A DNA stretch of 64,000 nucleotides. Origin: an uncultured Carboxylicivirga sp. (GTDB lineage: Bacteria; Bacteroidota; Bacteroidia; Bacteroidales; Marinilabiliaceae). Below, in pieces: positions 1-64,000 of the stretch. Below the pieces are notes generated by a model that saw nothing but the letters and a program-made list of their open reading frames with translations, was not told the origin of the DNA and made no database searches. The stretch lies in contig CANLLN010000008.1 in assembly GCA_947491945.1 (NCBI GenBank), positions 62,001 to 126,000 of the forward strand, written 5' to 3'. The translations under genes and the position numbers were made by a program. Every line of letters begins with the position of its first letter. Position 1 is the first letter of the stretch.

Positions 1-3000
1 TTCTCCGACAAGATGTGTTGGATAGCTACGGCCTTACATCTGGTAGTATTCGTCAGCTGATAGCATCGGGCCAAAATGAGAAGATGTTTGCTGGTAGCGT
101 TATTAAGGGACAAAAGGAGTATTATGTAACAGCGGAGGCCGATTATAAACGCATCAGCGATATAGAAAATATTGTGGTGAAGGCTGAGGGTCCTGTTCTG
201 TTGAAGGATGTGGCACAGGTTAACTTTAGTGTTAAGGAAGAAGATTCCTACAGCCGGGTGAATGGTATGGAGTCGGTTGCTATTACCGTAGCCAAAGATG
301 CGCAGGTTAACATGATTGAGTTATCGGATAATATCATCGATCTAATCAACGAGATAAACGACGAATACAAAGCCAAGGCGATAGAATTGACGGTGATCAC
401 CAATCAGGCTGAAACCATGGAAAGCAACCTTGATTCGATTATTGAGCTGGCTTTTATCGGCGGTATCCTGGCGCTCTTTGTTTTGTGGATATTCCTCAAC
501 AATATTCCGCTGGTGGGCATGGTCATGCTGTCGGTGCCCCTTTCGGTATATGGTGCTTTTAATTTCTTTTTTGCCACAGATATCTCCATTAATATGCTTA
601 CGCTGGTGGGCTTGGCCCTGGCCATAGGAATGTTGCTCGATAACAGTGTTGTGGTGATGGAGAACATTTATCGGGTGGCCTCAATACAGCGCCATGCCGG
701 TGAAGAAAGTGTAGTGCGGGGAACCAAAGAAGTGTGGCGTTCGGTAATTGCGGCTACATTAACCACCATCTCGGTCTTTTTGCCCTTTGTTTTTTCCGAA
801 GAGCTCTTGCTGCGCGAAGTAGCCAAGCACATCAGTGTGTCCATTGTGTCTACCCTGGTGGTCTCTCTGCTGGTGGCCTTGATTCTGATCCCCATGTTAT
901 CGCATTTGTTTCTTTCAGGCATTGTGCGTCATCGCATACAAGCGCTGGAAAAACTGGATTTGCATAACCGGATGGTACAATATTATATGTTGCTGCTGAA
1001 AGCGACTTTGCGGCGCCCGGCGACAACCGTAATAGGTATTTTGCTGGTCTTTTTTGTGGTGCTAATCCTTAGCCTGGGAGTGAGCCTATCCTCACAGGAA
1101 GAAGTGGAGACAAGTGAGTTTAATATTGGTGTTGAGATGTCGTCGGGTTCCATGCTGACCAATACCGATAAGGTAGTTCGGGAGATTGAGAGCCGCCTGG
1201 AAAGCCTGGAGGAGAAGAAAGATGTGGTGGTGCATGTGTTTGACGATGAAGCATCGGTATCGGTTATTTTAAAAGAGAACTATAAAACAATTGCCAGTCG
1301 CACTATTCCAGAGATACGTGCCGATATACAGGAGCGCATCAGCGAAGTGGAAGGTGGCGAGATAAGCCTTACGCAGAGCTCTACAAGGGTAATGGGCGGT
1401 GGTGGCGGTTTTGGCTCCAACCCGGGACTGGGTATGATGGCCATGCTGGGGCTGGGCGACCAGGAAGAAAAGGTGGTGATTAAGGGCGAGGACTATGATC
1501 AGATGCTGATGGTGGCCAATGATATTAAATACTACCTGGAAAATAACATTGAAAATCTGGAGCGGGCACGTATTTCAGTGGCCGGTAAGCGTCCTGAAAT
1601 CCATTTGGGGATGGATGCCTACCTCATGGGCCTGTTGAATATTTCACCGTCTAATGTGGTGTCTGAGTTATTTACCTTTCGCTCGGAGGTGAGTTCGGGC
1701 GGTCAGCTTAAAATAGATAACGAAACCTACGACATCATTATGAAAACGGTAGATGACAACCAAGCCGATGAGATACCTCCCAAGACTATGGAGGACTTAC
1801 AAGAGCTGAATGTCACCAACAGTAGTGGCGCCATTGTACCCTTGCGGGATTTCTCGGAAATCAGCTACGCCTCGGGACGAACCGAGATTAACCGCGTTGA
1901 CCAGGAGAAGCAGATAGAGGTAAGCTATCGTTTTTCAGATGAGGTGAATAATTCAAAGAGGCTGCTGGAAGATGCACGCACGCAAGTGGATGAGTTGGTG
2001 GCATCGGTGCCCGTATCGTCCCGGGTATCTATGAAGGTAGTACATGAGGAAAATAATTTTCTGGATGAGTTTAAATTTTTGGGCTTGATCGGCTTATTGC
2101 TGGTGTTTATGATTCTGGCCGCTGTATTTGAATCACTAACGGCTCCCGTGGTAATGCTCTTCTCGGTGCCCTTGGCCGCTATCGGTTCTTTATTGGCACT
2201 GGTGCTTACGGGTAATTCTCTGTTGAGCTTCAATACATTTATCGGATTTCTTATCCTGCTGGGCGTGGTGGTGAATAATGGTATTCTATTGATTGATTAT
2301 TCACGTCAGCTGCAACGCGAGGGATATCGGCCGGCAAGAGCGCTTATTTATGCCGGTATTTCGCGTATTCGACCTATCACCATTACGGCTATTACTACCA
2401 TTATTGCTATGTTGCCGCTGGCCATGGGCAAATCGGAATATGTGGGTGCCCTGGGCGCTCCCTTTGCCATTACCGTTGTGGGTGGTTTAAGCTTTAGCAC
2501 TTTGCTGACACTGGTGTTTATGCCAACCTTTGCCTTTGGTATGAACAGCTCACTCAACTGGATACGAGAATTGAATATTGCACTGAAACTATTGATCTAT
2601 GCCCTGTGGGCAGGCGGACTGGCTTTGGTGTATTTTTACAGCGATACGTCCTTTGCCTGGCAATTATTGTACGGTGTGCTCATTATCAGTGGAGTGCCCG
2701 CCGTAATCTATTTTATAAAGTCATCGCTTCGAACGGCGAAAACAAGCCTGGTAGCACAGGATGAAGAAGTGAATATTACCATTCGTAACCTGGTGAAAGT
2801 ATATGACCGGGATAACCGTTTTGTGCGCGAATATAAGGCACGTGTAAATAAGCAAAAAACGATAGAACGCAAGCGGCAGTTCTCGCAAAAAGCATTTATC
2901 AAACACTTGGTGTGGCAATTGCCATTGCTGGCTTTCGCAGTGTATTTTACCTGGTGGTATTTAGATGCTGAGTTGTGGGGCATGTTGTTTACTATTTTCA

Positions 3001-4163
3001 ACTATTTCTTACTCTTGCGCCTTTATGATGACTGGTTTTTACTCAGAGCCAAGAATGATGATGCTAAAAACAGACGCGTCCTTCAGTTACGGCGAATCAT
3101 CCGCTTGACTTATCCGATGCTGAGTATGGTGGTATTTGTTTTTCGCTGGGAGGAGTTGCCGCTGGCCATCATAGTGGGTGTTTTATGGTACTTGTTTTTG
3201 GTGCTCAGTCAATCTGGCAAAAAGCTAAAAGAAGAAGCGTTGAATATTGAACGTATAAGCGGTCGCTTTGCCACTTGGCGACGTTCTTACTATCGTTTGC
3301 TGCGCAGTATTCCGGTCATCGGCAAGCAAAAAACACCTTTTAAAGCACTCAAGGGTGTCTCGTTGGAGTTTAAAACAGGTATGATTGGACTCCTGGGACC
3401 CAATGGTGCCGGAAAGACCACACTGATGCGCATCATCTGCGGCATTTTGGAGCAGAGTTACGGCAAGGTTTATATCAATGGTTTTGATACCCAGCAAAAG
3501 CGCGAAGAGCTGCAGGGCATTATTGGTTATCTGCCCCAGGAGTTTGGTACCTATGAAAATATGACGGCCTATGAGTTCCTCGATTATCAGGCTATCGTGC
3601 GGGGCATCAGTGAGGATTCCACCCGAAAGGAACGATTGGAATATGTGCTGAAATCGGTGCATATGTGGGAGCGGAAAGATAGTAAAATTGCTTCCTTCTC
3701 AGGGGGTATGAAGCAACGCATCGGTATTGCCATGATATTGCTTCACCTGCCTAAGATTTTGGTGGTTGATGAACCTACAGCAGGCCTTGACCCGCGTGAG
3801 CGCATCCGCTTCAGAAATCTGCTGGTAGAACTGAGTCGTGAGCGAATCGTATTATTTTCAACGCATATTATTGAGGATATTTCCAGTTCGTGCAACCAGG
3901 TGGCAGTGATGCAAAAAGGAGAGTTGAAGTATTGGGGTACACCAAGTAATATGGTGGGCATTGCCAATAACCGTGTGTGGCAATTTGAGATTAGGGCTGA
4001 AGAGTTTGAGAAAGTTAATAAAGAGCGCCTGATTGTGCACCATATGAGCGAAGGAGACCGAATTAGGGTGCGCTGCATAGCTGATGAGAAGCCCGATGCA
4101 AGAGCGGAGAGTGTAGGAGCCGTGCTGGAAGATGCTTATATCTGCCTACTGAAAACTAAATAA
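1..4163 (+). CDS. RND efflux permease fused to an ABC ATPase (5'-truncated)
   Basis: The gene enters from the left edge: its frame is open back to base 3, so the N-terminus is missing. Residues below count from the GTG at 15. The first ~840 residues are a resistance-nodulation-division permease. TM4 has LLDNSVVVMENIY (Asp ~209 is the proton-relay position, its usual Asp neighbour is Asn) and TM10 has GVVVNNGILLIDY. Two further helices follow, then a full ABC ATPase: first strand ITIRNLVKVY (~921), Walker A GPNGAGKTT (~1128), signature FSGGMKQR (~1228), Walker B VVDEPTAGLD (~1250) and switch His in STHIIED (~1281). About 165 residues with roughly four membrane helices lie between the first ATPase strand and FKALKGVSLEF (~1109). 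The next gene, 8 bases on, is an ABC permease. The export role follows from the families; the substrate is unknown. Confidence 0.85.
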   Translation, partial: LRQDVLDSYGLTSGSIRQLIASGQNEKMFAGSVIKGQKEYYVTAEADYKRISDIENIVVKAEGPVLLKDVAQVNFSVKEEDSYSRVNGMESVAITVAKDAQVNMIELSDNIIDLINEINDEYKAKAIELTVITNQAETMESNLDSIIELAFIGGILALFVLWIFLNNIPLVGMVMLSVPLSVYGAFNFFFATDISINMLTLVGLALAIGMLLDNSVVVMENIYRVASIQRHAGEESVVRGTKEVWRSVIAATLTTISVFLPFVFSEELLLREVAKHISVSIVSTLVVSLLVALILIPMLSHLFLSGIVRHRIQALEKLDLHNRMVQYYMLLLKATLRRPATTVIGILLVFFVVLILSLGVSLSSQEEVETSEFNIGVEMSSGSMLTNTDKVVREIESRLESLEEKKDVVVHVFDDEASVSVILKENYKTIASRTIPEIRADIQERISEVEGGEISLTQSSTRVMGGGGGFGSNPGLGMMAMLGLGDQEEKVVIKGEDYDQMLMVANDIKYYLENNIENLERARISVAGKRPEIHLGMDAYLMGLLNISPSNVVSELFTFRSEVSSGGQLKIDNETYDIIMKTVDDNQADEIPPKTMEDLQELNVTNSSGAIVPLRDFSEISYASGRTEINRVDQEKQIEVSYRFSDEVNNSKRLLEDARTQVDELVASVPVSSRVSMKVVHEENNFLDEFKFLGLIGLLLVFMILAAVFESLTAPVVMLFSVPLAAIGSLLALVLTGNSLLSFNTFIGFLILLGVVVNNGILLIDYSRQLQREGYRPARALIYAGISRIRPITITAITTIIAMLPLAMGKSEYVGALGAPFAITVVGGLSFSTLLTLVFMPTFAFGMNSSLNWIRELNIALKLLIYALWAGGLALVYFYSDTSFAWQLLYGVLIISGVPAVIYFIKSSLRTAKTSLVAQDEEVNITIRNLVKVYDRDNRFVREYKARVNKQKTIERKRQFSQKAFIKHLVWQLPLLAFAVYFTWWYLDAELWGMLFTIFNYFLLLRLYDDWFLLRAKNDDAKNRRVLQLRRIIRLTYPMLSMVVFVFRWEELPLAIIVGVLWYLFLVLSQSGKKLKEEALNIERISGRFATWRRSYYRLLRSIPVIGKQKTPFKALKGVSLEFKTGMIGLLGPNGAGKTTLMRIICGILEQSYGKVYINGFDTQQKREELQGIIGYLPQEFGTYENMTAYEFLDYQAIVRGISEDSTRKERLEYVLKSVHMWERKDSKIASFSGGMKQRIGIAMILLHLPKILVVDEPTAGLDPRERIRFRNLLVELSRERIVLFSTHIIEDISSSCNQVAVMQKGELKYWGTPSNMVGIANNRVWQFEIRAEEFEKVNKERLIVHHMSEGDRIRVRCIADEKPDARAESVGAVLEDAYICLLKTK

Positions 4164-4171
4164 GAAGCAAG

Positions 4172-4897
4172 ATGCAAAAACAAAGTAATAGATTGATGGC
4201 AAAATCACGCCTGACCCTTCAGTTTATCCGTTATAATCTTAAAATCGTATTCGGAAATAGGTTTGTGTACTTCTTAGGTGCTTCACTTATTTTCTATTTG
4301 TTAGTTACATCCATTAATTTTTTTACTTCCGACACGGTAAGTATCGAAGGGGTATATTTTCATTTAATGTTCCCCGCTTTTCTGCTTATCTTTTTCCCCA
4401 CAAGTTATGGTATTCAGAATGATGAAGATGCACGAATCCTTGAAATACTGTTTGGCATACCTAACTATCGTTACAAAATATGGTTGGTGCGTCTGGTAAT
4501 GGCTTTTTTCATGGTGTTCTGGTTTATCTTTTTAATGGCTAACCTGAGTAGTATTTTATTGATCAAGGTGCCGGTTTGGGAAATAACGCTCCGCTTAATG
4601 GTGCCTGTATTGCTCTTCGGAATGCTGGGTTTCTTTTTTAGTACTGTTGTAAAAAATGGTAATGGTACCGCTGTTATTGTGGTTATCATTGGCTTATTGG
4701 TTTGGATGTTCTCGGGATTTTTAGAAACAAGTGCCTGGAATATCTTTTTAAATCCTTTTGTATTACCCTCGGGTATGAGCGAAAGTGTTTGGGCAAACGT
4801 TATTGCCAAACATGTGCGCACGTGGCTGATTGTAGCTGCTGTGGCAGCTCTATGGGGCTTACTCAACTTGCAGAGCCGCGAGAAGTTTATTAAATAA
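4172..4897 (+). CDS. ABC-2 type membrane permease, partner of the RND-ABC fusion
   Basis: A 241-residue integral membrane protein with about six hydrophobic helices and a short positively charged N-terminus. The pattern is that of small ABC-2 permeases: a long first helix around residues 30-50, then GIQNDEDARILEILFG, which resembles the coupling segment after TM2. It starts 8 bases after the fused RND-ABC gene and ends in a strong terminator, so the two are co-transcribed. It probably supplies the membrane partner of the fused ATPase. The family assignment rests on topology and context, not on a diagnostic motif. Confidence 0.7.
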   Translation: MQKQSNRLMAKSRLTLQFIRYNLKIVFGNRFVYFLGASLIFYLLVTSINFFTSDTVSIEGVYFHLMFPAFLLIFFPTSYGIQNDEDARILEILFGIPNYRYKIWLVRLVMAFFMVFWFIFLMANLSSILLIKVPVWEITLRLMVPVLLFGMLGFFFSTVVKNGNGTAVIVVIIGLLVWMFSGFLETSAWNIFLNPFVLPSGMSESVWANVIAKHVRTWLIVAAVAALWGLLNLQSREKFIK

Positions 4898-4924
4898 AAA
4901 AAGCGCCATCAGGCGCTTTTTTTT
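4896..4924. terminator. Bidirectional intrinsic terminator
   Basis: Stem AGCGCC/GGCGCT with loop ATCA, flanked by an A run on the left and a T run on the right. It closes the transporter operon and can also end the minus-strand gene at 4941-5210. Confidence 0.85.
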
Positions 4925-4940
4925 ATACTGGTTGTAAACA

Positions 4941-5210
4941 TTAACTTTGTGCAAGCGGCTTTTCGCCTTCAATAATTTTGCGGGCCATTTCCAGGATCGT
5001 TGTGTCATCTAATTCTACAATACCGCCGTCGGGTCCTTGTTCAAGATGTATCCCTACACTCTTACCTCGATCATAGTTGGCACCGCCAAAGTAATTTCTT
5101 ACCGTTTCTACGTCGAGGTTTAACTCTTCAGCAATTGTGTGAATGCTTCCATCAGGCAGACTATCTTTAATCTTCCTGAGCTGATTAAATGTGATTGTTG
5201 TTGTACTCAT
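4941..5210 (-). CDS. Small helix-turn-helix DNA-binding protein
   Basis: An 89-residue protein. Residues ~7-45 (FNQLRKIKDSLPDGS then IHTIAEELNLDVETVRNYF) read as a helix-turn-helix in which AEELNLDVETVRNYF is the recognition region. The tail VELDDTTILEMARKIIEG is a second helix. Short proteins of this kind are widespread in Bacteroidota and are annotated only as DNA-binding protein; I know of no function. It stands alone, convergent with the transporter operon and divergent from the helicase gene. Confidence 0.7.
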   Translation of the reverse strand: MSTTTITFNQLRKIKDSLPDGSIHTIAEELNLDVETVRNYFGGANYDRGKSVGIHLEQGPDGGIVELDDTTILEMARKIIEGEKPLAQS

Positions 5211-5370
5211 ATTAAAAAGGTTTAATAGTAAATATAAGTCTGTACTAAAATTAGAAAATTTATTTGAATTTAAAAACTAAGCCGCACTTAATTATTTGTT
5301 TAGCTGCGTCTTTATTACTTAATTCACGAAGCTTTTATACACCGGATAATAGTTTTACCAATAAAGCCAT

Positions 5371-5378
5371 TATTTTTG
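5371..5378 (+). promoter_or_regulatory. -7 promoter element TATTTTTG for the helicase gene
   Basis: Exact match to the Bacteroidota -7 consensus TAnnTTTG, about 22 bases upstream of the TTG start. No clear -33 TTG is visible. Confidence 0.45.
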
Positions 5379-5400
5379 CAGTACTAAAACGCATGATATT

Positions 5401-6732
5401 TTGAAATTTTCTGAGTTAAATATTAATACAGTGCTGCTGAATGCACTTGATGATCTGGGTTTTGAAACGGCAACACCCATACAAAAGGAAGCCTTTCCGG
5501 TAATTATGTCGGGCCGCGATGTGGTGGGCATTGCTCAAACCGGAACAGGTAAGACCTTTGCCTACATATTGCCCATTCTTCGGCAGCTGAAATTCTCACA
5601 ACAGCGTCATCCGCGTATATTGGTGTTGGTGCCTACGCGCGAGTTGGTCGAACAGGTGGTGGGTGAGTTTCGAAAGCTAACAGAATACATGAGTGTGCGC
5701 ATTGGCGGTGTTTATGGTGGTACCAATATCAACACGCAAAAAGAACTGGTTTATGCCGGTTTAGATGTGTTAGTGGCCACTCCGGGGCGCCTTATCGATT
5801 TAAGTCTGACCGGTGTATTGCGCCTTAAAAATATTCAGAAACTCGTGATTGATGAGGTGGATGAGATGCTGAATCTGGGTTTCCGGACTCAGTTAGAGCA
5901 GATACAAGAATTATTGCCCGATCGGCGTCAGAACCTGATGTTTTCAGCCACCGTAACACCGGATGTGGAAATGCTGATCAAGCAATGGTTTTACGACCCG
6001 CTAAGGGTAGAAGTGGCTGCCACGGGCACTCCTCTCGATAAGATCTTTCAGAGCGCTTACCTGGTGCCTAACTTCTATACAAAGCGTAATTTTCTACTTC
6101 ATCTCCTGAATAATAATGCTGACATGGATAAGGTGCTTGTGTTTGTGCAGAGCAAAAGCATGGCCGATCTATTGTGCGATGAGCTGGGCAAGGAGCTGGG
6201 GGATGCTGTGGGAGTTATCCATTCCAATAAATCACAGAATTATCGTTTTCGGATGGTGGAGGAGTTTCTTAATGGTCAGCGACGTGTGCTGATTGCCACC
6301 GATCTGATTGCACGGGGTATGGACATCAGCCATGTGAGCCATGTGATTAACTATGACATGCCCGAAACCGCTGAATCGTACATACACCGTATTGGACGTA
6401 CCGGACGAGCCGATGCAGAGGGTATGGCACTGGCCTTTGTGGAGGAAAAGGACGAAGCCATCTGGTCGTCTATTCAGAAGCTGATGAAGAAAACGGTGCA
6501 GCTATCGCCTCTGCCCGATGAGGTGAAGGTAAGCGAGCGTTTGCTGGAGTCGGAGAAAGAGGTAATGGCCGGCATGTTGGTTGTGAAAACACCCAAGGTG
6601 GCAGCACAGCGCGGTGCCGCCTATCATGAGAAGAAGGATAAAAATAAAAAGACCAATCAGGGAGGTTCTTACCGTCGCAAATTAGCTGCGAAATATAAAA
6701 AACCCAAAACACGAGGTCAAAAGCGTAAGTAA
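5401..6732 (+). CDS. DEAD-box ATP-dependent RNA helicase (DEVD variant)
   Basis: 443 residues with both RecA-like domains. Visible motifs: Q motif FETATPIQKEAF (~20), Walker A AQTGTGKT (~47), PTRELVEQ (~81), TPGRLIDL, motif II as IDEVDEML (~150) instead of DEAD, SAT in FSATVTPD, and HRIGRTGRA in the second domain. The C-terminus is a Lys/Arg-rich tail of about 60 residues typical of RNA-binding extensions. The only in-frame start that gives the usual N-terminus (MKFSELNIN) is TTG at 5401; the ATG at 5393 is out of frame. A role in rRNA maturation or RNA unwinding is family knowledge; the exact paralogue is not resolved. Confidence 0.93.
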   Translation: MKFSELNINTVLLNALDDLGFETATPIQKEAFPVIMSGRDVVGIAQTGTGKTFAYILPILRQLKFSQQRHPRILVLVPTRELVEQVVGEFRKLTEYMSVRIGGVYGGTNINTQKELVYAGLDVLVATPGRLIDLSLTGVLRLKNIQKLVIDEVDEMLNLGFRTQLEQIQELLPDRRQNLMFSATVTPDVEMLIKQWFYDPLRVEVAATGTPLDKIFQSAYLVPNFYTKRNFLLHLLNNNADMDKVLVFVQSKSMADLLCDELGKELGDAVGVIHSNKSQNYRFRMVEEFLNGQRRVLIATDLIARGMDISHVSHVINYDMPETAESYIHRIGRTGRADAEGMALAFVEEKDEAIWSSIQKLMKKTVQLSPLPDEVKVSERLLESEKEVMAGMLVVKTPKVAAQRGAAYHEKKDKNKKTNQGGSYRRKLAAKYKKPKTRGQKRK

Positions 6733-6760
6733 TTATCAGGTTATTTCATAATAATTGGCC

Positions 6761-7765
6761 ATGAATAAGCATCGCGTACTCTTCATTATCAACCCCATAT
6801 CGGGCATTGGGAAGCAACGCACGGTTGAGAAAGCGGTAGAAGGAGAGATCGACCATCAGCGCATTGATTTTGATATTGCCTACACCGATTATGCCGGTCA
6901 TGCCCGTGAGCTGTCTAAGGCAGCCATTGGACAATATGATGTAGTGGTGGCTGTGGGGGGTGATGGTACAGTAAACGAAGTGGGTTCAGCGCTGGTGAAT
7001 ACCACTACGGCCATGGCCATTATACCCACCGGATCGGGTAATGGTTTGGCGCGTTACCTGGATATTCCCCTTCGTGTCAACAGGGCTTTACAGGTGATTA
7101 ACCGCATGGAGATGAGGGATATTGACACCTTGCGCGTGAATAATCAGATATCTTTAAACGTAGCCGGTATTGGTTTTGATGGCCATATCAGCCATGAGTT
7201 TGCGAAGCAAAAACACCGCGGCCCCGCTACCTATGTCAAATTAATAACAAAGGAATACGCTAAGTATAAATCCGCTGTTTACCGGATTAGTATAGATGGC
7301 ACCACCTACGAGTTACCGGCTTTTATGATTACCCTGGCTAACTCATCGCAGTGGGGTAATAATATTCATATAGCACCACAGGCCAAAATAGATGACGGCT
7401 TAATTGATGTTTGTATCATCAAGGAGTTTCCGATTTATGATGGTCCCTCCCTGCTGATTAGTATACTTGACCAGAGTGTTGATCAGCGACGCTACGATGT
7501 GGTCACCAAGGCACGTCAGATCATTATTGAAGGCGATCAAGCTCTTGTGGGTCATGTTGATGGGGAGCCTGCCGATTTGGGTAAGCGAGCCGTGGTGGAG
7601 ATTCACCCTTTGTCTTTACGCGTGATTGTGCCCCCCAAAGATTTTCGCAAGAACCTCTTGGAACCGCTTAAAGAGCTCAAGGAGTTATTGCCCCCTATGC
7701 CCACACTTGGCGGACTACCCGTATTGCCCAAAGGCTTTTTGCCGGGTAGCAGCAAAAATGAATGA
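6761..7765 (+). CDS. Diacylglycerol/lipid kinase family protein (YegS/BmrU type)
   Basis: 334 residues of the DAG-kinase catalytic family, which phosphorylates a lipid or sphingoid alcohol with ATP. Diagnostic motifs are INPISGIGKQ near the N-terminus, VAVGGDGTVNEVG (~63) and IPTGSGNGLARYL (~88), followed by the beta-sandwich C-terminal domain with GDQALVGHVDGEP. The ATG at 6761 is preferred over a TTG six bases upstream because it gives the family-standard start MNKHRVLFIINP. It lies 28 bases after the helicase gene in the same direction, so co-transcription is possible. The lipid substrate cannot be read from the sequence. Confidence 0.9.
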   Translation: MNKHRVLFIINPISGIGKQRTVEKAVEGEIDHQRIDFDIAYTDYAGHARELSKAAIGQYDVVVAVGGDGTVNEVGSALVNTTTAMAIIPTGSGNGLARYLDIPLRVNRALQVINRMEMRDIDTLRVNNQISLNVAGIGFDGHISHEFAKQKHRGPATYVKLITKEYAKYKSAVYRISIDGTTYELPAFMITLANSSQWGNNIHIAPQAKIDDGLIDVCIIKEFPIYDGPSLLISILDQSVDQRRYDVVTKARQIIIEGDQALVGHVDGEPADLGKRAVVEIHPLSLRVIVPPKDFRKNLLEPLKELKELLPPMPTLGGLPVLPKGFLPGSSKNE

Positions 7766-7847
7766 TATCGTTGAAACAAGCAAGGCAGAGAAATCGGGCA
7801 CAATATCTTTGACAAAATACTGTGACCATAAAATATTCAATAAAAAA

Positions 7848-7874
7848 ACGGGCGACCTCCATGTGGTCGCCCGT
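7848..7874. terminator. Convergent terminator between lipid kinase and yidC
   Basis: Perfect 10-base stem ACGGGCGACC/GGTCGCCCGT with a 7-base loop, preceded by seven A residues. It therefore serves the minus-strand yidC operon well and the plus-strand gene moderately. Confidence 0.85.
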
Positions 7875-7908
7875 TTCTATATCAATTAATCTAACAAGTT
7901 ATAATGTA

Positions 7909-9753
7909 TTATTTACGCTTGCCTTTCTTTGCTGCTAGTGCCTGCTGACGTTGCATATCTTCTAAACGCTGTTGAAACTTCGACTTCTTCGATGGCTTCT
8001 TTTTGTTGGCATTTAATTTGGCCAGCAAAGCATCCTCGTCCACAAAACGACGGATCAATAATGTTTGTCCGATGGTAATGAGGGTAGAGATAAAGTAGTA
8101 ATAACTCAAACCGGATGCATAGTTGTTAAAGAAGAACAGGAACATCACCGGCATCATATACATCATACCTTTCATGCCCGGCATCTGTTGACTGCTTTGT
8201 GTCATCTCCTGGTTTATCTTGGTATAAACAATATTGGTGATGGCCATTAACAAACAGAAAAGACTTACGTGATCACCATAGAAAGGTATATCAAAAGGCA
8301 ATTGGAAGATGGAGTCGTACGATGACAAGTCATCGGCCCATAAGAAGGCTTCGCCGCGCAACTCGATGGATGCGGGGAAGAACTGGAACATGGCAAAAAG
8401 AATAGGCATTTGCAATACCATGGGTAAACATCCGCCCATGGGATTAACACCCGCTTTGCGATACAGCGCCATGGTGGCTTGCTGACGTTCCATCGCCTTC
8501 TCTTTCGGTATCTTATTGTTAATCTCTTCAATCTGTGGCTTCAGCACTTTCATCTTGGCCGTTGAAACATACGATTTGTATGTCAGCGGGAACAGGATTA
8601 GTTTAATAAGTATGGTTAACAGCAGAATGATGATACCATAATTACTGATAAAGCCTTCGAAGAAGTGGAATACCTCAATCACACCCAGGTTGATGTAGCG
8701 CAGGAACCCCCATCCCAGATACACTAACTCGCGCAGCTGATAGTCTTCCTCATAGGGCTTAAGGGTTTTAAAATCGTTGGGTCCAAAATAGAATTGGAAG
8801 GCCAGGTTATCGCTGCCGGTAAAGGGCACATTCACCTGGGCACTGGCATTCATAATCAGTCGCTCGTTCTTATCGTCCGGCCCTTCGGTGGCTACCTCGC
8901 CACTCATGAAGTTATCTTTGGCTATAAATACCGAGGAGAAAAACTGATCTTTAAAGGCTACCCATTTTACTTTGGTGCTTAGCTTCTCTGAGTCGGAGCT
9001 GTGGGCATTGATATGATCCACATCTTCCTGGTCGAATTTAAAATACACACCGGCGCGCTGACGCTCAAAGTCAGGTGCTTTCTCCTGAGCATCCATGCGC
9101 ATGTTCCACTCAATACCCAAGGAACCCGTTGGGGTGGACATGAGGCTGCTCATGTTGCGTGTGGTAATATTAAAGTCGGCCATGTAGCTGTTGTCGGGCA
9201 GGGTATAGGAGAACATCATTTCTCCCTCATCAGCTTTGATCAGCAGATCGGCTTTGGAGCTGTTGGCTTTCGCCACATCAAAGAATAAATCGTTGGTGTG
9301 GAAGTTACGGTTGTTGTGCGTAAAGTAAAAGCCAAAGCGGTTTTGGTCGCCATTCATCAGTACGAGGGGCTGGCCATCATGTGTTTTATACTCTTTTAAC
9401 TCTACCGAATAGATGCGGGCACCTTTGGTGGAGATAATCATTTTCACCAGGTTGTTTTCCAGGGTAACAAAGGACTGCTCGCCCTGTGCTGCCCCGGCAA
9501 ATAAGCCATAGCGATTGCTAAGTGCCTGTGCCACGGCTGCTGAGTCTTTTTCAACTTCCGCTTCTTTGCTTTCCTGTTCTTGGGCAATGGCAGCTTTGGC
9601 TTCTTCAGCCAGTCGCGCCTGCTCTACCATGGCTATGGAGTCGCGTCGGCGCTGTTGTTCAGCCAGCTGTTCTTCGGTGGGCTTGTTGAGCCACCAGAAA
9701 AAACCCAGGATAATGGTAATGAGTACAATTCCGGTTATCGAATTTCTATCCAT
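7909..9753 (-). CDS. yidC: Membrane protein insertase YidC
   Basis: 614 residues. YidC inserts and folds inner-membrane proteins, alone or with SecYEG. An N-terminal signal-anchor helix (GIVLITIILGFFWWL, residues ~8-22) is followed by a charged Ala/Glu-rich linker, a periplasmic beta-sandwich domain (~70-350) and the conserved five-helix core (~360-560) with the GGCLPMVLQMPILFAMF segment. The C-terminal tail is strongly basic (KKPSKKSK... KKGKRK), which suits ribosome contact. It lies 21 bases downstream of pyrG, an order common in Bacteroidota, so the two form an operon. Confidence 0.97.
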   Translation of the reverse strand: MDRNSITGIVLITIILGFFWWLNKPTEEQLAEQQRRRDSIAMVEQARLAEEAKAAIAQEQESKEAEVEKDSAAVAQALSNRYGLFAGAAQGEQSFVTLENNLVKMIISTKGARIYSVELKEYKTHDGQPLVLMNGDQNRFGFYFTHNNRNFHTNDLFFDVAKANSSKADLLIKADEGEMMFSYTLPDNSYMADFNITTRNMSSLMSTPTGSLGIEWNMRMDAQEKAPDFERQRAGVYFKFDQEDVDHINAHSSDSEKLSTKVKWVAFKDQFFSSVFIAKDNFMSGEVATEGPDDKNERLIMNASAQVNVPFTGSDNLAFQFYFGPNDFKTLKPYEEDYQLRELVYLGWGFLRYINLGVIEVFHFFEGFISNYGIIILLLTILIKLILFPLTYKSYVSTAKMKVLKPQIEEINNKIPKEKAMERQQATMALYRKAGVNPMGGCLPMVLQMPILFAMFQFFPASIELRGEAFLWADDLSSYDSIFQLPFDIPFYGDHVSLFCLLMAITNIVYTKINQEMTQSSQQMPGMKGMMYMMPVMFLFFFNNYASGLSYYYFISTLITIGQTLLIRRFVDEDALLAKLNANKKKPSKKSKFQQRLEDMQRQQALAAKKGKRK

Positions 9754-9774
9754 TGTATTAGTTTGTGTGTTAAG

Positions 9775-11397
<1,623 letters not shown>

Positions 11398-11430
11398 TCA
11401 ATTGCTCTTACGAGCGAAAATTTCAAGCTA

Positions 11431-11438
11431 CAAAGGTA
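11431..11438 (-). promoter_or_regulatory. -7 promoter element TACCTTTG for pyrG
   Basis: Exact TAnnTTTG match on the minus strand, about 55 bases upstream of the pyrG GTG start. No convincing -33 element. Confidence 0.45.
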
Positions 11439-11587
11439 GAAAAATACCGATAATATCGCTTAACTTCTATTCAAATAATGGGTCGGCTTGTAACAAGGGA
11501 GTAGGTAAACATGCCTCATGCGTCTTTAAAGGTTTAAAAAAAGGAAATGCAGAGATGTTTGATAGTATTACTTTTATCAAAACATCG

Positions 11588-11595
11588 TATCTTTG
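11588..11595 (+). promoter_or_regulatory. -7 promoter element TATCTTTG for ppc
   Basis: Exact TAnnTTTG match. A TTTG lies 26 bases upstream, longer than the usual 19-21, so only the -7 element is called. The leader to the ppc ATG would be about 85 bases. Confidence 0.45.
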
Positions 11596-11687
11596 CATTT
11601 ATTATTTTTGACGGCTATTTTGCTTATTAATTATCAAAAATTGACCGTTGATTTAATTATATCAATATACTTTATTAAAATATTAGA

Positions 11688-14255
11688 ATGGATCAAATTG
11701 AAAAGTCTTATCGGGAGTTGGTGGAGCTGAAGTATCAGCTCTTTAACAGCCTGTTCCTTACTTTGCCGCTGGATGCGGTGCAGCAAACAGGCTTGCTTCT
11801 GCCATTGCTGAACAAGGCTTGTGCCAAAGGCCTGGAGGATGGCGAGTCGCCCAATACGATTATCAATAACTTTTTTAAAGAACATAAGCCCGAACTGAGT
11901 GACAGGGAGCGTATTTCGTTTCTGTTTAAAATTATTCAGTACGTTGAGCGTCAGATCGTCTTGATTGATGCACTGGAGGAGGCCGCTTATAAAAAGATAC
12001 ACCGAATCAGTGATTCTGACAGCTGGGGACGCATTAAGCAAAAGGTGGAAAACCGTAAGCTGGAAGAGCAGATGGATGAGTTGTTGGATAGCTTTGGTAT
12101 TCGTGCCGTTTTAACGGCACACCCCACACAGTTTTATCCCGGGCGTGTACTGGCCATATCAACCGACCTCACCCAGGCCATTGTTAACGATGAAGTGGGC
12201 TATGCACGTGATTTGTTGCAGCAACTGGGTAAAACCGCTTTTTATCGCAAGCAAAAGCCTACCGCTTATGATGAAGCGCTGGCTTTAACCTGGTATCTGG
12301 GTAATGTTTTTTACCCTGCCGTGGGAGAGCTGATGGATCGTATCGACGAATTTTTCCCCGGTAAGATAGATCATAACAAGGAGTTGATTACCATGGGTTT
12401 CTGGCCCGGAGGAGACCGCGATGGCAATCCTTTCGTAAATGTGGATACCACACTGAAAGTGGCACGTAAGCTGCGTTTTACACTTTCTACCTGTTATCAT
12501 AAAGAGCTAAAAGCCATAAAACGTCGTTTAAGCTTCGATGGAGTGTATGACATCCTCGATGAGTTGGATAATATGTTTACGGCTGAGCTGACTAATGTTT
12601 CGGGTGAGAATAATATTGAGCTTAACTACCTAATGAGTCAGCTCGATAAAGTAGAGAAGTTACTGAAAGAAGAGCACCAAAGTTTGTTTATTGAAAGAGT
12701 GCAGTCCTTCAAGCGTAAGATTAAGCAGTTTGGCTTTTTCTTCGCCAGTATCGATGTGCGACAGGATAGTCGCATTATAGGTAAAGCCTTTGAGGAGGTG
12801 ATGCGTGTAAACCCAGAGTTATTCCCGGCCGATTTGTGGCAACTATCGGAAGAGGAACAGCTTAATAAGCTCCTGAAAGTGAAAGGACGCATCGATACTT
12901 CTGTGTTTGAAGATGAGCTGGTGCGCGATACCCTAGAGTCGATGAAAGCCATCCGTAGCATTCAGAAGGAGAACGGAGAACGAGCCGCCCATCGATATAT
13001 CATTAGTAACTGCCGGGGCACCATCGATATTGCCAAAGTAGTAGCATTGGCGCGCTTGTGCAGCTGGGGCGATGAGCCTTTAACGCTGGATATTGTGCCT
13101 TTATTTGAAACAGTGGACGATCTGAAGGGTGCCGGTAATGCCATGAAGGTGCTATATAACCACCCACGATATAAAACACACCTGGCCAATCGTAATAACC
13201 GTCAAACAGTGATGCTGGGATTCTCCGATGGCACCAAGGATGGAGGTTATCTTATGGCCAACTGGGGTATTTATCGTGCCAAGGAAGATATTTCGCTCAT
13301 ATCGCGTGAGAGCGATGTGGAAGTGGTCTTTTTTGATGGCCGCGGCGGACCGCCGGCTCGTGGAGGTGGTAATACACATCTATTTTACTCGGCATTGGGT
13401 AAAACCATTGATAGCCATCAGATTCAGCTTACGATACAGGGGCAGACCATCAGTTCACACTATGGTATTAAGGAAGCTGCGGCTCACAACCTGGGGCACT
13501 TGCTTACCGCTGGATTTGAGAATAATCTATTCAACCGCACTGCCTCTGATTTGAGCGCTGCCCAGCGTAATCTTATCGAGCAGATGTCGCAAAGTGGCTA
13601 TGATAAATATGCCGCGCTGAAAGCACATCCTTTGTTTATGCCGTTCCTGGAGGAGCGCAGTACCCTAAAATATTATGGATTGGCTAACATTGGTAGTCGT
13701 CCATCTAAGCGGGGATCGAAAGATAAGCTGGTATTTGATGATTTGCGCGCCATTCCTTTTGTGGGTGCATGGAGCCAGTTGAAGCAGAATGTACCAGGTT
13801 TCTATGGTCTTGGCACGGCTCTGAAAGAGCAGGAAGAAGCCGGTAACCTGGCTGCCTGTAAGGAGTTGTACAACACTTCTATCTTCTTCAAGGCCTTGAT
13901 CTCAAATAGCATGCAGAGTATGAGTAAGGCTAACTTTGCGCTTACCAAGTACATGGAAAACGATGCTAAGTTCGGTGAGTTCTGGTCTATTATACATAAC
14001 GAATACCTACTGACGCGCGAAATGGTACTGAAAGTGTCGGGTGATAGTGAATTGCTGCAAGACAATGCACGGAGTCGTAACAGTATTCGCCTGCGCGAAA
14101 ATGTGGTATTGCCTTTGCTGGCCATTCAGCAGCATGCATTAATAGAGATACAGAAGCTGCAGGACGAGCCTAATGATGAGCATCTGGCACTGTATGAGCG
14201 CATGGTAGTGCGTTCCTTGTTTGGCAATATCAATGCCAGCAGAAACTCTGTTTGA
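11688..14255 (+). CDS. ppc: Phosphoenolpyruvate carboxylase (Bacteroidota-type)
   Basis: 855 residues. The enzyme carboxylates phosphoenolpyruvate to oxaloacetate to refill the TCA cycle. The order of conserved blocks is complete: LTAHPTQ (~145; usually ...PTE), WPGGDRDGNPFV (~242), FASIDVRQDSR (~350), MLGFSDGTKDGG (~508; usually SDSNKDGG) and FDGRGGPPARGGG (~545; usually HGRGGSIGRGGG). The C-terminus ends NINASRNSV instead of the common ...RNTG. The substitutions are conservative around the catalytic His, Arg and Lys and look like a lineage variant, not a loss of function. Transcribed alone. Confidence 0.93.
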   Translation: MDQIEKSYRELVELKYQLFNSLFLTLPLDAVQQTGLLLPLLNKACAKGLEDGESPNTIINNFFKEHKPELSDRERISFLFKIIQYVERQIVLIDALEEAAYKKIHRISDSDSWGRIKQKVENRKLEEQMDELLDSFGIRAVLTAHPTQFYPGRVLAISTDLTQAIVNDEVGYARDLLQQLGKTAFYRKQKPTAYDEALALTWYLGNVFYPAVGELMDRIDEFFPGKIDHNKELITMGFWPGGDRDGNPFVNVDTTLKVARKLRFTLSTCYHKELKAIKRRLSFDGVYDILDELDNMFTAELTNVSGENNIELNYLMSQLDKVEKLLKEEHQSLFIERVQSFKRKIKQFGFFFASIDVRQDSRIIGKAFEEVMRVNPELFPADLWQLSEEEQLNKLLKVKGRIDTSVFEDELVRDTLESMKAIRSIQKENGERAAHRYIISNCRGTIDIAKVVALARLCSWGDEPLTLDIVPLFETVDDLKGAGNAMKVLYNHPRYKTHLANRNNRQTVMLGFSDGTKDGGYLMANWGIYRAKEDISLISRESDVEVVFFDGRGGPPARGGGNTHLFYSALGKTIDSHQIQLTIQGQTISSHYGIKEAAAHNLGHLLTAGFENNLFNRTASDLSAAQRNLIEQMSQSGYDKYAALKAHPLFMPFLEERSTLKYYGLANIGSRPSKRGSKDKLVFDDLRAIPFVGAWSQLKQNVPGFYGLGTALKEQEEAGNLAACKELYNTSIFFKALISNSMQSMSKANFALTKYMENDAKFGEFWSIIHNEYLLTREMVLKVSGDSELLQDNARSRNSIRLRENVVLPLLAIQQHALIEIQKLQDEPNDEHLALYERMVVRSLFGNINASRNSV

Positions 14256-14303
14256 TGTAATACAATTTTAAGACTGTTTTTTTAATACAATTACACCAAT
14301 TCC

Positions 14304-14336
14304 AAAGCGCCGCCTTCAATTTGAAAGCGGCGCTTT
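14304..14336. terminator. Convergent terminator ppc / nitrite-reductase operon
   Basis: Stem AAAGCGCCGC/GCGGCGCTTT (10 perfect pairs) with a 13-base loop, lying between two converging genes. Confidence 0.8.
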
Positions 14337-14352
14337 AATATATTCAAAAAAG

Positions 14353-15606
14353 TTAGTCCTTTTTAGTTTCGAATAGGGTAGGTTTAAAGGTTAGCATCAC
14401 CCAGGCCCAATTATTGGCAGCATCGTTATTCTCAACGCCTTTCACCTCGTACAGTCCGTCGCCGGCGAACATATGCGAGTAGCCAAAATCGAGTTGTACC
14501 CTCCCTTTGTGCGAGTAGCCACAGAAAATATCAAGCTCGGTGCCCAATCCCTGATTGCCTGAAACCATATCGCCATGCGCACTGAAGAAATGAAGAGCGG
14601 CATTGAATTTTACTTTCCCGGGCTTGGCATCGGCTTTCAAATAAATATCATGCAGCCCCACGTTATTGATGTGGTTTTTCACGAAGAAATAATCCATCAG
14701 GCCATTGAATTTGTGATTTGTTCCAAAAAACGGATTGAAGGAATTGTTCTTATCCGCCCCCTCCTGATCGGTTCCGGAAAGTAACTCATAGCCTCCACCC
14801 ACATTAAAAATATCGTTAAGAGCCGTTGTGGCATCCACCGATACATTAAAGGCAGATATATCAGTTTCATTAATGGCGGGGTTTTTTCCAAACTGATAGT
14901 AGAAGTTACCGGCCAGCTGAACTTCCCCTAAGGAGGTTTTTAGGTGGGTACCAATGGTGGTTGTCTGGGTGGTCTCCTGATCCAGCTGCTCCGCATCGAC
15001 CCAGTAGGGGCGTGCCAGGTTCATAAGCAGGAAGCTGGCGGCATAACTGTCGCCTATTCGATTCACCCACAGGTACTGCATAGCTTTGTAGGCATCGGGC
15101 CCCCGGTAGATATTACTGTTGAGCGACGAGTTGTTATAGGCAAGGCCCAGGTGAGCATTGAAGAGGCCGCTGTATTTGAATACGGCCACATCATGCGAGC
15201 GTCCCTGCTGTGCCCAGCCTACACTGCCCAGCATACGATGATCGTCGTACACCAGCTGCTGGCGACCGGCTTTTAAAGAAAACTGAGGGTCGATAAACCA
15301 CTCGGCCCAAGCCTCATGGAGCCATAAGTCACGATTAGCATTGTCGGTGAGCTGTTGCTCCGCGCCCCAGTTACGCACATCCTGCATCACTATGCCAATG
15401 GCAAAATCTTCATTTTTAAAATCCAGGTTTAGGCGCGTGCGCTGGCTGGTGATGAAAGAACCCTTTGTGTCGTCTGTAGCCGGTGTTTTCAGGCCATGGC
15501 TGTATTCGCTACGCGGACGCAGTTCTGCCGATAGCTTAAACTGAGCATAGCCAGTACTATAGCTCAATAGTATAATTGTTACGCAAATTATATTCTTGAT
15601 TTTCAT
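14353..15606 (-). CDS. Outer-membrane porin, alginate-export-like
   Basis: 417 residues with a signal peptide (MKIKNIICVTIILLSYSTGYA, cut before QFKLS). The body is repeated amphipathic beta strands with aromatic girdles, starting AELRPRSEYSHG and including NLDFKNEDFAIGIVMQDVR, AWAEWFIDPQFSLKAGRQ and DDHRMLGSVGW, which matches the alginate-export barrel family. It lies 10 bases after nrfA in the same operon. I infer that it admits nitrite or another small anion to the periplasmic reductase. The substrate is not readable from sequence. Confidence 0.8.
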   Translation of the reverse strand: MKIKNIICVTIILLSYSTGYAQFKLSAELRPRSEYSHGLKTPATDDTKGSFITSQRTRLNLDFKNEDFAIGIVMQDVRNWGAEQQLTDNANRDLWLHEAWAEWFIDPQFSLKAGRQQLVYDDHRMLGSVGWAQQGRSHDVAVFKYSGLFNAHLGLAYNNSSLNSNIYRGPDAYKAMQYLWVNRIGDSYAASFLLMNLARPYWVDAEQLDQETTQTTTIGTHLKTSLGEVQLAGNFYYQFGKNPAINETDISAFNVSVDATTALNDIFNVGGGYELLSGTDQEGADKNNSFNPFFGTNHKFNGLMDYFFVKNHINNVGLHDIYLKADAKPGKVKFNAALHFFSAHGDMVSGNQGLGTELDIFCGYSHKGRVQLDFGYSHMFAGDGLYEVKGVENNDAANNWAWVMLTFKPTLFETKKD

Positions 15607-15616
15607 ACGCTATGGT

Positions 15617-17131
15617 TTATTTCATTGAGGTGATATAACCGGCTTCTCTATTTTTGGCTTCTTCCTTCCATTTCGGTACAATGGTATTGAGGAACTCCTT
15701 TTTCTCATCCTTCAGCTTCTTCATGGGTAACCCTATGTAGGCCTGTGCCTTGGCTTTGGTTGTGATATCGGGATAGGGCACGGGCTCGTTGTGTCCCAGA
15801 TCGGCCAGTACGCGGGCCAGTTTAATGCGTCCTTCCTGAGCGACGGTGATACCGGTGGCAATTACGCGACTTGTTTCCACAGGCGAGTGGAATGAACCAC
15901 CATGACTGGCTGCTGCGTAATCCCAGCGCCACTGCGCATGTCTGATGTCCATCAGGATGTCTTTCATTTGTGCTTCGTTGGCACCCAGGTCCCATGCTTT
16001 CTTGGCTTCCACATGCATGTGTACGATTAGCTCTTCCAGCTTATCGCGGTTTTCGATAATGCGGTCTTGCCGTTCATATACATCAGCCACCAGGCTGGTG
16101 GTCTCCTCACGGTGACACACTTGACATGAGTTGGCCACATTGTTCAGTGGACTTTGTATATGATGATCAGTAAACTTAATACCGCCTTCGCTCTTATAGG
16201 GCATGTGGCAGTCGGCACAGGAAACGCCGCGCTTGGCATGCACGCCTGTGAGGTAAACTTCGTAGCCGGGGTGCTGCGCTTTAAGCATGGGGGCACGACT
16301 TAGCTGATGCGTCCAGTCCGAGAACTCTATATTATCATAATACTCCTCCATGGCCTCAACCGACATGCCCTTGTCCCAGGGAAGTGTCAGGTAAGGCACG
16401 CCGGGGTGTGTTTTCTTGTTGAAATAATACTCCACGTGGCACTGTGCGCAGACTAAAGAGCGCATTTCCTGATGTGAGGCATCATTGATATCCTTGCCGG
16501 TGCGCTCAAAGGCTTCCACCAGTGCAGGACGTGTGATTTTCAGATTCATGGTCTCCGAGTCATGGCAGTCGGCACAGCCAATGTTATTCATCACCTCGGC
16601 ACCTTTCTCATCCCAGCTTCCTTTGTAAAATTCTGCAGGTCCCATTTCGGCCATTAGGCGGGGCACATCGGGGCTTTTGCAGGTCCAGCAGGTATTGGGC
16701 ATGGGACTCTTACTATCGGCGGAAGGAGCTCCGGTACGCAGGGTTCTCTGAATATCGTCAATGGCATGCATGTGCCCGCGACCCTGATTATAGTCTTTGG
16801 CAAAACCATAGCCGGCCCACAGCACCACCAGGCGCGGATCTACCTCCAGCATGTCTATCATGGCACTACCGTTGTATTTACTGGCAAAAGTGGTGTCTTT
16901 GGTTTTTATATAAGATTGATATTCCTTGGGGAAGTTCTGTCCCCACACTTCGTTGCGCGGTTCGGTAGGTGCATGCTTAACCTTGGGTGTATAGGCAAAT
17001 ACGGCTTCGGCACGGCGTTCCATAACGGATGAAGCCAGCAGTCCCAGTAAAAAGACAACTACAACGGTTAGTATAAAAAGCGCCCAGCCTAACCAGGGTT
17101 TTTCTTGTATTTGTTCACGAATAGGTTTCAT
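15617..17131 (-). CDS. nrfA: Cytochrome c552 ammonia-forming nitrite reductase
   Basis: 504 residues. NrfA reduces nitrite to ammonium with six electrons in the periplasm. Five haem c sites are visible: the active-site CWTCK (Cys148-Lys152, with Lys in place of His) and then CADCH, CAQCH, CADCH and CQVCH. An N-terminal helix (WALFILTVVVVFLLGLLA, ~16-33) acts as signal or membrane anchor. Length and haem spacing are standard for the family. It lies 17 bases downstream of nrfH and upstream of the porin, as a three-gene operon. Confidence 0.98.
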   Translation of the reverse strand: MKPIREQIQEKPWLGWALFILTVVVVFLLGLLASSVMERRAEAVFAYTPKVKHAPTEPRNEVWGQNFPKEYQSYIKTKDTTFASKYNGSAMIDMLEVDPRLVVLWAGYGFAKDYNQGRGHMHAIDDIQRTLRTGAPSADSKSPMPNTCWTCKSPDVPRLMAEMGPAEFYKGSWDEKGAEVMNNIGCADCHDSETMNLKITRPALVEAFERTGKDINDASHQEMRSLVCAQCHVEYYFNKKTHPGVPYLTLPWDKGMSVEAMEEYYDNIEFSDWTHQLSRAPMLKAQHPGYEVYLTGVHAKRGVSCADCHMPYKSEGGIKFTDHHIQSPLNNVANSCQVCHREETTSLVADVYERQDRIIENRDKLEELIVHMHVEAKKAWDLGANEAQMKDILMDIRHAQWRWDYAAASHGGSFHSPVETSRVIATGITVAQEGRIKLARVLADLGHNEPVPYPDITTKAKAQAYIGLPMKKLKDEKKEFLNTIVPKWKEEAKNREAGYITSMK

Positions 17132-17148
17132 AGATCATTTGATTTAGG

Positions 17149-17733
17149 TTATTTCTGATTTAATTTTTTTAGCCAGTCGGGCAGGGGGCTTTCGGGTACC
17201 GGTACCCTTGCGTGCGGAACGCTGGAGAGACTGTTCACACGCCCGTGAGGTGTCTCGCGGTGGCACTCCCAGCAATAACGGTCGTCGATGTTTTGGTGCA
17301 TATCGGGTACTTGCGCCAGTAACTTGTCATCGGTAATGAGATACTCGTGGCAGCGCACACAGTTTTGTTGTACTACCTTTTGTCCTTCTTCCTTAATAAA
17401 GATGACCTGTGGCTCGGCGCGCATGGTAAATACACTGGCATGCCGCATCCCGTCCTTGGCTTTAAAGTAATAGGTGTTAAAAACATTGTTGTGCGGTACA
17501 TGGCAGTCGTTGCAAGTGGCTACCTCACGGTGGGCACTGTGGCTCCAGGTGGCGTACTGGGGTGCCATAATGTGGCAATTCACGCAAGTAGTGGGCTCAT
17601 CCGACAGGTAGGAGTGGGCTCTTGAAACATAGAACACATAGCAGCCCAGTCCAACTAAAATGCCGGCCGTTAGTAAAACGGGCATGCGCCAATGTTCGGG
17701 GGGCTTCAGGAAATCAAAGAATTTTTTGGGCAT
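17149..17733 (-). CDS. nrfH: NrfH tetrahaem quinol dehydrogenase subunit
   Basis: 194 residues of the NapC/NirT/NrfH family, which passes electrons from menaquinol to NrfA. One N-terminal helix (LLTAGILVGLGCYVFYV, ~20-36) anchors it. Four haem sites are visible: CVNCH (50-54, followed by Met56, the unusual NrfH ligand position), CNDCH (74-78), CVRCH (125-129) and CWECH (154-158). First gene of the nrfH-nrfA-porin operon. Confidence 0.97.
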   Translation of the reverse strand: MPKKFFDFLKPPEHWRMPVLLTAGILVGLGCYVFYVSRAHSYLSDEPTTCVNCHIMAPQYATWSHSAHREVATCNDCHVPHNNVFNTYYFKAKDGMRHASVFTMRAEPQVIFIKEEGQKVVQQNCVRCHEYLITDDKLLAQVPDMHQNIDDRYCWECHRETPHGRVNSLSSVPHARVPVPESPLPDWLKKLNQK

Positions 17734-17818
17734 AAACGTTTGATTTAGATTAGCAATCAGTAAGATAGCTTACTTATGGTCTTGAATCAAATAAAAGGGT
17801 AGTTAATAGCTTATCAAT

Positions 17819-17831
17819 ATTTAGTCTAAAT
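17819..17831. promoter_or_regulatory. Operator-like palindrome upstream of nrfH
   Basis: Perfect 6-base arms ATTTAG/CTAAAT around one base, about 90 bases upstream of the nrfH start and just outside the hcp terminator. The regulator is unknown. No exact TAnnTTTG box was found upstream of nrfH, so this operon may depend on an activator. Confidence 0.35.
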
Positions 17832-17859
17832 AGCTATTCTTCAATCCTTTACCAAGCAC

Positions 17860-17893
17860 AAAGCCTGTGCATCACACAGGATGCACAGGCTTT
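17860..17893 (-). terminator. hcp terminator
   Basis: Perfect 13-base stem AAAGCCTGTGCAT/ATGCACAGGCTTT with loop CACACAGG, 33 bases downstream of the hcp stop codon. Confidence 0.85.
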
Positions 17894-17925
17894 GCAGTTG
17901 ATTTTGTTATAATCTCGTCTCTTAA

Positions 17926-19557
17926 TTAGTTGATCCAGTTCTCAACATCTTCCTTTGCCGTGCTGATGCTGCCTATGCCAAAGGTTTCAATTAATATGTT
18001 AGCCACATTGGGCGACAGGAAAGCAGGCAGGGTAGGGCCCAAGTGAATGTTCTTAACGCCCAGGTGTAGCAAGGCTAGTAACACAATCACCGCTTTTTGC
18101 TCGTACCAGGCAATGTTATAAACGATGGGCAGGTCGTTAATATCATCCAGACCAAATACCTCTTTCAGTTTAAGAGCAGTAACAGCCAGGCTGTATGAGT
18201 CGTTGCACTGCCCTGCATCCAGCACTCGGGGGATGCCACCGATATCGCCTAATGGCAACTTATTATAGCGATATTTAGCACATCCGGCGGTAAGTATCAC
18301 CGTATCCTGCGGTAGTTCGCTGGCAAACTCAGTATAATAATCACGGTCCTTCATGCGGCCGTCGCAGCCCGCCATCACCACAAATTTCTTAATGGCACCG
18401 CCTTTTACGGCTTCTACTACCTTATCGGCCAGTTGAAGCACCTGATTGTGCGCAAAACCACCTACAATAGTGCCGGTTTCAATCTCGGTAGGAGGCGAAC
18501 ATTTTTTCGCGTGCTCAATGATGGCCGAGAAGTCTTTCGGCTGCCCGTTGACGCGATCGGGGAAATGCACGCAGCCGTCAAAGCCCGAGGATCCGGTGGT
18601 GTAAACACGGTCTTTGTACGAGGCTTTGGGCGGTACAATACAGTTAGTGGTGAAAAGGATGGGGCCGTTGAATGATTCAAATTCAGTGGTTTGCTTCCAC
18701 CAGGCACTGCCGTAGTTACCCACAAAATTATCGTATTTCTTAAACTTAGGGTAGTAATGAGCGGGCAGCATCTCGCTGTGTGTGTAAACATCAATGCCTG
18801 TGCCCTGGGTTTGCTCCAGCAGATCCTCTAGGTCTTTAAGGTCGTGGCCGCTGATGAGGATGCCCGGATTATTGCCCACGCCAATATTAACCGAAGTGAT
18901 TTCAGGATTACCATAGGATTCAGTGTTGGCTTTGTCCAACAGAGCCATTACTTCCACACCAAACTTACCACACTCCAGTACCAGTGGAACCAATTCATCA
19001 GCAGCGATGCTATCTGAGAGGGTAGCTACAAGGGCTTTCTTGGCGAATTGATAGATGGCTTCGTCTTCGTAACCCAGGTTCCAGGCATGCTCGCCATAGG
19101 CCGCCATTCCTTTCAGGCCGTAGGTAAGCAGCTCTTTCAAAGAACGGATGTCTTCGTTTTCGATGGACAGGATACCGATTAACAGGGCTTTTGACTCCAT
19201 GTCGTTTTCATTAGCTCCCCGGTAAACGGCGCAGTCATGCAATTCGGCGGGCGGCTCAATTTGAGCCTTTATCTCATCCTGAACGGCATACCCTTCCTTT
19301 ATTTTGGCCACAATTTTATTGCGGTCGAAGTTGGCATTGGTAATGGTTACAAACAGGGCATCGATGATGTACTTATTGGCCCTGTCCTGCGCCACCCCTT
19401 GTTGGTCGGCCAGCTGACTGAGCAGCGCTACACCTTTGGTTGTGTACACCAGCAGATCCTGAAGGTTGGCCACATCGGAGGTTTTTCCACATACTCCTTT
19501 GATTTCGCAACCCGTTCCTTTGGCTGCTTCCTGACATTGATAGCAAAACATACTCAT
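17926..19557 (-). CDS. hcp: Hydroxylamine reductase / hybrid cluster protein
   Basis: 543 residues, standard for the prismane family. Hcp reduces hydroxylamine in vitro and is thought to act as an NO reductase or nitrosative-stress protein in the cytoplasm. The N-terminal cysteine block [15 protein letters not shown]...GVCGK binds the 4Fe cluster. The hybrid-cluster cysteines and Glu lie in the C-terminal half ([36 protein letters not shown]). It sits between nrfHA and a ferredoxin-type gene in the same direction, with a 120-base upstream gap holding two palindromes. Possibly co-regulated with nrfHA. Confidence 0.98.
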
Positions 19558-19617
19558 GATGATCGGTATTTAAGTTATTGATTATGGTTTAAACTTTTTT
19601 GAGTCACAATGTATTCT

Positions 19618-19630
19618 CCTTAAGTTAAGG
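19618..19630. promoter_or_regulatory. Palindrome CCTTAA-G-TTAAGG upstream of hcp
   Basis: Perfect 6-base arms around one base, about 61 bases upstream of the hcp start on the minus strand. Candidate operator. No TAnnTTTG box is visible downstream of it. Confidence 0.3.
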
Positions 19631-19650
19631 AATTAATAATTAATAGTTTC

Positions 19651-19664
19651 ATTCATGGATGAAT
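19651..19664. promoter_or_regulatory. Palindrome ATTCAT-GG-ATGAAT in the hcp upstream gap
   Basis: Perfect 6-base arms, 14 bases past the stop codon of the ferredoxin gene. It could be an operator for hcp or part of a weak hairpin ending the upstream gene. Confidence 0.3.
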
Positions 19665-19677
19665 GAGTAGGGAGGTA

Positions 19678-20559
19678 TTACACCCACTCTTCTTTGATTA
19701 TTTCACCTTCAATGGATACCATGGCCAGTTTTAGCGGTATTTTACGCGAGGCGCGCTCCACTGCCATCTTAGCCTGTTGCAACAATCCGCCGCAGCAGGG
19801 TACCTGCATAATGGCCACCGTTAGGGTATTAATTTTAGCCTGGTCAATCATCTGAATCAGCTTATCTACATATATTTCCTGATTGCTATCGAGCTTGGGG
19901 CAGGCAATGCCTAAGCTTCTGCCCTTTAGAAATTTACTATGGAAGTTTCCCATGGCAAAGGCCACACAGTCGGCTGCCAGCACCATGTCTGAATCTCTGA
20001 AGTAAGGTGCCATTGGGTTGACCAAGTGCATTTGAACCGGCCATTGGCGGAGCTCTGATGAGGCTTCACCTGTAGGGTTCGATGGAGCTGAAGCTGCTGG
20101 GCGCTCTATTGAACGGGCTGCAGCTCCCGGGCAACCTCCTCCCGAATGTACTTGTTGCATCACCGACACCTGCGGTTTGTGTACTTGGCGGATTACATCA
20201 TCAACGCGAAAGCTGAGGCTGTTTTCATTCTCTTTTAACCAGCTAACCGCTTGTTTTAGAAAAGTAATTTCGTTGTGTTCTTTCAGGTGCTTTAAATGGG
20301 CAACTACGGTATTGATGCCTTTTTCCACCATGATGGCAATTACCTTTAACTCATCATAAGGCTCAGCTTCGCGCTTTTCAATGGTCATGGCATCCTGCGG
20401 GCAATGATTTAAGCACGCACCCAATCCATCGCACATCAGGTCGCTTATAAGGCGCGCCTTGCCATCTATTATCTGCAAAGCACCTTCATGGCACGAGGGT
20501 ATGCAAACACCGCATCCGTTACATTTATCCTCATCGATTTTTACTACGTCTCTTATCAT
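19678..20559 (-). CDS. Hcp-associated 4Fe-4S ferredoxin-type protein
   Basis: 293 residues. The N-terminus carries CNGCGVCIPSC (one full 4Fe-4S site) and CDGLGACLNHCP, where the second Cys of the usual CxxCxxC is Leu. A C-terminal Cys-containing domain follows (GGGCPG, VLAADCVAF, IACPKLDS, QVPCCGG). Proteins of this layout sit beside hcp in anaerobes and are proposed electron donors for Hcp. The ATG at 20559 is chosen because a -7 element at 20592-20599 would put the transcript start at about 20585, leaving a 26-base leader; upstream ATGs would be leaderless or untranscribed. Confidence 0.85.
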   Translation of the reverse strand: MIRDVVKIDEDKCNGCGVCIPSCHEGALQIIDGKARLISDLMCDGLGACLNHCPQDAMTIEKREAEPYDELKVIAIMVEKGINTVVAHLKHLKEHNEITFLKQAVSWLKENENSLSFRVDDVIRQVHKPQVSVMQQVHSGGGCPGAAARSIERPAASAPSNPTGEASSELRQWPVQMHLVNPMAPYFRDSDMVLAADCVAFAMGNFHSKFLKGRSLGIACPKLDSNQEIYVDKLIQMIDQAKINTLTVAIMQVPCCGGLLQQAKMAVERASRKIPLKLAMVSIEGEIIKEEWV

Positions 20560-20591
20560 TGTACTGCTTTTTTTGATCATTTTTACAGTAG

Positions 20592-20599
20592 CAAATGTA
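20592..20599 (-). promoter_or_regulatory. -7 promoter element TACATTTG for the ferredoxin gene
   Basis: Exact TAnnTTTG match on the minus strand. The Fnr-like palindrome at 20621-20636 is centred about 41 bases upstream of the expected start point, the classical class II activator position. Confidence 0.55.
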
Positions 20600-20620
20600 A
20601 GGCGGTGGCAGCACGATGTC

Positions 20621-20636
20621 TGTAACAAATGTTACA
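20621..20636. promoter_or_regulatory. Crp/Fnr-type operator TGTAAC-AAAT-GTTACA
   Basis: Perfect 6-base inverted repeat with a 4-base spacer, between the divergent ferredoxin and Crp/Fnr regulator genes. It is ~44 bases from the regulator start codon. Spacing and symmetry fit a Crp/Fnr dimer. Binding by the product of 20680-21345 is inference from position. Confidence 0.7.
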
Positions 20637-20679
20637 AAATCGGAATTAATTTATAATTTGGTACAAAATTACTGAATTC

Positions 20680-21345
20680 ATGAAGATACTATTAAACTGT
20701 CCTTTATTTAAAGGCATCACTTATGGTGATATGGTACATATTCTGGATGAAATACCTTATCAGATAAAGAAATACGGCAAGGGGCAGATGATTGCACAAA
20801 GCGGTGATGAATGTCGCTCGTTGATGATTATGCTCAAGGGCAGTGTCAAAGGGGAGATGATTGACTATTCGGGTAAGGCCATTAAAATTGAAGATATTGA
20901 GCCACCCAAACCCCTGGCCATCGCTTTTTTGTTTGGTGAGAATAACCGCTGTCCGGTGAATGTGGTGGCCAATAATGAGGCCGAGTTGCTACTCTTGCCC
21001 AAAACATCGGTCATCTCTCTTATGCAACGGAGCGATATCTTTCTGAGTAATTTCATGAATATCATCTCCAGCAAAACGCAGTTTCTATCCGATAAAATTC
21101 GTTTTCTGTCATTTCAGACCATACGTGGCAAAATTGCCCATTACCTCTTGCAGCTTTCCGGATCGGTAGATGGTGAATTGATACTGCCGAAAAGTCAGGA
21201 GGAGCTGGCCAATATGTTTGGGGTGGCCCGTCCTTCGCTGGGGCGTGCCCTTCGTGACTTGCACAATGAAAATATTATAGAGGCAAGGGGAAAGAGCGTG
21301 AAAATTATGAATCGGGAAGCCTTGATTCAACAGCTGAAAAAATGA
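20680..21345 (+). CDS. Crp/Fnr family regulator (HcpR-like)
   Basis: 221 residues: an N-terminal cyclic-nucleotide-type sensory beta barrel (~10-120), a dimerisation helix (~125-150) and a C-terminal winged helix with ELANMFGVARPSLGRALRDLHNENII as recognition region. There is no N-terminal Cys cluster of the Fnr type, so oxygen sensing by a 4Fe-4S centre is unlikely. The divergent hcp-ferredoxin neighbourhood and the palindrome in the shared promoter suggest an HcpR-type sensor of NO, possibly through haem. That function is inferred from context. Confidence 0.85.
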   Translation: MKILLNCPLFKGITYGDMVHILDEIPYQIKKYGKGQMIAQSGDECRSLMIMLKGSVKGEMIDYSGKAIKIEDIEPPKPLAIAFLFGENNRCPVNVVANNEAELLLLPKTSVISLMQRSDIFLSNFMNIISSKTQFLSDKIRFLSFQTIRGKIAHYLLQLSGSVDGELILPKSQEELANMFGVARPSLGRALRDLHNENIIEARGKSVKIMNREALIQQLKK

Positions 21346-21346
21346 T

Positions 21347-22048
21347 ATGAGCGCAACAAAAAAAGTGGTGGTGTTAAGTTGCGAGCATGGTGGCAATGCG
21401 GTGCCCGATTCTTACAAAACCTTGTTTGAAGGAGCGGAAGAAGTGCTGAAGACTCATCGTGGATATGATTTGGGAGCACTTGATTTGTTTTGTGCTATAA
21501 AAAGTAATGATATTTTTCATAGTCAGGCTGCTACGATTAGTCGTTTACTTGTGGATGTGAATCGTTCGCACCATAGGCGTACGCTATTTTCTGAGTTTAC
21601 CAAGGCTTTATCATGCGAGGAGAAAAAGCGCATCCTGAGTGATTACTACGATGCCTACCGGCAGCCTTTTGCAAAGAAGGTTTTTGATTTATGGTCACAA
21701 AATAAAACAGTGTTGCATCTGTCTGTTCATTCCTTTACACCTGAATTGAATGGCCATGTGCGACAAACTGATTTTGGTATTCTGTATCATCCCGGGCGCA
21801 TCGAGGAGAAGCAATTTGCCTTGCTCTGGAAAAAACAACTTAAGAACAGACTGCCACATTGTCGTGTTCGTTTCAACTATCCATTTTGTGGCAAGCCCGA
21901 TGGTTTCGTGCGCTATTTTCGCGATCGGGAGGAAGAAAAGTACCTGGGCATCGAATTTGAGATGAATCAGAAATATGCCGGTAATCAGGAGGTTTACAAG
22001 CATGTTGTTTCTGCTTTTAATGCGGCCTTGTATGCCTGGAGGAAGTGA
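21347..22048 (+). CDS. N-formylglutamate amidohydrolase family protein
   Basis: 233 residues. The motifs VVVLSCEHGGNAVPDSY at the N-terminus, SRLLVDVNRSHH (~65), HLSVHSFTPELNG (~124) and the C-terminal GIEFEMNQKY are typical of the N-formylglutamate amidohydrolase fold, a zinc hydrolase. The start codon follows the regulator stop by one base, so the two are translationally coupled. No other histidine-degradation gene is nearby, so the true substrate may differ from formylglutamate. Confidence 0.85.
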   Translation: MSATKKVVVLSCEHGGNAVPDSYKTLFEGAEEVLKTHRGYDLGALDLFCAIKSNDIFHSQAATISRLLVDVNRSHHRRTLFSEFTKALSCEEKKRILSDYYDAYRQPFAKKVFDLWSQNKTVLHLSVHSFTPELNGHVRQTDFGILYHPGRIEEKQFALLWKKQLKNRLPHCRVRFNYPFCGKPDGFVRYFRDREEEKYLGIEFEMNQKYAGNQEVYKHVVSAFNAALYAWRK

Positions 22049-22416
22049 TGAGTTGGAGAACAACAAACCCGCTTTGAAAAGAATGCCATTCTATGGTAGC
22101 TATCCTGTTTCTACAAATTGCTAATGCTGTTGATTGTGCTGAGGATATTGAGCGCATTAATTCGTTCACTGTTTAAAAATTCAACAGTGTTGAATTTTTA
22201 AACAATAAATATAACAAACTGATTGACAGGTGACTATATTGCATTTCAACTAGGAGTGTTGAGAAATTCTACAATTCAACGCTGACAATCCGTTTCGGGC
22301 ACACTGTTAATTGTCTGGTTACATGCGTGTTATGTGGTTTAGGTATTATTATTGGGTAGTCTTATAATAATGAGGATCTATTATATAATAAATAATAATG
22401 CTAAAACCCTAATGTC
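22049..22416. other. 368-base intergenic region with repeated TTCAAC half-sites
   Basis: No gene is supported here. The region holds the perfect 16-base palindrome at 22170-22204 and further copies of its TTCAAC/GTTGA(A/G) core near 22246, 22258 and 22277. The last 100 bases before the fusion-protein start are very AT-rich. No sigma-54 -24/-12 element with correct spacing was found. Confidence 0.5.
22170..22204. repeat. Perfect 16-base inverted repeat
   Basis: Arms TGTTTAAAAATTCAAC and GTTGAATTTTTAAACA separated by AGT. No T run follows, and it lies 120 bases past the preceding stop, so it is more likely a protein-binding site or bidirectional structure than a simple terminator. Confidence 0.85.
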
Positions 22417-24087
22417 ATGAACTACAGATTGTACCTTATCGGCGTTGTATTCTGCTTTTTTAGCTTTACGACCCTATGTGCGACCAGTCCGGCTGTTGGA
22501 ATGGCGCAAGAAGAAGAGGCTCTGGAGGTCCGTTACTCATCTGATTTGTATCATTTAGTGATGGACTGGATTGTTGAATATCAGGCCTTAACACCCACTG
22601 CTATCCAAGCAAATGAATTAACCGATGCTTTTGCTTCTGATAATAAGCACCTTAGTTTTGTGTCTGACGAGACCATAAATTCCCTTGCACAAGGCTCGCA
22701 TTGGAAAGTAGTAGTGGGCCATGATGCCATTGTGCCGATCATTAACTCTAACAATCCATTGCTTCAGGAGATAGGTGTTCAGGGGCTAACTGCTGAAAAA
22801 TTAGCTTTGCTTTTTAAGGAGTCAGCCGAGCAAAACTGGGCAACCTTACTGGATGATGTTCCAAACCACCCGCTCCATTTTTACCTATGCGATGATGGAT
22901 CGATTGTTCAACGACTTGGTAATTTCATCCACTCAGAACCAGATCTGATAAATGCCAGGCGTGTGTTAAGCTCAGAGGAGCTGATTGCCGCTGTACAAAA
23001 AGATAAGTATGCTATTGGATTCTGTCGATTGAACGAAATCCGTCAGGTTGATGCAAACGAGTGGATTGAAAACATTTCATTGGCACCCATTGACAAAAAT
23101 GGCAACCGGCGCATTGATAATTTTGAGGATGTTTACAGTACTCCTTCAGCCTTGGCCAGAGGGGTTTGGATTGGGAAATATCCATCAGCGCTAAGCGGAA
23201 ATATCTATGCTGTTACGGCGCAAAAGCCAGTTGATGAAAGTACTGTGCAGTTTCTTACTTGGGTGCTTTCAGAAGGAGGGCAGTTGTTGAGTGAGTACGG
23301 ATATAGTGATTTAGCCTCAGCTGAGAAACGTGCGTATATTGATTTAGTAGTGCAACCAGAACATATGTTGGCTCAAACAGTAGCGCAAGAGACATCTAAT
23401 AAATGGTGGGTTGTATTACTTGGATTGCTCGCTGGTGCCATCGTCTTGATTTATCTGTTGGCTCAGCTTGTTATGCCACGCTCCACTTCGGCTGGCGCAG
23501 ATATTCATAGTTCATCTGTTTTAAACGAAAACACCATTGTGGCGCCTAAAGGGTTGTATTTTGATAAAACCCATACCTGGTCGTTTATTGAGAAAAATGG
23601 TTTAGTTCGAATTGGTATCGATGATTTTATGCAGCACATCACAGGAGAAATCACTCGTGTAATGCTAAAGCGTCCCGGCGAAAAAGTGGAAAAAGGGGAA
23701 AAGCTACTCACCATAAGTTGTGTGGGTAAGCAACTAACCATTTATTCACCCATTACAGGAGTTATCAAGCAGGAGAACCAACAGCTTCTGAGCCATTCGA
23801 CACTAATCAATAGTTCGCCCTACAACGAAGGATGGGTGTACCTGATTGAGCCTTTAAACTGGTTTAGAGAGATACAGTGTATGTTAATGGCAGATAGCTA
23901 TAAGGCCTGGTTGAAAGCAGAGTTTATGCGTTTGAAAACATTCTTATCCTATGCCGCCCGTTCAAATACTGCAGTCTATCAACACATAATTTTGCAAGAT
24001 GGAGGTGAGCTACACGACCATGTTTTGGCCGATTTAGATCCTGAGGTATGGGAGGAATTTCAAACCAAATTCATTGATAAAGTCTGA
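22417..24087 (+). CDS. PstS-like periplasmic domain / TM helix / GcvH-like domain fusion
   Basis: 556 residues. After a signal peptide (LYLIGVVFCFFSFTTLCA), residues ~35-315 resemble PstS-type binding proteins: WKVVVGHDAIVPIINSNNP, LTAEKLALLF and a closing SEYGYSDL. An EF-hand-like loop DKNGNRRIDNFE (226-237) lies inside. One helix (WWVVLLGLLAGAIVLIYLLA, ~329) leads to the cytoplasm. Residues ~380-490 match glycine-cleavage H protein: KTHTWSFIEKNGLVRIGI, PGEKVEKGE, YSPITGVI and NEGWVYLIEP. The lipoyl-lysine position appears to be Gly437, with Lys438 next to it. A conserved-looking C-terminal helical tail follows. No glycine-cleavage or phosphate-transport genes are near; a two-component pair follows. 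I recognise no experimentally defined function. Confidence 0.75.
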   Translation: MNYRLYLIGVVFCFFSFTTLCATSPAVGMAQEEEALEVRYSSDLYHLVMDWIVEYQALTPTAIQANELTDAFASDNKHLSFVSDETINSLAQGSHWKVVVGHDAIVPIINSNNPLLQEIGVQGLTAEKLALLFKESAEQNWATLLDDVPNHPLHFYLCDDGSIVQRLGNFIHSEPDLINARRVLSSEELIAAVQKDKYAIGFCRLNEIRQVDANEWIENISLAPIDKNGNRRIDNFEDVYSTPSALARGVWIGKYPSALSGNIYAVTAQKPVDESTVQFLTWVLSEGGQLLSEYGYSDLASAEKRAYIDLVVQPEHMLAQTVAQETSNKWWVVLLGLLAGAIVLIYLLAQLVMPRSTSAGADIHSSSVLNENTIVAPKGLYFDKTHTWSFIEKNGLVRIGIDDFMQHITGEITRVMLKRPGEKVEKGEKLLTISCVGKQLTIYSPITGVIKQENQQLLSHSTLINSSPYNEGWVYLIEPLNWFREIQCMLMADSYKAWLKAEFMRLKTFLSYAARSNTAVYQHIILQDGGELHDHVLADLDPEVWEEFQTKFIDKV

Positions 24088-24163
24088 AGACCCGGATGCA
24101 AGAAAAAAGAATTACCGTGTATATAAATTGTGTAACTGTTTTATAACATATAATTGATGCATG

Positions 24164-24171
24164 TAACTTTG
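24164..24171 (+). promoter_or_regulatory. -7 promoter element TAACTTTG for the kinase gene
   Basis: Exact TAnnTTTG match 65 bases upstream of the kinase start. It sits inside a degenerate Fnr-like site, TGTAAC-TTTG-GTTATT (24162-24177), which shares TGTAAC-N4-GTTA with the operator at 20621. Confidence 0.45.
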
Positions 24172-24208
24172 GTTATTTATCAGCATTTTACAATGATGTA
24201 AATAACCA
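24170..24208 (+). repeat. Inverted repeat in the kinase leader
   Basis: Arms TGGTTATTT and AAATAACCA (9 perfect pairs) spaced by 21 bases, with inner ATCA/TGAT pairing. It begins at the expected transcription start, so it could be an operator or a structured leader. Confidence 0.6.
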
Positions 24209-24236
24209 TTGTATAATCAACCACTCTAAGCAGGGC

Positions 24237-25907
24237 ATGAAAAGGCTCAAAAATATTTTATTTAACAGAAAATCTGTCAAGCGGGTTTTAAAGCCGCATG
24301 TAAAGTTCCATTCTTCCATTTATGGAAGAGTGGTCTTTTTTATTTTTATTTCAGTCGTCTTTTTATTTGTTTCTTTTTGGGTCATATTCAGATCTTTAAA
24401 CGAACAGTACTTTGAATCCGTGCTGCACGATAAGGGTATGAATATCGGTTCATTAGTAGAGGGCGCACTGTATCGGTCAATGCTCGAAAATGATCGTCAG
24501 TCGCTTCAGAATACGCTCGATATTATTGATACTATGTCGGGTATTGACGATGTTAACATGTACGATACCAATAACAACCTTGTTTACACTTCTATTTCCA
24601 GAGATTCATTGCACCATAGCGATCCGGATTGTAAAAGCTGCCATATAGATTTCGCATCCATGTTTGAAGAGAAAGAGAAATCTTACCGAGTTATTGATGT
24701 GGAAACGGAATGCAGCATGAATCAGAACCCATTTAACAGCCGACACCTGTTAATTAAATCACCGATTTTAAATTCTCCCAGTTGCTCAACCACTGACTGT
24801 CATGCCCATTCCCAAGAGGAAGAAGTGCTCGGTTCCTTACTGATTAAGCTACCGATGAAGGATCTGGATGATGCCCTGTCGGCTTCCACAAAAGATTACA
24901 TCATTTTGGCGGCCATCATGTCTTCGCTGCTGTTTATCTTTCTTATTTTGTTTACCTATAAACAAATCGAAAACCCATTGAATGCCATCATCAGAGCCAG
25001 CCAGGCTGTCACTAAAGGAGATAAGAGCACCCGACTGGAGATTAAGACCCGGCAATTGTCAGATATCAGAACTGTTTCCCTTGCATTTAATAACATGTTA
25101 GATAATTTGCAGGCCGCCAATAAGGAATTGCAAAACTGGTCGAAACAGCTGGAGTATAAGGTGCAAAAAAAGAGCGAGGAGTTAGGTCAGGTTCAAAACG
25201 AACTTATTAATATAGAGCGCATTGCTTCGCTGGGTAAATTATCTCTTTCCGTAGCTCATGAGATAAATAATCCGTTATCTGGCATTTTGGTTTATGCCAA
25301 GTTAATTCAAAAGCAGTTGCAAAAGGTTTTAGCGGATGAAGACAAAAAAGAGCCCTTATTAAAGAACCTCAAACTCATTGAAAGCGAAACCAAGCGCTGT
25401 GGCGATATCGTGAAAGGCTTATTGGATTTTTCCCGCAAAGATCAGAATGACTTTGAAGCCAAGCATATACACGATGTACTCCACGAAACCTACGAATTGA
25501 TGGCCCATTCGATGAAAGTAGCAGGGATTGATTTTGTGGTTGATTTTGGCGCGAGAAATGACTTAATTCACTGTAGTCCTAATCAAATCAAACAGATTTG
25601 TATTGCTATTTTGGTGAATGCGTCGGAAGCTGTTTCCGAAAATGGGGAGATCATCTTCCGAACCTCTAATCCCAACGATGAAAGTATCCGTATTGAGGTG
25701 ATTGATAATGGTGTTGGAATTCCGGAGGCAAATATTCAGCGTGTTTTTGAGCCATTCTTCTCAACCAAAGAAAAGACCAGTGGCATTGGTTTGGGGCTGG
25801 CCATTGTGCATGGCATCGTTCAAAATCATAATGGTAAAACAGATATTGTTTCAGACAAAGGAAAAGGTACATCTATCATTATAACCTTACCTTTAGCTAA
25901 TACATAA
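24237..25907 (+). CDS. Sensor histidine kinase with periplasmic haem c motifs
   Basis: 556 residues. TM1 (~30-52) and TM2 (~221-242) enclose a periplasmic sensor containing CKSCH (Cys132-His136) and CSTTDCH (Cys183-His189, a CxxxxCH site). Both are haem-attachment patterns. A HAMP domain (~243-297), a coiled coil, the H-box VAHEINNPLSG (phosphorylated His341) and an ATPase domain with NASEAV, DNGVGIP, FEPFFSTK and GIGLGLAIV follow. The response regulator starts 6 bases later. A redox- or gas-responsive role is likely from the haem motifs; the signal is unknown. Confidence 0.88.
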   Translation: MKRLKNILFNRKSVKRVLKPHVKFHSSIYGRVVFFIFISVVFLFVSFWVIFRSLNEQYFESVLHDKGMNIGSLVEGALYRSMLENDRQSLQNTLDIIDTMSGIDDVNMYDTNNNLVYTSISRDSLHHSDPDCKSCHIDFASMFEEKEKSYRVIDVETECSMNQNPFNSRHLLIKSPILNSPSCSTTDCHAHSQEEEVLGSLLIKLPMKDLDDALSASTKDYIILAAIMSSLLFIFLILFTYKQIENPLNAIIRASQAVTKGDKSTRLEIKTRQLSDIRTVSLAFNNMLDNLQAANKELQNWSKQLEYKVQKKSEELGQVQNELINIERIASLGKLSLSVAHEINNPLSGILVYAKLIQKQLQKVLADEDKKEPLLKNLKLIESETKRCGDIVKGLLDFSRKDQNDFEAKHIHDVLHETYELMAHSMKVAGIDFVVDFGARNDLIHCSPNQIKQICIAILVNASEAVSENGEIIFRTSNPNDESIRIEVIDNGVGIPEANIQRVFEPFFSTKEKTSGIGLGLAIVHGIVQNHNGKTDIVSDKGKGTSIIITLPLANT

Positions 25908-25913
25908 TGAGAA

Positions 25914-27260
25914 ATGACTATGGCTACTAAAATATCAATATTAATTGTTGACGATGAAGCATCGGTGAGAGATTCGCTGTATCAATGGTTTATTGAAGAC
26001 GGGTATCGGGTTGAGTGTGCGGTAAGTGCTAAAGAGGCCTTGGCTAAACTGGAGGCCGAAGTTTTTGATATTGTGTTGGCCGATATCAAAATGCCGGGCA
26101 TGGATGGGCTGGAAATGCTCCGCCGCATTAAATCAATGGAAACGAGCCCCATTGTTATTGTTATGACTGCTTTTGCTACCGTGGATACGGCTGTTCAGGC
26201 GCTTAAAGATGGTGCTTACGACTATATTACCAAACCCTTCGATCCGGATGAACTTTCTCATTTAATCAGGAATGCCTGTAAACAAATTACTTTGGAGGCC
26301 GAAAATGAAATGCTTAAAGAAAAGGTGGTTTCGTTGGAAAATGTGGAGGATTTGATTGGCGATAGCGAAGTCATGCGTCAGCTGATGCAGGAAATTGGCA
26401 GCGTTGCACAGTCGAATGCTTCAGTGATTATAACGGGCGAAAGTGGTACGGGCAAGGAGCTGATTGCACGCGCTATTCATGCCAATTCACCGCGTAAATA
26501 TTTTCCTTTGGTCATCGTCCATTGTGGAGCCCTGACAGAGAGCTTGCTCGAAAGCGAACTGTTCGGGCATGAGAAAGGCGCATTTACAGGGGCCGTTTAT
26601 AATCGCAAGGGCCGTTTTGAAATGGCTGATTGCGGAACGATTTTTTTGGATGAAATAGCCACCATCCCACCTAAAATGCAAATTGAACTGCTGCGGGTTT
26701 TGGAAACCAAAAGTTTCGTAAGGGTAGGAGGTAATAAGGATATTTGTTCAGATTTCAGAGTGATTTGTGCCACCAACAGGGATTTGAAAAGCATGGTCGA
26801 TAAAGGCCTCTTTCGCGAGGATTTATATTACCGGCTGAATGTGATCAATATTAATGTGCCTTCGTTGCGCGATCGAACAGAGGATATTCCTTTGTTGGTT
26901 GATTACTTCATAAAGAAATATTGTCTTTCAATGAATAAGCCGCTTATCACTGTGGAGCCATCCGCACTGAATCGGCTGGAAGAATTTCCTTTTCCAGGCA
27001 ATATTCGCGAATTGGAAAACATGATTGAACGGGCCATTGTTATTGGCGACGGAAAAAAAATTCGCCTTAAAGACTTGCCTATTGGTAAGGAGTTGGTCAG
27101 TAGTTCATTCGAAAGTCTGGAGGACATTGAAAAGGATCATATCCTCTCCATTTTAAACAAGTATAGCTGGAATATTACAGCTGCTGCCAAGGCCCTGAAG
27201 GTAGACCGGGTAACCCTTTATAATAAAATCAAAAAATACCAGTTGAGTCCCGAAAAGTAA
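25914..27260 (+). CDS. Sigma-54-dependent response regulator, NtrC family
   Basis: 448 residues. The receiver domain (~6-120) has phospho-acceptor Asp57 in LADIKMPGMDG and the Thr/Lys pair MTAFA...KPFDP. The AAA+ domain has Walker A GESGTGKE, the sigma-54 contact loop GAFTGA and the arginine-finger region. The C-terminal Fis-type helix-turn-helix is NITAAAKALKVDRVTLYNKI. It is coupled to the kinase gene and completes a two-component system. Target promoters would need -24/-12 elements (GG-N10-GC); none was found in the gaps examined within this window. Confidence 0.96.
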   Translation: MTMATKISILIVDDEASVRDSLYQWFIEDGYRVECAVSAKEALAKLEAEVFDIVLADIKMPGMDGLEMLRRIKSMETSPIVIVMTAFATVDTAVQALKDGAYDYITKPFDPDELSHLIRNACKQITLEAENEMLKEKVVSLENVEDLIGDSEVMRQLMQEIGSVAQSNASVIITGESGTGKELIARAIHANSPRKYFPLVIVHCGALTESLLESELFGHEKGAFTGAVYNRKGRFEMADCGTIFLDEIATIPPKMQIELLRVLETKSFVRVGGNKDICSDFRVICATNRDLKSMVDKGLFREDLYYRLNVININVPSLRDRTEDIPLLVDYFIKKYCLSMNKPLITVEPSALNRLEEFPFPGNIRELENMIERAIVIGDGKKIRLKDLPIGKELVSSSFESLEDIEKDHILSILNKYSWNITAAAKALKVDRVTLYNKIKKYQLSPEK

Positions 27261-27333
27261 TCGTCTGGCAACAATTAGTACCAACGGGCTTGTTAAATAC
27301 ACGCAGCCGCCTCGAACACAAAGCTCCTGAGTA

Positions 27334-27882
27334 ATGAATCCTGACAAAATCACTTTAATAGCTTTTGGCCAAATAGAGAAAGGTTTTCTTGAAACGATTG
27401 CCAGAGATGTGGAGCAGGAATTTCTGATGAAGGTAACAATTACAGATGGCTATTTGGATTTAAGTAAGTACTTTGACTCGGCACGCAGGCAGTATAATGC
27501 CAATCGCTTAATTGAAACCATAGAAAAGGATTATGCTGCTGATACAAGCAAGACAGTTGGCTTGTTTACAGTGGATTTGTACATTGATATTCTCACATTC
27601 ATCTACGGACAGGCTTATTTAAATGGTCGATCTGGTATTGCATCCATGTTTCGCTTGCGTAACGAACGTTATGGGCTGAGCCGTAACGATGCATTGATGT
27701 TGCAACGTTTTACAACCGAAATTATTCATGAACTGGGACATACTTTTGGCTTAATTCACTGCCATGTTCCCGGCTGTGTAATGCAGGCCAGTACTTATGT
27801 CGAGGATATCGATCAGAAAGAACATCAGTTTTGCTACCATTGTAAAAGCCTGTTAAACCATCGGCTTAACAGCCGCCTGTAG
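27334..27882 (+). CDS. Archaemetzincin family zinc metalloprotease
   Basis: 182 residues. The metzincin zinc motif HELGHTFGLIHC (His132, Glu133, His136, His142) is followed by Cys148, Met150 and a closing CYHC, the pattern that defines archaemetzincins with a second structural zinc. The start gives the typical N-terminus with beta strand KITLIAFGQIEKGFL. There is no signal peptide, so it is cytoplasmic. It lies 73 bases after the response regulator in the same direction and may belong to the same transcription unit. Physiological substrates are not known for the bacterial members. Confidence 0.92.
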   Translation: MNPDKITLIAFGQIEKGFLETIARDVEQEFLMKVTITDGYLDLSKYFDSARRQYNANRLIETIEKDYAADTSKTVGLFTVDLYIDILTFIYGQAYLNGRSGIASMFRLRNERYGLSRNDALMLQRFTTEIIHELGHTFGLIHCHVPGCVMQASTYVEDIDQKEHQFCYHCKSLLNHRLNSRL

Positions 27883-28315
27883 TCCTAAAAATTGCAGATG
27901 CCTTTCGATTAAGTTCGTCGTGAACCTTAAGTTAGCTCGAATTGCTATTTTTGAGCATTACAGAACTGAGCAAGAAAGAGCAGGAAATAGCATAACAAAG
28001 CTATCTTTGTTTTTATTTTATTGCTTTTATGTAGGCTAGACGGATTAACCCCACTCAGAAATTTCTGATTCGCTGGGTAGTTTGCATCGACAGAGCCATG
28101 ATATGTGTTAGTATTATACCATTGCGGATGATTGGTTTTGTATGCCTCCAATTGTGCAAGAAAAGGCACTGGACGAGAAGTTTATGGGATTGTGAGAGGC
28201 GCAGGTATGGAATGCATCAGCCCCAATCCGCTGATAGAGCTTTTGTAAAGGATGATAAACTGCGTAAAAATATAAGAAATTAATAAAAAGAACATAGCGA
28301 GAATATTACAACATT
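27883..28315. other. 433-base intergenic region
   Basis: Apart from the terminator at 27994-28020, the region has no supportable gene. A minus-strand open stretch (27945-28169) starting with GTG encodes 74 residues beginning PFLAQLEAYKTNHPQWY. It has no recognisable domain and overlaps the terminator, so it could be a decayed gene fragment. Confidence 0.4.
27994..28020 (+). terminator. Terminator after the archaemetzincin gene
   Basis: Stem AACAAAG/CTTTGTT with loop CTAT followed by a T-rich tract, about 110 bases past the stop codon. Confidence 0.6.
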
Positions 28316-29563
28316 ATGAATTCCGAACAGATTTTTTACATCATAATTGCCATTGTTAGTGGGCAATTTATTTTTGAGCAATGGCTAGATTTTCTAAACC
28401 ATAAACATGTCACTTCTGTAATTCCCAAAGAACTGGAAGGCATTTACGATGAGGAGCAGTACAAAAAACAGCAGAATTACAAAAAAGCCAATTACAGTTT
28501 TGGTTTACTGAGCGATTTAATAAGTTTCCTGATAATGGTGGCTATGCTGGCGTTAGGCGGTTTTGCCTTAATTCATCAATGGGTAATAGCCTTAAGCGGC
28601 AGTGTAATTGTGCAATCGTTGCTATTTTTCGGAATAATTGGATTAGGCTCATCCATCATCAGTTTGCCATTTAGTATCTACGGAACTTTTGTGATTGAGG
28701 AGCGCTTTGGTTTTAATAAAACCTCGGCAAAAACCTTCGTCTTGGATATGTTAAAGTCCATGTTGCTTTCGGTGGCGATTGGCGGACCAATTATGGCACT
28801 AGTTATTTGGTTGTATACTATTGCAGGAGGCTATTTTTGGTTGTATGCCTGGCTGGTCATCAGTGGGTTTACCATATTTATGACCATGTTTTACACCTCT
28901 GTTATTTTGCCTTTATTCAATAAACAAACGCCTTTGGAAGAAGGGGAATTACGCTCAGCCATCGAAGCTTTCTCACATCAGGCCGGCTTTAAGCTCGATA
29001 ATGTGTTTGTGATGGATGGTTCAAAGCGAAGCACCAAGGCCAATGCTTTTTTTAGTGGACTGGGAAGTCGTAAACGCATTGTACTGTACGATACCCTGAT
29101 AAAGGATTTGAGTACCGAAGAGATTGTGGCAGTTTTGGCGCATGAGATAGGGCATTATAAGCTGAAACACACCTTATCGGGAACTATTATTGGGGTTATT
29201 CAAATGGGTATTATCCTGTTTTTATTCGGATTGGTGGTTAGTAATCCTTTGTTGTCAGAAGCTTTGGGTGTTAAGGAGCCTAATTTCCACATAGGATTGT
29301 TGGTATTTGGTATTATGTATTCACCTGTATCATTTATTACGGGTATTTTCATGACGATAATGTCTCGCAAAAATGAATATGCGGCCGATGCTTATGCCAA
29401 TGGCTTTGGATTGGGTGAGGCGCTGATAAGCGGCTTAAAAACCATTTCGTCCAATGCTTTAAGTAACCTGACGCCGCACCCTTTGTATGTCTTTTTTCAT
29501 TATTCGCACCCGCCATTGCTGCAGCGAATTAAAGCGATAAAAGGAAAACAAGAAAGTGCTTAG
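28316..29563 (+). CDS. M48 family membrane metallopeptidase (Ste24/CAAX protease type)
   Basis: 415 residues with about six to seven membrane helices and the zinc motif HEIGHYKLKH (~281), plus a distal glutamate region NEYAADAYANGFG, matching Ste24-like M48A proteases. Family members cleave near the membrane and take part in membrane protein quality control. The N-terminal segment FEQWLDFLNHKH and EERFGFNKT are family-typical. Apparently transcribed alone; a repeat-rich spacer follows. Confidence 0.93.
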   Translation: MNSEQIFYIIIAIVSGQFIFEQWLDFLNHKHVTSVIPKELEGIYDEEQYKKQQNYKKANYSFGLLSDLISFLIMVAMLALGGFALIHQWVIALSGSVIVQSLLFFGIIGLGSSIISLPFSIYGTFVIEERFGFNKTSAKTFVLDMLKSMLLSVAIGGPIMALVIWLYTIAGGYFWLYAWLVISGFTIFMTMFYTSVILPLFNKQTPLEEGELRSAIEAFSHQAGFKLDNVFVMDGSKRSTKANAFFSGLGSRKRIVLYDTLIKDLSTEEIVAVLAHEIGHYKLKHTLSGTIIGVIQMGIILFLFGLVVSNPLLSEALGVKEPNFHIGLLVFGIMYSPVSFITGIFMTIMSRKNEYAADAYANGFGLGEALISGLKTISSNALSNLTPHPLYVFFHYSHPPLLQRIKAIKGKQESA

Positions 29564-29602
29564 TTGTCAATGATTATTCAGCTATAATATGAGCATCTCA
29601 AA

Positions 29603-29712
29603 TGAACAGTTTACCGGTTTGCCAGTTTTTCAGTTGATCAGTTTTTTGATTAACCAGATTAACCAGTTCCCCAGTTTCTCAATTTTTCATTTCACCAGTT
29701 TTTCAACTCATA
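29603..29712. repeat. Degenerate CCAGTTT repeat tract
   Basis: About eight imperfect copies of (C)CAGTTT(T) or TTTCA-type units, including a tandem ATTAACCAG pair, fill the spacer before cinA. It is non-coding in all frames with usable starts, and low complexity in look. Confidence 0.65.
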
Positions 29713-29725
29713 AACTCATCAAAAA

Positions 29726-30964
29726 ATGCATGTAGAAATAATCACCATAGGCAACGAATTATTAATCGGTCAGGTGGTGGATACCAACTCGGCCTGGATG
29801 GGGCAGCAACTTAACGATGCCGGCTTTGATGTGTTGCGTATCACCTCCATACAAGATACGGCAGCGGCCATTGAAAGGGCGCTTAATGAAGCCTTGGAAC
29901 GTGTGGATATTGTGCTACTGACCGGTGGTTTAGGTCCCACCAAAGATGACATCACCAAGCAGACGCTGGCCCGCATATTTGATTCGCCTTTGGTGTTTCA
30001 TCAGGGCGCGTACGATAACATGGCCACCTATTTGAAGGGACGGGTGAAAGGCATTAATAAGCTGAATGAAGGACAGGCCTATGTGCCGGCCTGTTGCGAG
30101 GTAATCAATAATCCGGTAGGTACTGCTCCGGTGATGTGGTTTAATCGTCCCGGTAAAGTGGTCGTATCTATGCCGGGTGTGCCCATTGAAATGAAGACAG
30201 CCATGCGTGAGGCGGTGTTGCCACGGCTTAAAAAGAGCTATCACACGGGGCATATCATCCATAAAACCATACAAGTGTTTAATGTGCCCGAAGCGGTGCT
30301 GGCCGAGCAGCTGGCGGATTGGGAGGAGAGCATACCCGATTATATTTCACTGGCTTATTTGCCCAATCCGGGTAAAATAAGGTTGCGGTTGAGTGCCAAA
30401 ACTCATGATCGTGAGCTGGCGCTACGCGATTTGGATAAGCTCACGGCATCCTTGCATGCCCTTGTGGGGCAACATATCTATGCAGAGGAGGACAAGCCGG
30501 TGCATGAGTTACTGGGCACATTGCTAAAAGAAAAGGGTCAAAGCATTGCGGTGGCCGAAAGTTGTACGGGGGGTAATATGGCACACCTGATCACTATGGT
30601 TGCTGGTAGCTCGGCTTATTTTAAGGGCGGCGTGGTGGCCTACGACAATTCGATTAAAGAAAAGGTTTTAGGTGTTCAACCAGATGTGCTGGAAAAGTAC
30701 GGAGCCGTGAGTCAGGAAGTGGTAAGGCAGATGGCTGAAGGTGGTCGGCGTTTAATGAATACCGATTACGCCATTGCCACCTCGGGCATCGCCGGGCCGG
30801 ATGGGGGTACAAAGGAGAAGCCTGTGGGCACCGTATGGATTGCCATCGCGGGCGATTTTGGGGTGCGCAGCCAATGCTTTAATTTCGGCAAAATGCGCGC
30901 GCGCAACATACAGCGAGCTTCGGAGGCGGGTATGATCATGTTGCTGCAGGAGTTGAAGGTTTAG
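29726..30964 (+). CDS. cinA: CinA family protein (nicotinamide-nucleotide amidohydrolase)
   Basis: 412 residues with two domains. The N-terminal MoCF-like domain (~1-170) has ITIGNELLIGQVVDTNS and LTGGLGPTKDD. The C-terminal CinA amidase domain (~255-410) has VAESCTGGNMAHL and TSGIAGPDGGTKEKPVGTVW. Members deamidate NMN to NaMN and the MoCF domain hydrolyses ADP-ribose in characterised homologues. The position just upstream of rpmB is typical of Bacteroidota. Confidence 0.96.
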   Translation: MHVEIITIGNELLIGQVVDTNSAWMGQQLNDAGFDVLRITSIQDTAAAIERALNEALERVDIVLLTGGLGPTKDDITKQTLARIFDSPLVFHQGAYDNMATYLKGRVKGINKLNEGQAYVPACCEVINNPVGTAPVMWFNRPGKVVVSMPGVPIEMKTAMREAVLPRLKKSYHTGHIIHKTIQVFNVPEAVLAEQLADWEESIPDYISLAYLPNPGKIRLRLSAKTHDRELALRDLDKLTASLHALVGQHIYAEEDKPVHELLGTLLKEKGQSIAVAESCTGGNMAHLITMVAGSSAYFKGGVVAYDNSIKEKVLGVQPDVLEKYGAVSQEVVRQMAEGGRRLMNTDYAIATSGIAGPDGGTKEKPVGTVWIAIAGDFGVRSQCFNFGKMRARNIQRASEAGMIMLLQELKV

Positions 30965-31137
30965 TGCCCGAAAGTAACGATTCTCTCTTTACAAGCTGCT
31001 CATAAAGACACGTTCCCTTTACCGCAGCTAAGTTATTTTTACTTAACTTTGAGTGCAATAATGGAGAATTCATTTTTAGGGAGTTTACAATAATTTAAAA
31101 GAAAAATGAAAAAACACGTTAATTATCCTGTTAGGTA

Positions 31138-31169
31138 TTTGTAAAATCCGATAAAAATGCCGTATTTTG
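31138..31169 (+). promoter_or_regulatory. Promoter of the rpmB-rpmG operon
   Basis: -33 element TTTG (31138-31141), 21-base spacer and a -7 element TATTTTG (31163-31169, one base short of TAnnTTTG). A second exact TAACTTTG occurs at 31044-31051. Confidence 0.5.
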
Positions 31170-31211
31170 CGCTCTGTTTGAAAAATGTATCCGAAAAAAA
31201 ACTGTTGAGCG

Positions 31212-31454
31212 ATGTCAAGAGTATGTCAAATAACTGGTAAGTCATTCATGGTGGGAAACAATGTTTCTCACTCAAAGAGAAGAACCAAGAAAAGATTCGA
31301 TATTAATCTTTTCAAAAAGAAATTCTATTTGCCCGAGGAAGATCGTTGGGTAAACCTAAGAGTATCAGCTGCAGGATTGCGTATGATCAACAAAGTTGGT
31401 CTTTTGGGCGCCCTGAAGCAGGCAAAAGAAAAAGGATTTATTGCTAACTATTAA
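31212..31454 (+). CDS. rpmB: 50S ribosomal protein L28
   Basis: 80 residues beginning [21 protein letters not shown], followed by the basic [17 protein letters not shown] block. Both are diagnostic of L28 and the length is normal. First gene of the rpmB-rpmG-DUF4295 operon, 12 bases from rpmG. Confidence 0.98.
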
Positions 31455-31466
31455 TAAGGAGTAGAA

Positions 31467-31655
31467 ATGGCAAAGAAAGCAAAAGGTAATCGCGTTCAGG
31501 TTATTTTGGAGTGTACTGAGCACAAAGAAAGCGGACAACCAGGAACTAGCCGATACATTACCGTAAAAAACAGAAAAAATACTCCTGATCGCATGGAGTT
31601 GAAAAAGTATAATCCGATTTTGAAGCGTGTTACTTTACACCGCGAAATCAAATAA
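31467..31655 (+). CDS. rpmG: 50S ribosomal protein L33
   Basis: 62 residues with [35 protein letters not shown] and [10 protein letters not shown], typical of L33. Only one of the zinc-binding cysteines of the C+ form is present (Cys15), so this is a zinc-free form. A GGAGT sequence lies upstream of the ATG. It lies between rpmB and the DUF4295 gene. Confidence 0.97.
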
Positions 31656-31667
31656 AACTGATTAACC

Positions 31668-31820
31668 ATGGCAAAGAAAGCAGTAGCATCCTTGCAAAAA
31701 GGTGAAGGTAAAGGTCACACTAAAGTGATCAAGATGGTAAAGTCGCCTAAGACCGGTGCGTATTCGTTCCGCGAGGAGATTGTAACCAACGATATGACAA
31801 AAGAATTTTTCAAGAAATAA
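31668..31820 (+). CDS. DUF4295 family small protein
   Basis: 50 residues, strongly basic, beginning MAKKAVASLQKGEGKGHTK and ending VTNDMTKEFFKK. A small gene behind rpmG with this sequence is a Bacteroidota hallmark (DUF4295). Its basic nature and place in a ribosomal operon suggest a ribosome-associated protein. It starts 12 bases after rpmG and ends just before a terminator. Function not established to my knowledge. Confidence 0.9.
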   Translation: MAKKAVASLQKGEGKGHTKVIKMVKSPKTGAYSFREEIVTNDMTKEFFKK

Positions 31821-31845
31821 TTTTTTGAAAAAATACTTATAAGAA

Positions 31846-31876
31846 AAGCTTCCTTGTTCTCAAGGAGGCTTTTTTA
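31846..31876 (+). terminator. Terminator of the ribosomal protein operon
   Basis: Stem AAGCTTCCTTG/CAAGGAGGCTT (one wobble pair), loop TTCT and a following T run, 25 bases past the DUF4295 stop. Confidence 0.85.
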
Positions 31877-31918
31877 TTGAAGTATTTTATATCTTTAGCG
31901 CTTAAATGTAAATGTAAT

Positions 31919-32869
31919 ATGGGTTTATTCGGGAGCTTTACAAAAGCCAAGAAGGAAAGTCTGGATAAAGGACTGGCCAAAACAAAGGAGAGTGTACTTA
32001 AAAAGCTGACCAGGGCCGTTGTAGGTAAAACAAAGGTAGATGATGATGTGCTGGATGAATTGGAAGAGGTGCTGATCACTTCCGATGTGGGGGTGGATAC
32101 CACCTTAAAAATTATCGAGCGCATTGAGTCACGGGTGGCCAAAGATAAGTTTTTAAGTACCTCAGAGCTTAATGATATTCTTCGTGAAGAAATCGCACAG
32201 TTATTGGCCGAGAATCAATCGGACGATGTGAGCCAGTTTGAGTTACCCAAGAATGAGTATCCCTATGTAATTATGGTGGTGGGTGTTAACGGTGTTGGCA
32301 AAACAACCACCATTGGTAAGTTGGCCAATAAGTTTAAGCAAGCAGGCAAAAAAGTGGTGCTGGGTGCCGCCGATACCTTTCGGGCGGCTGCCATCGATCA
32401 GTTGGTAGTTTGGGCCGATCGTGTGGATGTGCCCATCGTAAAGCAGAGCATGGGCTCTGATCCTGCATCAGTGGCTTTCGATACCCTGGAATCGGCTAAG
32501 CGACAGGGTGCCGACGTGGTCATTATTGATACGGCCGGTCGTTTGCACAATAAAGTAAACCTGATGAGTGAGCTTACCAAGGTGAAGCGTGTGATGCAAA
32601 AAATTGTACCGGATGCCCCCAATGAGGTGCTGTTGGTGCTGGATGGCTCCACCGGGCAGAATGCCTTTGAGCAGGCTAAGCAGTTTACCAAGGCCACTGA
32701 AGTGTCCGCACTGGCCATTACCAAGCTCGATGGTACCGCTAAAGGTGGCGTGGTTATCGGTGTATCCGATCAGTTTAGTATACCCGTTAAATACATTGGT
32801 ATTGGCGAGGGAATTGATGACTTACAGGTCTTCGACCGCAATGAGTTTGTAGATTCACTGTTTAAATAA
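31919..32869 (+). CDS. ftsY: Signal recognition particle receptor FtsY
   Basis: 316 residues. FtsY docks SRP-ribosome complexes at the membrane. A short helical N domain (~1-90) precedes the G domain with GVNGVGKTTTIGKLA (~122), AADTFRAAAIDQL, DTAGRLHNK and TKLDGTAKGG. The ATG at 31919 gives the usual MGLFGSF start. A TTG 42 bases upstream would overlap the terminator hairpin and is rejected. The acidic N-terminal A domain of some homologues is absent, as is usual in this phylum. Confidence 0.97.
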   Translation: MGLFGSFTKAKKESLDKGLAKTKESVLKKLTRAVVGKTKVDDDVLDELEEVLITSDVGVDTTLKIIERIESRVAKDKFLSTSELNDILREEIAQLLAENQSDDVSQFELPKNEYPYVIMVVGVNGVGKTTTIGKLANKFKQAGKKVVLGAADTFRAAAIDQLVVWADRVDVPIVKQSMGSDPASVAFDTLESAKRQGADVVIIDTAGRLHNKVNLMSELTKVKRVMQKIVPDAPNEVLLVLDGSTGQNAFEQAKQFTKATEVSALAITKLDGTAKGGVVIGVSDQFSIPVKYIGIGEGIDDLQVFDRNEFVDSLFK

Positions 32870-32921
32870 TCATCGTGCCTGATTTGAACATTGTGTTCAT
32901 TCAGCGCTTTTAATAGAGGAT

Positions 32922-32955
32922 GCCACCTTTACGTGCTGAGGGCTGTGGAGGTGGC
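32922..32955 (+). terminator. Probable ftsY terminator
   Basis: Arms GCCACCT/AGGTGGC with a 20-base loop followed by TTGTTTATG. The tract is only moderately T-rich, so the call is tentative. Confidence 0.4.
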
Positions 32956-33024
32956 TTGTTTATGTTGTAGCTATATTAACCCGTAATGCTTCAACCAATT
33001 ACGAATTAATGTAAGAAATAAAAT

Positions 33025-34338
33025 ATGTCAGTGCGCAAAGGAAAGAAAGTGGATGTGGTAACCCTTGGTTGCTCAAAGAATTTGGTGGATAGTGAGTTTT
33101 TAATCCGTCAGTTTAAGGCCAATGGGATAGCGGTAGCACACGACCCTGAAACGCCCGAAGGAGAGGTGGCCATTATCAATACCTGTGGTTTTATAGCCGA
33201 TGCCAAAGAAGAGTCCATCGATACCATCCTGGCTTTTGCAGAAGCTAAAAAGCGGGGCGACATCAAGCAGCTCTATGTGATGGGCTGTCTGTCGGAACGC
33301 TATCCGGGTCAGCTAAAGAGTGAACTGCCTGAAGTGGATAAGTTTTATGGTAAGTTCGACTGGAAAGACATTGTGAGCGAGATCGGTGCCACCTATCGCC
33401 GCGATTTAATGAATGAGCGCTCGCTGACAACACCTAATCACTATGCTTATCTGAAAATATCGGAAGGCTGTAATCGAACCTGTAGCTACTGTGCCATTCC
33501 CATTATTACGGGTAAGCATGTAAGCCGCCCCATGGATGATTTGTTGGACGAGGCGCGCCGTTTGCGCGATACCGGTGTGAAGGAGTTACAGGTAATTGCC
33601 CAGGATTTGTCTTTCTATGGTTACGATTTGTATAAGCGCTATAAATTGCCGCATCTGGTAGATGAGCTGGCAAAGATCGATGGTATCGATTGGATACGCT
33701 TGCATTATGCCTATCCGGCGGGTTTTCCCATGGATGTGCTGAAAGTAATGAACGATAATCCTAAGGTTTGTAACTACTTGGATATTGCCTTGCAGCACAT
33801 AAGCGATCCGATGCTGGAACGCATGCGACGAGGGGTACGTAAAAATCAGACCTATCGTCTGATAGAAGAAATGCGCAAGCAGGTGCCCGATATTCATTTG
33901 CGTACCACTTTCATTACGGGTCATCCGGGCGAAACAGAGCAGGATTTCTCAGAGTTAGAGCAATTTGTGCGCGATGCCCGGTTTGAGCGTTTGGGTGTCT
34001 TTCCTTATTCACACGAAGACGACACCTATGCTCATAAGAAATACCAGGATGATGTGCCGGATGAACTTAAGCAGGAACGTGCTGAGCGAATCATGGAAAT
34101 TCAAAATAGTATAGCCAAGGAAATAAATGCCGAAAAAGTTGGGAAAACCCTCAAGGTAATGATTGATAGGGAAGAAGGTGATTATTTTATTGGCCGCACT
34201 GAGTACGACTCACCGGAAGTAGATCAGGAGGTGTTGTTGCATAAGGATGAAAATGAAGCTTTAACTCCGGGTGACTTTTATCCGGTTGAAATTACGGGGT
34301 CGGAAGATTATGATTTATTTGGTATAGCCCGTAAGTAA
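33025..34338 (+). CDS. rimO: Ribosomal protein S12 methylthiotransferase RimO
   Basis: 437 residues. RimO adds a methylthio group to an aspartate of ribosomal protein S12. The N-terminal UPF0004 domain has LGCSKNLVDSE, INTCGFI and MGCLSERY with its three cluster cysteines. The radical-SAM domain has GCNRTCSYCAIP (~152). A C-terminal TRAM domain follows (~375-437). It follows ftsY, as in other Bacteroidota. Confidence 0.97.
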   Translation: MSVRKGKKVDVVTLGCSKNLVDSEFLIRQFKANGIAVAHDPETPEGEVAIINTCGFIADAKEESIDTILAFAEAKKRGDIKQLYVMGCLSERYPGQLKSELPEVDKFYGKFDWKDIVSEIGATYRRDLMNERSLTTPNHYAYLKISEGCNRTCSYCAIPIITGKHVSRPMDDLLDEARRLRDTGVKELQVIAQDLSFYGYDLYKRYKLPHLVDELAKIDGIDWIRLHYAYPAGFPMDVLKVMNDNPKVCNYLDIALQHISDPMLERMRRGVRKNQTYRLIEEMRKQVPDIHLRTTFITGHPGETEQDFSELEQFVRDARFERLGVFPYSHEDDTYAHKKYQDDVPDELKQERAERIMEIQNSIAKEINAEKVGKTLKVMIDREEGDYFIGRTEYDSPEVDQEVLLHKDENEALTPGDFYPVEITGSEDYDLFGIARK

Positions 34339-34357
34339 GGCTTGCAATAATATATAT

Positions 34358-34405
34358 AAACGCCAATCAGGTTCCATTTACAGGTGCAAGATTGGCGTTT
34401 TTTCG
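34358..34405 (+). terminator. rimO terminator
   Basis: Stem AAACGCCAATC/GATTGGCGTTT (11 perfect pairs), 21-base loop and a T run, 20 bases past the stop codon. Confidence 0.85.
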
Positions 34406-34568
34406 TTCGTGGAATGTAGTTTTTATGTGTTTAACTTTATTTTGCAAATATTAAACAAATGTAGTCTGCTTTAATCCGCAAACGTGTTATATTCGCTTCT
34501 GTAAGAATTATACGATGCATAGCTAAAGGTTTATTTTTCAACATTTAATGCTTAAAAAATAAAAATGT

Positions 34569-34979
34569 ATGGGACGAATCAATGTCTTAATGACTAAAAA
34601 AATTAAAGAGGCCATTGAGGAAGAGCCGACGAGGGCTCAGGAAATTATTGATGCAGAAGTAAATTTGGGGATTTGTGTGACCGATGAGAAAGGTGATTAC
34701 ACCTATGTAAATCAGCGATATAACGAAATTTATGGCTATGCCGAGGGCGAGCTTGAGGGACAAAGTTTTATGTTGGTTGTTCCACCCGAGAACCACGCTC
34801 AGCTCAAAACCGCTCACGATATGTTTATTAAAAATGAATACGAGATTGTTCGTTACTGGGAAGTTGTAAAAAAGGGTGGAGAGCGCATTCAGGTGCAGGC
34901 TGCAGCAGCTTTTTTTAATAATATATTCGGCAGTAACGGAAAGGGTAGAAAAGTTACTTTTGTTTATTACGATGCTTAG
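34569..34979 (+). CDS. Single-domain PAS protein
   Basis: 136 residues. Residues ~25-135 form one PAS domain: LGICVTDEKGDYTYVNQRYNEIYGY, LEGQSFMLVVPPE, VRYWEVVKKGGE and a final VTFVYYDA strand. No output domain, signal peptide or membrane helix is present. A chemoreceptor gene without a PAS domain follows 215 bases on. A soluble sensor acting with that receptor is possible. An ATG at 34590 is an alternative start. Confidence 0.8.
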   Translation: MGRINVLMTKKIKEAIEEEPTRAQEIIDAEVNLGICVTDEKGDYTYVNQRYNEIYGYAEGELEGQSFMLVVPPENHAQLKTAHDMFIKNEYEIVRYWEVVKKGGERIQVQAAAAFFNNIFGSNGKGRKVTFVYYDA

Positions 34980-35029
34980 GTTTCATTTATAACGGAAATC
35001 ATCGTTTAAAAGCATTTGCATAATAAGAG

Positions 35030-35060
35030 GCACGTGAAGATTTTTCGCGTGCTTTTGTTT
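35030..35060 (+). terminator. Terminator after the PAS gene
   Basis: Stem GCACGTGAA/TTCGCGTGC (one wobble), 5-base loop and a T-rich tract, 50 bases past the stop codon. It separates the PAS gene from the chemoreceptor gene. Confidence 0.7.
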
Positions 35061-35194
35061 TTTTAGTCCAGCCCTTCACCTGCCTAAAAAGGCTGCGATT
35101 AACGATTTTTCAATTCATTCGTGTAACCCTTCATTACAGGGTGCGTAGGCGTTTGAGATTGGATTATACTATTACTAATTTAGGAAAATATAGG

Positions 35195-36694
35195 ATGAAG
35201 TTGAGCTTTAAAAGCCGCCTGTTGCTATTGGTGGTAACCAGTGTGGGTGTGCTAATGGTTATGATGGTGTTGAGTATCAATAGTCTGATGCGTTTAGATA
35301 CGGATTTCCAGACCATGAAAGATACGCAGATAAATGGTAACGTTGCAGTGCTGAAGATTACGGCCAACATGAATTATATCAGTCGTTTATCTCGCAATAT
35401 GATGCTGGGCAGCGATTACGATAGTGATTATCAGAAGCTGGAAGATCGTATTAAGCAGATTGAAGAGGGCTTTATGACCCTGGAAGCTTCACTATCCGGA
35501 AAGGAAGAAACTGCCTTGTTTGATGACGCAAAAACGGCAGCATTAGCCTTTGTTTATGGGGCGCGCGATATTGCCGATCAGCTAAAAGCGTTGCCGCCGG
35601 CGGACAGATATTCCTTCTACACACAATATACCGAGCAGACTACAGATCTAGCCAATGCCTCGCGTCAACACTTTAATGCCCTAAGTCGCCTGATAGAAGA
35701 AAGTTTTAAAACGGGCATGGCAGCCTATGCCCACCGTATTACCCTGATGAAGCGGGTGCTTTTTATCGTTTCACTGGTGGCGGCTGCGTTTTTAATTGTG
35801 TTTGGTATTTTCTTTTCGCGTTCTATGCTCCGCTTGTTGGGTATTGATCCCTATGAACTATCGGCCATTGCCGGTAGCATATCTCAGGGTGATTTAAGGA
35901 GGCAAAAACAGGATAAAATAGTGAGCAACAGTGTGCAGGATTTCATTATTACCATGCAAGATCGATTGAACAAGGTAATTCAAAAAATTGTTGACTCTGC
36001 CAATAACGTTCATCAGGGTAGTCAGAATGTTAATGGCTCATCGCAAGATTTGAATGAAGGAGCCAACGAACAGGCTGCCGCCGCCGAAGAGATTTCATCG
36101 TCTATTGAGGAGATGTTGGCCAATATTGAGCAAAATACAGCAAACGCTAAGCTCGTAGAGGCAGCTACAAAAGAAGTGGAGCAGGGGATAATTGCCGTGA
36201 AAGAGAAAACTGTGAAGACCACCGAAGCAAATAGGTTGATCGTGGATAAAATAGCCATTATTAATGATATTGCCATGCAAACAAATATATTGGCCCTGAA
36301 TGCATCGGTAGAGGCAGCCCGTGCCGGCGAACATGGTAAGGGCTTTGCTGTAGTAGCCGGCGAAGTGCGTAAGCTGGCCGAGGTAAGTAAGGAGTCGGCC
36401 GACGAGATTACTCAATTGAGTAATGACAGTCTGGAGCAGGCTGAGGAGGCAGTTAGTCAAATAGAAATGATACTGCCGGGTGTGAACGAAACTACCAATA
36501 TGGCCATGGAGATTGCGGCAGCCAGCAGTGAGCAAATGCATGAAGCTAACCAGGTGAGTACTGCCATTACGCAGATGAATGCCGTGGCGCAACAAAATGC
36601 AGCAGCCAGCGAGGAATTGGCTTCTCATGCGGATGACTTGGCCGGTCAGGCTGACGAATTGAATCAGGTGGTGGCTCAGTTTATCCTTGATTAA
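35195..36694 (+). CDS. Methyl-accepting chemotaxis protein
   Basis: 499 residues. TM1 (~8-29) and TM2 (~190-212) flank a four-helix-bundle-type periplasmic domain. A HAMP-like region and a long coiled coil end in the signalling hairpin [23 protein letters not shown] (~361). Methylation helices are Glu/Ala/Gln-rich. The ATG at 35195 gives a proper signal-anchor ([14 protein letters not shown]). A GTG 54 bases upstream adds a charged extension and is less likely. No cheA, cheW or cheB gene lies in the window. Confidence 0.94.
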
Positions 36695-36843
36695 GCGTGA
36701 GCTTAGGCCTGATTCTGTGAATGCTTCTTGAATAAAATAGGAGGCGCTGAATGATCATGTCGATCGTTTATGAGCTAATGTGTCCTATTAACTTATCCTC
36801 TTCGAGGATGCGATCTTCATATGGGTGAAAGTTAAAAATAACA

Positions 36844-36875
36844 GGGTTCAGCTCAATTTGAGTTGGACCCTTTTT
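36844..36875 (+). terminator. Terminator after the chemoreceptor gene
   Basis: Stem GGGTTCAGCTCAA/TTGAGTTGGACCC with two wobble pairs, a minimal loop and a T run. Confidence 0.8.
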
Positions 36876-36936
36876 CTTGCTATCCATCCTATGCCTGGCG
36901 TAATTTCAGCTAAATACCTGATCCTTCCGTAATTAT

Positions 36937-36961
36937 TAATTTATTGCATTGCAATAAATTA
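36937..36961. promoter_or_regulatory. Operator-like palindrome upstream of the S9 peptidase
   Basis: Perfect 11-base arms TAATTTATTGC/GCAATAAATTA around ATT, with further imperfect symmetry outwards (ATTAT/TAATTAT). It ends 49 bases before the start codon and has no T run, which favours a regulator-binding site. Confidence 0.5.
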
Positions 36962-37010
36962 TAATTATTCGTATTTTTCGGTAACAAGAATACTTTAAAT
37001 TCTATTTTCC

Positions 37011-38927
37011 ATGAAAAAATTCCCTTTGTTAATTGCTGTTACCATGGCAGTATTGCTGGTTGCAGGCTGCACATTACCTTCAAAACAAGAAAAACAAGCT
37101 CCCCGTATTGCGCTCGAGGACTTTTTTAAGAACCCTGAGAAAGCTGGTTTTCAGATCTCTCCTGATGGGAAACACTTTTCCTACAGGGCACCCTATGAGA
37201 AAAGGATGAACATTTATGTTAAGGCGATTGGTGCTGATAGTGCTACTCAAATTACCTTTGAAACTGACCGTGATATTGCCGGATATTTCTGGGCTAACGA
37301 AAATCGTATTCTATATCTGAAAGACGATGGCGGCAATGAAAATTATAAGCTTTATGGTGTAAACATAGATGGAACAGAGGCGGTTTGTTTTACCGATTTT
37401 GAAAATGTACGTACCGGCATTATTGATGATTTGCGTGATATTCCTGAGGAAGTAATTATTAGCATGAATAAACGTAACCCGCAGGCCTTTGATCCTTACC
37501 GCCTGAATATCATAAGCGGTGAAATGGAGATGCTATACGAAAATCCGGGCAATATTACCGGGTGGATCACTGATCATAATGGAAAACTCAGGGCTGCCCT
37601 GGCTATTACCGATATGGTGAATCAGAGCTTGCTGTATCGTGAGAAAGAGTCTGATGAATTTAAAAACATATTAACCACTTCGTTTAAAGAATCACTTACC
37701 CCGTTCTTTTTTACTTTTGATAATAAAATGCTTTATGCCGCCTCGAATATTGGTCGTGACAAGGCAGAAATCGTAATTTTCGATCCTGTCACTGCTGAAG
37801 AGAAAGAAGTGCTTTTCGGGCATCCCGATGTGGATGTAAGTAGTTTAAGTTATTCGCGCAAGCGCAAAGTGCTTACAACCGCAAATTATACCACGGATAT
37901 GCGCGAGCGCCACTTCTTTGATGAGAAATCGAAGGAATTGTATGAAAGGGTAGAGAAGGAACTTCCCGGTTACGAAGTGTTTTTTGTTAGCACCAACAAA
38001 AACGAAGATAAATTTCTGGTGCGCACCTATAGCGATCGTTCTTTAGGGGCTTATTATTTTTTGGATACTCAAACCGACAAATTAACCCACCTTACTGATA
38101 TCAGTCCCTGGTTAAATGAAGATCAAATGGCTAAGATGAAGCCGATCAAATACACTTCGCGTGATGGTATGACCATACATGGCTATCTTACTTTACCGCT
38201 GGGAGTGGAAGCAAAAAACCTACCGCTGGTGGTTAACCCGCATGGTGGACCATGGGCGCGCGATCAATGGGGCTTTAATCCGGAAGTACAGTTTTTGGCT
38301 AACCGCGGATATGCTGTGTTGCAGATGAATTTCAGGGGATCAACCGGTTATGGCCGTGCTTTTTGGGAGTCGTCTTTCAAACAATGGGGACGTAGCATGC
38401 AAAACGATATTACCGATGGTGTCAATTGGATGATCGACCAGGGTATTGCAGACAAAGATCGCATAGCTATTTATGGCGGTAGTTACGGGGGATATGCAAC
38501 CCTTGCCGGGCTGGCTTTTACGCCTGATTTATATAAGTGCGGGGTTGATTATGTTGGGGTTAGTAATCTGTTTACCTTTATGAATACGATTCCCCCATAT
38601 TGGGAGCCTTATAAACAGATGCTGTACGAAATGGTGGGGCATCCGGTAAAGGATAGTTTGATGCTTGCCGAAGCCTCGCCGGTTTTTCATGCGGATAAAA
38701 TAACAGCTGCCTTGTTTGTTGCCCAGGGAGCCAACGATCCGCGTGTAAAGAAAGACGAATCGGATCAGATGGTAGCTGCCATGAAAGAACGCGGTGTGGA
38801 GGTCAAATACATGGTGAAAGACAATGAGGGGCATGGTTTCCGAAATGAAGAAAACCGTTTTGATTTTTACAATGCAATGGAGAAATTCCTGGCCAAACAA
38901 CTGGATAATCAAGCTGAGGAAGAATAA
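37011..38927 (+). CDS. S9 family prolyl oligopeptidase-type lipoprotein
   Basis: 638 residues. A lipoprotein signal peptide ends in the lipobox LVAGC (Cys20). A beta-propeller-like region (~40-365) precedes an alpha/beta-hydrolase peptidase domain with nucleophile Ser in YGGSYGGYATLAG (~492), the catalytic Asp in GANDPRVKKDES and His in EGHGF. Family members cleave peptides after proline or act as acylaminoacyl or dipeptidyl peptidases. Lipidation places it in the envelope, likely for peptide scavenging. Transcribed alone. Confidence 0.94.
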   Translation: MKKFPLLIAVTMAVLLVAGCTLPSKQEKQAPRIALEDFFKNPEKAGFQISPDGKHFSYRAPYEKRMNIYVKAIGADSATQITFETDRDIAGYFWANENRILYLKDDGGNENYKLYGVNIDGTEAVCFTDFENVRTGIIDDLRDIPEEVIISMNKRNPQAFDPYRLNIISGEMEMLYENPGNITGWITDHNGKLRAALAITDMVNQSLLYREKESDEFKNILTTSFKESLTPFFFTFDNKMLYAASNIGRDKAEIVIFDPVTAEEKEVLFGHPDVDVSSLSYSRKRKVLTTANYTTDMRERHFFDEKSKELYERVEKELPGYEVFFVSTNKNEDKFLVRTYSDRSLGAYYFLDTQTDKLTHLTDISPWLNEDQMAKMKPIKYTSRDGMTIHGYLTLPLGVEAKNLPLVVNPHGGPWARDQWGFNPEVQFLANRGYAVLQMNFRGSTGYGRAFWESSFKQWGRSMQNDITDGVNWMIDQGIADKDRIAIYGGSYGGYATLAGLAFTPDLYKCGVDYVGVSNLFTFMNTIPPYWEPYKQMLYEMVGHPVKDSLMLAEASPVFHADKITAALFVAQGANDPRVKKDESDQMVAAMKERGVEVKYMVKDNEGHGFRNEENRFDFYNAMEKFLAKQLDNQAEEE

Positions 38928-38935
38928 ACATTTAA

Positions 38936-38978
38936 TGATCGGATCTTTATCTGCGGACTTTAGATAAAGATCCGATCA
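38936..38978. terminator. Long convergent hairpin
   Basis: Perfect 17-base stem with arms TGATCGGATCTTTATCT and AGATAAAGATCCGATCA and a 9-base loop, between the S9 peptidase gene and the converging cyclo-ligase gene. It lacks a T run but is well placed as a bidirectional terminator. Confidence 0.7.
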
Positions 38979-39001
38979 ATGAATGCATTCTTATATATCT
39001 T

Positions 39002-39541
39002 TTAGCCGCTTATAATCTGATCCATCGCTATGTCGTGGGGCTCAACAGGCAGCTGCTCGACCATCTGAAAATCAAAGGCCAGGCCTATCTTCAGGGCCGA
39101 GGGCAGACGCTTTAGAATCCGGTCGTAATAGCCGGCACCGCGTCCCATGCGGTTGTTATGCGCATCAAAGGCCACACCGGGTACCACCACTATCTCAATA
39201 ATTGATTCGTCGATTAGTGCCGGGCCATTGGGTTCCGGTATGCCGTATTTAGCACCGGCCACCAGTTTATCTTCGCCCAGGTACTGTACTATTTTTAAAT
39301 CCTGTCCGTCAATCACCGGCAGATAGATGGCTTTCTTTTTATACCACCTATTTATAAAGGCTTGTGTGGGTACTTCGTCGGCCATGGCCCAGTAGAGTAA
39401 AAGGGTCTTGGCAGTCTCAAAAAAGGGGCTGTCTTCCAGTTGCCTGAAGATGGCTTCCGTCTGTTTTAAACGATCGGTTTCACTAAGCTGTCGCTTGAGG
39501 GTGCTTATCTGTCGGCGCAGGGCTTTCTTTTGTTCTATCAT
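39002..39541 (-). CDS. 5-formyltetrahydrofolate cyclo-ligase
   Basis: 179 residues. The enzyme converts 5-formyl-THF to 5,10-methenyl-THF using ATP. The typical N-terminus KKALRRQISTLKRQLS, the ATP/folate loop PEPNGPALID and the motif GVAFDAHNNRMGRGAGYYDR (~127-146) are present. It lies 35 bases downstream of gldB, in the same direction, and is probably co-transcribed. Confidence 0.95.
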   Translation of the reverse strand: MIEQKKALRRQISTLKRQLSETDRLKQTEAIFRQLEDSPFFETAKTLLLYWAMADEVPTQAFINRWYKKKAIYLPVIDGQDLKIVQYLGEDKLVAGAKYGIPEPNGPALIDESIIEIVVVPGVAFDAHNNRMGRGAGYYDRILKRLPSALKIGLAFDFQMVEQLPVEPHDIAMDQIISG

Positions 39542-39576
39542 AGTTGGATTTTTTAATGTTGGGTGCAGGTCCGCAC

Positions 39577-40581
39577 TTATGGTCGATAGCGTGCCTCTAA
39601 CAGTATTGCATGTGCATCGCGCTGCTCAATTAAATCGGAGAGTGTCAGTTCAGGATGCTCATGAAGATAAGCTTCAATGATTTTATAGGCTATAAATACA
39701 GCGGCTCTACCCGGTGATTCCTGTCCCAGGTGATAGGTAAAAGGGCTGTCGCCCACATATTTCTGAATAAGCATGCGTTCGGTATTATACAGGTGCTTTT
39801 GCTCAACCATGCTGGCCCAAATGGCGGCCTCATTTTTCCTGCACCAACGCAGTTCATCAGGGCTGTAATCAAACAGTAGGGTATCGTTAATAGTGGGTAT
39901 CATCTGCTTGATGAAATACAATACTTTTGCCTGTGAAAGCATATTACTGATCAGGTCCTCATTTTTCATGGCAAAAGAGAAGTTGCCCAGTGCCATGGCC
40001 TTCATCACATCAGGTACCATTTTTTCAGGACTCATCTTTCGGCGCAGGTATTTGGGGACGGCCAGCCACTCATAAAAAATACAGTCGGCACCCAGGTATT
40101 TCTCCACACTTACCGACAGCCAGCTTGAATCCATGGCGATGGATTGGTTGAAGTAGGAAGTATGCAGGTAAACGGTGGGTATAGTTGCCTCGGGGAAGTA
40201 GTATTTATAGTGACGAAAAGCCTCTTCCAAATCGTCTTGCAAAGTGGCTGTGTTGCCATACTGTGCCTTACAGGCTGCGTACACCTCCCGATTTTCTTCG
40301 TAATTCAAAAAATGTTTCAGGCGCTCGGGGTATTGTGGGTGATTGGGGCTTCCAATGTTTATAATTTGCTGACTATAAGCATCCAGGTAGCTGCCGTATT
40401 GAGCTGACAGGGAGTCGATGTCGCTTGCCAAATGGGTTTCATCTATCTCAAACAGATCGATGAAAAAAGCTTGTGGCTGAACCCTTAGCTCAACATGATT
40501 TACATCGGGGCTCGAGGTACCAAATTTACAGCCCGTGAGTGTTATACCCATCAGACCAATAAAAAGAATAAATTTCTTCAT
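39577..40581 (-). CDS. gldB: Gliding motility lipoprotein GldB
   Basis: 334 residues. The ATG at 40581 gives a lipoprotein signal MKKFILFIGLMGITLTGC with lipobox Cys18; longer readings add an untypical 27-residue lead. The body (FFIDLFEIDETHLASDIDSL, NYFPEATIPTVYL-like segment, YEWLAVPKYLRRKMSPEKMVPDV, HLGQESPGRAAVFIAYKII) matches GldB, a zincin-fold lipoprotein needed for gliding in Flavobacterium. Many non-gliding Bacteroidota also keep it. Divergent from the outer-membrane protein gene. Confidence 0.88.
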   Translation of the reverse strand: MKKFILFIGLMGITLTGCKFGTSSPDVNHVELRVQPQAFFIDLFEIDETHLASDIDSLSAQYGSYLDAYSQQIINIGSPNHPQYPERLKHFLNYEENREVYAACKAQYGNTATLQDDLEEAFRHYKYYFPEATIPTVYLHTSYFNQSIAMDSSWLSVSVEKYLGADCIFYEWLAVPKYLRRKMSPEKMVPDVMKAMALGNFSFAMKNEDLISNMLSQAKVLYFIKQMIPTINDTLLFDYSPDELRWCRKNEAAIWASMVEQKHLYNTERMLIQKYVGDSPFTYHLGQESPGRAAVFIAYKIIEAYLHEHPELTLSDLIEQRDAHAILLEARYRP

Positions 40582-40670
40582 CTTAAAGTTCAATTTTGCT
40601 GTAAAAATACGAAAGCTGCTAAAATAATCAGTTCGGGCAAAAAAAAGGTGGATGAAAACCATGATTTAGC

Positions 40671-40678
40671 TATGTTTG
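40671..40678 (+). promoter_or_regulatory. -7 promoter element TATGTTTG
   Basis: Exact TAnnTTTG match 31 bases upstream of the ATG at 40709. Confidence 0.5.
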
Positions 40679-40708
40679 TAATGTTTTTTAACCTAAATGC
40701 ATATTTCG

Positions 40709-41332
40709 ATGAGACACATTGCCTCACTCATTACATTTTTAATTTTATTTAGTAACGCCCTCAATGCACAGGACGGTAAGCGCACGCGCCTGTCTTTTGT
40801 GCTCAGCCCCCAAATATCGTGGTTAAACTCCGATGAAGCCACTGTTGATGGCAATGGAAATTTATTTGGCTATAATTTCGGACTGGTGATGGATCGTTTC
40901 TTCGCACCTAACTATGCTTTCACTACCGGTTTAACCGTGAATACTACGGGAGGTAAGCTCGAATACACAGCCAGTGAAGTAGTGCCGGCAACCCATAATA
41001 CTACCTACCGTCTTAAATATCTCGAGGTACCCCTGGCCCTCAAGCTACTCACCAACGAGTTTCATCGTTCGCGATACTACGGACAGTTTGGCCTCTCTAC
41101 CCAATATAATATTAAAACCAACGATGGTGACGGTAACAGCATTAATAGCGAGGTGAAATTTTTTGATATGGGCTACCAGATAGGAGGTGGCATGGAGTAT
41201 TCGCTGGGCGGTTCTACCTACATGATGTTAGGCCTTATTTACAATGGCGGTTTCATGGATGTGACCGATCATAAGGTAGACGACAAAGCTACGCTGAATC
41301 GATTAATCATACAGTTTGGCATTATTTTTTAG
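40709..41332 (+). CDS. Outer-membrane beta-barrel protein, PorT-like family
   Basis: 207 residues. Signal peptide MRHIASLITFLILFSNALNA is followed by beta strands typical of small outer-membrane barrels: FVLSPQISWLN, YNFGLVMDRFF, FTTGLTVNTTGGKLEY, RLKYLEVPLALKLL, YYGQFGLSTQYNIK and the closing RLIIQFGIIF. The motif YLEVPLALKL is common to the PorT family used by the type IX secretion system, but many relatives have no known role. The ATG at 40709 is chosen for leader length; an ATG at 40697 is possible. Confidence 0.8.
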   Translation: MRHIASLITFLILFSNALNAQDGKRTRLSFVLSPQISWLNSDEATVDGNGNLFGYNFGLVMDRFFAPNYAFTTGLTVNTTGGKLEYTASEVVPATHNTTYRLKYLEVPLALKLLTNEFHRSRYYGQFGLSTQYNIKTNDGDGNSINSEVKFFDMGYQIGGGMEYSLGGSTYMMLGLIYNGGFMDVTDHKVDDKATLNRLIIQFGIIF

Positions 41333-41368
41333 CATAAACAACATTAGGAAGTAACAATATACGAACCC

Positions 41369-43018
41369 ATGAAGATTGTAGTAGCGCAGTTGAACTATCA
41401 CATTGGCAATTTCAAAGCCAATACCGGTAAAATAATTGAAAGTATTACCGCCGCCAAGGGTCAGGGAGCTGATTTAGTGGTTTTTTCCGAGTTGGCCGTG
41501 TGCGGCTATCCGCCCTATGATTTATTGGAGCGTCAAAATTTTGTAAAAAGCTGTCGCGATGCCATTGAGCAGATTGCACAGGCTTGTGTGGGGGTTGCTG
41601 CCATTGTAGGTGGTCCAGAGCTTAATCCGGCACCACAAGGTAAAAATCTGTTCAATGCAGCATATGTGCTGGAGGAGGGCAGCGTAAAACAGATTATTCG
41701 CAAAACGCTGTTGCCCAATTATGATGTGTTTGATGAGTACCGTTATTTTCAACCTAACGATAGCTTTGCACTGGTGCAGTTGAAAGGGAAAAAGATTGCC
41801 CTGACCATTTGTGAAGATATATGGGATGATCAGCCCGTGGCCAACACTTTTGCCCGCGATAAGCTCTATACGCTATCGCCCATGGATAAGCTGATGCAAC
41901 AGCAACCCGATATGGCCATTAATATAGCCGCATCACCTTTTTCGCACGCACAAGTGGATATCCGCCGTGATATTGTGTGCCACAAGGCGAAGGAGTATAA
42001 TATTCCATTTGTCTATGTCAACCAGGTAGGGGCTAATACCGATCTTATCTTTGATGGTAACAGCATGGTGGTGAATCGACGAGGTGATATCGTACAGCAG
42101 GCTGCAGCCTTTGATGAGGCGCAGCTGTGTATCGATATGAACAGTGTTGATCAGGCACCCGTTGTGATGCCGGAAAGTAAACCTGCGGTTGCCTTGATTT
42201 ATGATGCGCTGGTGTGTGGTGTACGCGACTATTTCGGAAAGATGGGCTTTCGCCAGGCTACCCTGGGACTGTCGGGCGGTATCGATTCGGCGGTTACCGT
42301 GGCCATTGCCACTGAGGCGCTGGGTAAGGAGAATGTACGTGTACTGTTGTTGCCCTCGCAGTATTCATCAGATCACTCCATTAAGGATGCAGTTGATCTG
42401 GCCGAGAACCTTGGCATACAATACAATATTGTACCCATAAAAGAGATTTTTAACAGTTGTAATTTCCTGATGAGCCCGGTTTTTAACGGGAAAGAAGCAG
42501 ATGTGACCGAGGAAAATATACAGGCGCGCATACGAGGTACGCTGCTAATGGCGCTATCCAATAAGTTTGGCCATATTTTGCTCAATACTTCCAATAAAAG
42601 TGAGGCGGCGGTGGGCTATGGCACCCTTTATGGCGATATGAACGGCGGTTTATCGGTATTGGGCGATGTTTATAAGACCGATGTTTTTAAGTTGGCACGT
42701 TACATCAATCGTAGCCACGAAATCATACCTGAAAACACCATTGTGAAACCACCATCAGCCGAGCTGCGACCCGATCAGAAAGACTCTGATTCGCTGCCCG
42801 ATTATGAGGTACTCGATGCTATTTTATTGCGCTATATCGAGAAAAATCAGTCGCCTGAAGATATTATTGAAGAAGGTTATGATGCGGATATAGTACATCG
42901 CACCGTTCGTTTGGTCAATATGAATGAGTATAAACGTTATCAGACAGCGCCCACTTTGCGTGTTTCGGCTAAGGCCTTTGGAAGCGGTCGTCGCCTGCCG
43001 TTGGTAGCTAAATATTAA
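41369..43018 (+). CDS. nadE: Glutamine-dependent NAD+ synthase
   Basis: 549 residues in two domains. The N-terminal nitrilase-like glutaminase (~1-250) has the Glu-Lys-Cys triad in FSELAVCGYPP, RKTLLPNYDVFDE and LTICEDIWDD. The C-terminal synthetase (~270-549) has the PP-loop GLSGGIDSAV (~303) and NTSNKSEAAVGYGTLYGD. It makes NAD+ from NaAD, ATP and glutamine-derived ammonia. It starts 36 bases after the outer-membrane protein gene. Confidence 0.97.
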   Translation: MKIVVAQLNYHIGNFKANTGKIIESITAAKGQGADLVVFSELAVCGYPPYDLLERQNFVKSCRDAIEQIAQACVGVAAIVGGPELNPAPQGKNLFNAAYVLEEGSVKQIIRKTLLPNYDVFDEYRYFQPNDSFALVQLKGKKIALTICEDIWDDQPVANTFARDKLYTLSPMDKLMQQQPDMAINIAASPFSHAQVDIRRDIVCHKAKEYNIPFVYVNQVGANTDLIFDGNSMVVNRRGDIVQQAAAFDEAQLCIDMNSVDQAPVVMPESKPAVALIYDALVCGVRDYFGKMGFRQATLGLSGGIDSAVTVAIATEALGKENVRVLLLPSQYSSDHSIKDAVDLAENLGIQYNIVPIKEIFNSCNFLMSPVFNGKEADVTEENIQARIRGTLLMALSNKFGHILLNTSNKSEAAVGYGTLYGDMNGGLSVLGDVYKTDVFKLARYINRSHEIIPENTIVKPPSAELRPDQKDSDSLPDYEVLDAILLRYIEKNQSPEDIIEEGYDADIVHRTVRLVNMNEYKRYQTAPTLRVSAKAFGSGRRLPLVAKY

Positions 43019-43069
43019 GTTTAACTGCACTTGTTTGCCCTTAAAGGCATGCAAAGTCAGCTTTTTTTT

Positions 43070-43077
43070 TAAATTTG
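43070..43077 (+). promoter_or_regulatory. -7 promoter element TAAATTTG
   Basis: Exact TAnnTTTG match 36 bases upstream of the Crp/Fnr gene at 43113. The upstream TTTGCC...GGCATGCAAA structure followed by a T run may be a weak nadE terminator. Confidence 0.45.
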
Positions 43078-43112
43078 CATGTTATATAACATAGTTTTAT
43101 AACACCCTTGAG

Positions 43113-43820
43113 ATGCCTGCAAAAAACAATACTACCCTTGAAGCGCCCACAATAAAGGATATTTCAAAGTTATATGATATCCTGAGCGATGATGAGAAAG
43201 CATACTTGTTGAATAACCATACCACGGCTTATTACAAGAAGAATGACATTATTTATCAGGAAGGCGAGAAGCCAACTGGCCTCTTGTGTCTCGGTAAAGG
43301 GAAGGTAAAGATATTTAAGGAGGGTGTAAGCCGTCGCGATCAAATTATACGCATGGCTACGGCGCCTGATTTTATTGGTTACCGTGCTTTATTTGCCGAA
43401 GAAATGCACATTGCCAGCTCTGAAGTGATCGAGCCCAGCACCATTTTCCATGTTCCTAAAAAGGTGATATATAATCTAATGAAGACCAATCCGGCACTGT
43501 CCATGGCTTTTATCAAGTCTTTTGCCAGCGAGTTGGGATTTGCCCGTTACCGCACGGTTACCCTCACACAGAAACATATACGTGGCCGTTTGGCCGAAAG
43601 CTTATGCGTGCTGAAGGATATCTATGGTTTTGAGGAGGACGAACAGACGCTTGCGGTTTATTTATCGCGCGAAGATCTGGCGAATTTCTCAAACATGACA
43701 ACATCTAACGCTATTAGAACGCTGAGTGCTTTTGTTAACGAAAAGGTATTGGCAGTCAATGGCCGGGTGATTAAAATACTGGATGCAGAAACCCTGCAGC
43801 GAATTTCCCGCCTCGGATAA
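43113..43820 (+). CDS. Crp/Fnr family transcriptional regulator
   Basis: 235 residues. The cyclic-nucleotide-type sensor fold spans ~20-135 (IIYQEGEKPTGLLCLGKGKVKI, FIGYRALFAEE), a dimer helix ~140-165 and a winged helix with LSREDLANFSNMTTSNAIRTLSAF. It lacks an N-terminal Cys cluster. It differs clearly from the regulator at 20680 and has no obvious local target. The ligand is unknown. Confidence 0.88.
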   Translation: MPAKNNTTLEAPTIKDISKLYDILSDDEKAYLLNNHTTAYYKKNDIIYQEGEKPTGLLCLGKGKVKIFKEGVSRRDQIIRMATAPDFIGYRALFAEEMHIASSEVIEPSTIFHVPKKVIYNLMKTNPALSMAFIKSFASELGFARYRTVTLTQKHIRGRLAESLCVLKDIYGFEEDEQTLAVYLSREDLANFSNMTTSNAIRTLSAFVNEKVLAVNGRVIKILDAETLQRISRLG

Positions 43821-44033
43821 AAGCCAGTCTTTGCCAGTCATCAGGCAGGGCAGAGACAGGCTTCACCTGATGGGAGTTTAATTGTCTGAGCTTGGCTTTG
43901 CCATGGTAAGAATGAGAGTCTGTAAATATTAACATATGCATTTTTAAACCTGAAGGCTTTTATTATTTCTCTTTCTGCCAATGAGTACTGTTGTATCTTA
44001 AAATTTTGCTTACCTACCTTTTCAGTAAAACAA

Positions 44034-44057
44034 AAGCCCCACCAATTGGTGAGGCTT
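44034..44057 (-). terminator. Ferredoxin gene terminator
   Basis: Stem AAGCCCCACCAA/TTGGTGAGGCTT with one mismatch, followed on the minus strand by TTTTGTTTT. It begins 26 bases past the ferredoxin stop codon. Confidence 0.75.
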
Positions 44058-44082
44058 AGTTATTTGTTCGCTGCTGCATTGC

Positions 44083-44250
44083 TTATGCAGGGTGAATTGC
44101 CTCAGTAGGGCATACATCAGCACAAGTACCACAATCTGTACAAGCATCAGCATCAATTTTATAAATATCTCCTTCTGAGATAGCATCTACCGGACATTCA
44201 TCAACACAAGTACCGCAGGCGATGCAGTCATCATTAATTACGTAAGCCAT
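44083..44250 (-). CDS. Bacterial-type 2[4Fe-4S] ferredoxin
   Basis: 55 residues. Two full cluster motifs are visible: CIACGTCVDECP (~9-20) and CTDCGTCADVCP (~37-48). It is a small soluble clostridial-type electron carrier used by anaerobic oxidoreductases. The ATG at 44250 gives the standard start MAYVINDDC. Monocistronic, with its own -7 element and terminator. It could feed Hcp or pyruvate oxidation; no partner gene is adjacent. Confidence 0.97.
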   Translation of the reverse strand: MAYVINDDCIACGTCVDECPVDAISEGDIYKIDADACTDCGTCADVCPTEAIHPA

Positions 44251-44282
44251 TTTTTTTTCTTTATTGGTTATTATTACTCAAG

Positions 44283-44290
44283 CAAAATTA
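44283..44290 (-). promoter_or_regulatory. -7 promoter element TAATTTTG for the ferredoxin gene
   Basis: Exact TAnnTTTG match on the minus strand, 33 bases upstream of the ferredoxin ATG. Confidence 0.5.
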
Positions 44291-44412
44291 TTGGCTTTTT
44301 TAATTAAAAAAAAGATTTCCTTTCTAAAGTGTTTTATTTTGAAAGGTTATAAATAAGGTTTAAAGGTCTTTTATTATTCAAGCAACTGTGTTATAGTTAT
44401 TTTTACGAGCGT

Positions 44413-45612
44413 TTAGACCGTTTCTAATTTATCTTCATTCATAAACTCATAAGCCATGTAGGCAAGTAGTCCCGCGGCTGTCTCCAGTGAATCTTCATTT
44501 AAGTTAAACTGGGGGGTATGCAGACTGCCTGTTTCGCCTTGATTTTGCGCTACCCCAAAGCGGTAGAAAGTGCAGGGATATTTCAGCGTGTAATAGCCGA
44601 AATCCTCAGCTGTCATGCGGATGTCCATTATTTCAGTGGCCTCCATACCCAGATAGGCCTGCGAGTAGGCAATGGCTTTTTGGGTAATGGCAGTGTTGTT
44701 GTGTACTACCGGATAACCATCTTTAATATCAATTTCGCATTGGGCACCCATGGCTTGTGCTGTACCCTTGGCTATATCATGTATTTTTTCCTTGATGATG
44801 GCGCGCCACTTCTCATCCATAGTACGCAAAGTACCGGCAAGTTCTACCTGTTCGGGTATTATATTGGTGGCACCATCGGCCTTAATCTTTCCAAAGGATA
44901 ATACGGTGGGTATTTGTGCCGGTACAATGCGGCTAACAACTTGCTGCAGCGCCACAACAATATGGGAAGCTACCAGCACGGTGTCAGTGAGGGCATGGGG
45001 CATAGCCGCATGGCCACCCTTGCCCTTTACCGTTATATATACTTCGTCGCCCGAGGCCATATACATGCCACTTTTAAAGCCGGCATGTCCTGTATCCATG
45101 GTGGGTAGAACGTGTTGTCCCAAAATTACTTCGGGCTCATGTTCTGCAAAGCATCCCTCTTCCATCATTAGTTTAGCACCACCGGGAAATACCTCCTCAG
45201 CAGGTTGAAACAATAGCAGGATGGTGCCCTCCCAGTGCTCACGAAGATCTTTTAATACCATGGCAGCACCCAGCAAGGCAGCGGTATGTGCATCGTGCCC
45301 ACAGGCGTGCATAATGCCTTCGTTGCGCGAGCTAAAGCTCAGCTCGTTACTCTCCTGAATGGGCAAGGCATCCATATCGGCACGAAGAGCAATGGTGCGC
45401 TTTTCGGGGTTCTTGCCGCGCAGGTATCCTACAATGCCTGTTTTAACAAAACCTGCCTTAAACGGGATTTCCATTTTTGCCAGCTCATCCTGTATAAATG
45501 CCGAAGTGTGGTGCTCCTCAAAAGATAACTCGGGGTGGGCATGCAAATGCCGGCGTATGTCAATGATCCGTTTTAAATATTGATTAGTAAGCTGTTTAAT
45601 TTTCGTTTGCAT
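44413..45612 (-). CDS. M20 family metallo-amidohydrolase (N-acyl amino acid hydrolase)
   Basis: 399 residues. Metal-binding motifs include ALRADMDALPI (~76), MHACGHDAHTAALLGAAM (~106) and a Glu-Glu pair near FQPAEEVFPGGA. A dimerisation domain with GKGGHAAMPHALTDT follows, and the C-terminal metal His region is MTAEDFGYYTL. It matches hippurate/N-acetyl-amino-acid/IAA-type hydrolases of the M20D group. The actual acyl substrate is unclear. Confidence 0.93.
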   Translation of the reverse strand: MQTKIKQLTNQYLKRIIDIRRHLHAHPELSFEEHHTSAFIQDELAKMEIPFKAGFVKTGIVGYLRGKNPEKRTIALRADMDALPIQESNELSFSSRNEGIMHACGHDAHTAALLGAAMVLKDLREHWEGTILLLFQPAEEVFPGGAKLMMEEGCFAEHEPEVILGQHVLPTMDTGHAGFKSGMYMASGDEVYITVKGKGGHAAMPHALTDTVLVASHIVVALQQVVSRIVPAQIPTVLSFGKIKADGATNIIPEQVELAGTLRTMDEKWRAIIKEKIHDIAKGTAQAMGAQCEIDIKDGYPVVHNNTAITQKAIAYSQAYLGMEATEIMDIRMTAEDFGYYTLKYPCTFYRFGVAQNQGETGSLHTPQFNLNEDSLETAAGLLAYMAYEFMNEDKLETV

Positions 45613-45651
45613 GATTCACCCTCTATTTGTTAATATCTTAAACTTTCGTTA

Positions 45652-45659
45652 CAAAGATA
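45652..45659 (-). promoter_or_regulatory. -7 promoter element TATCTTTG for the M20 gene
   Basis: Exact TAnnTTTG match on the minus strand, 40 bases upstream of the start codon. Confidence 0.45.
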
Positions 45660-45739
45660 ACAAACCTTTTTAATCTATGCCGAAGTATTAAATGCGTGTT
45701 AAATTCGCTCAATTACCTTTTATCCTAAGTAAATATTTA

Positions 45740-45747
45740 TAGTTTTG
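45740..45747 (+). promoter_or_regulatory. -7 promoter element TAGTTTTG for the DUF1573 gene
   Basis: Exact TAnnTTTG match, giving a leader of about 100 bases before the ATG at 45856. Confidence 0.4.
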
Positions 45748-45855
45748 TGTGGCTCAACTACAACGCAGCAAGGCCTGACGAAGCATAGCAGACCTGTGGT
45801 AGCGAGAAGTGTGAGTCGTTTTGAACAGTAACTTAATATTAAACTCAATAATAAG

Positions 45856-46941
45856 ATGAAGCAGTTAGTCCTATTTTCCTTATTGGCAATTAGCGGTTTT
45901 TTTGTGGCCAAAGCCCAGCATGCGAAACCCAATTTGGCATTCGATAAAGTAATACACAACTTTGGCGAGGTGAAAGAAGATGGGGGAACCACAAGCTATG
46001 AGTTTACCTTTAAAAACACAGGGGGACAACCTCTGGTACTGCACAATGTAAAGGCCTCGTGTGGTTGTACTACGCCCCAATGGACACGTACTCCCATACC
46101 TCCCGGAGGCACCGGTTTTGTTAAAGCTATATTCGACCCGCGTAATCGTCCGGGTAATTTTAATAAGACCATTACGGTGATGTCTAATGCGCAAAACGCC
46201 ACGGTGATTCTTCGCATCAATGGTAAAGTGTTGCCACGCGAACAGACCATGGAGGATATTTATCCGCGTAACATGGATGCAATACGCCTGGAGACCTCGC
46301 ACCTGGCGTTTACCAAAATGGCGCCAAATCAGGTAAAAGAGGAACATATTAAAATTATTAGCACTAGTGAACAGCCCGTGAAGCTGGGCTTTGTGAATGT
46401 ACCGAAACACATTACCATTAAAAGTGTACCTGAGGTGCTGCAGCCCGGTAAAGCCGGTATGATAACGGCCACCTATGATGCCAAAGCCAAGAATGACTGG
46501 GGATTTGTAACTGATAATATCTTTATCATATTTAATGATGAGCGAAGTTACAGTAACCGATTAACCGTAAGCGCTTCTATTCAGGAAGATTTTTCTACAT
46601 GGGATGCTCAGAAACTGGCCAACGCTCCCGTGGCTGCTATTGCCGAGAAAAACTGGAATTTTGGGGAGATAAAACAGGGCGATGTAGTGAAGCACGAGTT
46701 TGAGGTGAAAAATACCGGTAAAAGTGAGTTGATTATCCGTAAGGTAAAAGCCAGCTGTGGCTGTACAGCCATTAAGCCGGCTAAAACCATATTGGCTCCC
46801 GGTGAGACGACTCTGATCGCTGCTGAATTTAATTCACGAGGAAAAAGCGGTCGTCAGACCAAAACGGTACGCATCGTGTCCAATGATCCTAAGCATACTA
46901 CCATCACCTTGATGATTACCGGTAATGTAACCATCAACTAA
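45856..46941 (+). CDS. DUF1573 protein with two Ig-like repeats
   Basis: 361 residues. A signal peptide (MKQLVLFSLLAISGFFVAKA) is followed by two DUF1573 repeats, ~30-130 and ~255-360. Each has the signature HNFGEVKEDG / WNFGEIKQGD, then a FEFKNTG-type strand and a conserved VKASCGCT (residues ~68 and ~299). The middle region (~135-250) is a related Ig-like sandwich without the Cys pair. The CGC motif could bind metal or form a disulfide. Exported; function unknown although very common in this phylum. Confidence 0.88.
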   Translation: MKQLVLFSLLAISGFFVAKAQHAKPNLAFDKVIHNFGEVKEDGGTTSYEFTFKNTGGQPLVLHNVKASCGCTTPQWTRTPIPPGGTGFVKAIFDPRNRPGNFNKTITVMSNAQNATVILRINGKVLPREQTMEDIYPRNMDAIRLETSHLAFTKMAPNQVKEEHIKIISTSEQPVKLGFVNVPKHITIKSVPEVLQPGKAGMITATYDAKAKNDWGFVTDNIFIIFNDERSYSNRLTVSASIQEDFSTWDAQKLANAPVAAIAEKNWNFGEIKQGDVVKHEFEVKNTGKSELIIRKVKASCGCTAIKPAKTILAPGETTLIAAEFNSRGKSGRQTKTVRIVSNDPKHTTITLMITGNVTIN

Positions 46942-47018
46942 AACCGATTAAGCGATTTATGAAACTGGAGGGTGAGCAAAAGCTTCGCTCTCCATTTCTG
47001 TATAAAATATAATAAGCT

Positions 47019-48131
47019 ATGGCAACGAAAGACGATCATCATCATATCGAAAACGATCCCGGATACAAGGGCTTAAAAGTAAACAAAGGCGTGAAGGATG
47101 CGCCCACGATCAATCCAAACCTTAACAAACAACTGGTAAAGCGCAAAAAGCAGTTGTCGGTGGATGAGTATGTAAATGGCATACGCGAGGGCAATGTCAC
47201 CATCTTAAGCAGAGCGGTCACCATGGTTGAGAGCGCCCTGCCCGAGCACCAAAAGTTGGCCCAGCAGATTATTGAGAGATGTCTGCCTTATGCTGGCAAC
47301 AGCATACGTTTGGGTATTACAGGCGTGCCCGGAGCCGGTAAAAGTACCTTTATCGAGTCCATGGGTATGCACATTATACGGCAAGGAGGTAAGCTGGCCG
47401 TGTTGGCCATTGACCCTTCCAGTGAGCGTTCAAAGGGTAGTATCCTGGGCGATAAAACGCGCATGGAGAAATTGTCGGGCGAAGACAATGCCTATATTCG
47501 TCCTTCACCATCGGCCGGATCATTGGGAGGTGTGGCACGCAAAACGCGCGAGACCATTATCTTGTGCGAGGCGGCCGGTTTCGACACTATTTTTATTGAA
47601 ACGGTGGGCGTGGGGCAGTCGGAGACAGCCGTTCATTCCATGGTCGACTTCTTTCTGCTAATTATGCTGGCCGGTGCCGGTGATGAGCTGCAAGGCATCA
47701 AGCGGGGTATAATGGAAATGGCCGACGCCATCACCATTAACAAGGCCGACGGGCAAAATGTGGAGCGTGCCAAGCTGGCACAGGCTGAGTATCGCAGTGC
47801 CCTGCACCTGTTTCCACCCACCAAATCGGGCTGGGTGCCGGAAGTAAAAACCTGTTCGTCGCTCTTCCACAAGGATGTGGATAAAATTTGGGACATGGTA
47901 CTGGAGTATGTTAGTATGACCCGAAAAAATGGCTACTTTGAAGGACACCGTCGTTCGCAGGCCAAATACTGGATGTATGAAAGTATTAATGAGCAGCTGC
48001 GTAATAATTTTTATCATCACCCGTTGATAAAGGCAGCCTTGCCCGATAATGAGCAGATGGTGCTAAACGACGAGAAAAGCTCGTTTATGGCGGCCAAGGA
48101 TTTGCTGGATAGTTATTTTAAAAACATTTAA
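47019..48131 (+). CDS. meaB: Methylmalonyl-CoA mutase-associated GTPase MeaB
   Basis: 370 residues. A G3E-type GTPase that protects and loads cobalamin on methylmalonyl-CoA mutase. Walker A GVPGAGKSTFIE (~107), AIDPSSERSKGSILGDKTRM (~136-155), switch region ETVGVGQSE (~197) and the NKADG base-recognition motif (~241) are visible. A ~45-residue charged N-terminal extension rich in His and Lys precedes the domain. The mutase genes are not in this window. Confidence 0.95.
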   Translation: MATKDDHHHIENDPGYKGLKVNKGVKDAPTINPNLNKQLVKRKKQLSVDEYVNGIREGNVTILSRAVTMVESALPEHQKLAQQIIERCLPYAGNSIRLGITGVPGAGKSTFIESMGMHIIRQGGKLAVLAIDPSSERSKGSILGDKTRMEKLSGEDNAYIRPSPSAGSLGGVARKTRETIILCEAAGFDTIFIETVGVGQSETAVHSMVDFFLLIMLAGAGDELQGIKRGIMEMADAITINKADGQNVERAKLAQAEYRSALHLFPPTKSGWVPEVKTCSSLFHKDVDKIWDMVLEYVSMTRKNGYFEGHRRSQAKYWMYESINEQLRNNFYHHPLIKAALPDNEQMVLNDEKSSFMAAKDLLDSYFKNI

Positions 48132-48171
48132 TTCAATTTACATAGCCGTTAAGGCATTAATTTTACAACAC

Positions 48172-49272
48172 ATGAAAAATTTTTTGTTAGCCATCTTTGG
48201 TGTTGCCCTTTTGGCAAGTTGTCAGCCAAAATCTTATGAAGTAACCGGCACACTGGAAGGTGCAACATCTGAACGGGTGATTTTAAAGAAAATAAGAAAA
48301 GGACAGCCCGTTGATGTGGACACAGCACAGATGGTGAATGGTACTTTTACCTTTACCGGTAGCGTAGATGCTCCCGAATTCTATATTCTAATGGTAGATG
48401 GTAAACAGCAGCCTGCCGTATTCTTTGTATCCAACGATAAAATCAGTATCAGCGGTAATGTTGATGAGTTATCAAAAGCCGAAGTATCAGGATCTCCATT
48501 AACTGAACTCTTTACTAAATTTAACGATGAAGTACCGGGGCAGGAGCGTAGCCGTGAGTTGCAGCAGGAGTATCAGATGGCCTATATGAGCAAGGATGTG
48601 GATAAGCAGAAGATGCTGCAGGAAGAGATGCAGAGCTTAATGGAAGAAACACGTGCTTATTTCAAAACCTTTGTAAACGAAAACACCGATAACGAATGTG
48701 GGTTATTCTTAGCATTGAATATGGCACCTTCATTGGATTTGGAAGAGCTGCGTGAGCTGATTGCTCAGTTTGAGTCAAGCATGGGCGAGCATGTTTATTT
48801 AGCCGAGATGAAAGAGTTATTGGCACCGCTTGAAGAGTTTGAGCAGGCGCAGGCGGCCACGGCCGAAGGTGCACAGGCCCCTGATTTTACACTGCCAACA
48901 GCCGAAGGTGGCGAAGCAACGTTGAGCAGCTTCAAAGGGAAGTACGTGCTCATCGATTTCTGGGCCAGCTGGTGTCAGCCTTGTCGTCAGGAAAATCCCA
49001 ATGTGGTGAAGGCCTATAACGCCTATAATGCTAAGGGGTTTGAGGTTATCAGCGTATCGGTAGATAACAATCAGGATGCCTGGAAGAAAGCCATTGAAGA
49101 GGATGGATTAAGTTGGACACAGGTGATTGCCGATGAGGAATCAGGCATTGCCCAGGCTTACGCTATTCAGAGCATTCCCAGCACTTTCCTTTTGGATAAA
49201 GAGGGTAAGATTATCGCTAAGAACCTGAGAGGCGCTGCCCTGGAGGAAAAATTAGCAGAGCTGCTGAACTAA
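48172..49272 (+). CDS. TlpA-like thioredoxin lipoprotein with DUF4369 domain (CQPC)
   Basis: 366 residues. Lipobox LLASC (Cys17). The N-terminal DUF4369 beta domain (YEVTGTLEGATSERVILKK, ~24-115) and a helical middle lead to a thioredoxin fold (~235-366) with ASWCQPCRQENPNV, redox pair Cys266/Cys269, and the cis-Pro loop SIPSTFLLD. It is lipid-anchored in the envelope and probably reduces or isomerises thiols. It heads a tandem with the paralogue at 49433, separated by a terminator. Confidence 0.93.
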   Translation: MKNFLLAIFGVALLASCQPKSYEVTGTLEGATSERVILKKIRKGQPVDVDTAQMVNGTFTFTGSVDAPEFYILMVDGKQQPAVFFVSNDKISISGNVDELSKAEVSGSPLTELFTKFNDEVPGQERSRELQQEYQMAYMSKDVDKQKMLQEEMQSLMEETRAYFKTFVNENTDNECGLFLALNMAPSLDLEELRELIAQFESSMGEHVYLAEMKELLAPLEEFEQAQAATAEGAQAPDFTLPTAEGGEATLSSFKGKYVLIDFWASWCQPCRQENPNVVKAYNAYNAKGFEVISVSVDNNQDAWKKAIEEDGLSWTQVIADEESGIAQAYAIQSIPSTFLLDKEGKIIAKNLRGAALEEKLAELLN

Positions 49273-49299
49273 TACAGGAGCCCTGTATCACAATGCAAA

Positions 49300-49329
49300 A
49301 AGTTACTTCTCCGGAGGTGGCTTTTTTTA
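49300..49329 (+). terminator. Terminator between the two thioredoxin lipoprotein genes
   Basis: Stem AAGTTACTTC/GAGGTGGCTT with three wobble pairs, loop TCCG and a T run, starting 28 bases past the stop. Confidence 0.65.
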
Positions 49330-49432
49330 TGCGCCTGTTTTGATATGTACATCTGTGCATGTATATTTATGGCCGTATAAATAACAATCCCGATGCTTGC
49401 ATATCAGACAAGCGTCAAAAAAACATTTTTCA

Positions 49433-50530
49433 ATGAAAAATCTATTATTTCTTGCCACAGCGGCAATGCTTTTCTTGGCGGCCTGTCAGCCACAGAAAGC
49501 AAGCTTTACCATCAGCGGTACCTTGGAAGGGGCGACCGATAAAGTGGTTGTTATCAGTGTGTATGATAAGAGCGGTGTGAATGTAAAAGACACCTTAAAT
49601 ATTGTGGATGGCGTACTCGATTACGCAACGGAACTGAGTGAGCCTGTATTTGTTATTCTGGGCGAAGCCGGAGGTCGTAAAACCTTAAATTTCTTTGCCG
49701 ATAATGCGGATTATACCATCAATGGTTCTCTGGACGCTATTAACGAGGCAAGTATTACGGGCGGTGCTGTTTTTGAAACTTATAAGTCAATCAGCGATGC
49801 TTCAAAGGTAATTAATGCCAAAAATGAAGAATTGAAAAAAGCCTATGGCGAGGCTGGTCAGGCCGGCGATACAGCCAAGCAAAAAGCCATTATTGAAGAG
49901 TATGATGCCAACAATGCCGAGATGGAGGCTGTGCAGCTTGAGGTGGTGAAGGCCAACCCTAAGTCACCCGTTTCGGCTTTTGTGGTTTCCAATATTTACG
50001 GACACCGCTCCATCGAGGAAATGAAAGAAGGTTTGGCGCTGCTGGATGCTTCTTTGTCGGAATCTACCTATTATCAAAAGCTAAGTGAGAAAATTACAAA
50101 GCTTGAAGCTGTGGCCGTAGGTGAGATGGCACCCGATTTCACCATGAATGATACGGAGGGCAACCCGGTTTCTCTGTCGTCGTTCAAAGGAAAATATATG
50201 CTGCTTGACTTCTGGGCCAGCTGGTGTGGTCCTTGCCGTCGCGAAAACCCCAACGTGGTGAAGCTGTATGACGAATTTAAAGACAAAGGATTCGATATCC
50301 TGGGCATTTCATTGGATCAGAAAAAAGATGCCTGGCTAAAGGCTATTGAAGACGATCAATTAACCTGGAACCATGTGTCAGACCTTAAAGGATGGCAAAA
50401 TGAGGTGGCTAAAATGTATGCCGTATCGGGCATTCCTCATACCATTTTGCTGGATAAAGAGGGACGCATCATCGCCAAAAACCTGCGTGGTGATGATCTG
50501 CATGCTAAAGTGGCAGAACTATTAAATTAA
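49433..50530 (+). CDS. TlpA-like thioredoxin lipoprotein with DUF4369 domain (CGPC)
   Basis: 365 residues. The ATG at 49433 gives signal MKNLLFLATAAMLFLAAC with lipobox Cys18. The layout equals that of the upstream gene: DUF4369 (FTISGTLEGATDKVVVISV), helical middle, thioredoxin domain with ASWCGPCRRENPNV and cis-Pro loop GIPHTILLD. The two proteins share the ends KEGKIIAKNLRG / KEGRIIAKNLRG and are tandem duplicates with different active-site dipeptides (QP and GP), which predicts different redox potential. Confidence 0.93.
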   Translation: MKNLLFLATAAMLFLAACQPQKASFTISGTLEGATDKVVVISVYDKSGVNVKDTLNIVDGVLDYATELSEPVFVILGEAGGRKTLNFFADNADYTINGSLDAINEASITGGAVFETYKSISDASKVINAKNEELKKAYGEAGQAGDTAKQKAIIEEYDANNAEMEAVQLEVVKANPKSPVSAFVVSNIYGHRSIEEMKEGLALLDASLSESTYYQKLSEKITKLEAVAVGEMAPDFTMNDTEGNPVSLSSFKGKYMLLDFWASWCGPCRRENPNVVKLYDEFKDKGFDILGISLDQKKDAWLKAIEDDQLTWNHVSDLKGWQNEVAKMYAVSGIPHTILLDKEGRIIAKNLRGDDLHAKVAELLN

Positions 50531-50565
50531 TGGATACTATAGCGTAGTAACTTGATTGTAAATTA

Positions 50566-50597
50566 AAAAAAGGAGGCCGTGGGTCTCCTTTTTTTGT
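50566..50597 (+). terminator. Terminator of the second thioredoxin lipoprotein gene
   Basis: Stem AAAAAGGAGGCC/GGTCTCCTTTTT with one wobble pair, loop GTG and further T residues. Confidence 0.85.
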
Positions 50598-50730
50598 GCC
50601 AATACTTGATATTTATCGTTTTATTTCAAACTCTCTGCCATTAATTTTGTTTATGTAGTTGATGTGCCCTTGTGCATATCATATCAAGATGAAATTCTTT
50701 TTTGTCAAATAAGAAATAAAATAGCATACA

Positions 50731-52122
50731 ATGAATTACGATTTATTAGTTATTGGTAGTGGGCCGGGCGGATACGTGGCGGCCATTCGTGCATCACAGT
50801 TAGGCCTGAAGGTGGCAGTTGTTGAACGCTCCGAGCTGGGAGGTATCTGCCTCAATTGGGGTTGTATCCCCACCAAATCGCTGCTGAAGAGTGCCAGTGT
50901 ATTTGAATACCTTCAGCATGCTGCCGATTATGGTATTAATATTAAAGGCGAAGCCAGTGCCGACTTCGAGGCCATGGTAAAGCGCAGTCGTGGAGTAGCC
51001 GATGGCATGAGTAAAGGCATTCAGTACTTGCTTAAAAAGAATAAGATAGAGGTGATACAAGGAGCCGGTAAGCTCCTGGGCAATAAACAGGTGGAAGTAA
51101 GCAGTGAGTCCGGCGATAAAACAGTTTACAGTGCCAATCACATCTTGCTTGCCACGGGAGCACGCAGTCGTCAGCTACCCAACCTACCGCAGGATGGCGA
51201 GAAGGTGATTGGTTACCGCAAGGCACTCACCCTCGATAAGCAGCCCAAATCGATGATTGTGGTAGGATCGGGAGCCATTGGCAGTGAGTTTGCCTATTTC
51301 TATAACGCCATTGGTACCAAGGTAACATTGGTGGAATATATGCCTACTATTGTGCCTGTTGAAGATGAAGAGGTGTCCAAGCAATTGGGGCGCTCCTTTA
51401 AAAAGGCCGGCATCAAAGTCATGACAGCCGCCGAGGTAACACAGGTAGATACCTCAGGTGATAAGGTAAAAGTGGTGATCAAAACCAAGAAAGGGGAAGA
51501 AGAGCATGAGGCCGATATTGTGCTTTCGGCAGTAGGCATTAGTCCTAATGTTGAAAATCTGGGGCTGGAAGAGGCCGGTGTGGAGCTCGAAAATGGTCGC
51601 GTGAAGGTAGATGAATACTACCGCACAAGTGCTGAAGGTATCTATGCCATTGGTGATCTTGTGCCGGGGCAGGCCTTGGCTCACGTGGCATCGGCCGAGG
51701 GAATTATCTGTGTTGAGAAAATAGCAGGTCATAAGCCCGAGGCTTTGGATTATGGCAACATACCCGGATGTACCTATACATCGCCTGAAGTAGCTTCGGT
51801 GGGTATGACAGAGAAGGCTGCTAAAGAGGCTGGTTACGAGCTAAAAGTGGGTAAGTTTCCCTTCTCGGCCTCCGGCAAGGCCAGTGCAGCGGGTCATAAG
51901 GATGGCTTTGTAAAGCTTATTTTTGATGCTAAATACGGCGAATTACTGGGGGCACACCTCATAGGCGCTAATGTAACAGAGATGATTGCCGAGTTGGTAA
52001 CAGCGCGTAAGTTGGAGACTACGGGGCACGAGATCATCAAGGCAGTGCATCCGCACCCCACCATGTCGGAGGCGGTGATGGAAGCTGCCGCTGCTGCCTA
52101 CGATGAAGTGATTCACATCTGA
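50731..52122 (+). CDS. lpdA: Dihydrolipoyl dehydrogenase (E3)
   Basis: 463 residues. FAD motif DLLVIGSGPGGYVAAIRA at the N-terminus, redox disulfide GGICLNWGCIPTKSLL (~38), NAD motif IVVGSGAIGSEFAYFY (~175), FAD motif YAIGDLV (~306) and the C-terminal His-Glu pair HPHPTMSEAVMEAA (~440). It reoxidises lipoyl groups of 2-oxoacid dehydrogenases or glycine cleavage. It stands alone, without E1/E2 genes. Confidence 0.97.
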   Translation: MNYDLLVIGSGPGGYVAAIRASQLGLKVAVVERSELGGICLNWGCIPTKSLLKSASVFEYLQHAADYGINIKGEASADFEAMVKRSRGVADGMSKGIQYLLKKNKIEVIQGAGKLLGNKQVEVSSESGDKTVYSANHILLATGARSRQLPNLPQDGEKVIGYRKALTLDKQPKSMIVVGSGAIGSEFAYFYNAIGTKVTLVEYMPTIVPVEDEEVSKQLGRSFKKAGIKVMTAAEVTQVDTSGDKVKVVIKTKKGEEEHEADIVLSAVGISPNVENLGLEEAGVELENGRVKVDEYYRTSAEGIYAIGDLVPGQALAHVASAEGIICVEKIAGHKPEALDYGNIPGCTYTSPEVASVGMTEKAAKEAGYELKVGKFPFSASGKASAAGHKDGFVKLIFDAKYGELLGAHLIGANVTEMIAELVTARKLETTGHEIIKAVHPHPTMSEAVMEAAAAAYDEVIHI

Positions 52123-52144
52123 TAAGTTTAAAGGATTTTTTTTC

Positions 52145-52190
52145 AAGGCTGTTGTCGGCAAATAGATTAGCCAGTGCAACAGCCTTTTTC
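52145..52190 (+). terminator. lpdA terminator
   Basis: Stem AAGGCTGTTG/CAACAGCCTT (10 perfect pairs), 22-base loop and T run. Confidence 0.8.
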
Positions 52191-52267
52191 TATTGAGCGG
52201 GTTTAGACTTGTGCTTTTGTGTTATCGTGTGGCCGTGAAATGAATAAAAAGGTACCCGCTGATAGTT

Positions 52268-53713
52268 TTAATTTGCCGGAAGGGTGAAGATAAATGTGGA
52301 GCCTTCACCTTTTTTACTGTATACATGGATTTGTCCGCCGTTTCTCATCACAAATTCCTTGCAGAGTATTAGTCCCAAACCGGTGCCTTTTTCATTACCG
52401 GTGCCCGGTGTAGAAATAGCTTTGCTGTATTCAAAAAGTAGCGGTAGCCGTTCGGAATCAATTCCAACGCCTTGGTCTTTAATGGCTACTTTTATATATC
52501 CATCTTGCTGCCACAGTTGAATGGTAATTTCTCCCTGCTCGTACGAAAACTTAATGGCATTAACAATCAGGTTACGGAGAATCGTTTGTACCATGTTAAT
52601 ATCGGCTTTAACGCATCCCTGGTTTTTGCTATTATCCTGTATAGTGACAGTAATCGACTTCTGTGCAGCCATATCTTGGTAGGCGCCGGTTATTTTACGG
52701 ATCACCGGTGTAAGATTAAGTGGCTGCGGTTGGTAGCTAAGGCGTGCGCTTTGCGATCGAGCCCATTGAAGGAGGTTGTTGAGCAGGTCGTTACCTGTAT
52801 CAGCCGAGCGCAGAATAACTTTTAGTCCGTCGCTGAGATCTTCTTTGGAATAGTTATCGATGTCGGTAAGTAATAGCTGCGCAATGGATTTTTGAACCGT
52901 AAACGGATTGCGCAGGTCGTGCCCGATGATGGAGAAGAGCCTGTCTTTGGTTTGGTTGAGCTGCTGGAGTTCTTCATTCTGTTGTGAAATTTTCTCTTTT
53001 TGATCAGCCAGTTTCTTTGTGACCTCTTTTTCTGCATCCAGTCTTTGCAGCGCCATCTTTTTTTTCTGTTTTTCCAGTGCCAGATCAAGATCTGCCTTGT
53101 TTTTTTCTGACAGTATTTTGGCTTGCTTAGCGACCAGGCGATCAATCATGGCGGGTATGTTTAATGTAAAATAACCAAGTAGGCCCATGTAGATGCTGCG
53201 GTAGAAGTGACCGGCCGGATCGGCGGATACGACACTGCCTATTAGCTGTGAATCGATGGCGGACAAGCGCAGGTAATAAATCAGGTTATAGCAGAATAGG
53301 GTCAATAGGGTGGCGTAGATAACGAGGCGTCGATCGTACCGAAGTACCGCCATTAAAATCAGAATGGGATAGATGAATGCCGAGGCTGCGGTGGCCACAC
53401 CAATGGGACTGAATAAGATGGAGTAGTTATAGATGTGGAGGGATAATACCACAATATCGATGGTGACTGAGAGGTAGGGTACCCAGGTATGGAGGGTATG
53501 TTTCTTTAAGATCCAATAGAGGGAGAAGTTATATCCACCGTATAGCGCAATGGGAAAGGCAGATACTAATGCTTCGTACCGATGTCCACGTGAATAAATA
53601 TAACTGATTAAAACAATTATAACTGTCAGTAAGACCCAACGGAACTGCATGGCTTTTTTTTCGCCCCATTTGGCTTCGCTTTCAAACAAACGGTTAAATT
53701 CATTCATGCTCAT
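52268..53713 (-). CDS. Membrane sensor histidine kinase
   Basis: 481 residues. About six to seven membrane helices (~25-195) form the N-terminal part with short loops, so the signal is likely sensed within the membrane. A Lys/Gln-rich coiled coil (~200-255) leads to the H-box SIIGHDLRNPFTVQKSI and an ATPase domain with NLIVNAIKFS, IKDQGVGID and KGTGLGLILCKEF. No response regulator is adjacent (orphan). The ATG at 53713 is preferred to an upstream GTG at 53746 because MSMNEF precedes the first amphipathic segment. Confidence 0.9.
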   Translation of the reverse strand: MSMNEFNRLFESEAKWGEKKAMQFRWVLLTVIIVLISYIYSRGHRYEALVSAFPIALYGGYNFSLYWILKKHTLHTWVPYLSVTIDIVVLSLHIYNYSILFSPIGVATAASAFIYPILILMAVLRYDRRLVIYATLLTLFCYNLIYYLRLSAIDSQLIGSVVSADPAGHFYRSIYMGLLGYFTLNIPAMIDRLVAKQAKILSEKNKADLDLALEKQKKKMALQRLDAEKEVTKKLADQKEKISQQNEELQQLNQTKDRLFSIIGHDLRNPFTVQKSIAQLLLTDIDNYSKEDLSDGLKVILRSADTGNDLLNNLLQWARSQSARLSYQPQPLNLTPVIRKITGAYQDMAAQKSITVTIQDNSKNQGCVKADINMVQTILRNLIVNAIKFSYEQGEITIQLWQQDGYIKVAIKDQGVGIDSERLPLLFEYSKAISTPGTGNEKGTGLGLILCKEFVMRNGGQIHVYSKKGEGSTFIFTLPAN

Positions 53714-53929
53714 TGGGATTAGCCTTGTAAAGATAGGAAAAACCACAGATCAATCTTTTGATATGCCAACACTATATTTGAAAATCATAGCGCTGAGAAC
53801 AATCATCGTTAAAATAAGTTAGGCTTACAATAAGTAGTTTTTGGGCTTTAAAAACTTGCCTATGTCCCATTCAAAAACAATATTTGTTATAGAAAATCTA
53901 CACATTACAATAATCTTAGATCCAATTCT

Positions 53930-55705
53930 ATGCAGATAATCAATGAGTTTTTGCTCTTAATCGACGCGTACATAGGCAGTCATATTTGGTTTGTTTTATT
54001 TCTTTTACTCACCGGTATTTTTTTTACTTTTTATCTTAAATTTCCTCAGTTTCGCTATTTTAGATATGCCTTACGCATTGTAAGGGGTAAGTTCGATAAG
54101 GACGATGATGAGGGAGATACCTCCCATTTTCAGGCTCTCACCACTGCTTTGTCGGGTACGGTGGGTACCGGTAATATTGCCGGGGTGGCCCTGGCTGTGC
54201 ACCTGGGCGGTCCTGCTGCTCTTTTCTGGATGTTGGTAACGGCGCTGTTTGGTATGACCACCAAGTTTGTGGAGGTAACCCTTTCACATAAGTATCGCGA
54301 GAAGGCTGAGGACGGTTCTATAGCGGGCGGTCCCATGTATTACATGCGTAAGCGGCTTAACATTAAAATGCCGGGCGGTAAAATATTGAAAACCGGTCAC
54401 TGGATTGCCGGTATTTTTGCCCTGGCTACAATACTATCCTCATTTGGTACGGGCAGTCTTCCGCAGATTAATAGTATCTCCAATTCTTTGTTTGCCACCT
54501 TTGGTATTCCCCATATGCTTACCGGCCTGGTATTGGCAGTGCTGTTGGGCTTTGTTATCATTGGCGGCATTAAGCGCATTGCGCTGGTAACTTCGCGTTT
54601 GGTGCCCGCCATGGCTGTTATCTATTTCATTGGAGCTATGGCAGTTATTTTATTCAATTACGATAATATATGGCCTTCGCTACAGGCCATTGTAGGAGAT
54701 ATATTTACAGGCTCTTCGGCCAGTGGTGGTTTCCTGGGGGCCACTATTGCCTTTGCTTTTAACCGCGGTGTTAACCGGGGCTTGTTCTCCAATGAGGCAG
54801 GGCAGGGGTCGGCACCCATCGCTCACGCGGCTGCCAAGGCTCACGAGCCTGTTTCAGAAGGCCTGGTGGCCCTCTTGGAGCCTTTTATCGATACCATAAT
54901 TATTTGCAGTCTGACGGGCTTGGTGCTGCTTTCCTCGGGCGTTTGGCGCGAAAAGGTGGATAATCGCTTTCAGCTCGTTGACTTGCAAGTGATCAGTTCG
55001 GAGCATATCAGCGATGACAATGCAGAGGGACGCAAGGAGCTGGCGCAGCATGTATTGGGCGATAAGATTTTGCCCTTATTCAGTGGGGAACTCAGGGTTG
55101 AGGAAGGCCGTATCCTAACACCTGTTACACTCATTCATGCACGCTCCCTGGCCGAAGAGGTGAAGGTGAAGCGGGGACAGCGGCCATATAGCGGGGTGCT
55201 ATCAGTGAACGAGGGCAATATTATTATTCAGGATAAAGCATTGGGCCTGTTTGAGCGTATTAAAGCACAGTTTTCGCACAGCGGCAACAATAAAATTGTC
55301 ATAGAGGGTAAGTCGCTCATTCATAGTGCGCCACTTACGGCTGTAGCTTTTACGCGTAGTTGGTTTGGTCACTGGGGACAATACATCGTGTCCATTGGAC
55401 TGCTGCTTTTTGCCTTCTCTACGGCCATCTCGTGGTCGTACTACGGCGACCGTGCCATCACCTATCTATGGGGTTCTAAATATGTATTATGGTACCATTT
55501 AGTTTACGTCATCGGTTTTTTCATCGCCTCTTTTGTCGATACCACCATTATCTGGACGCTTTCGGGCATAACAATCGCGCTAATGACCATTCCCAACCTG
55601 TTTGGTTTATTATTTTTGCACAAAGAAATGAAGCGCGATGTCAAAAGTTTTTGGGAAGAGTATAAACAGCGCTTCCCGGAGGATAAAAGGGTGCCGCGCG
55701 ATTAA
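53930..55705 (+). CDS. AGCS family sodium:amino acid symporter with soluble insert
   Basis: 591 residues, roughly 100 longer than usual family members. The conserved core has [19 protein letters not shown] (~65), [29 protein letters not shown] (~283) and a C-terminal bundle [19 protein letters not shown] hydrophilic stretch of ~125 residues (~338-462, from [10 protein letters not shown] to [11 protein letters not shown]) is inserted between two late helices. The family imports alanine or glycine with Na+. The insert has no domain I recognise. Confidence 0.93.
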
Positions 55706-55726
55706 TTATCTTATTTTTTTGATGTT

Positions 55727-56026
55727 ATGACGTCGTATATTGTAATTGCTTTGTTTGCTATGGGAATTGGCTTTGGTCGCCTGATGCGCGATAAGGACAA
55801 GGCACGTAAAGGAATAGATGCCGCCGTTACCTGGTCGGTGTATCTCTTATTGTTTTTATTGGGCATAGCCGTGGGTACTAATGCTGACATTATCAATAAC
55901 TTTTCCCGTATTGGTTACACGGCTTTTTGGCTGACTATTGGAGCTGTGGGCGGCAGTGTGTTGCTCGCAGCATTGGTCTATCACTTCTTCTTTAAAGCTG
56001 GGAAAGGAGCTGATTATGAAGGGTAG
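55727..56026 (+). CDS. lysO: LysO family transporter, N-terminal part (DUF340)
   Basis: 99 residues with three hydrophobic helices: YIVIALFAMGIGFGRLMR, SVYLLLFLLGIAVGTNADI and FWLTIGAVGGSVLLAALVYHFFF. These correspond to the first part of the LysO/YbjE lysine exporter, which is a single chain of about 300 residues in E. coli. Its last codons overlap the start of the next gene by 11 bases, so the two halves are translated together. Confidence 0.8.
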   Translation: MTSYIVIALFAMGIGFGRLMRDKDKARKGIDAAVTWSVYLLLFLLGIAVGTNADIINNFSRIGYTAFWLTIGAVGGSVLLAALVYHFFFKAGKGADYEG

Positions 56027-56621
56027 TATCATTATTCTGGGTTTTTTTGCTCTGGGCTTAATCGGGGGTATTGCACAATGGTTTCCGCAATGGTTGCTTA
56101 GTGATGATTTAACAACGTATGCCTTGTTTATACTCATGTTTTTGGTGGGCATCAGCATTGGCAGCGATCGTAATGCTTTTTATATCTTGCGCAAGCTTAA
56201 TGTTAAGGTGGTGTTGGTGCCCCTATCAGTGATCGTGGGCAGCCTGGTAGGTGCTTCTGTAGTATCCTTCATGCTCAGTGACGTGAATGTTAAGGAGGCC
56301 ATGGCGGTGGGTGCCGGATTTGGTTATTATTCGCTATCCAGCATCTTTATTGGGCAGTTGCACAGTCAGGAGCTGGGCGTCGTAGCGCTCTTGTCCAATA
56401 TCTTTCGCGAAATTATCACTCTGTTGGCAGTGCCTATTCTCGTTAAATACTTTGGTAAGCTGGCCGGCATCGCCACGGGGGGCGCAACGGCCATGGACAC
56501 AACATTGCCGGTTATTGTGAAGTTCACCGGTAAAGAGTACGGTATCGTCGCAATATTTAGTGGTATTGTCCTTACCATCCTGGTACCTGTGCTGGTTACG
56601 CTGATTCTGGAAGTGTTGTAA
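56016..56621 (+). CDS. lysO: LysO family transporter, C-terminal part
   Basis: 201 residues with about six helices. GIAQWFPQWLL, LMFLVGISIGSDR, AMAVGAGFGYYSLSSIFIGQ and GGATAMDTTLPVIVKFTGKEY match the C-terminal core of LysO, including the DTTLP region. The ATG at 56016 follows a good ribosome-binding sequence (GGAAAGGAG), which is rare here. Longer readings start inside the previous gene and lack support. The pair probably forms one L-lysine exporter. Confidence 0.85.
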   Translation: MKGSIIILGFFALGLIGGIAQWFPQWLLSDDLTTYALFILMFLVGISIGSDRNAFYILRKLNVKVVLVPLSVIVGSLVGASVVSFMLSDVNVKEAMAVGAGFGYYSLSSIFIGQLHSQELGVVALLSNIFREIITLLAVPILVKYFGKLAGIATGGATAMDTTLPVIVKFTGKEYGIVAIFSGIVLTILVPVLVTLILEVL

Positions 56622-56729
56622 GGTGGGGATACGTGACAAACCTTCAAAATTCAACCGCCTTATGGTTGTTAGTGGTGTTTTTAAGTTCGTTAGCATCATT
56701 CTTGTTATAAGATAGGGTTTAGGTTGTTG

Positions 56730-56978
56730 ATCCCCATCCCCGCGCCCTTGGCACGGTACTTCCCCTTTTGCTGAGGCAAAAAGGGAAGAGGTGATGGGAT
56801 GTTTAGGTTTGATATTGCGAATGTTATGCCAAATCATACCCCCTTACACATCGTACATTGCTATTTGATCCATTCAGGATTATTGTATTAAAAACCACGA
56901 ATGTGGTTTACTTTGAATAGCCCTGGATGTAATCCTGGGCATATTAAGATAATATCGTTTTTGAATCCTGGAGGGATT
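56730..56978. repeat. Cluster of imperfect palindromes, repeat-element-like
   Basis: Four hairpins follow each other: CTTCCCCTTTTGC/GCAAAAAGGGAAG (56759-56788) enclosed by CCCATC/GATGGG; AAACCAC/GTGGTTT (56891-56908); GCCCTGGAT/ATCCTGGGC with one mismatch (56919-56939); AATCC/GGATT (56964-56978). Such palindromes recur between genes in this phylum, but copy number cannot be judged from this window. Confidence 0.5.
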
Positions 56979-57021
56979 TTAATCTTTAAATGTGTTTTCC
57001 CTCAGGTTAGCGGATAAAAAA

Positions 57022-57056
57022 ATCACGCTAAGGCTGTAAGATATCCTTAGCGTGAT
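57022..57056 (-). terminator. META gene terminator
   Basis: Perfect 12-base stem ATCACGCTAAGG/CCTTAGCGTGAT with an 11-base loop; the minus strand continues into a T run. Confidence 0.85.
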
Positions 57057-57081
57057 CGCAAATAATTTTATCAGAAGTTTT

Positions 57082-57534
57082 CTACTCTGCTTTCAGGGTA
57101 AAAGCAAGTAACACAACATCATCTTTTATCAACTCCAGGGTGTTGCCGCTTATCTTGTACTGAAATTTTTGTTGCAGCAATTTGAAAAATTCATTTTCAG
57201 GCACGCCGCCGCAGTACATCTTGGTTGAAAATACATTACTGAAGGTAATGTTATCGCCTTCGATAAGTATTTGCGCACCAAAGGAGTTGCAGCCGCCATT
57301 ACCACCGGCTTTCTGTTCTGCTTTGTTAATGACAAGCATAGGCGTCTTAGCTACAAATCCTGCTTCGGCAGGTGTTTGCCCCTTAAAACTGCTCAGCTCC
57401 CACTGATTGGTCTCTGTAAATTGCTCACTAACACTTTGTGCAGGCGTTAATTGCGTGGCGGGAATGGTATTTTTTTGTGTCTTACAACTCATCATTGTTG
57501 AAATGGCCAAAAGGGCAAAAATTACTTTTTTCAT
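57082..57534 (-). CDS. META domain lipoprotein (HslJ-like)
   Basis: 150 residues. Lipobox STMMSC (Cys17) in signal MKKVIFALLAISTMMSC. The META domain (~45-148) shows WELSSFKGQTP, GGNGGCNSFGA, ITFSNVFSTKMYC and the final LELIKDDVVLLAF strand, as in HslJ and other heat-shock or envelope META proteins. Alone on the minus strand. Confidence 0.88.
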   Translation of the reverse strand: MKKVIFALLAISTMMSCKTQKNTIPATQLTPAQSVSEQFTETNQWELSSFKGQTPAEAGFVAKTPMLVINKAEQKAGGNGGCNSFGAQILIEGDNITFSNVFSTKMYCGGVPENEFFKLLQQKFQYKISGNTLELIKDDVVLLAFTLKAE

Positions 57535-57699
57535 ATCTATCCGTTTATTTTAATTTGATGTTTCGACAATAAATATCGTGCCAAATTTAGCTCAAAAAAA
57601 AGAAAACTAGAACTAATCGTAGCGCAGCCGCTTTTCGCAGTACCGTCAGTAGATTGAAAACAAAGCCTTGAGTCTGTTGATAACTTATGAAGGTGCAAA

Positions 57700-57730
57700 T
57701 TGGGAAGCGCCCAAAGAAATTATATATTTG
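57700..57730 (+). promoter_or_regulatory. dnaX promoter
   Basis: -33 element TTG (57700-57702), 20-base spacer and exact -7 element TATATTTG (57723-57730). This is the best match to the phylum consensus in the window. The leader is about 70 bases. Confidence 0.6.
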
Positions 57731-57806
57731 TCTTGCAAAAAAATGGCGGAGGTCTCAGTCTAGTGCAATGAGAACTACTGCATTTGCTTATATTAAAATA
57801 AATTGA

Positions 57807-58910
57807 ATGGAATATATTGTTTCGGCAAGAAAATACAGACCCGCTACCTTTCGTTCGGTTGTGGGACAGGATAATATTACTACTACACTAAAGAATGCTA
57901 TCAAAAGCAATCATTTAGCGCATGCGTATTTGTTCTGTGGCTCGCGTGGTGTGGGTAAAACTACCTGTGCGCGTATCTTTGCTAAGACAATCAACTGTTC
58001 GAATATATCGGATGATTTTGAAGCCTGTAATGCCTGCGAGTCATGTATGTCTTTTAACGATAATCGTTCGTACAATATTCATGAGCTGGATGCCGCCAGT
58101 AATAACTCGGTGGACGATATTCGCAGCCTGATTGATAAAGTGCGTGTACCCCCACAGTTAGGCAGTTATTCTGTTTACATCATCGACGAGGTACATATGT
58201 TGTCACAGGCGGCATTCAACGCCTTCCTGAAGACCCTTGAGGAGCCGCCGCGTCATGCTATCTTTATATTAGCCACCACCGAGAAGCACAAGATATTACC
58301 CACCATACTCTCGCGTTGCCAAATCTTTGATTTTAATCGCATTACCATATCCGATGCTGTTGGGCATTTGAAATACGTGGCCGAAAGCGAAGGAGTAAGT
58401 GTGGAAGAGGAAGGCTTGGCTGTAATTGCTCAAAAGGCCGATGGTGCCATGCGCGATGCGCTGTCTATCTTCGATCAGATCGTGGCTTTTTCGGGAAAGG
58501 ATATTAGTTATCAGCAGGTTATTGAAAACCTGAATGTGCTGGATTACGATTATTATTTTAAGCTAACCGATGCTTTTCTGGCTGAGGATTATAAGCAGGG
58601 GCTTCTTACTTTTAACGAGATTTTGCTTAAGGGCTTCGATGCACAGCATTTTATGGCGGGCCTCAATAGTCATTTTCGTGATTTACTGATGTGTCGCGAC
58701 GAAGCGACGGCAAGCCTGTTAGAAGTAGGGCAGAGCACGCGTGAGAAGTACAGCCGTCAGGCAGTGAATTGCTCGGTTGACTTTCTGTATGAGGCTTTGA
58801 AGATTATTAATGACAGTGAGCAAAATTACCGCTCGGCCAAGAATAAGCGCCTGCATATTGAGTTTGCCCTTATTCGCCTGGCGCGCATCATCAGCGAAAA
58901 AAAAAAGTAG
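57807..58910 (+). CDS. dnaX: DNA polymerase III gamma/tau subunit, zero-frame (gamma-length) product
   Basis: 367 residues. Clamp-loader ATPase: SARKYRPATFRSVVGQD at the start, Walker A GSRGVGKTT (~46), zinc Cys cluster CNACESC (~72) with an upstream Cys, Walker B VYIIDEVHML (~125) and arginine-finger SRC (~170). Domain III spans ~240-360. The zero frame stops at TAG (58908-58910) right after GAA AAA AAA AAG. The tau-type C-terminal part continues in the -1 frame to 59527. It therefore resembles a gamma form whose tau form needs slippage at the A run. Confidence 0.93.
   Translation: MEYIVSARKYRPATFRSVVGQDNITTTLKNAIKSNHLAHAYLFCGSRGVGKTTCARIFAKTINCSNISDDFEACNACESCMSFNDNRSYNIHELDAASNNSVDDIRSLIDKVRVPPQLGSYSVYIIDEVHMLSQAAFNAFLKTLEEPPRHAIFILATTEKHKILPTILSRCQIFDFNRITISDAVGHLKYVAESEGVSVEEEGLAVIAQKADGAMRDALSIFDQIVAFSGKDISYQQVIENLNVLDYDYYFKLTDAFLAEDYKQGLLTFNEILLKGFDAQHFMAGLNSHFRDLLMCRDEATASLLEVGQSTREKYSRQAVNCSVDFLYEALKIINDSEQNYRSAKNKRLHIEFALIRLARIISEKKK
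58896..58907 (+). other. A10-G slippery site in dnaX
   Basis: Ten adenines (58897-58906) and then G, containing A-AAA-AAG, the heptamer used by E. coli dnaX. Slipping back by one base (or adding one A during transcription) joins the zero frame to the open -1 frame. A short stem CGATG/CATCG begins 8 bases downstream. Confidence 0.65.
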
Positions 58911-59527
58911 CAGCCGATGAGCCGATTCCCATCGTAACGGTGGGTAAGGTGATTCCCAAGGCTACTGCGCCTGTCCGGCAAAATGCAGGCGGCAAGAATC
59001 AAGTACCAAAGATACCGCCACCCCCCAAAGCCAATGGCAGTGCAGGAGGTATCAGGTCGGTGTCTTTAAAAAATCTGGCGCAGAAGTTTCAACAACATGT
59101 TGTCGCTGAGCCTCAGGTAAACCAGCAGAAAACAGAAGCGCCCATCGATCCAAATTGGAAAGATGCCTTCAATCAGGAGCAGCTGGATACCGCATGGCGT
59201 AGCTATACACGGCAGCATGAATCATCACCTCGCCTGCATACCATTTATAAAAACCATCCGCCCAGGCAGGTGCAAGATGCCAGCCTGCGAATTACACTGT
59301 TGAATAAAACACAGGAACACGAACTCAATAAAGAGCGTGCTTCAATTCTTTCGTATCTAAGGCGTAGCCTGCGCAATGCGGCTATTCAACTGGATCTGGA
59401 AATTTCACAGGATGAGGGGACGCAAACGAAAAGAGCTTATACGGTAGCGGATAAGTATAAAGAGATGGCTGAGAAAAATCCGGCCCTGGTAGCTTTTCGT
59501 AAACAGTTTAACCTGGATTTTGAGTAG
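58907..59527 (+). CDS. dnaX: dnaX tau-specific C-terminal region, -1 frame
   Basis: An open frame from the slippery site to 59527 (about 206 residues). It begins with a Pro/Lys-rich linker (IPKATAPVRQNAGGKNQ, IPPPPKANGS) and then a conserved helical/beta domain (NWKDAFNQEQLDTAWRSYT, ILSYLRRSLRNAAIQLDLEI, EKNPALVAFRKQFNLDFE), typical of tau C-termini in this phylum. A GTG at 58940 could in theory start it, but a separate protein is less likely than fusion with the clamp-loader part. Confidence 0.8.
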   Translation, partial: VAADEPIPIVTVGKVIPKATAPVRQNAGGKNQVPKIPPPPKANGSAGGIRSVSLKNLAQKFQQHVVAEPQVNQQKTEAPIDPNWKDAFNQEQLDTAWRSYTRQHESSPRLHTIYKNHPPRQVQDASLRITLLNKTQEHELNKERASILSYLRRSLRNAAIQLDLEISQDEGTQTKRAYTVADKYKEMAEKNPALVAFRKQFNLDFE

Positions 59528-59623
59528 AGAACTGTAGGGGATGACATTTAGCTACTTAAGGTAGCTTGCATTAAACACATCCAGCAATTAAACGTTAACA
59601 TTAGGCATGTATTCATTTCATAA

Positions 59624-61861
<2,238 letters not shown>

Positions 61862-61885
61862 GATGCTGTTTTGAAATAGATTAAG

Positions 61886-61919
61886 AAACGCCGGTGTAGT
61901 ACGCATCGGCGTTTTTTAT
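61886..61919 (+). terminator. icd terminator
   Basis: Stem AAACGCCGGTG/CATCGGCGTTT (one wobble), 7-base loop and T run, 24 bases past the stop codon. Confidence 0.85.
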
Positions 61920-62064
61920 AGCTAACTTTTTCAAAGTTTTAGACTGTTGGAAAAGTCTCTTTCCTTGACTTGGGGTATTATATTGCAATATTTTCCTGGA
62001 ACATTTGGTCGGTTAAGCTGTTACAAAAGCGCCAATAAATTTCATATATTAAAGCGTTGGAACC

Positions 62065-62559
62065 ATGAAAAAAATTGCGATAGAACTTAAGTGGGGCATC
62101 ATCTTTTTTGCCATTATGTTACTTTGGGTAGTATTTGAGAAGATGATTGGCCTGCACGATGAGCGCATCGATCGCCACCATATCTTAACTAATTTCTTCG
62201 CCATCCCCGCCATTATTATTTATGTATTGGCGCTGCTCGACAAGCGCAAGAGTCTCGGCGGAGTCATGTCCTGGTCGCAAGGCTTTGTATCAGGGCTTAT
62301 CATTGCCCTTATTGTAAGTTTACTGAGTCCTCTGGGGCAGTATCTAACGCATAGCTATCTGTCGCCCCATTACTTTTCCAATATAATTGCTTATACAGTG
62401 GAGCAGGGACAGCTGAGCCGCGAACAGGCCGAGGCATATTTCAACCTACGCTCGTACATTCAACAAAGTATGGTGGGCAGCCTGATTATGGGTGCTGTAA
62501 CCGCAGCCATAATTGCCTTTTTTACCCGTAAGAAAGCCGATGATAATACTTATGCATAG
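62065..62559 (+). CDS. DUF4199 membrane protein
   Basis: 164 residues with four helices: WGIIFFAIMLLWVVF, FFAIPAIIIYVLALLDK, GFVSGLIIALIVSLLSP and MVGSLIMGAVTAAIIAFF. The pattern of charged KRKSLGGVMSWSQGF after helix 2 is typical of DUF4199. It is common in Bacteroidota and of unknown function. Monocistronic. Confidence 0.82.
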   Translation: MKKIAIELKWGIIFFAIMLLWVVFEKMIGLHDERIDRHHILTNFFAIPAIIIYVLALLDKRKSLGGVMSWSQGFVSGLIIALIVSLLSPLGQYLTHSYLSPHYFSNIIAYTVEQGQLSREQAEAYFNLRSYIQQSMVGSLIMGAVTAAIIAFFTRKKADDNTYA

Positions 62560-62675
62560 AGGAGCAGGAGTATCTATTGCCTTGTTAGAATGCTGATTAT
62601 AAGACATGTATTGAATGTGCATTGCTTGTATGCTTTTTGCTTTTATAGTTAGCTTTAAGGCATATAATACCTTGC

Positions 62676-62699
62676 AATGTTTCAATATATGGAAACATT
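62676..62699. promoter_or_regulatory. Operator palindrome of the toxin-antitoxin operon
   Basis: Perfect 8-base arms AATGTTTC/GAAACATT around 8 bases, lying directly upstream of the -7 element TAACTTTG (62703-62710). Binding there would block the promoter, as expected for antitoxin autoregulation. Confidence 0.6.
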
Positions 62700-62702
62700 C
62701 AC

Positions 62703-62710
62703 TAACTTTG
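62703..62710 (+). promoter_or_regulatory. -7 promoter element TAACTTTG of the toxin-antitoxin operon
   Basis: Exact TAnnTTTG match 20 bases upstream of the toxin start codon and 3 bases downstream of the operator palindrome. Confidence 0.55.
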
Positions 62711-62730
62711 GATTGAAATAAGGGTCTCTT

Positions 62731-63078
62731 ATGAAGCAGAAATTTGAGGTGATATTTCTAGATGAAGCCATTGATTTTGTAAACAGTTTGGACAGTAAAT
62801 CACGCAATAAGATCTTCTATAACATCGACAAAACAAGATATTTAAATGACCCGAAACTATCTGAGAAACTCGAAGGTGAAATTTGGTATTTTAGGACAAA
62901 GTTTCTAACGCTTCAATATCGTGTGTTTGCTTTTTGGGATAAGACAGATAAGGTTGATACGTTGGTAGTAGCAACACACGGAGTTATTAAGAAATCAAAT
63001 AAAGTTTCAAATTCAGAAATTGAAAAAGCAGAAAAAATTAGACAAGAATACTTTAATAATATAAAGCGCCAATCATGA
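62731..63078 (+). CDS. Type II toxin, RelE/HigB (Gp49-like) family
   Basis: 115 residues. FEVIFLDEAIDFVNSLDSKSRNKI forms the helical start, LEGEIWYFRTKFLTLQYRVFAFWDK the central strands with Arg residues placed as in mRNA-cleaving RelE-fold toxins, and ATHGVIKKSNKVSNSEIEKAEKI the C-terminal part typical of Gp49-like HigB. It overlaps the antitoxin gene by 4 bases. Toxin-first order fits HigBA. Confidence 0.9.
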   Translation: MKQKFEVIFLDEAIDFVNSLDSKSRNKIFYNIDKTRYLNDPKLSEKLEGEIWYFRTKFLTLQYRVFAFWDKTDKVDTLVVATHGVIKKSNKVSNSEIEKAEKIRQEYFNNIKRQS

Positions 63079-63404
63079 ACACGAAGGGAAGTATGAAGAT
63101 GATGACTTTAGATGAGCTTAAAGATAAACATATCGGGAGAATAGGTTCTTCAGAACGAGACGATTATGAGTTTGAGCTGAAAGTTGAAGTTCTTGGAGCA
63201 ATGATTAAAAGCGTAAGAATAGAACGTAACTTAACCCAAGAACAACTTGGGGAATTAATAGGTGTCAATAAATCTCAGATATCGAAACTTGAGCGCAATA
63301 CGAAAAATGTTACAATAGAAACTGTGTTAAAAGTTTTTAGAGCCTTAAAGACCAACATAAAGTTTTCCATCGAAAAAATGGATGAAAATTACGGTCTGGC
63401 ATAA
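63075..63404 (+). CDS. XRE-family antitoxin (HigA-like)
   Basis: 109 residues. The helix-turn-helix spans ~48-90: MIKSVRIERNLTQEQLGELIGV then NKSQISKLERNTKNVTIETVLKVFRAL. The N-terminal ~40 residues are charged and probably bind the toxin. Its ATG overlaps the toxin stop (ATGA), so synthesis is coupled. It likely represses the operon through the palindrome at 62676-62699. Confidence 0.93.
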   Translation: MNTKGSMKMMTLDELKDKHIGRIGSSERDDYEFELKVEVLGAMIKSVRIERNLTQEQLGELIGVNKSQISKLERNTKNVTIETVLKVFRALKTNIKFSIEKMDENYGLA

Positions 63405-63426
63405 AAAACACTAAAGTCAATATATC

Positions 63427-64000
63427 ATGGAGGATCCGATAAGTAGCAAGTTAATTGAGGCCTTGAGATTTAAAATGCAGCCGGTGGCAATAATTCACAC
63501 TGATGAAAAACCTGAAGAAGGACTGCATTTTAAGGAAGGAAGCAAGCGTGGTTGTGTGGCTTCTTTATTGGTGTCGGCAAGCAAGAAAGGCCGCCTTGCT
63601 TTTTTTGACCGTAATTCTTATGGTTGCCCCGGTGGAGGCACCGGTTTGGGCTTTGGCGATCGCTATGGGAAATTTCCCATCGAGTGCCTTTTGTCAACCG
63701 GCAATAAGGAGATGGCTCAGCAAATGGGGCGTGAAGGATCCATGATGATGGAGGGAGAACGGTTTTATAAGGACCCTAAGCTGGCGAGGAAATGGGTTGA
63801 TTCGTTGCCCATGACCGATGTGGATGCCGAGTATGTGGTGTTTAAACCCTGGGAACAAGTCACCGAGAAGGATAAACCCGAGTTAATCGTCTTTTTTGCA
63901 AATGCCGATCAACTGTCCGCTCTGGTGGTGATGGCCGATTATAATCGGGGAAGTAATCAAAGTGTGGCGGCGCCCTTTGGGGCAGCTTGTCAATCAATCC
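63427..64000 (+). CDS. DUF169 domain protein (3'-truncated by the window edge)
   Basis: About 191 residues are visible and no stop is reached. It begins MEDPISSKLIEALRFKMQP. The motif YGCPGGGTGLGFGD (~68) and PVAIIHTD near the N-terminus are characteristic of DUF169, whose members are found in anaerobes and may bind a cofactor through the Cys-Pro-Gly-Gly loop. It follows the antitoxin gene by 22 bases but is probably unrelated to it. Confidence 0.82.
   Translation, partial: MEDPISSKLIEALRFKMQPVAIIHTDEKPEEGLHFKEGSKRGCVASLLVSASKKGRLAFFDRNSYGCPGGGTGLGFGDRYGKFPIECLLSTGNKEMAQQMGREGSMMMEGERFYKDPKLARKWVDSLPMTDVDAEYVVFKPWEQVTEKDKPELIVFFANADQLSALVVMADYNRGSNQSVAAPFGAACQSI

Follow-up and report, generated by a model that had tools for sequence, protein, structure and literature searches.

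The window, i.e. the whole 64-kb stretch of DNA that was analysed, contains a gene encoding a PstS-like domain fused to a GcvH-like domain (named here GcvH-A), followed by the genes of a sensor histidine kinase, an NtrC-type response regulator and an archaemetzincin (Table 1). In related genomes, these genes belong to a conserved cassette that also encodes an iron-sulfur (FeS) protein, an NrfD-type protein and a second H-fold protein. From gene content, residue conservation, an operator array and the pattern of a kinase tree, all read directly in the sequences, we propose that the kinase and the regulator form a redox two-component system dedicated to the membrane redox/H-fold operon next to it, which it would drive, a reading to which we give a probability of about 60%.

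Table 1. Features of the GcvH-A locus (positions in the window)
Feature	Position	Strand	Remark
Operator site 1	22169..22187	.	PWM 22.6 bits
Operator site 2	22187..22205	.	PWM 22.1 bits
Operator site 3, 69 bp past site 2	22256..22274	.	PWM 20.0 bits
Weak sigma-54 -24/-12-like element TAGGTATTATTATTGGG, 84 bp past site 3	22340..22356	+	8/10 positions
GcvH-A fusion: signal region, PstS-like domain, transmembrane helix, GcvH-like domain, conserved C-terminal tail	22417..24087	+	556 aa
PstS-like domain, residues 36-310; pocket loops of free-standing relatives lost	22522..23346	+	
EF-hand-like loop, residues 226-237, common to fusions and free-standing relatives	23092..23127	+	
Transmembrane helix, residues 330-352	23404..23472	+	
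GcvH-like domain, residues 380-500	23554..23916	+	Pfam GCV_H, Foldseek
G437-K438: Gly at the lipoyl-Lys position, Lys next	23725..23730	+	G then K in 81/81 GcvH-A
C-terminal tail LQDGGEL...PEVWEEFQ, past the end of the Pfam GCV_H match	23992..24072	+	
Sensor histidine kinase; CxxCH (24630-24644) and Cx4CH (24783-24803) in the outer region	24237..25907	+	
NtrC-type response regulator; GAFTGA, Fis-type HTH	25914..27260	+	
Archaemetzincin (M54) with HELGHTFGLIHC	27334..27882	+	

The fusion protein and its gene cassette

The original prediction had read the open reading frame as a PstS-like domain joined by one helix to a GcvH-like domain, and its coordinates and folds were all borne out. The GCV_H family of Pfam matches residues 380-500 with 80.5 bits (cut-off 22.2), while the curated GcvH equivalog TIGR00527 gives 71.2 bits, below its cut-off of 115.85. 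For PBP_like_2 (cut-off 27), the full protein scores just below the cut-off with 25.2 bits and the isolated PstS-like domain reaches 27.8 bits. In the AlphaFold model (mean pLDDT 80.6, pTM 0.51), the H domain has the fold of an H-protein (Foldseek TM by target 0.90 for 1onl and 0.91 for 3a7l). The best matches of the PstS-like fold are phosphate-binding proteins, with a moderate superposition on 4jwo (E 3.1e-14, TM by target 0.59). The number of Lys and Arg residues is higher on the C-terminal than on the N-terminal side of the helix in 63 of the 73 fusions but tied in the window (1 and 1), so that a cytoplasmic GcvH-like domain is likely from the sequences rather than proven.

Such an architecture is not due to chance, since the fusion is matched at E <= 1e-50 in 38 out of 295 genomes of the order (host included) and 250 stretches of the species collection encode relatives. 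At the order level, the neighbourhoods of all 37 relatives were taken and their genes clustered. From the species collection, which was scanned with a pair of short peptide patterns taken from the Bacteroidales form, we used the best 80 of the 250 relatives, and these 80 named loci therefore favour close kin; the genome-by-genome search covered the phylum of the host. Some named loci lie on the same contigs as order-level loci (e.g. L076 and L033, L139 and L043). According to the record titles, the best 80 of the 250 are nearly all Bacteroidota, including several Prolixibacteraceae, and are mostly metagenome-assembled.

The full cassette encodes, in this order, GcvH-A, an HmcB-like 4x[4Fe-4S] protein, an HmcC/HybB-like NrfD protein, GcvH-B (a second membrane-anchored H-fold protein made of a helix and an H-fold), the kinase, the NtrC-type regulator and the archaemetzincin. 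It is present in the Bacteroidales and in other classes of the phylum. Downstream sequence of 9 kb or more is available for 61 named loci, of which 50 carry the full cassette in order (including those with tandem kinases and four without the PstS-like domain), 5 are reduced like the window and 6 are of another kind, such as L138, where the kinase, regulator and protease stand in front. The median gaps in the named loci are 44, -80 and 47 bp within the run from GcvH-A to GcvH-B, 199 bp before the kinase, and 12 and 55.5 bp after it. GcvH-A and GcvH-B share the tail LQDGGEL...PEVWEDFQ, outside the Pfam GCV_H domain, and a profile of this tail found matches in 29 of the 395 genomes of the phylum, namely the host and 28 genomes of the same phylum, not of the same class. 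At 20 of these 28 loci, a GcvH-like gene is followed by FeS, NrfD, kinase, regulator and archaemetzincin genes. As these classes have the same cassette with a short GcvH-A devoid of the PstS-like domain, the PstS fusion is, on this comparison of sequences, the Bacteroidales form of an older system.

The kinase and sigma-54 regulator with which the fusion had been associated are both present downstream of it, and the conservation of these neighbours across loci (50/61 named loci, 20/28 loci of other classes) confirms that they belong together. The reported lack of glycine-cleavage and phosphate-transport genes also holds as far as the profile searches reach, no gcv or pst gene being found among those proteins of the 64-kb window that were run against profiles. 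The original prediction overlooked the full cassette, where the H-fold protein stands beside a redox-competent HmcBC-type module, because this cassette is not present in the window. We found no published description of the cassette among the titles and abstract openings listed, most subscription journals being outside this search; the available part of a Geobacter comparison (PMC2825233) does not mention GcvH, HybA or NrfD.

Several loci show further peculiarities. The kinase is duplicated in tandem in the full cassettes of L034, L043 (same contig as L139) and L105. In L187 and L189, a second, divergent set flanks the cassette, with HmcB-like and NrfD proteins, a 13-heme cytochrome, a kinase with heme motifs and a regulator-like protein. 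The cassette of L134, a record titled Alphaproteobacteria, is almost identical to that of the Bacteroidales record L143 and probably comes from a mislabelled assembly.

In the redox block, all 69 cassette FeS proteins have 16 conserved Cys, in four groups of four. We infer their periplasmic location by analogy with HmcB/HybA, a strict twin-arginine pattern being limited to 22 of the 69; the Pfam signal match is below cut-off. With the curated HmcB and HmcC profiles (NF045715 and NF045714), the FeS and NrfD proteins of L076 obtain 291 bits (cut-off 420) and 400 bits (cut-off 550), respectively, i.e. less than expected from equivalogs. We compared the cassette NrfD proteins at the 25 HybB positions listed in the available text of an NrfD review (PMC8076601): 13 are identical in 68/68 proteins, 4 in most of them, and 8 differ. 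HybB residues R89, Y99, E148 and H184, whose replacement impaired HybB according to work cited in that text, are kept in all 68; a search of the same text returned neither GcvH nor HmcC. No catalytic subunit was recognised within the cassette.

The H-fold and PstS-like domains

The Gly seen in place of the lipoyl Lys (G437), with a Lys one residue on (K438), is confirmed by the alignment, as both residues are invariant in the 81 Bacteroidales GcvH-A. In GcvH-B, the lipoyl position is occupied by Gly, Asp or Asn in 65/65 sequences, and by Lys in none of the 65. GcvH-A is therefore not an ordinary lipoylated H protein, and the carrier role once envisaged for its GcvH-like domain loses its support, since the position of the covalent cofactor is Gly throughout the Bacteroidales. 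A lipoylated carrier was thus rejected on the missing lysine. A variant of this idea would have the lysine moved to K438 in an H protein or LbpA-like carrier. Although the invariance of K438 fits this variant, the attachment position itself is Gly, the +1 Lys is retained by only 56/65 GcvH-B, and the other classes have a Lys at the site in only 2/46 and 0/11 rows. Furthermore, a separate GcvH with the lipoyl lysine is encoded on a different contig of the host genome, and in E2 lipoyl domains a lysine displaced by one residue is no longer lipoylated. Taken together, these observations make a displaced lipoyl lysine barely credible.

According to the original prediction, the fusion would be a ligand-gated relay, in which a small molecule is bound by the PstS-like domain and the signal is handed to the kinase by the H-like domain. 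The predicted PstS fold, the selection acting on the domain (dN/dS of the N-part 0.13-0.24) and the EF-hand-like loop are in line with this proposal. The main ligand positions of the loop (D226, N228, N230 and E237) are invariant in 73/73 fusions, which makes Ca2+ or another ligand possible; position 231 is Gly in 68/73 fusions and Arg in the window. However, the three pocket loops are all lost in the fusions. Among 20 free-standing PstS-like relatives, by comparison, 17 keep the loop SGAFALYP, and also DLGMvSR and TRSDACGAA with small changes; in the other three (L194, L195 and L197), which rank among the top matches to the profile of the fusion domain, the loops are looser and SR is missing. 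Moreover, the PstS-like domain is missing from GcvH-A in 8 of the 38 order-level loci, and from the short GcvH-A proteins of other classes, in the same cassette. Given the lost loops and the loci without the domain, classical ligand gating appears unlikely, and we regard the relay as a whole as quite improbable. A phosphate sensor was likewise rejected on the lost pocket loops. In the kinase tree described below, the six rows whose GcvH-A has no PstS-like domain form one clade.

ABC transporter genes, which would accompany a genuine PstS, are not among the conserved cassette genes. Among the 12 free-standing relatives with flanks fetched, 9 adjoin what we take, by sequence recognition and not by profile, to be two permease-like proteins and an ATPase; the three with loose loops have no such neighbours. 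Two of the nine adjoin genes that are, on the same recognition, presumably of a sulfate-assimilation type. They are found at L218:8141-11874 and L219:8499-12214, where a free-standing PstS-like protein with the EF-hand-like loop is encoded in a two-permease/ATPase operon that is possibly a sulfate or other oxyanion importer of the PstSCAB type. Free-standing proteins with loosened pocket loops and no adjoining transporter genes occur in L213, L214 and L215, preceded in the last two by the gene of a small protein with a hydrophobic N-terminus; they may represent a half-way stage towards the PstS-like domain of the fusion.

Control region, two-component pair and reduced loci

Upstream of GcvH-A, 2-5 copies of TGTTKA-N5-TMAACA with fixed spacing were found in 77/77 loci, four of the 80 loci with 300 bp or less upstream being dropped from the count. 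This 6-5-6 palindrome resembles the NtrC site. By k-mer counts, TGTTGAA is present in 71 of the 77 upstream regions, where random windows from these loci would lead one to expect 10. A refined 19-bp palindrome, whose model (PWM) was derived from the very upstream regions scored, gave 274 sites, with at least two per locus in 77/77 and one in 60 of 1540 control windows. The spacings cluster at 18/19, 69/70 and 24/25 bp and were not part of this model. Downstream of the array, the sigma-54 pattern TTGGCAY-N5-TTG is found at 9/10 positions or better in 74/77 loci, against 87/1540 controls. It lies 92-95 bp past site 3 in 65 of 72 loci and one helical turn closer (82-84 bp) in the other 7. An earlier pattern, TGGCAC-N5-TTGCW, was found in only 4/76 loci, the -12 box being mostly TTGAA, and matches the host genome 163 times, vs. 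92 for the reversed control.

In the window, sites 1 and 2 form a 35-bp perfect palindrome (22170-22204) ending 212 bp before the start codon, and its 31-bp core is unique in the host genome even when up to 3 mismatches are allowed. The element TAGGTATTATTATTGGG is placed as in L070, the nearest relative among the best 80 of 250 (83 bp), and the reduced locus L044 has a similarly weak -24/-12 element. The exact operator consensus occurs three times in the host genome: twice at the array, and once (G000:C34:13802-13818) at the 3' end of an unrelated gene, presumably RdgB-like, with no sigma-54 element in the 3 kb read. At one mismatch, there are 9 places in the host genome vs. 8 for the reversed control. 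Over 13 genomes, the exact consensus has 14 matches, 7 of them at the cassette, compared with 3 for the reversed pattern; five of the 13 are devoid of any exact consensus site. In the other classes, at least two operator sites occur in 13 of 26 upstream regions and in 22 of 1120 control windows, and a spacing of 22/23 then 75-86 bp occurs in 9 of the 26 regions and in 9 of the 1120 windows; these control windows may contain some true upstream regions. No conserved promoter was found before the kinase.

The regulator is of the NtrC type, with a receiver, an AAA+ domain with GAFTGA (36/36) and a Fis-type HTH, and its HTH ends are nearly constant among those compared. Co-location and HTH conservation point to the regulator as the protein that would bind the array, and to the run behind the array as its probable main target. 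The fusion had been taken as a ligand-gated signal relay. That it belongs with the kinase and the regulator still holds, but the operator array and sigma-54-type element before its gene had been overlooked, and they suggest that the H-fold protein is not only an input of the pair but also, at least in part, its output.

Among 37 kinases, the first c-heme motif is CxxCH in 36 and the second Cx4CH in 35, and their six Cys/His are invariant in 18 aligned kinases. The kinase model is poor (pLDDT 59.7), with a long helix followed by strands and the motifs in loops between strands; as modelled, the outer region recalls the heme-Cache family described in PMC12889525. PF11845 (sCache_heme) does not match the window kinase up to E 0.5 and is not among 25 of the 29 families listed for 18 kinases, and a PDB sequence search with the outer region returned nothing credible. 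The archaemetzincin scores 156.2 bits with NF033823 (cut-off 145), and HExxHxxGxxH is present in the window protein and in 33/35.

Further upstream in the window, NrfA and NrfH (minus strand), an Hcp hydroxylamine reductase, a 4Fe-4S protein and a CRP-type regulator are encoded together (15617-21345), like a nitrite/NO stress island. A link of the cassette to nrfHA/hcp was considered and rejected: a full-length NrfA (E <= 1e-100) was found in 22 of 36 genomes with the cassette and in 14 of the 28 other genomes of the order, i.e. NrfA and the cassette are not associated. The cytochrome c assembly family is uninformative (36/36 vs. 25/28). Both counts leave out G017, one of the 37 relatives.

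The window itself carries a reduced form, where the FeS, NrfD and GcvH-B genes are missing and GcvH-A, kinase, regulator and protease remain. The sole NrfD-family match in the host genome belongs to what we take to be an alternative-complex-III-like operon and is not a cassette NrfD. L070 (Marinilabiliaceae bacterium A049), the nearest relative among the best 80 of 250, is reduced too, and the cassette NrfD is absent from 6/6 reduced genomes and present in 3/3 full ones. A quick kinase tree (78 rows, 11 of them reduced) requires at least 9 changes between full and reduced forms. The eight outgroup kinases were all given the full state, L173 among them, where no NrfD was detected; there are still 9 changes without the L173 state or without any outgroup state. 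As the full form exists in other classes, these changes are presumably losses.

GcvH-A could also be only a structural or assembly subunit of an HmcBC-type complex, left as a remnant in reduced genomes, with the kinase and regulator controlling something else. Its first place in a run with FeS and NrfD genes (50/61 loci) would agree with such a function, as would the weak promoter element of the window and the dN/dS values. In four full pairs, dN/dS is 0.11-0.18 for GcvH-A and 0.03-0.05 for the kinase; in one close reduced pair, it is higher still for GcvH-A (0.23, vs. 0.07 for the kinase). However, 0.23 is still purifying selection, to which the fusion of this pair is subject on this sequence estimate. 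In addition, across the 9 or more changes, every reduced locus retained GcvH-A together with kinase, regulator and protease, and the operators persist in 10 of the 11 reduced loci, the eleventh (L117) having no upstream sequence. We therefore hold a purely structural subunit to be rather unlikely, even if GcvH-A could, in reduced loci, be a leftover under slow decay though selection persists.

Proposed mechanism and comparison with known systems

On the whole, the original prediction was right about the kinase/regulator link and in not seeing an ordinary lipoylated H protein, and it lacks support for ligand gating and for the carrier role. Neither of the two outcomes named in it as grounds for refutation was observed, the neighbours being conserved and the lipoyl lysine absent. 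For the preferred reading, i.e. a redox two-component system with its own membrane redox/H-fold operon, we infer the signal, the binding, the protein contacts, the co-transcription and the role of the H-fold as follows. The kinase would sense the redox state or NO via its hemes, and the regulator would bind the operator array and switch on the run. The two H-fold proteins would be subunits of the redox module that lie on its cytoplasmic face and dock other proteins, and GcvH-A would couple the state of the module back to the kinase. In the lineage of the window, the FeS-NrfD-GcvH-B block would have been lost; GcvH-A, with its degenerate PstS-like outer domain, would be the remaining product and act with the kinase itself. 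The archaemetzincin would be a conserved accessory.

More tentatively, the cassette may define a class of membrane redox complex of which we found no description. It would have an HmcBC-type quinone/FeS core and two lipoate-less H-protein heads for cytoplasmic signalling, and a heme kinase/sigma-54 pair of its own would both build and sense it; where a lineage is reduced, only the H-fold head would survive, as partner of the kinase. If so, the H-protein fold would serve energy metabolism or signalling purely as a protein-protein module, and one more NrfD complex would be added to those known. It would also provide a heme kinase whose readout is already at hand, as its input signal could be tested directly through the operator array and promoter. 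Given the record titles of the best 80 of 250 loci, nearly all Bacteroidota and mostly metagenome-assembled, this may bear on electron-acceptor sensing by environmental Bacteroidota.

Two known GcvH-like proteins are comparable. GcvH-L of the SirTM operon is, in the part of PMC4518038 available, a non-canonical GcvH that is encoded in a redox-stress operon and stands apart from glycine cleavage. This redox context away from glycine cleavage is shared by the cassette; GcvH-L, however, is lipoylated on a conserved Lys and accompanied by LplA2, whereas the site is Gly in GcvH-A and the conserved cassette genes include no ligase. LbpA of sHdr sulfur oxidation (PMC6067878, available part) is also a GcvH-like protein linked to redox chemistry, but its lipoyl lysine is strictly conserved and its neighbours are hdr genes, while the cassette has neither this lysine nor hdr neighbours and its proteins are thus not LbpA. 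For the kinase, the available part of PMC12889525 describes sCache_heme (DUF3365/Tll0287) sensors, for which a role in NO/redox sensing is proposed. They have in common with the cassette kinase an extracytoplasmic sensor region with a covalent c-heme motif; the window kinase differs by the lack of a PF11845 match and by its two motifs, the second being Cx4CH.

Hmc/HybAB-type complexes resemble the cassette in their HmcB-like FeS protein with four groups of four Cys and their HmcC/HybB-like NrfD protein. In contrast to them, the cassette has no recognised cytochrome, HmcF or hydrogenase gene, and two H-fold proteins instead. Finally, as in NtrC-family systems with upstream enhancers, the cassette combines a GAFTGA regulator, a Fis-type HTH and 6-5-6 palindromic sites upstream of a -24/-12 element; it differs from them by its three- or four-site array with fixed spacing, apparently serving one operon, and by a -12 box that is mostly TTGAA.
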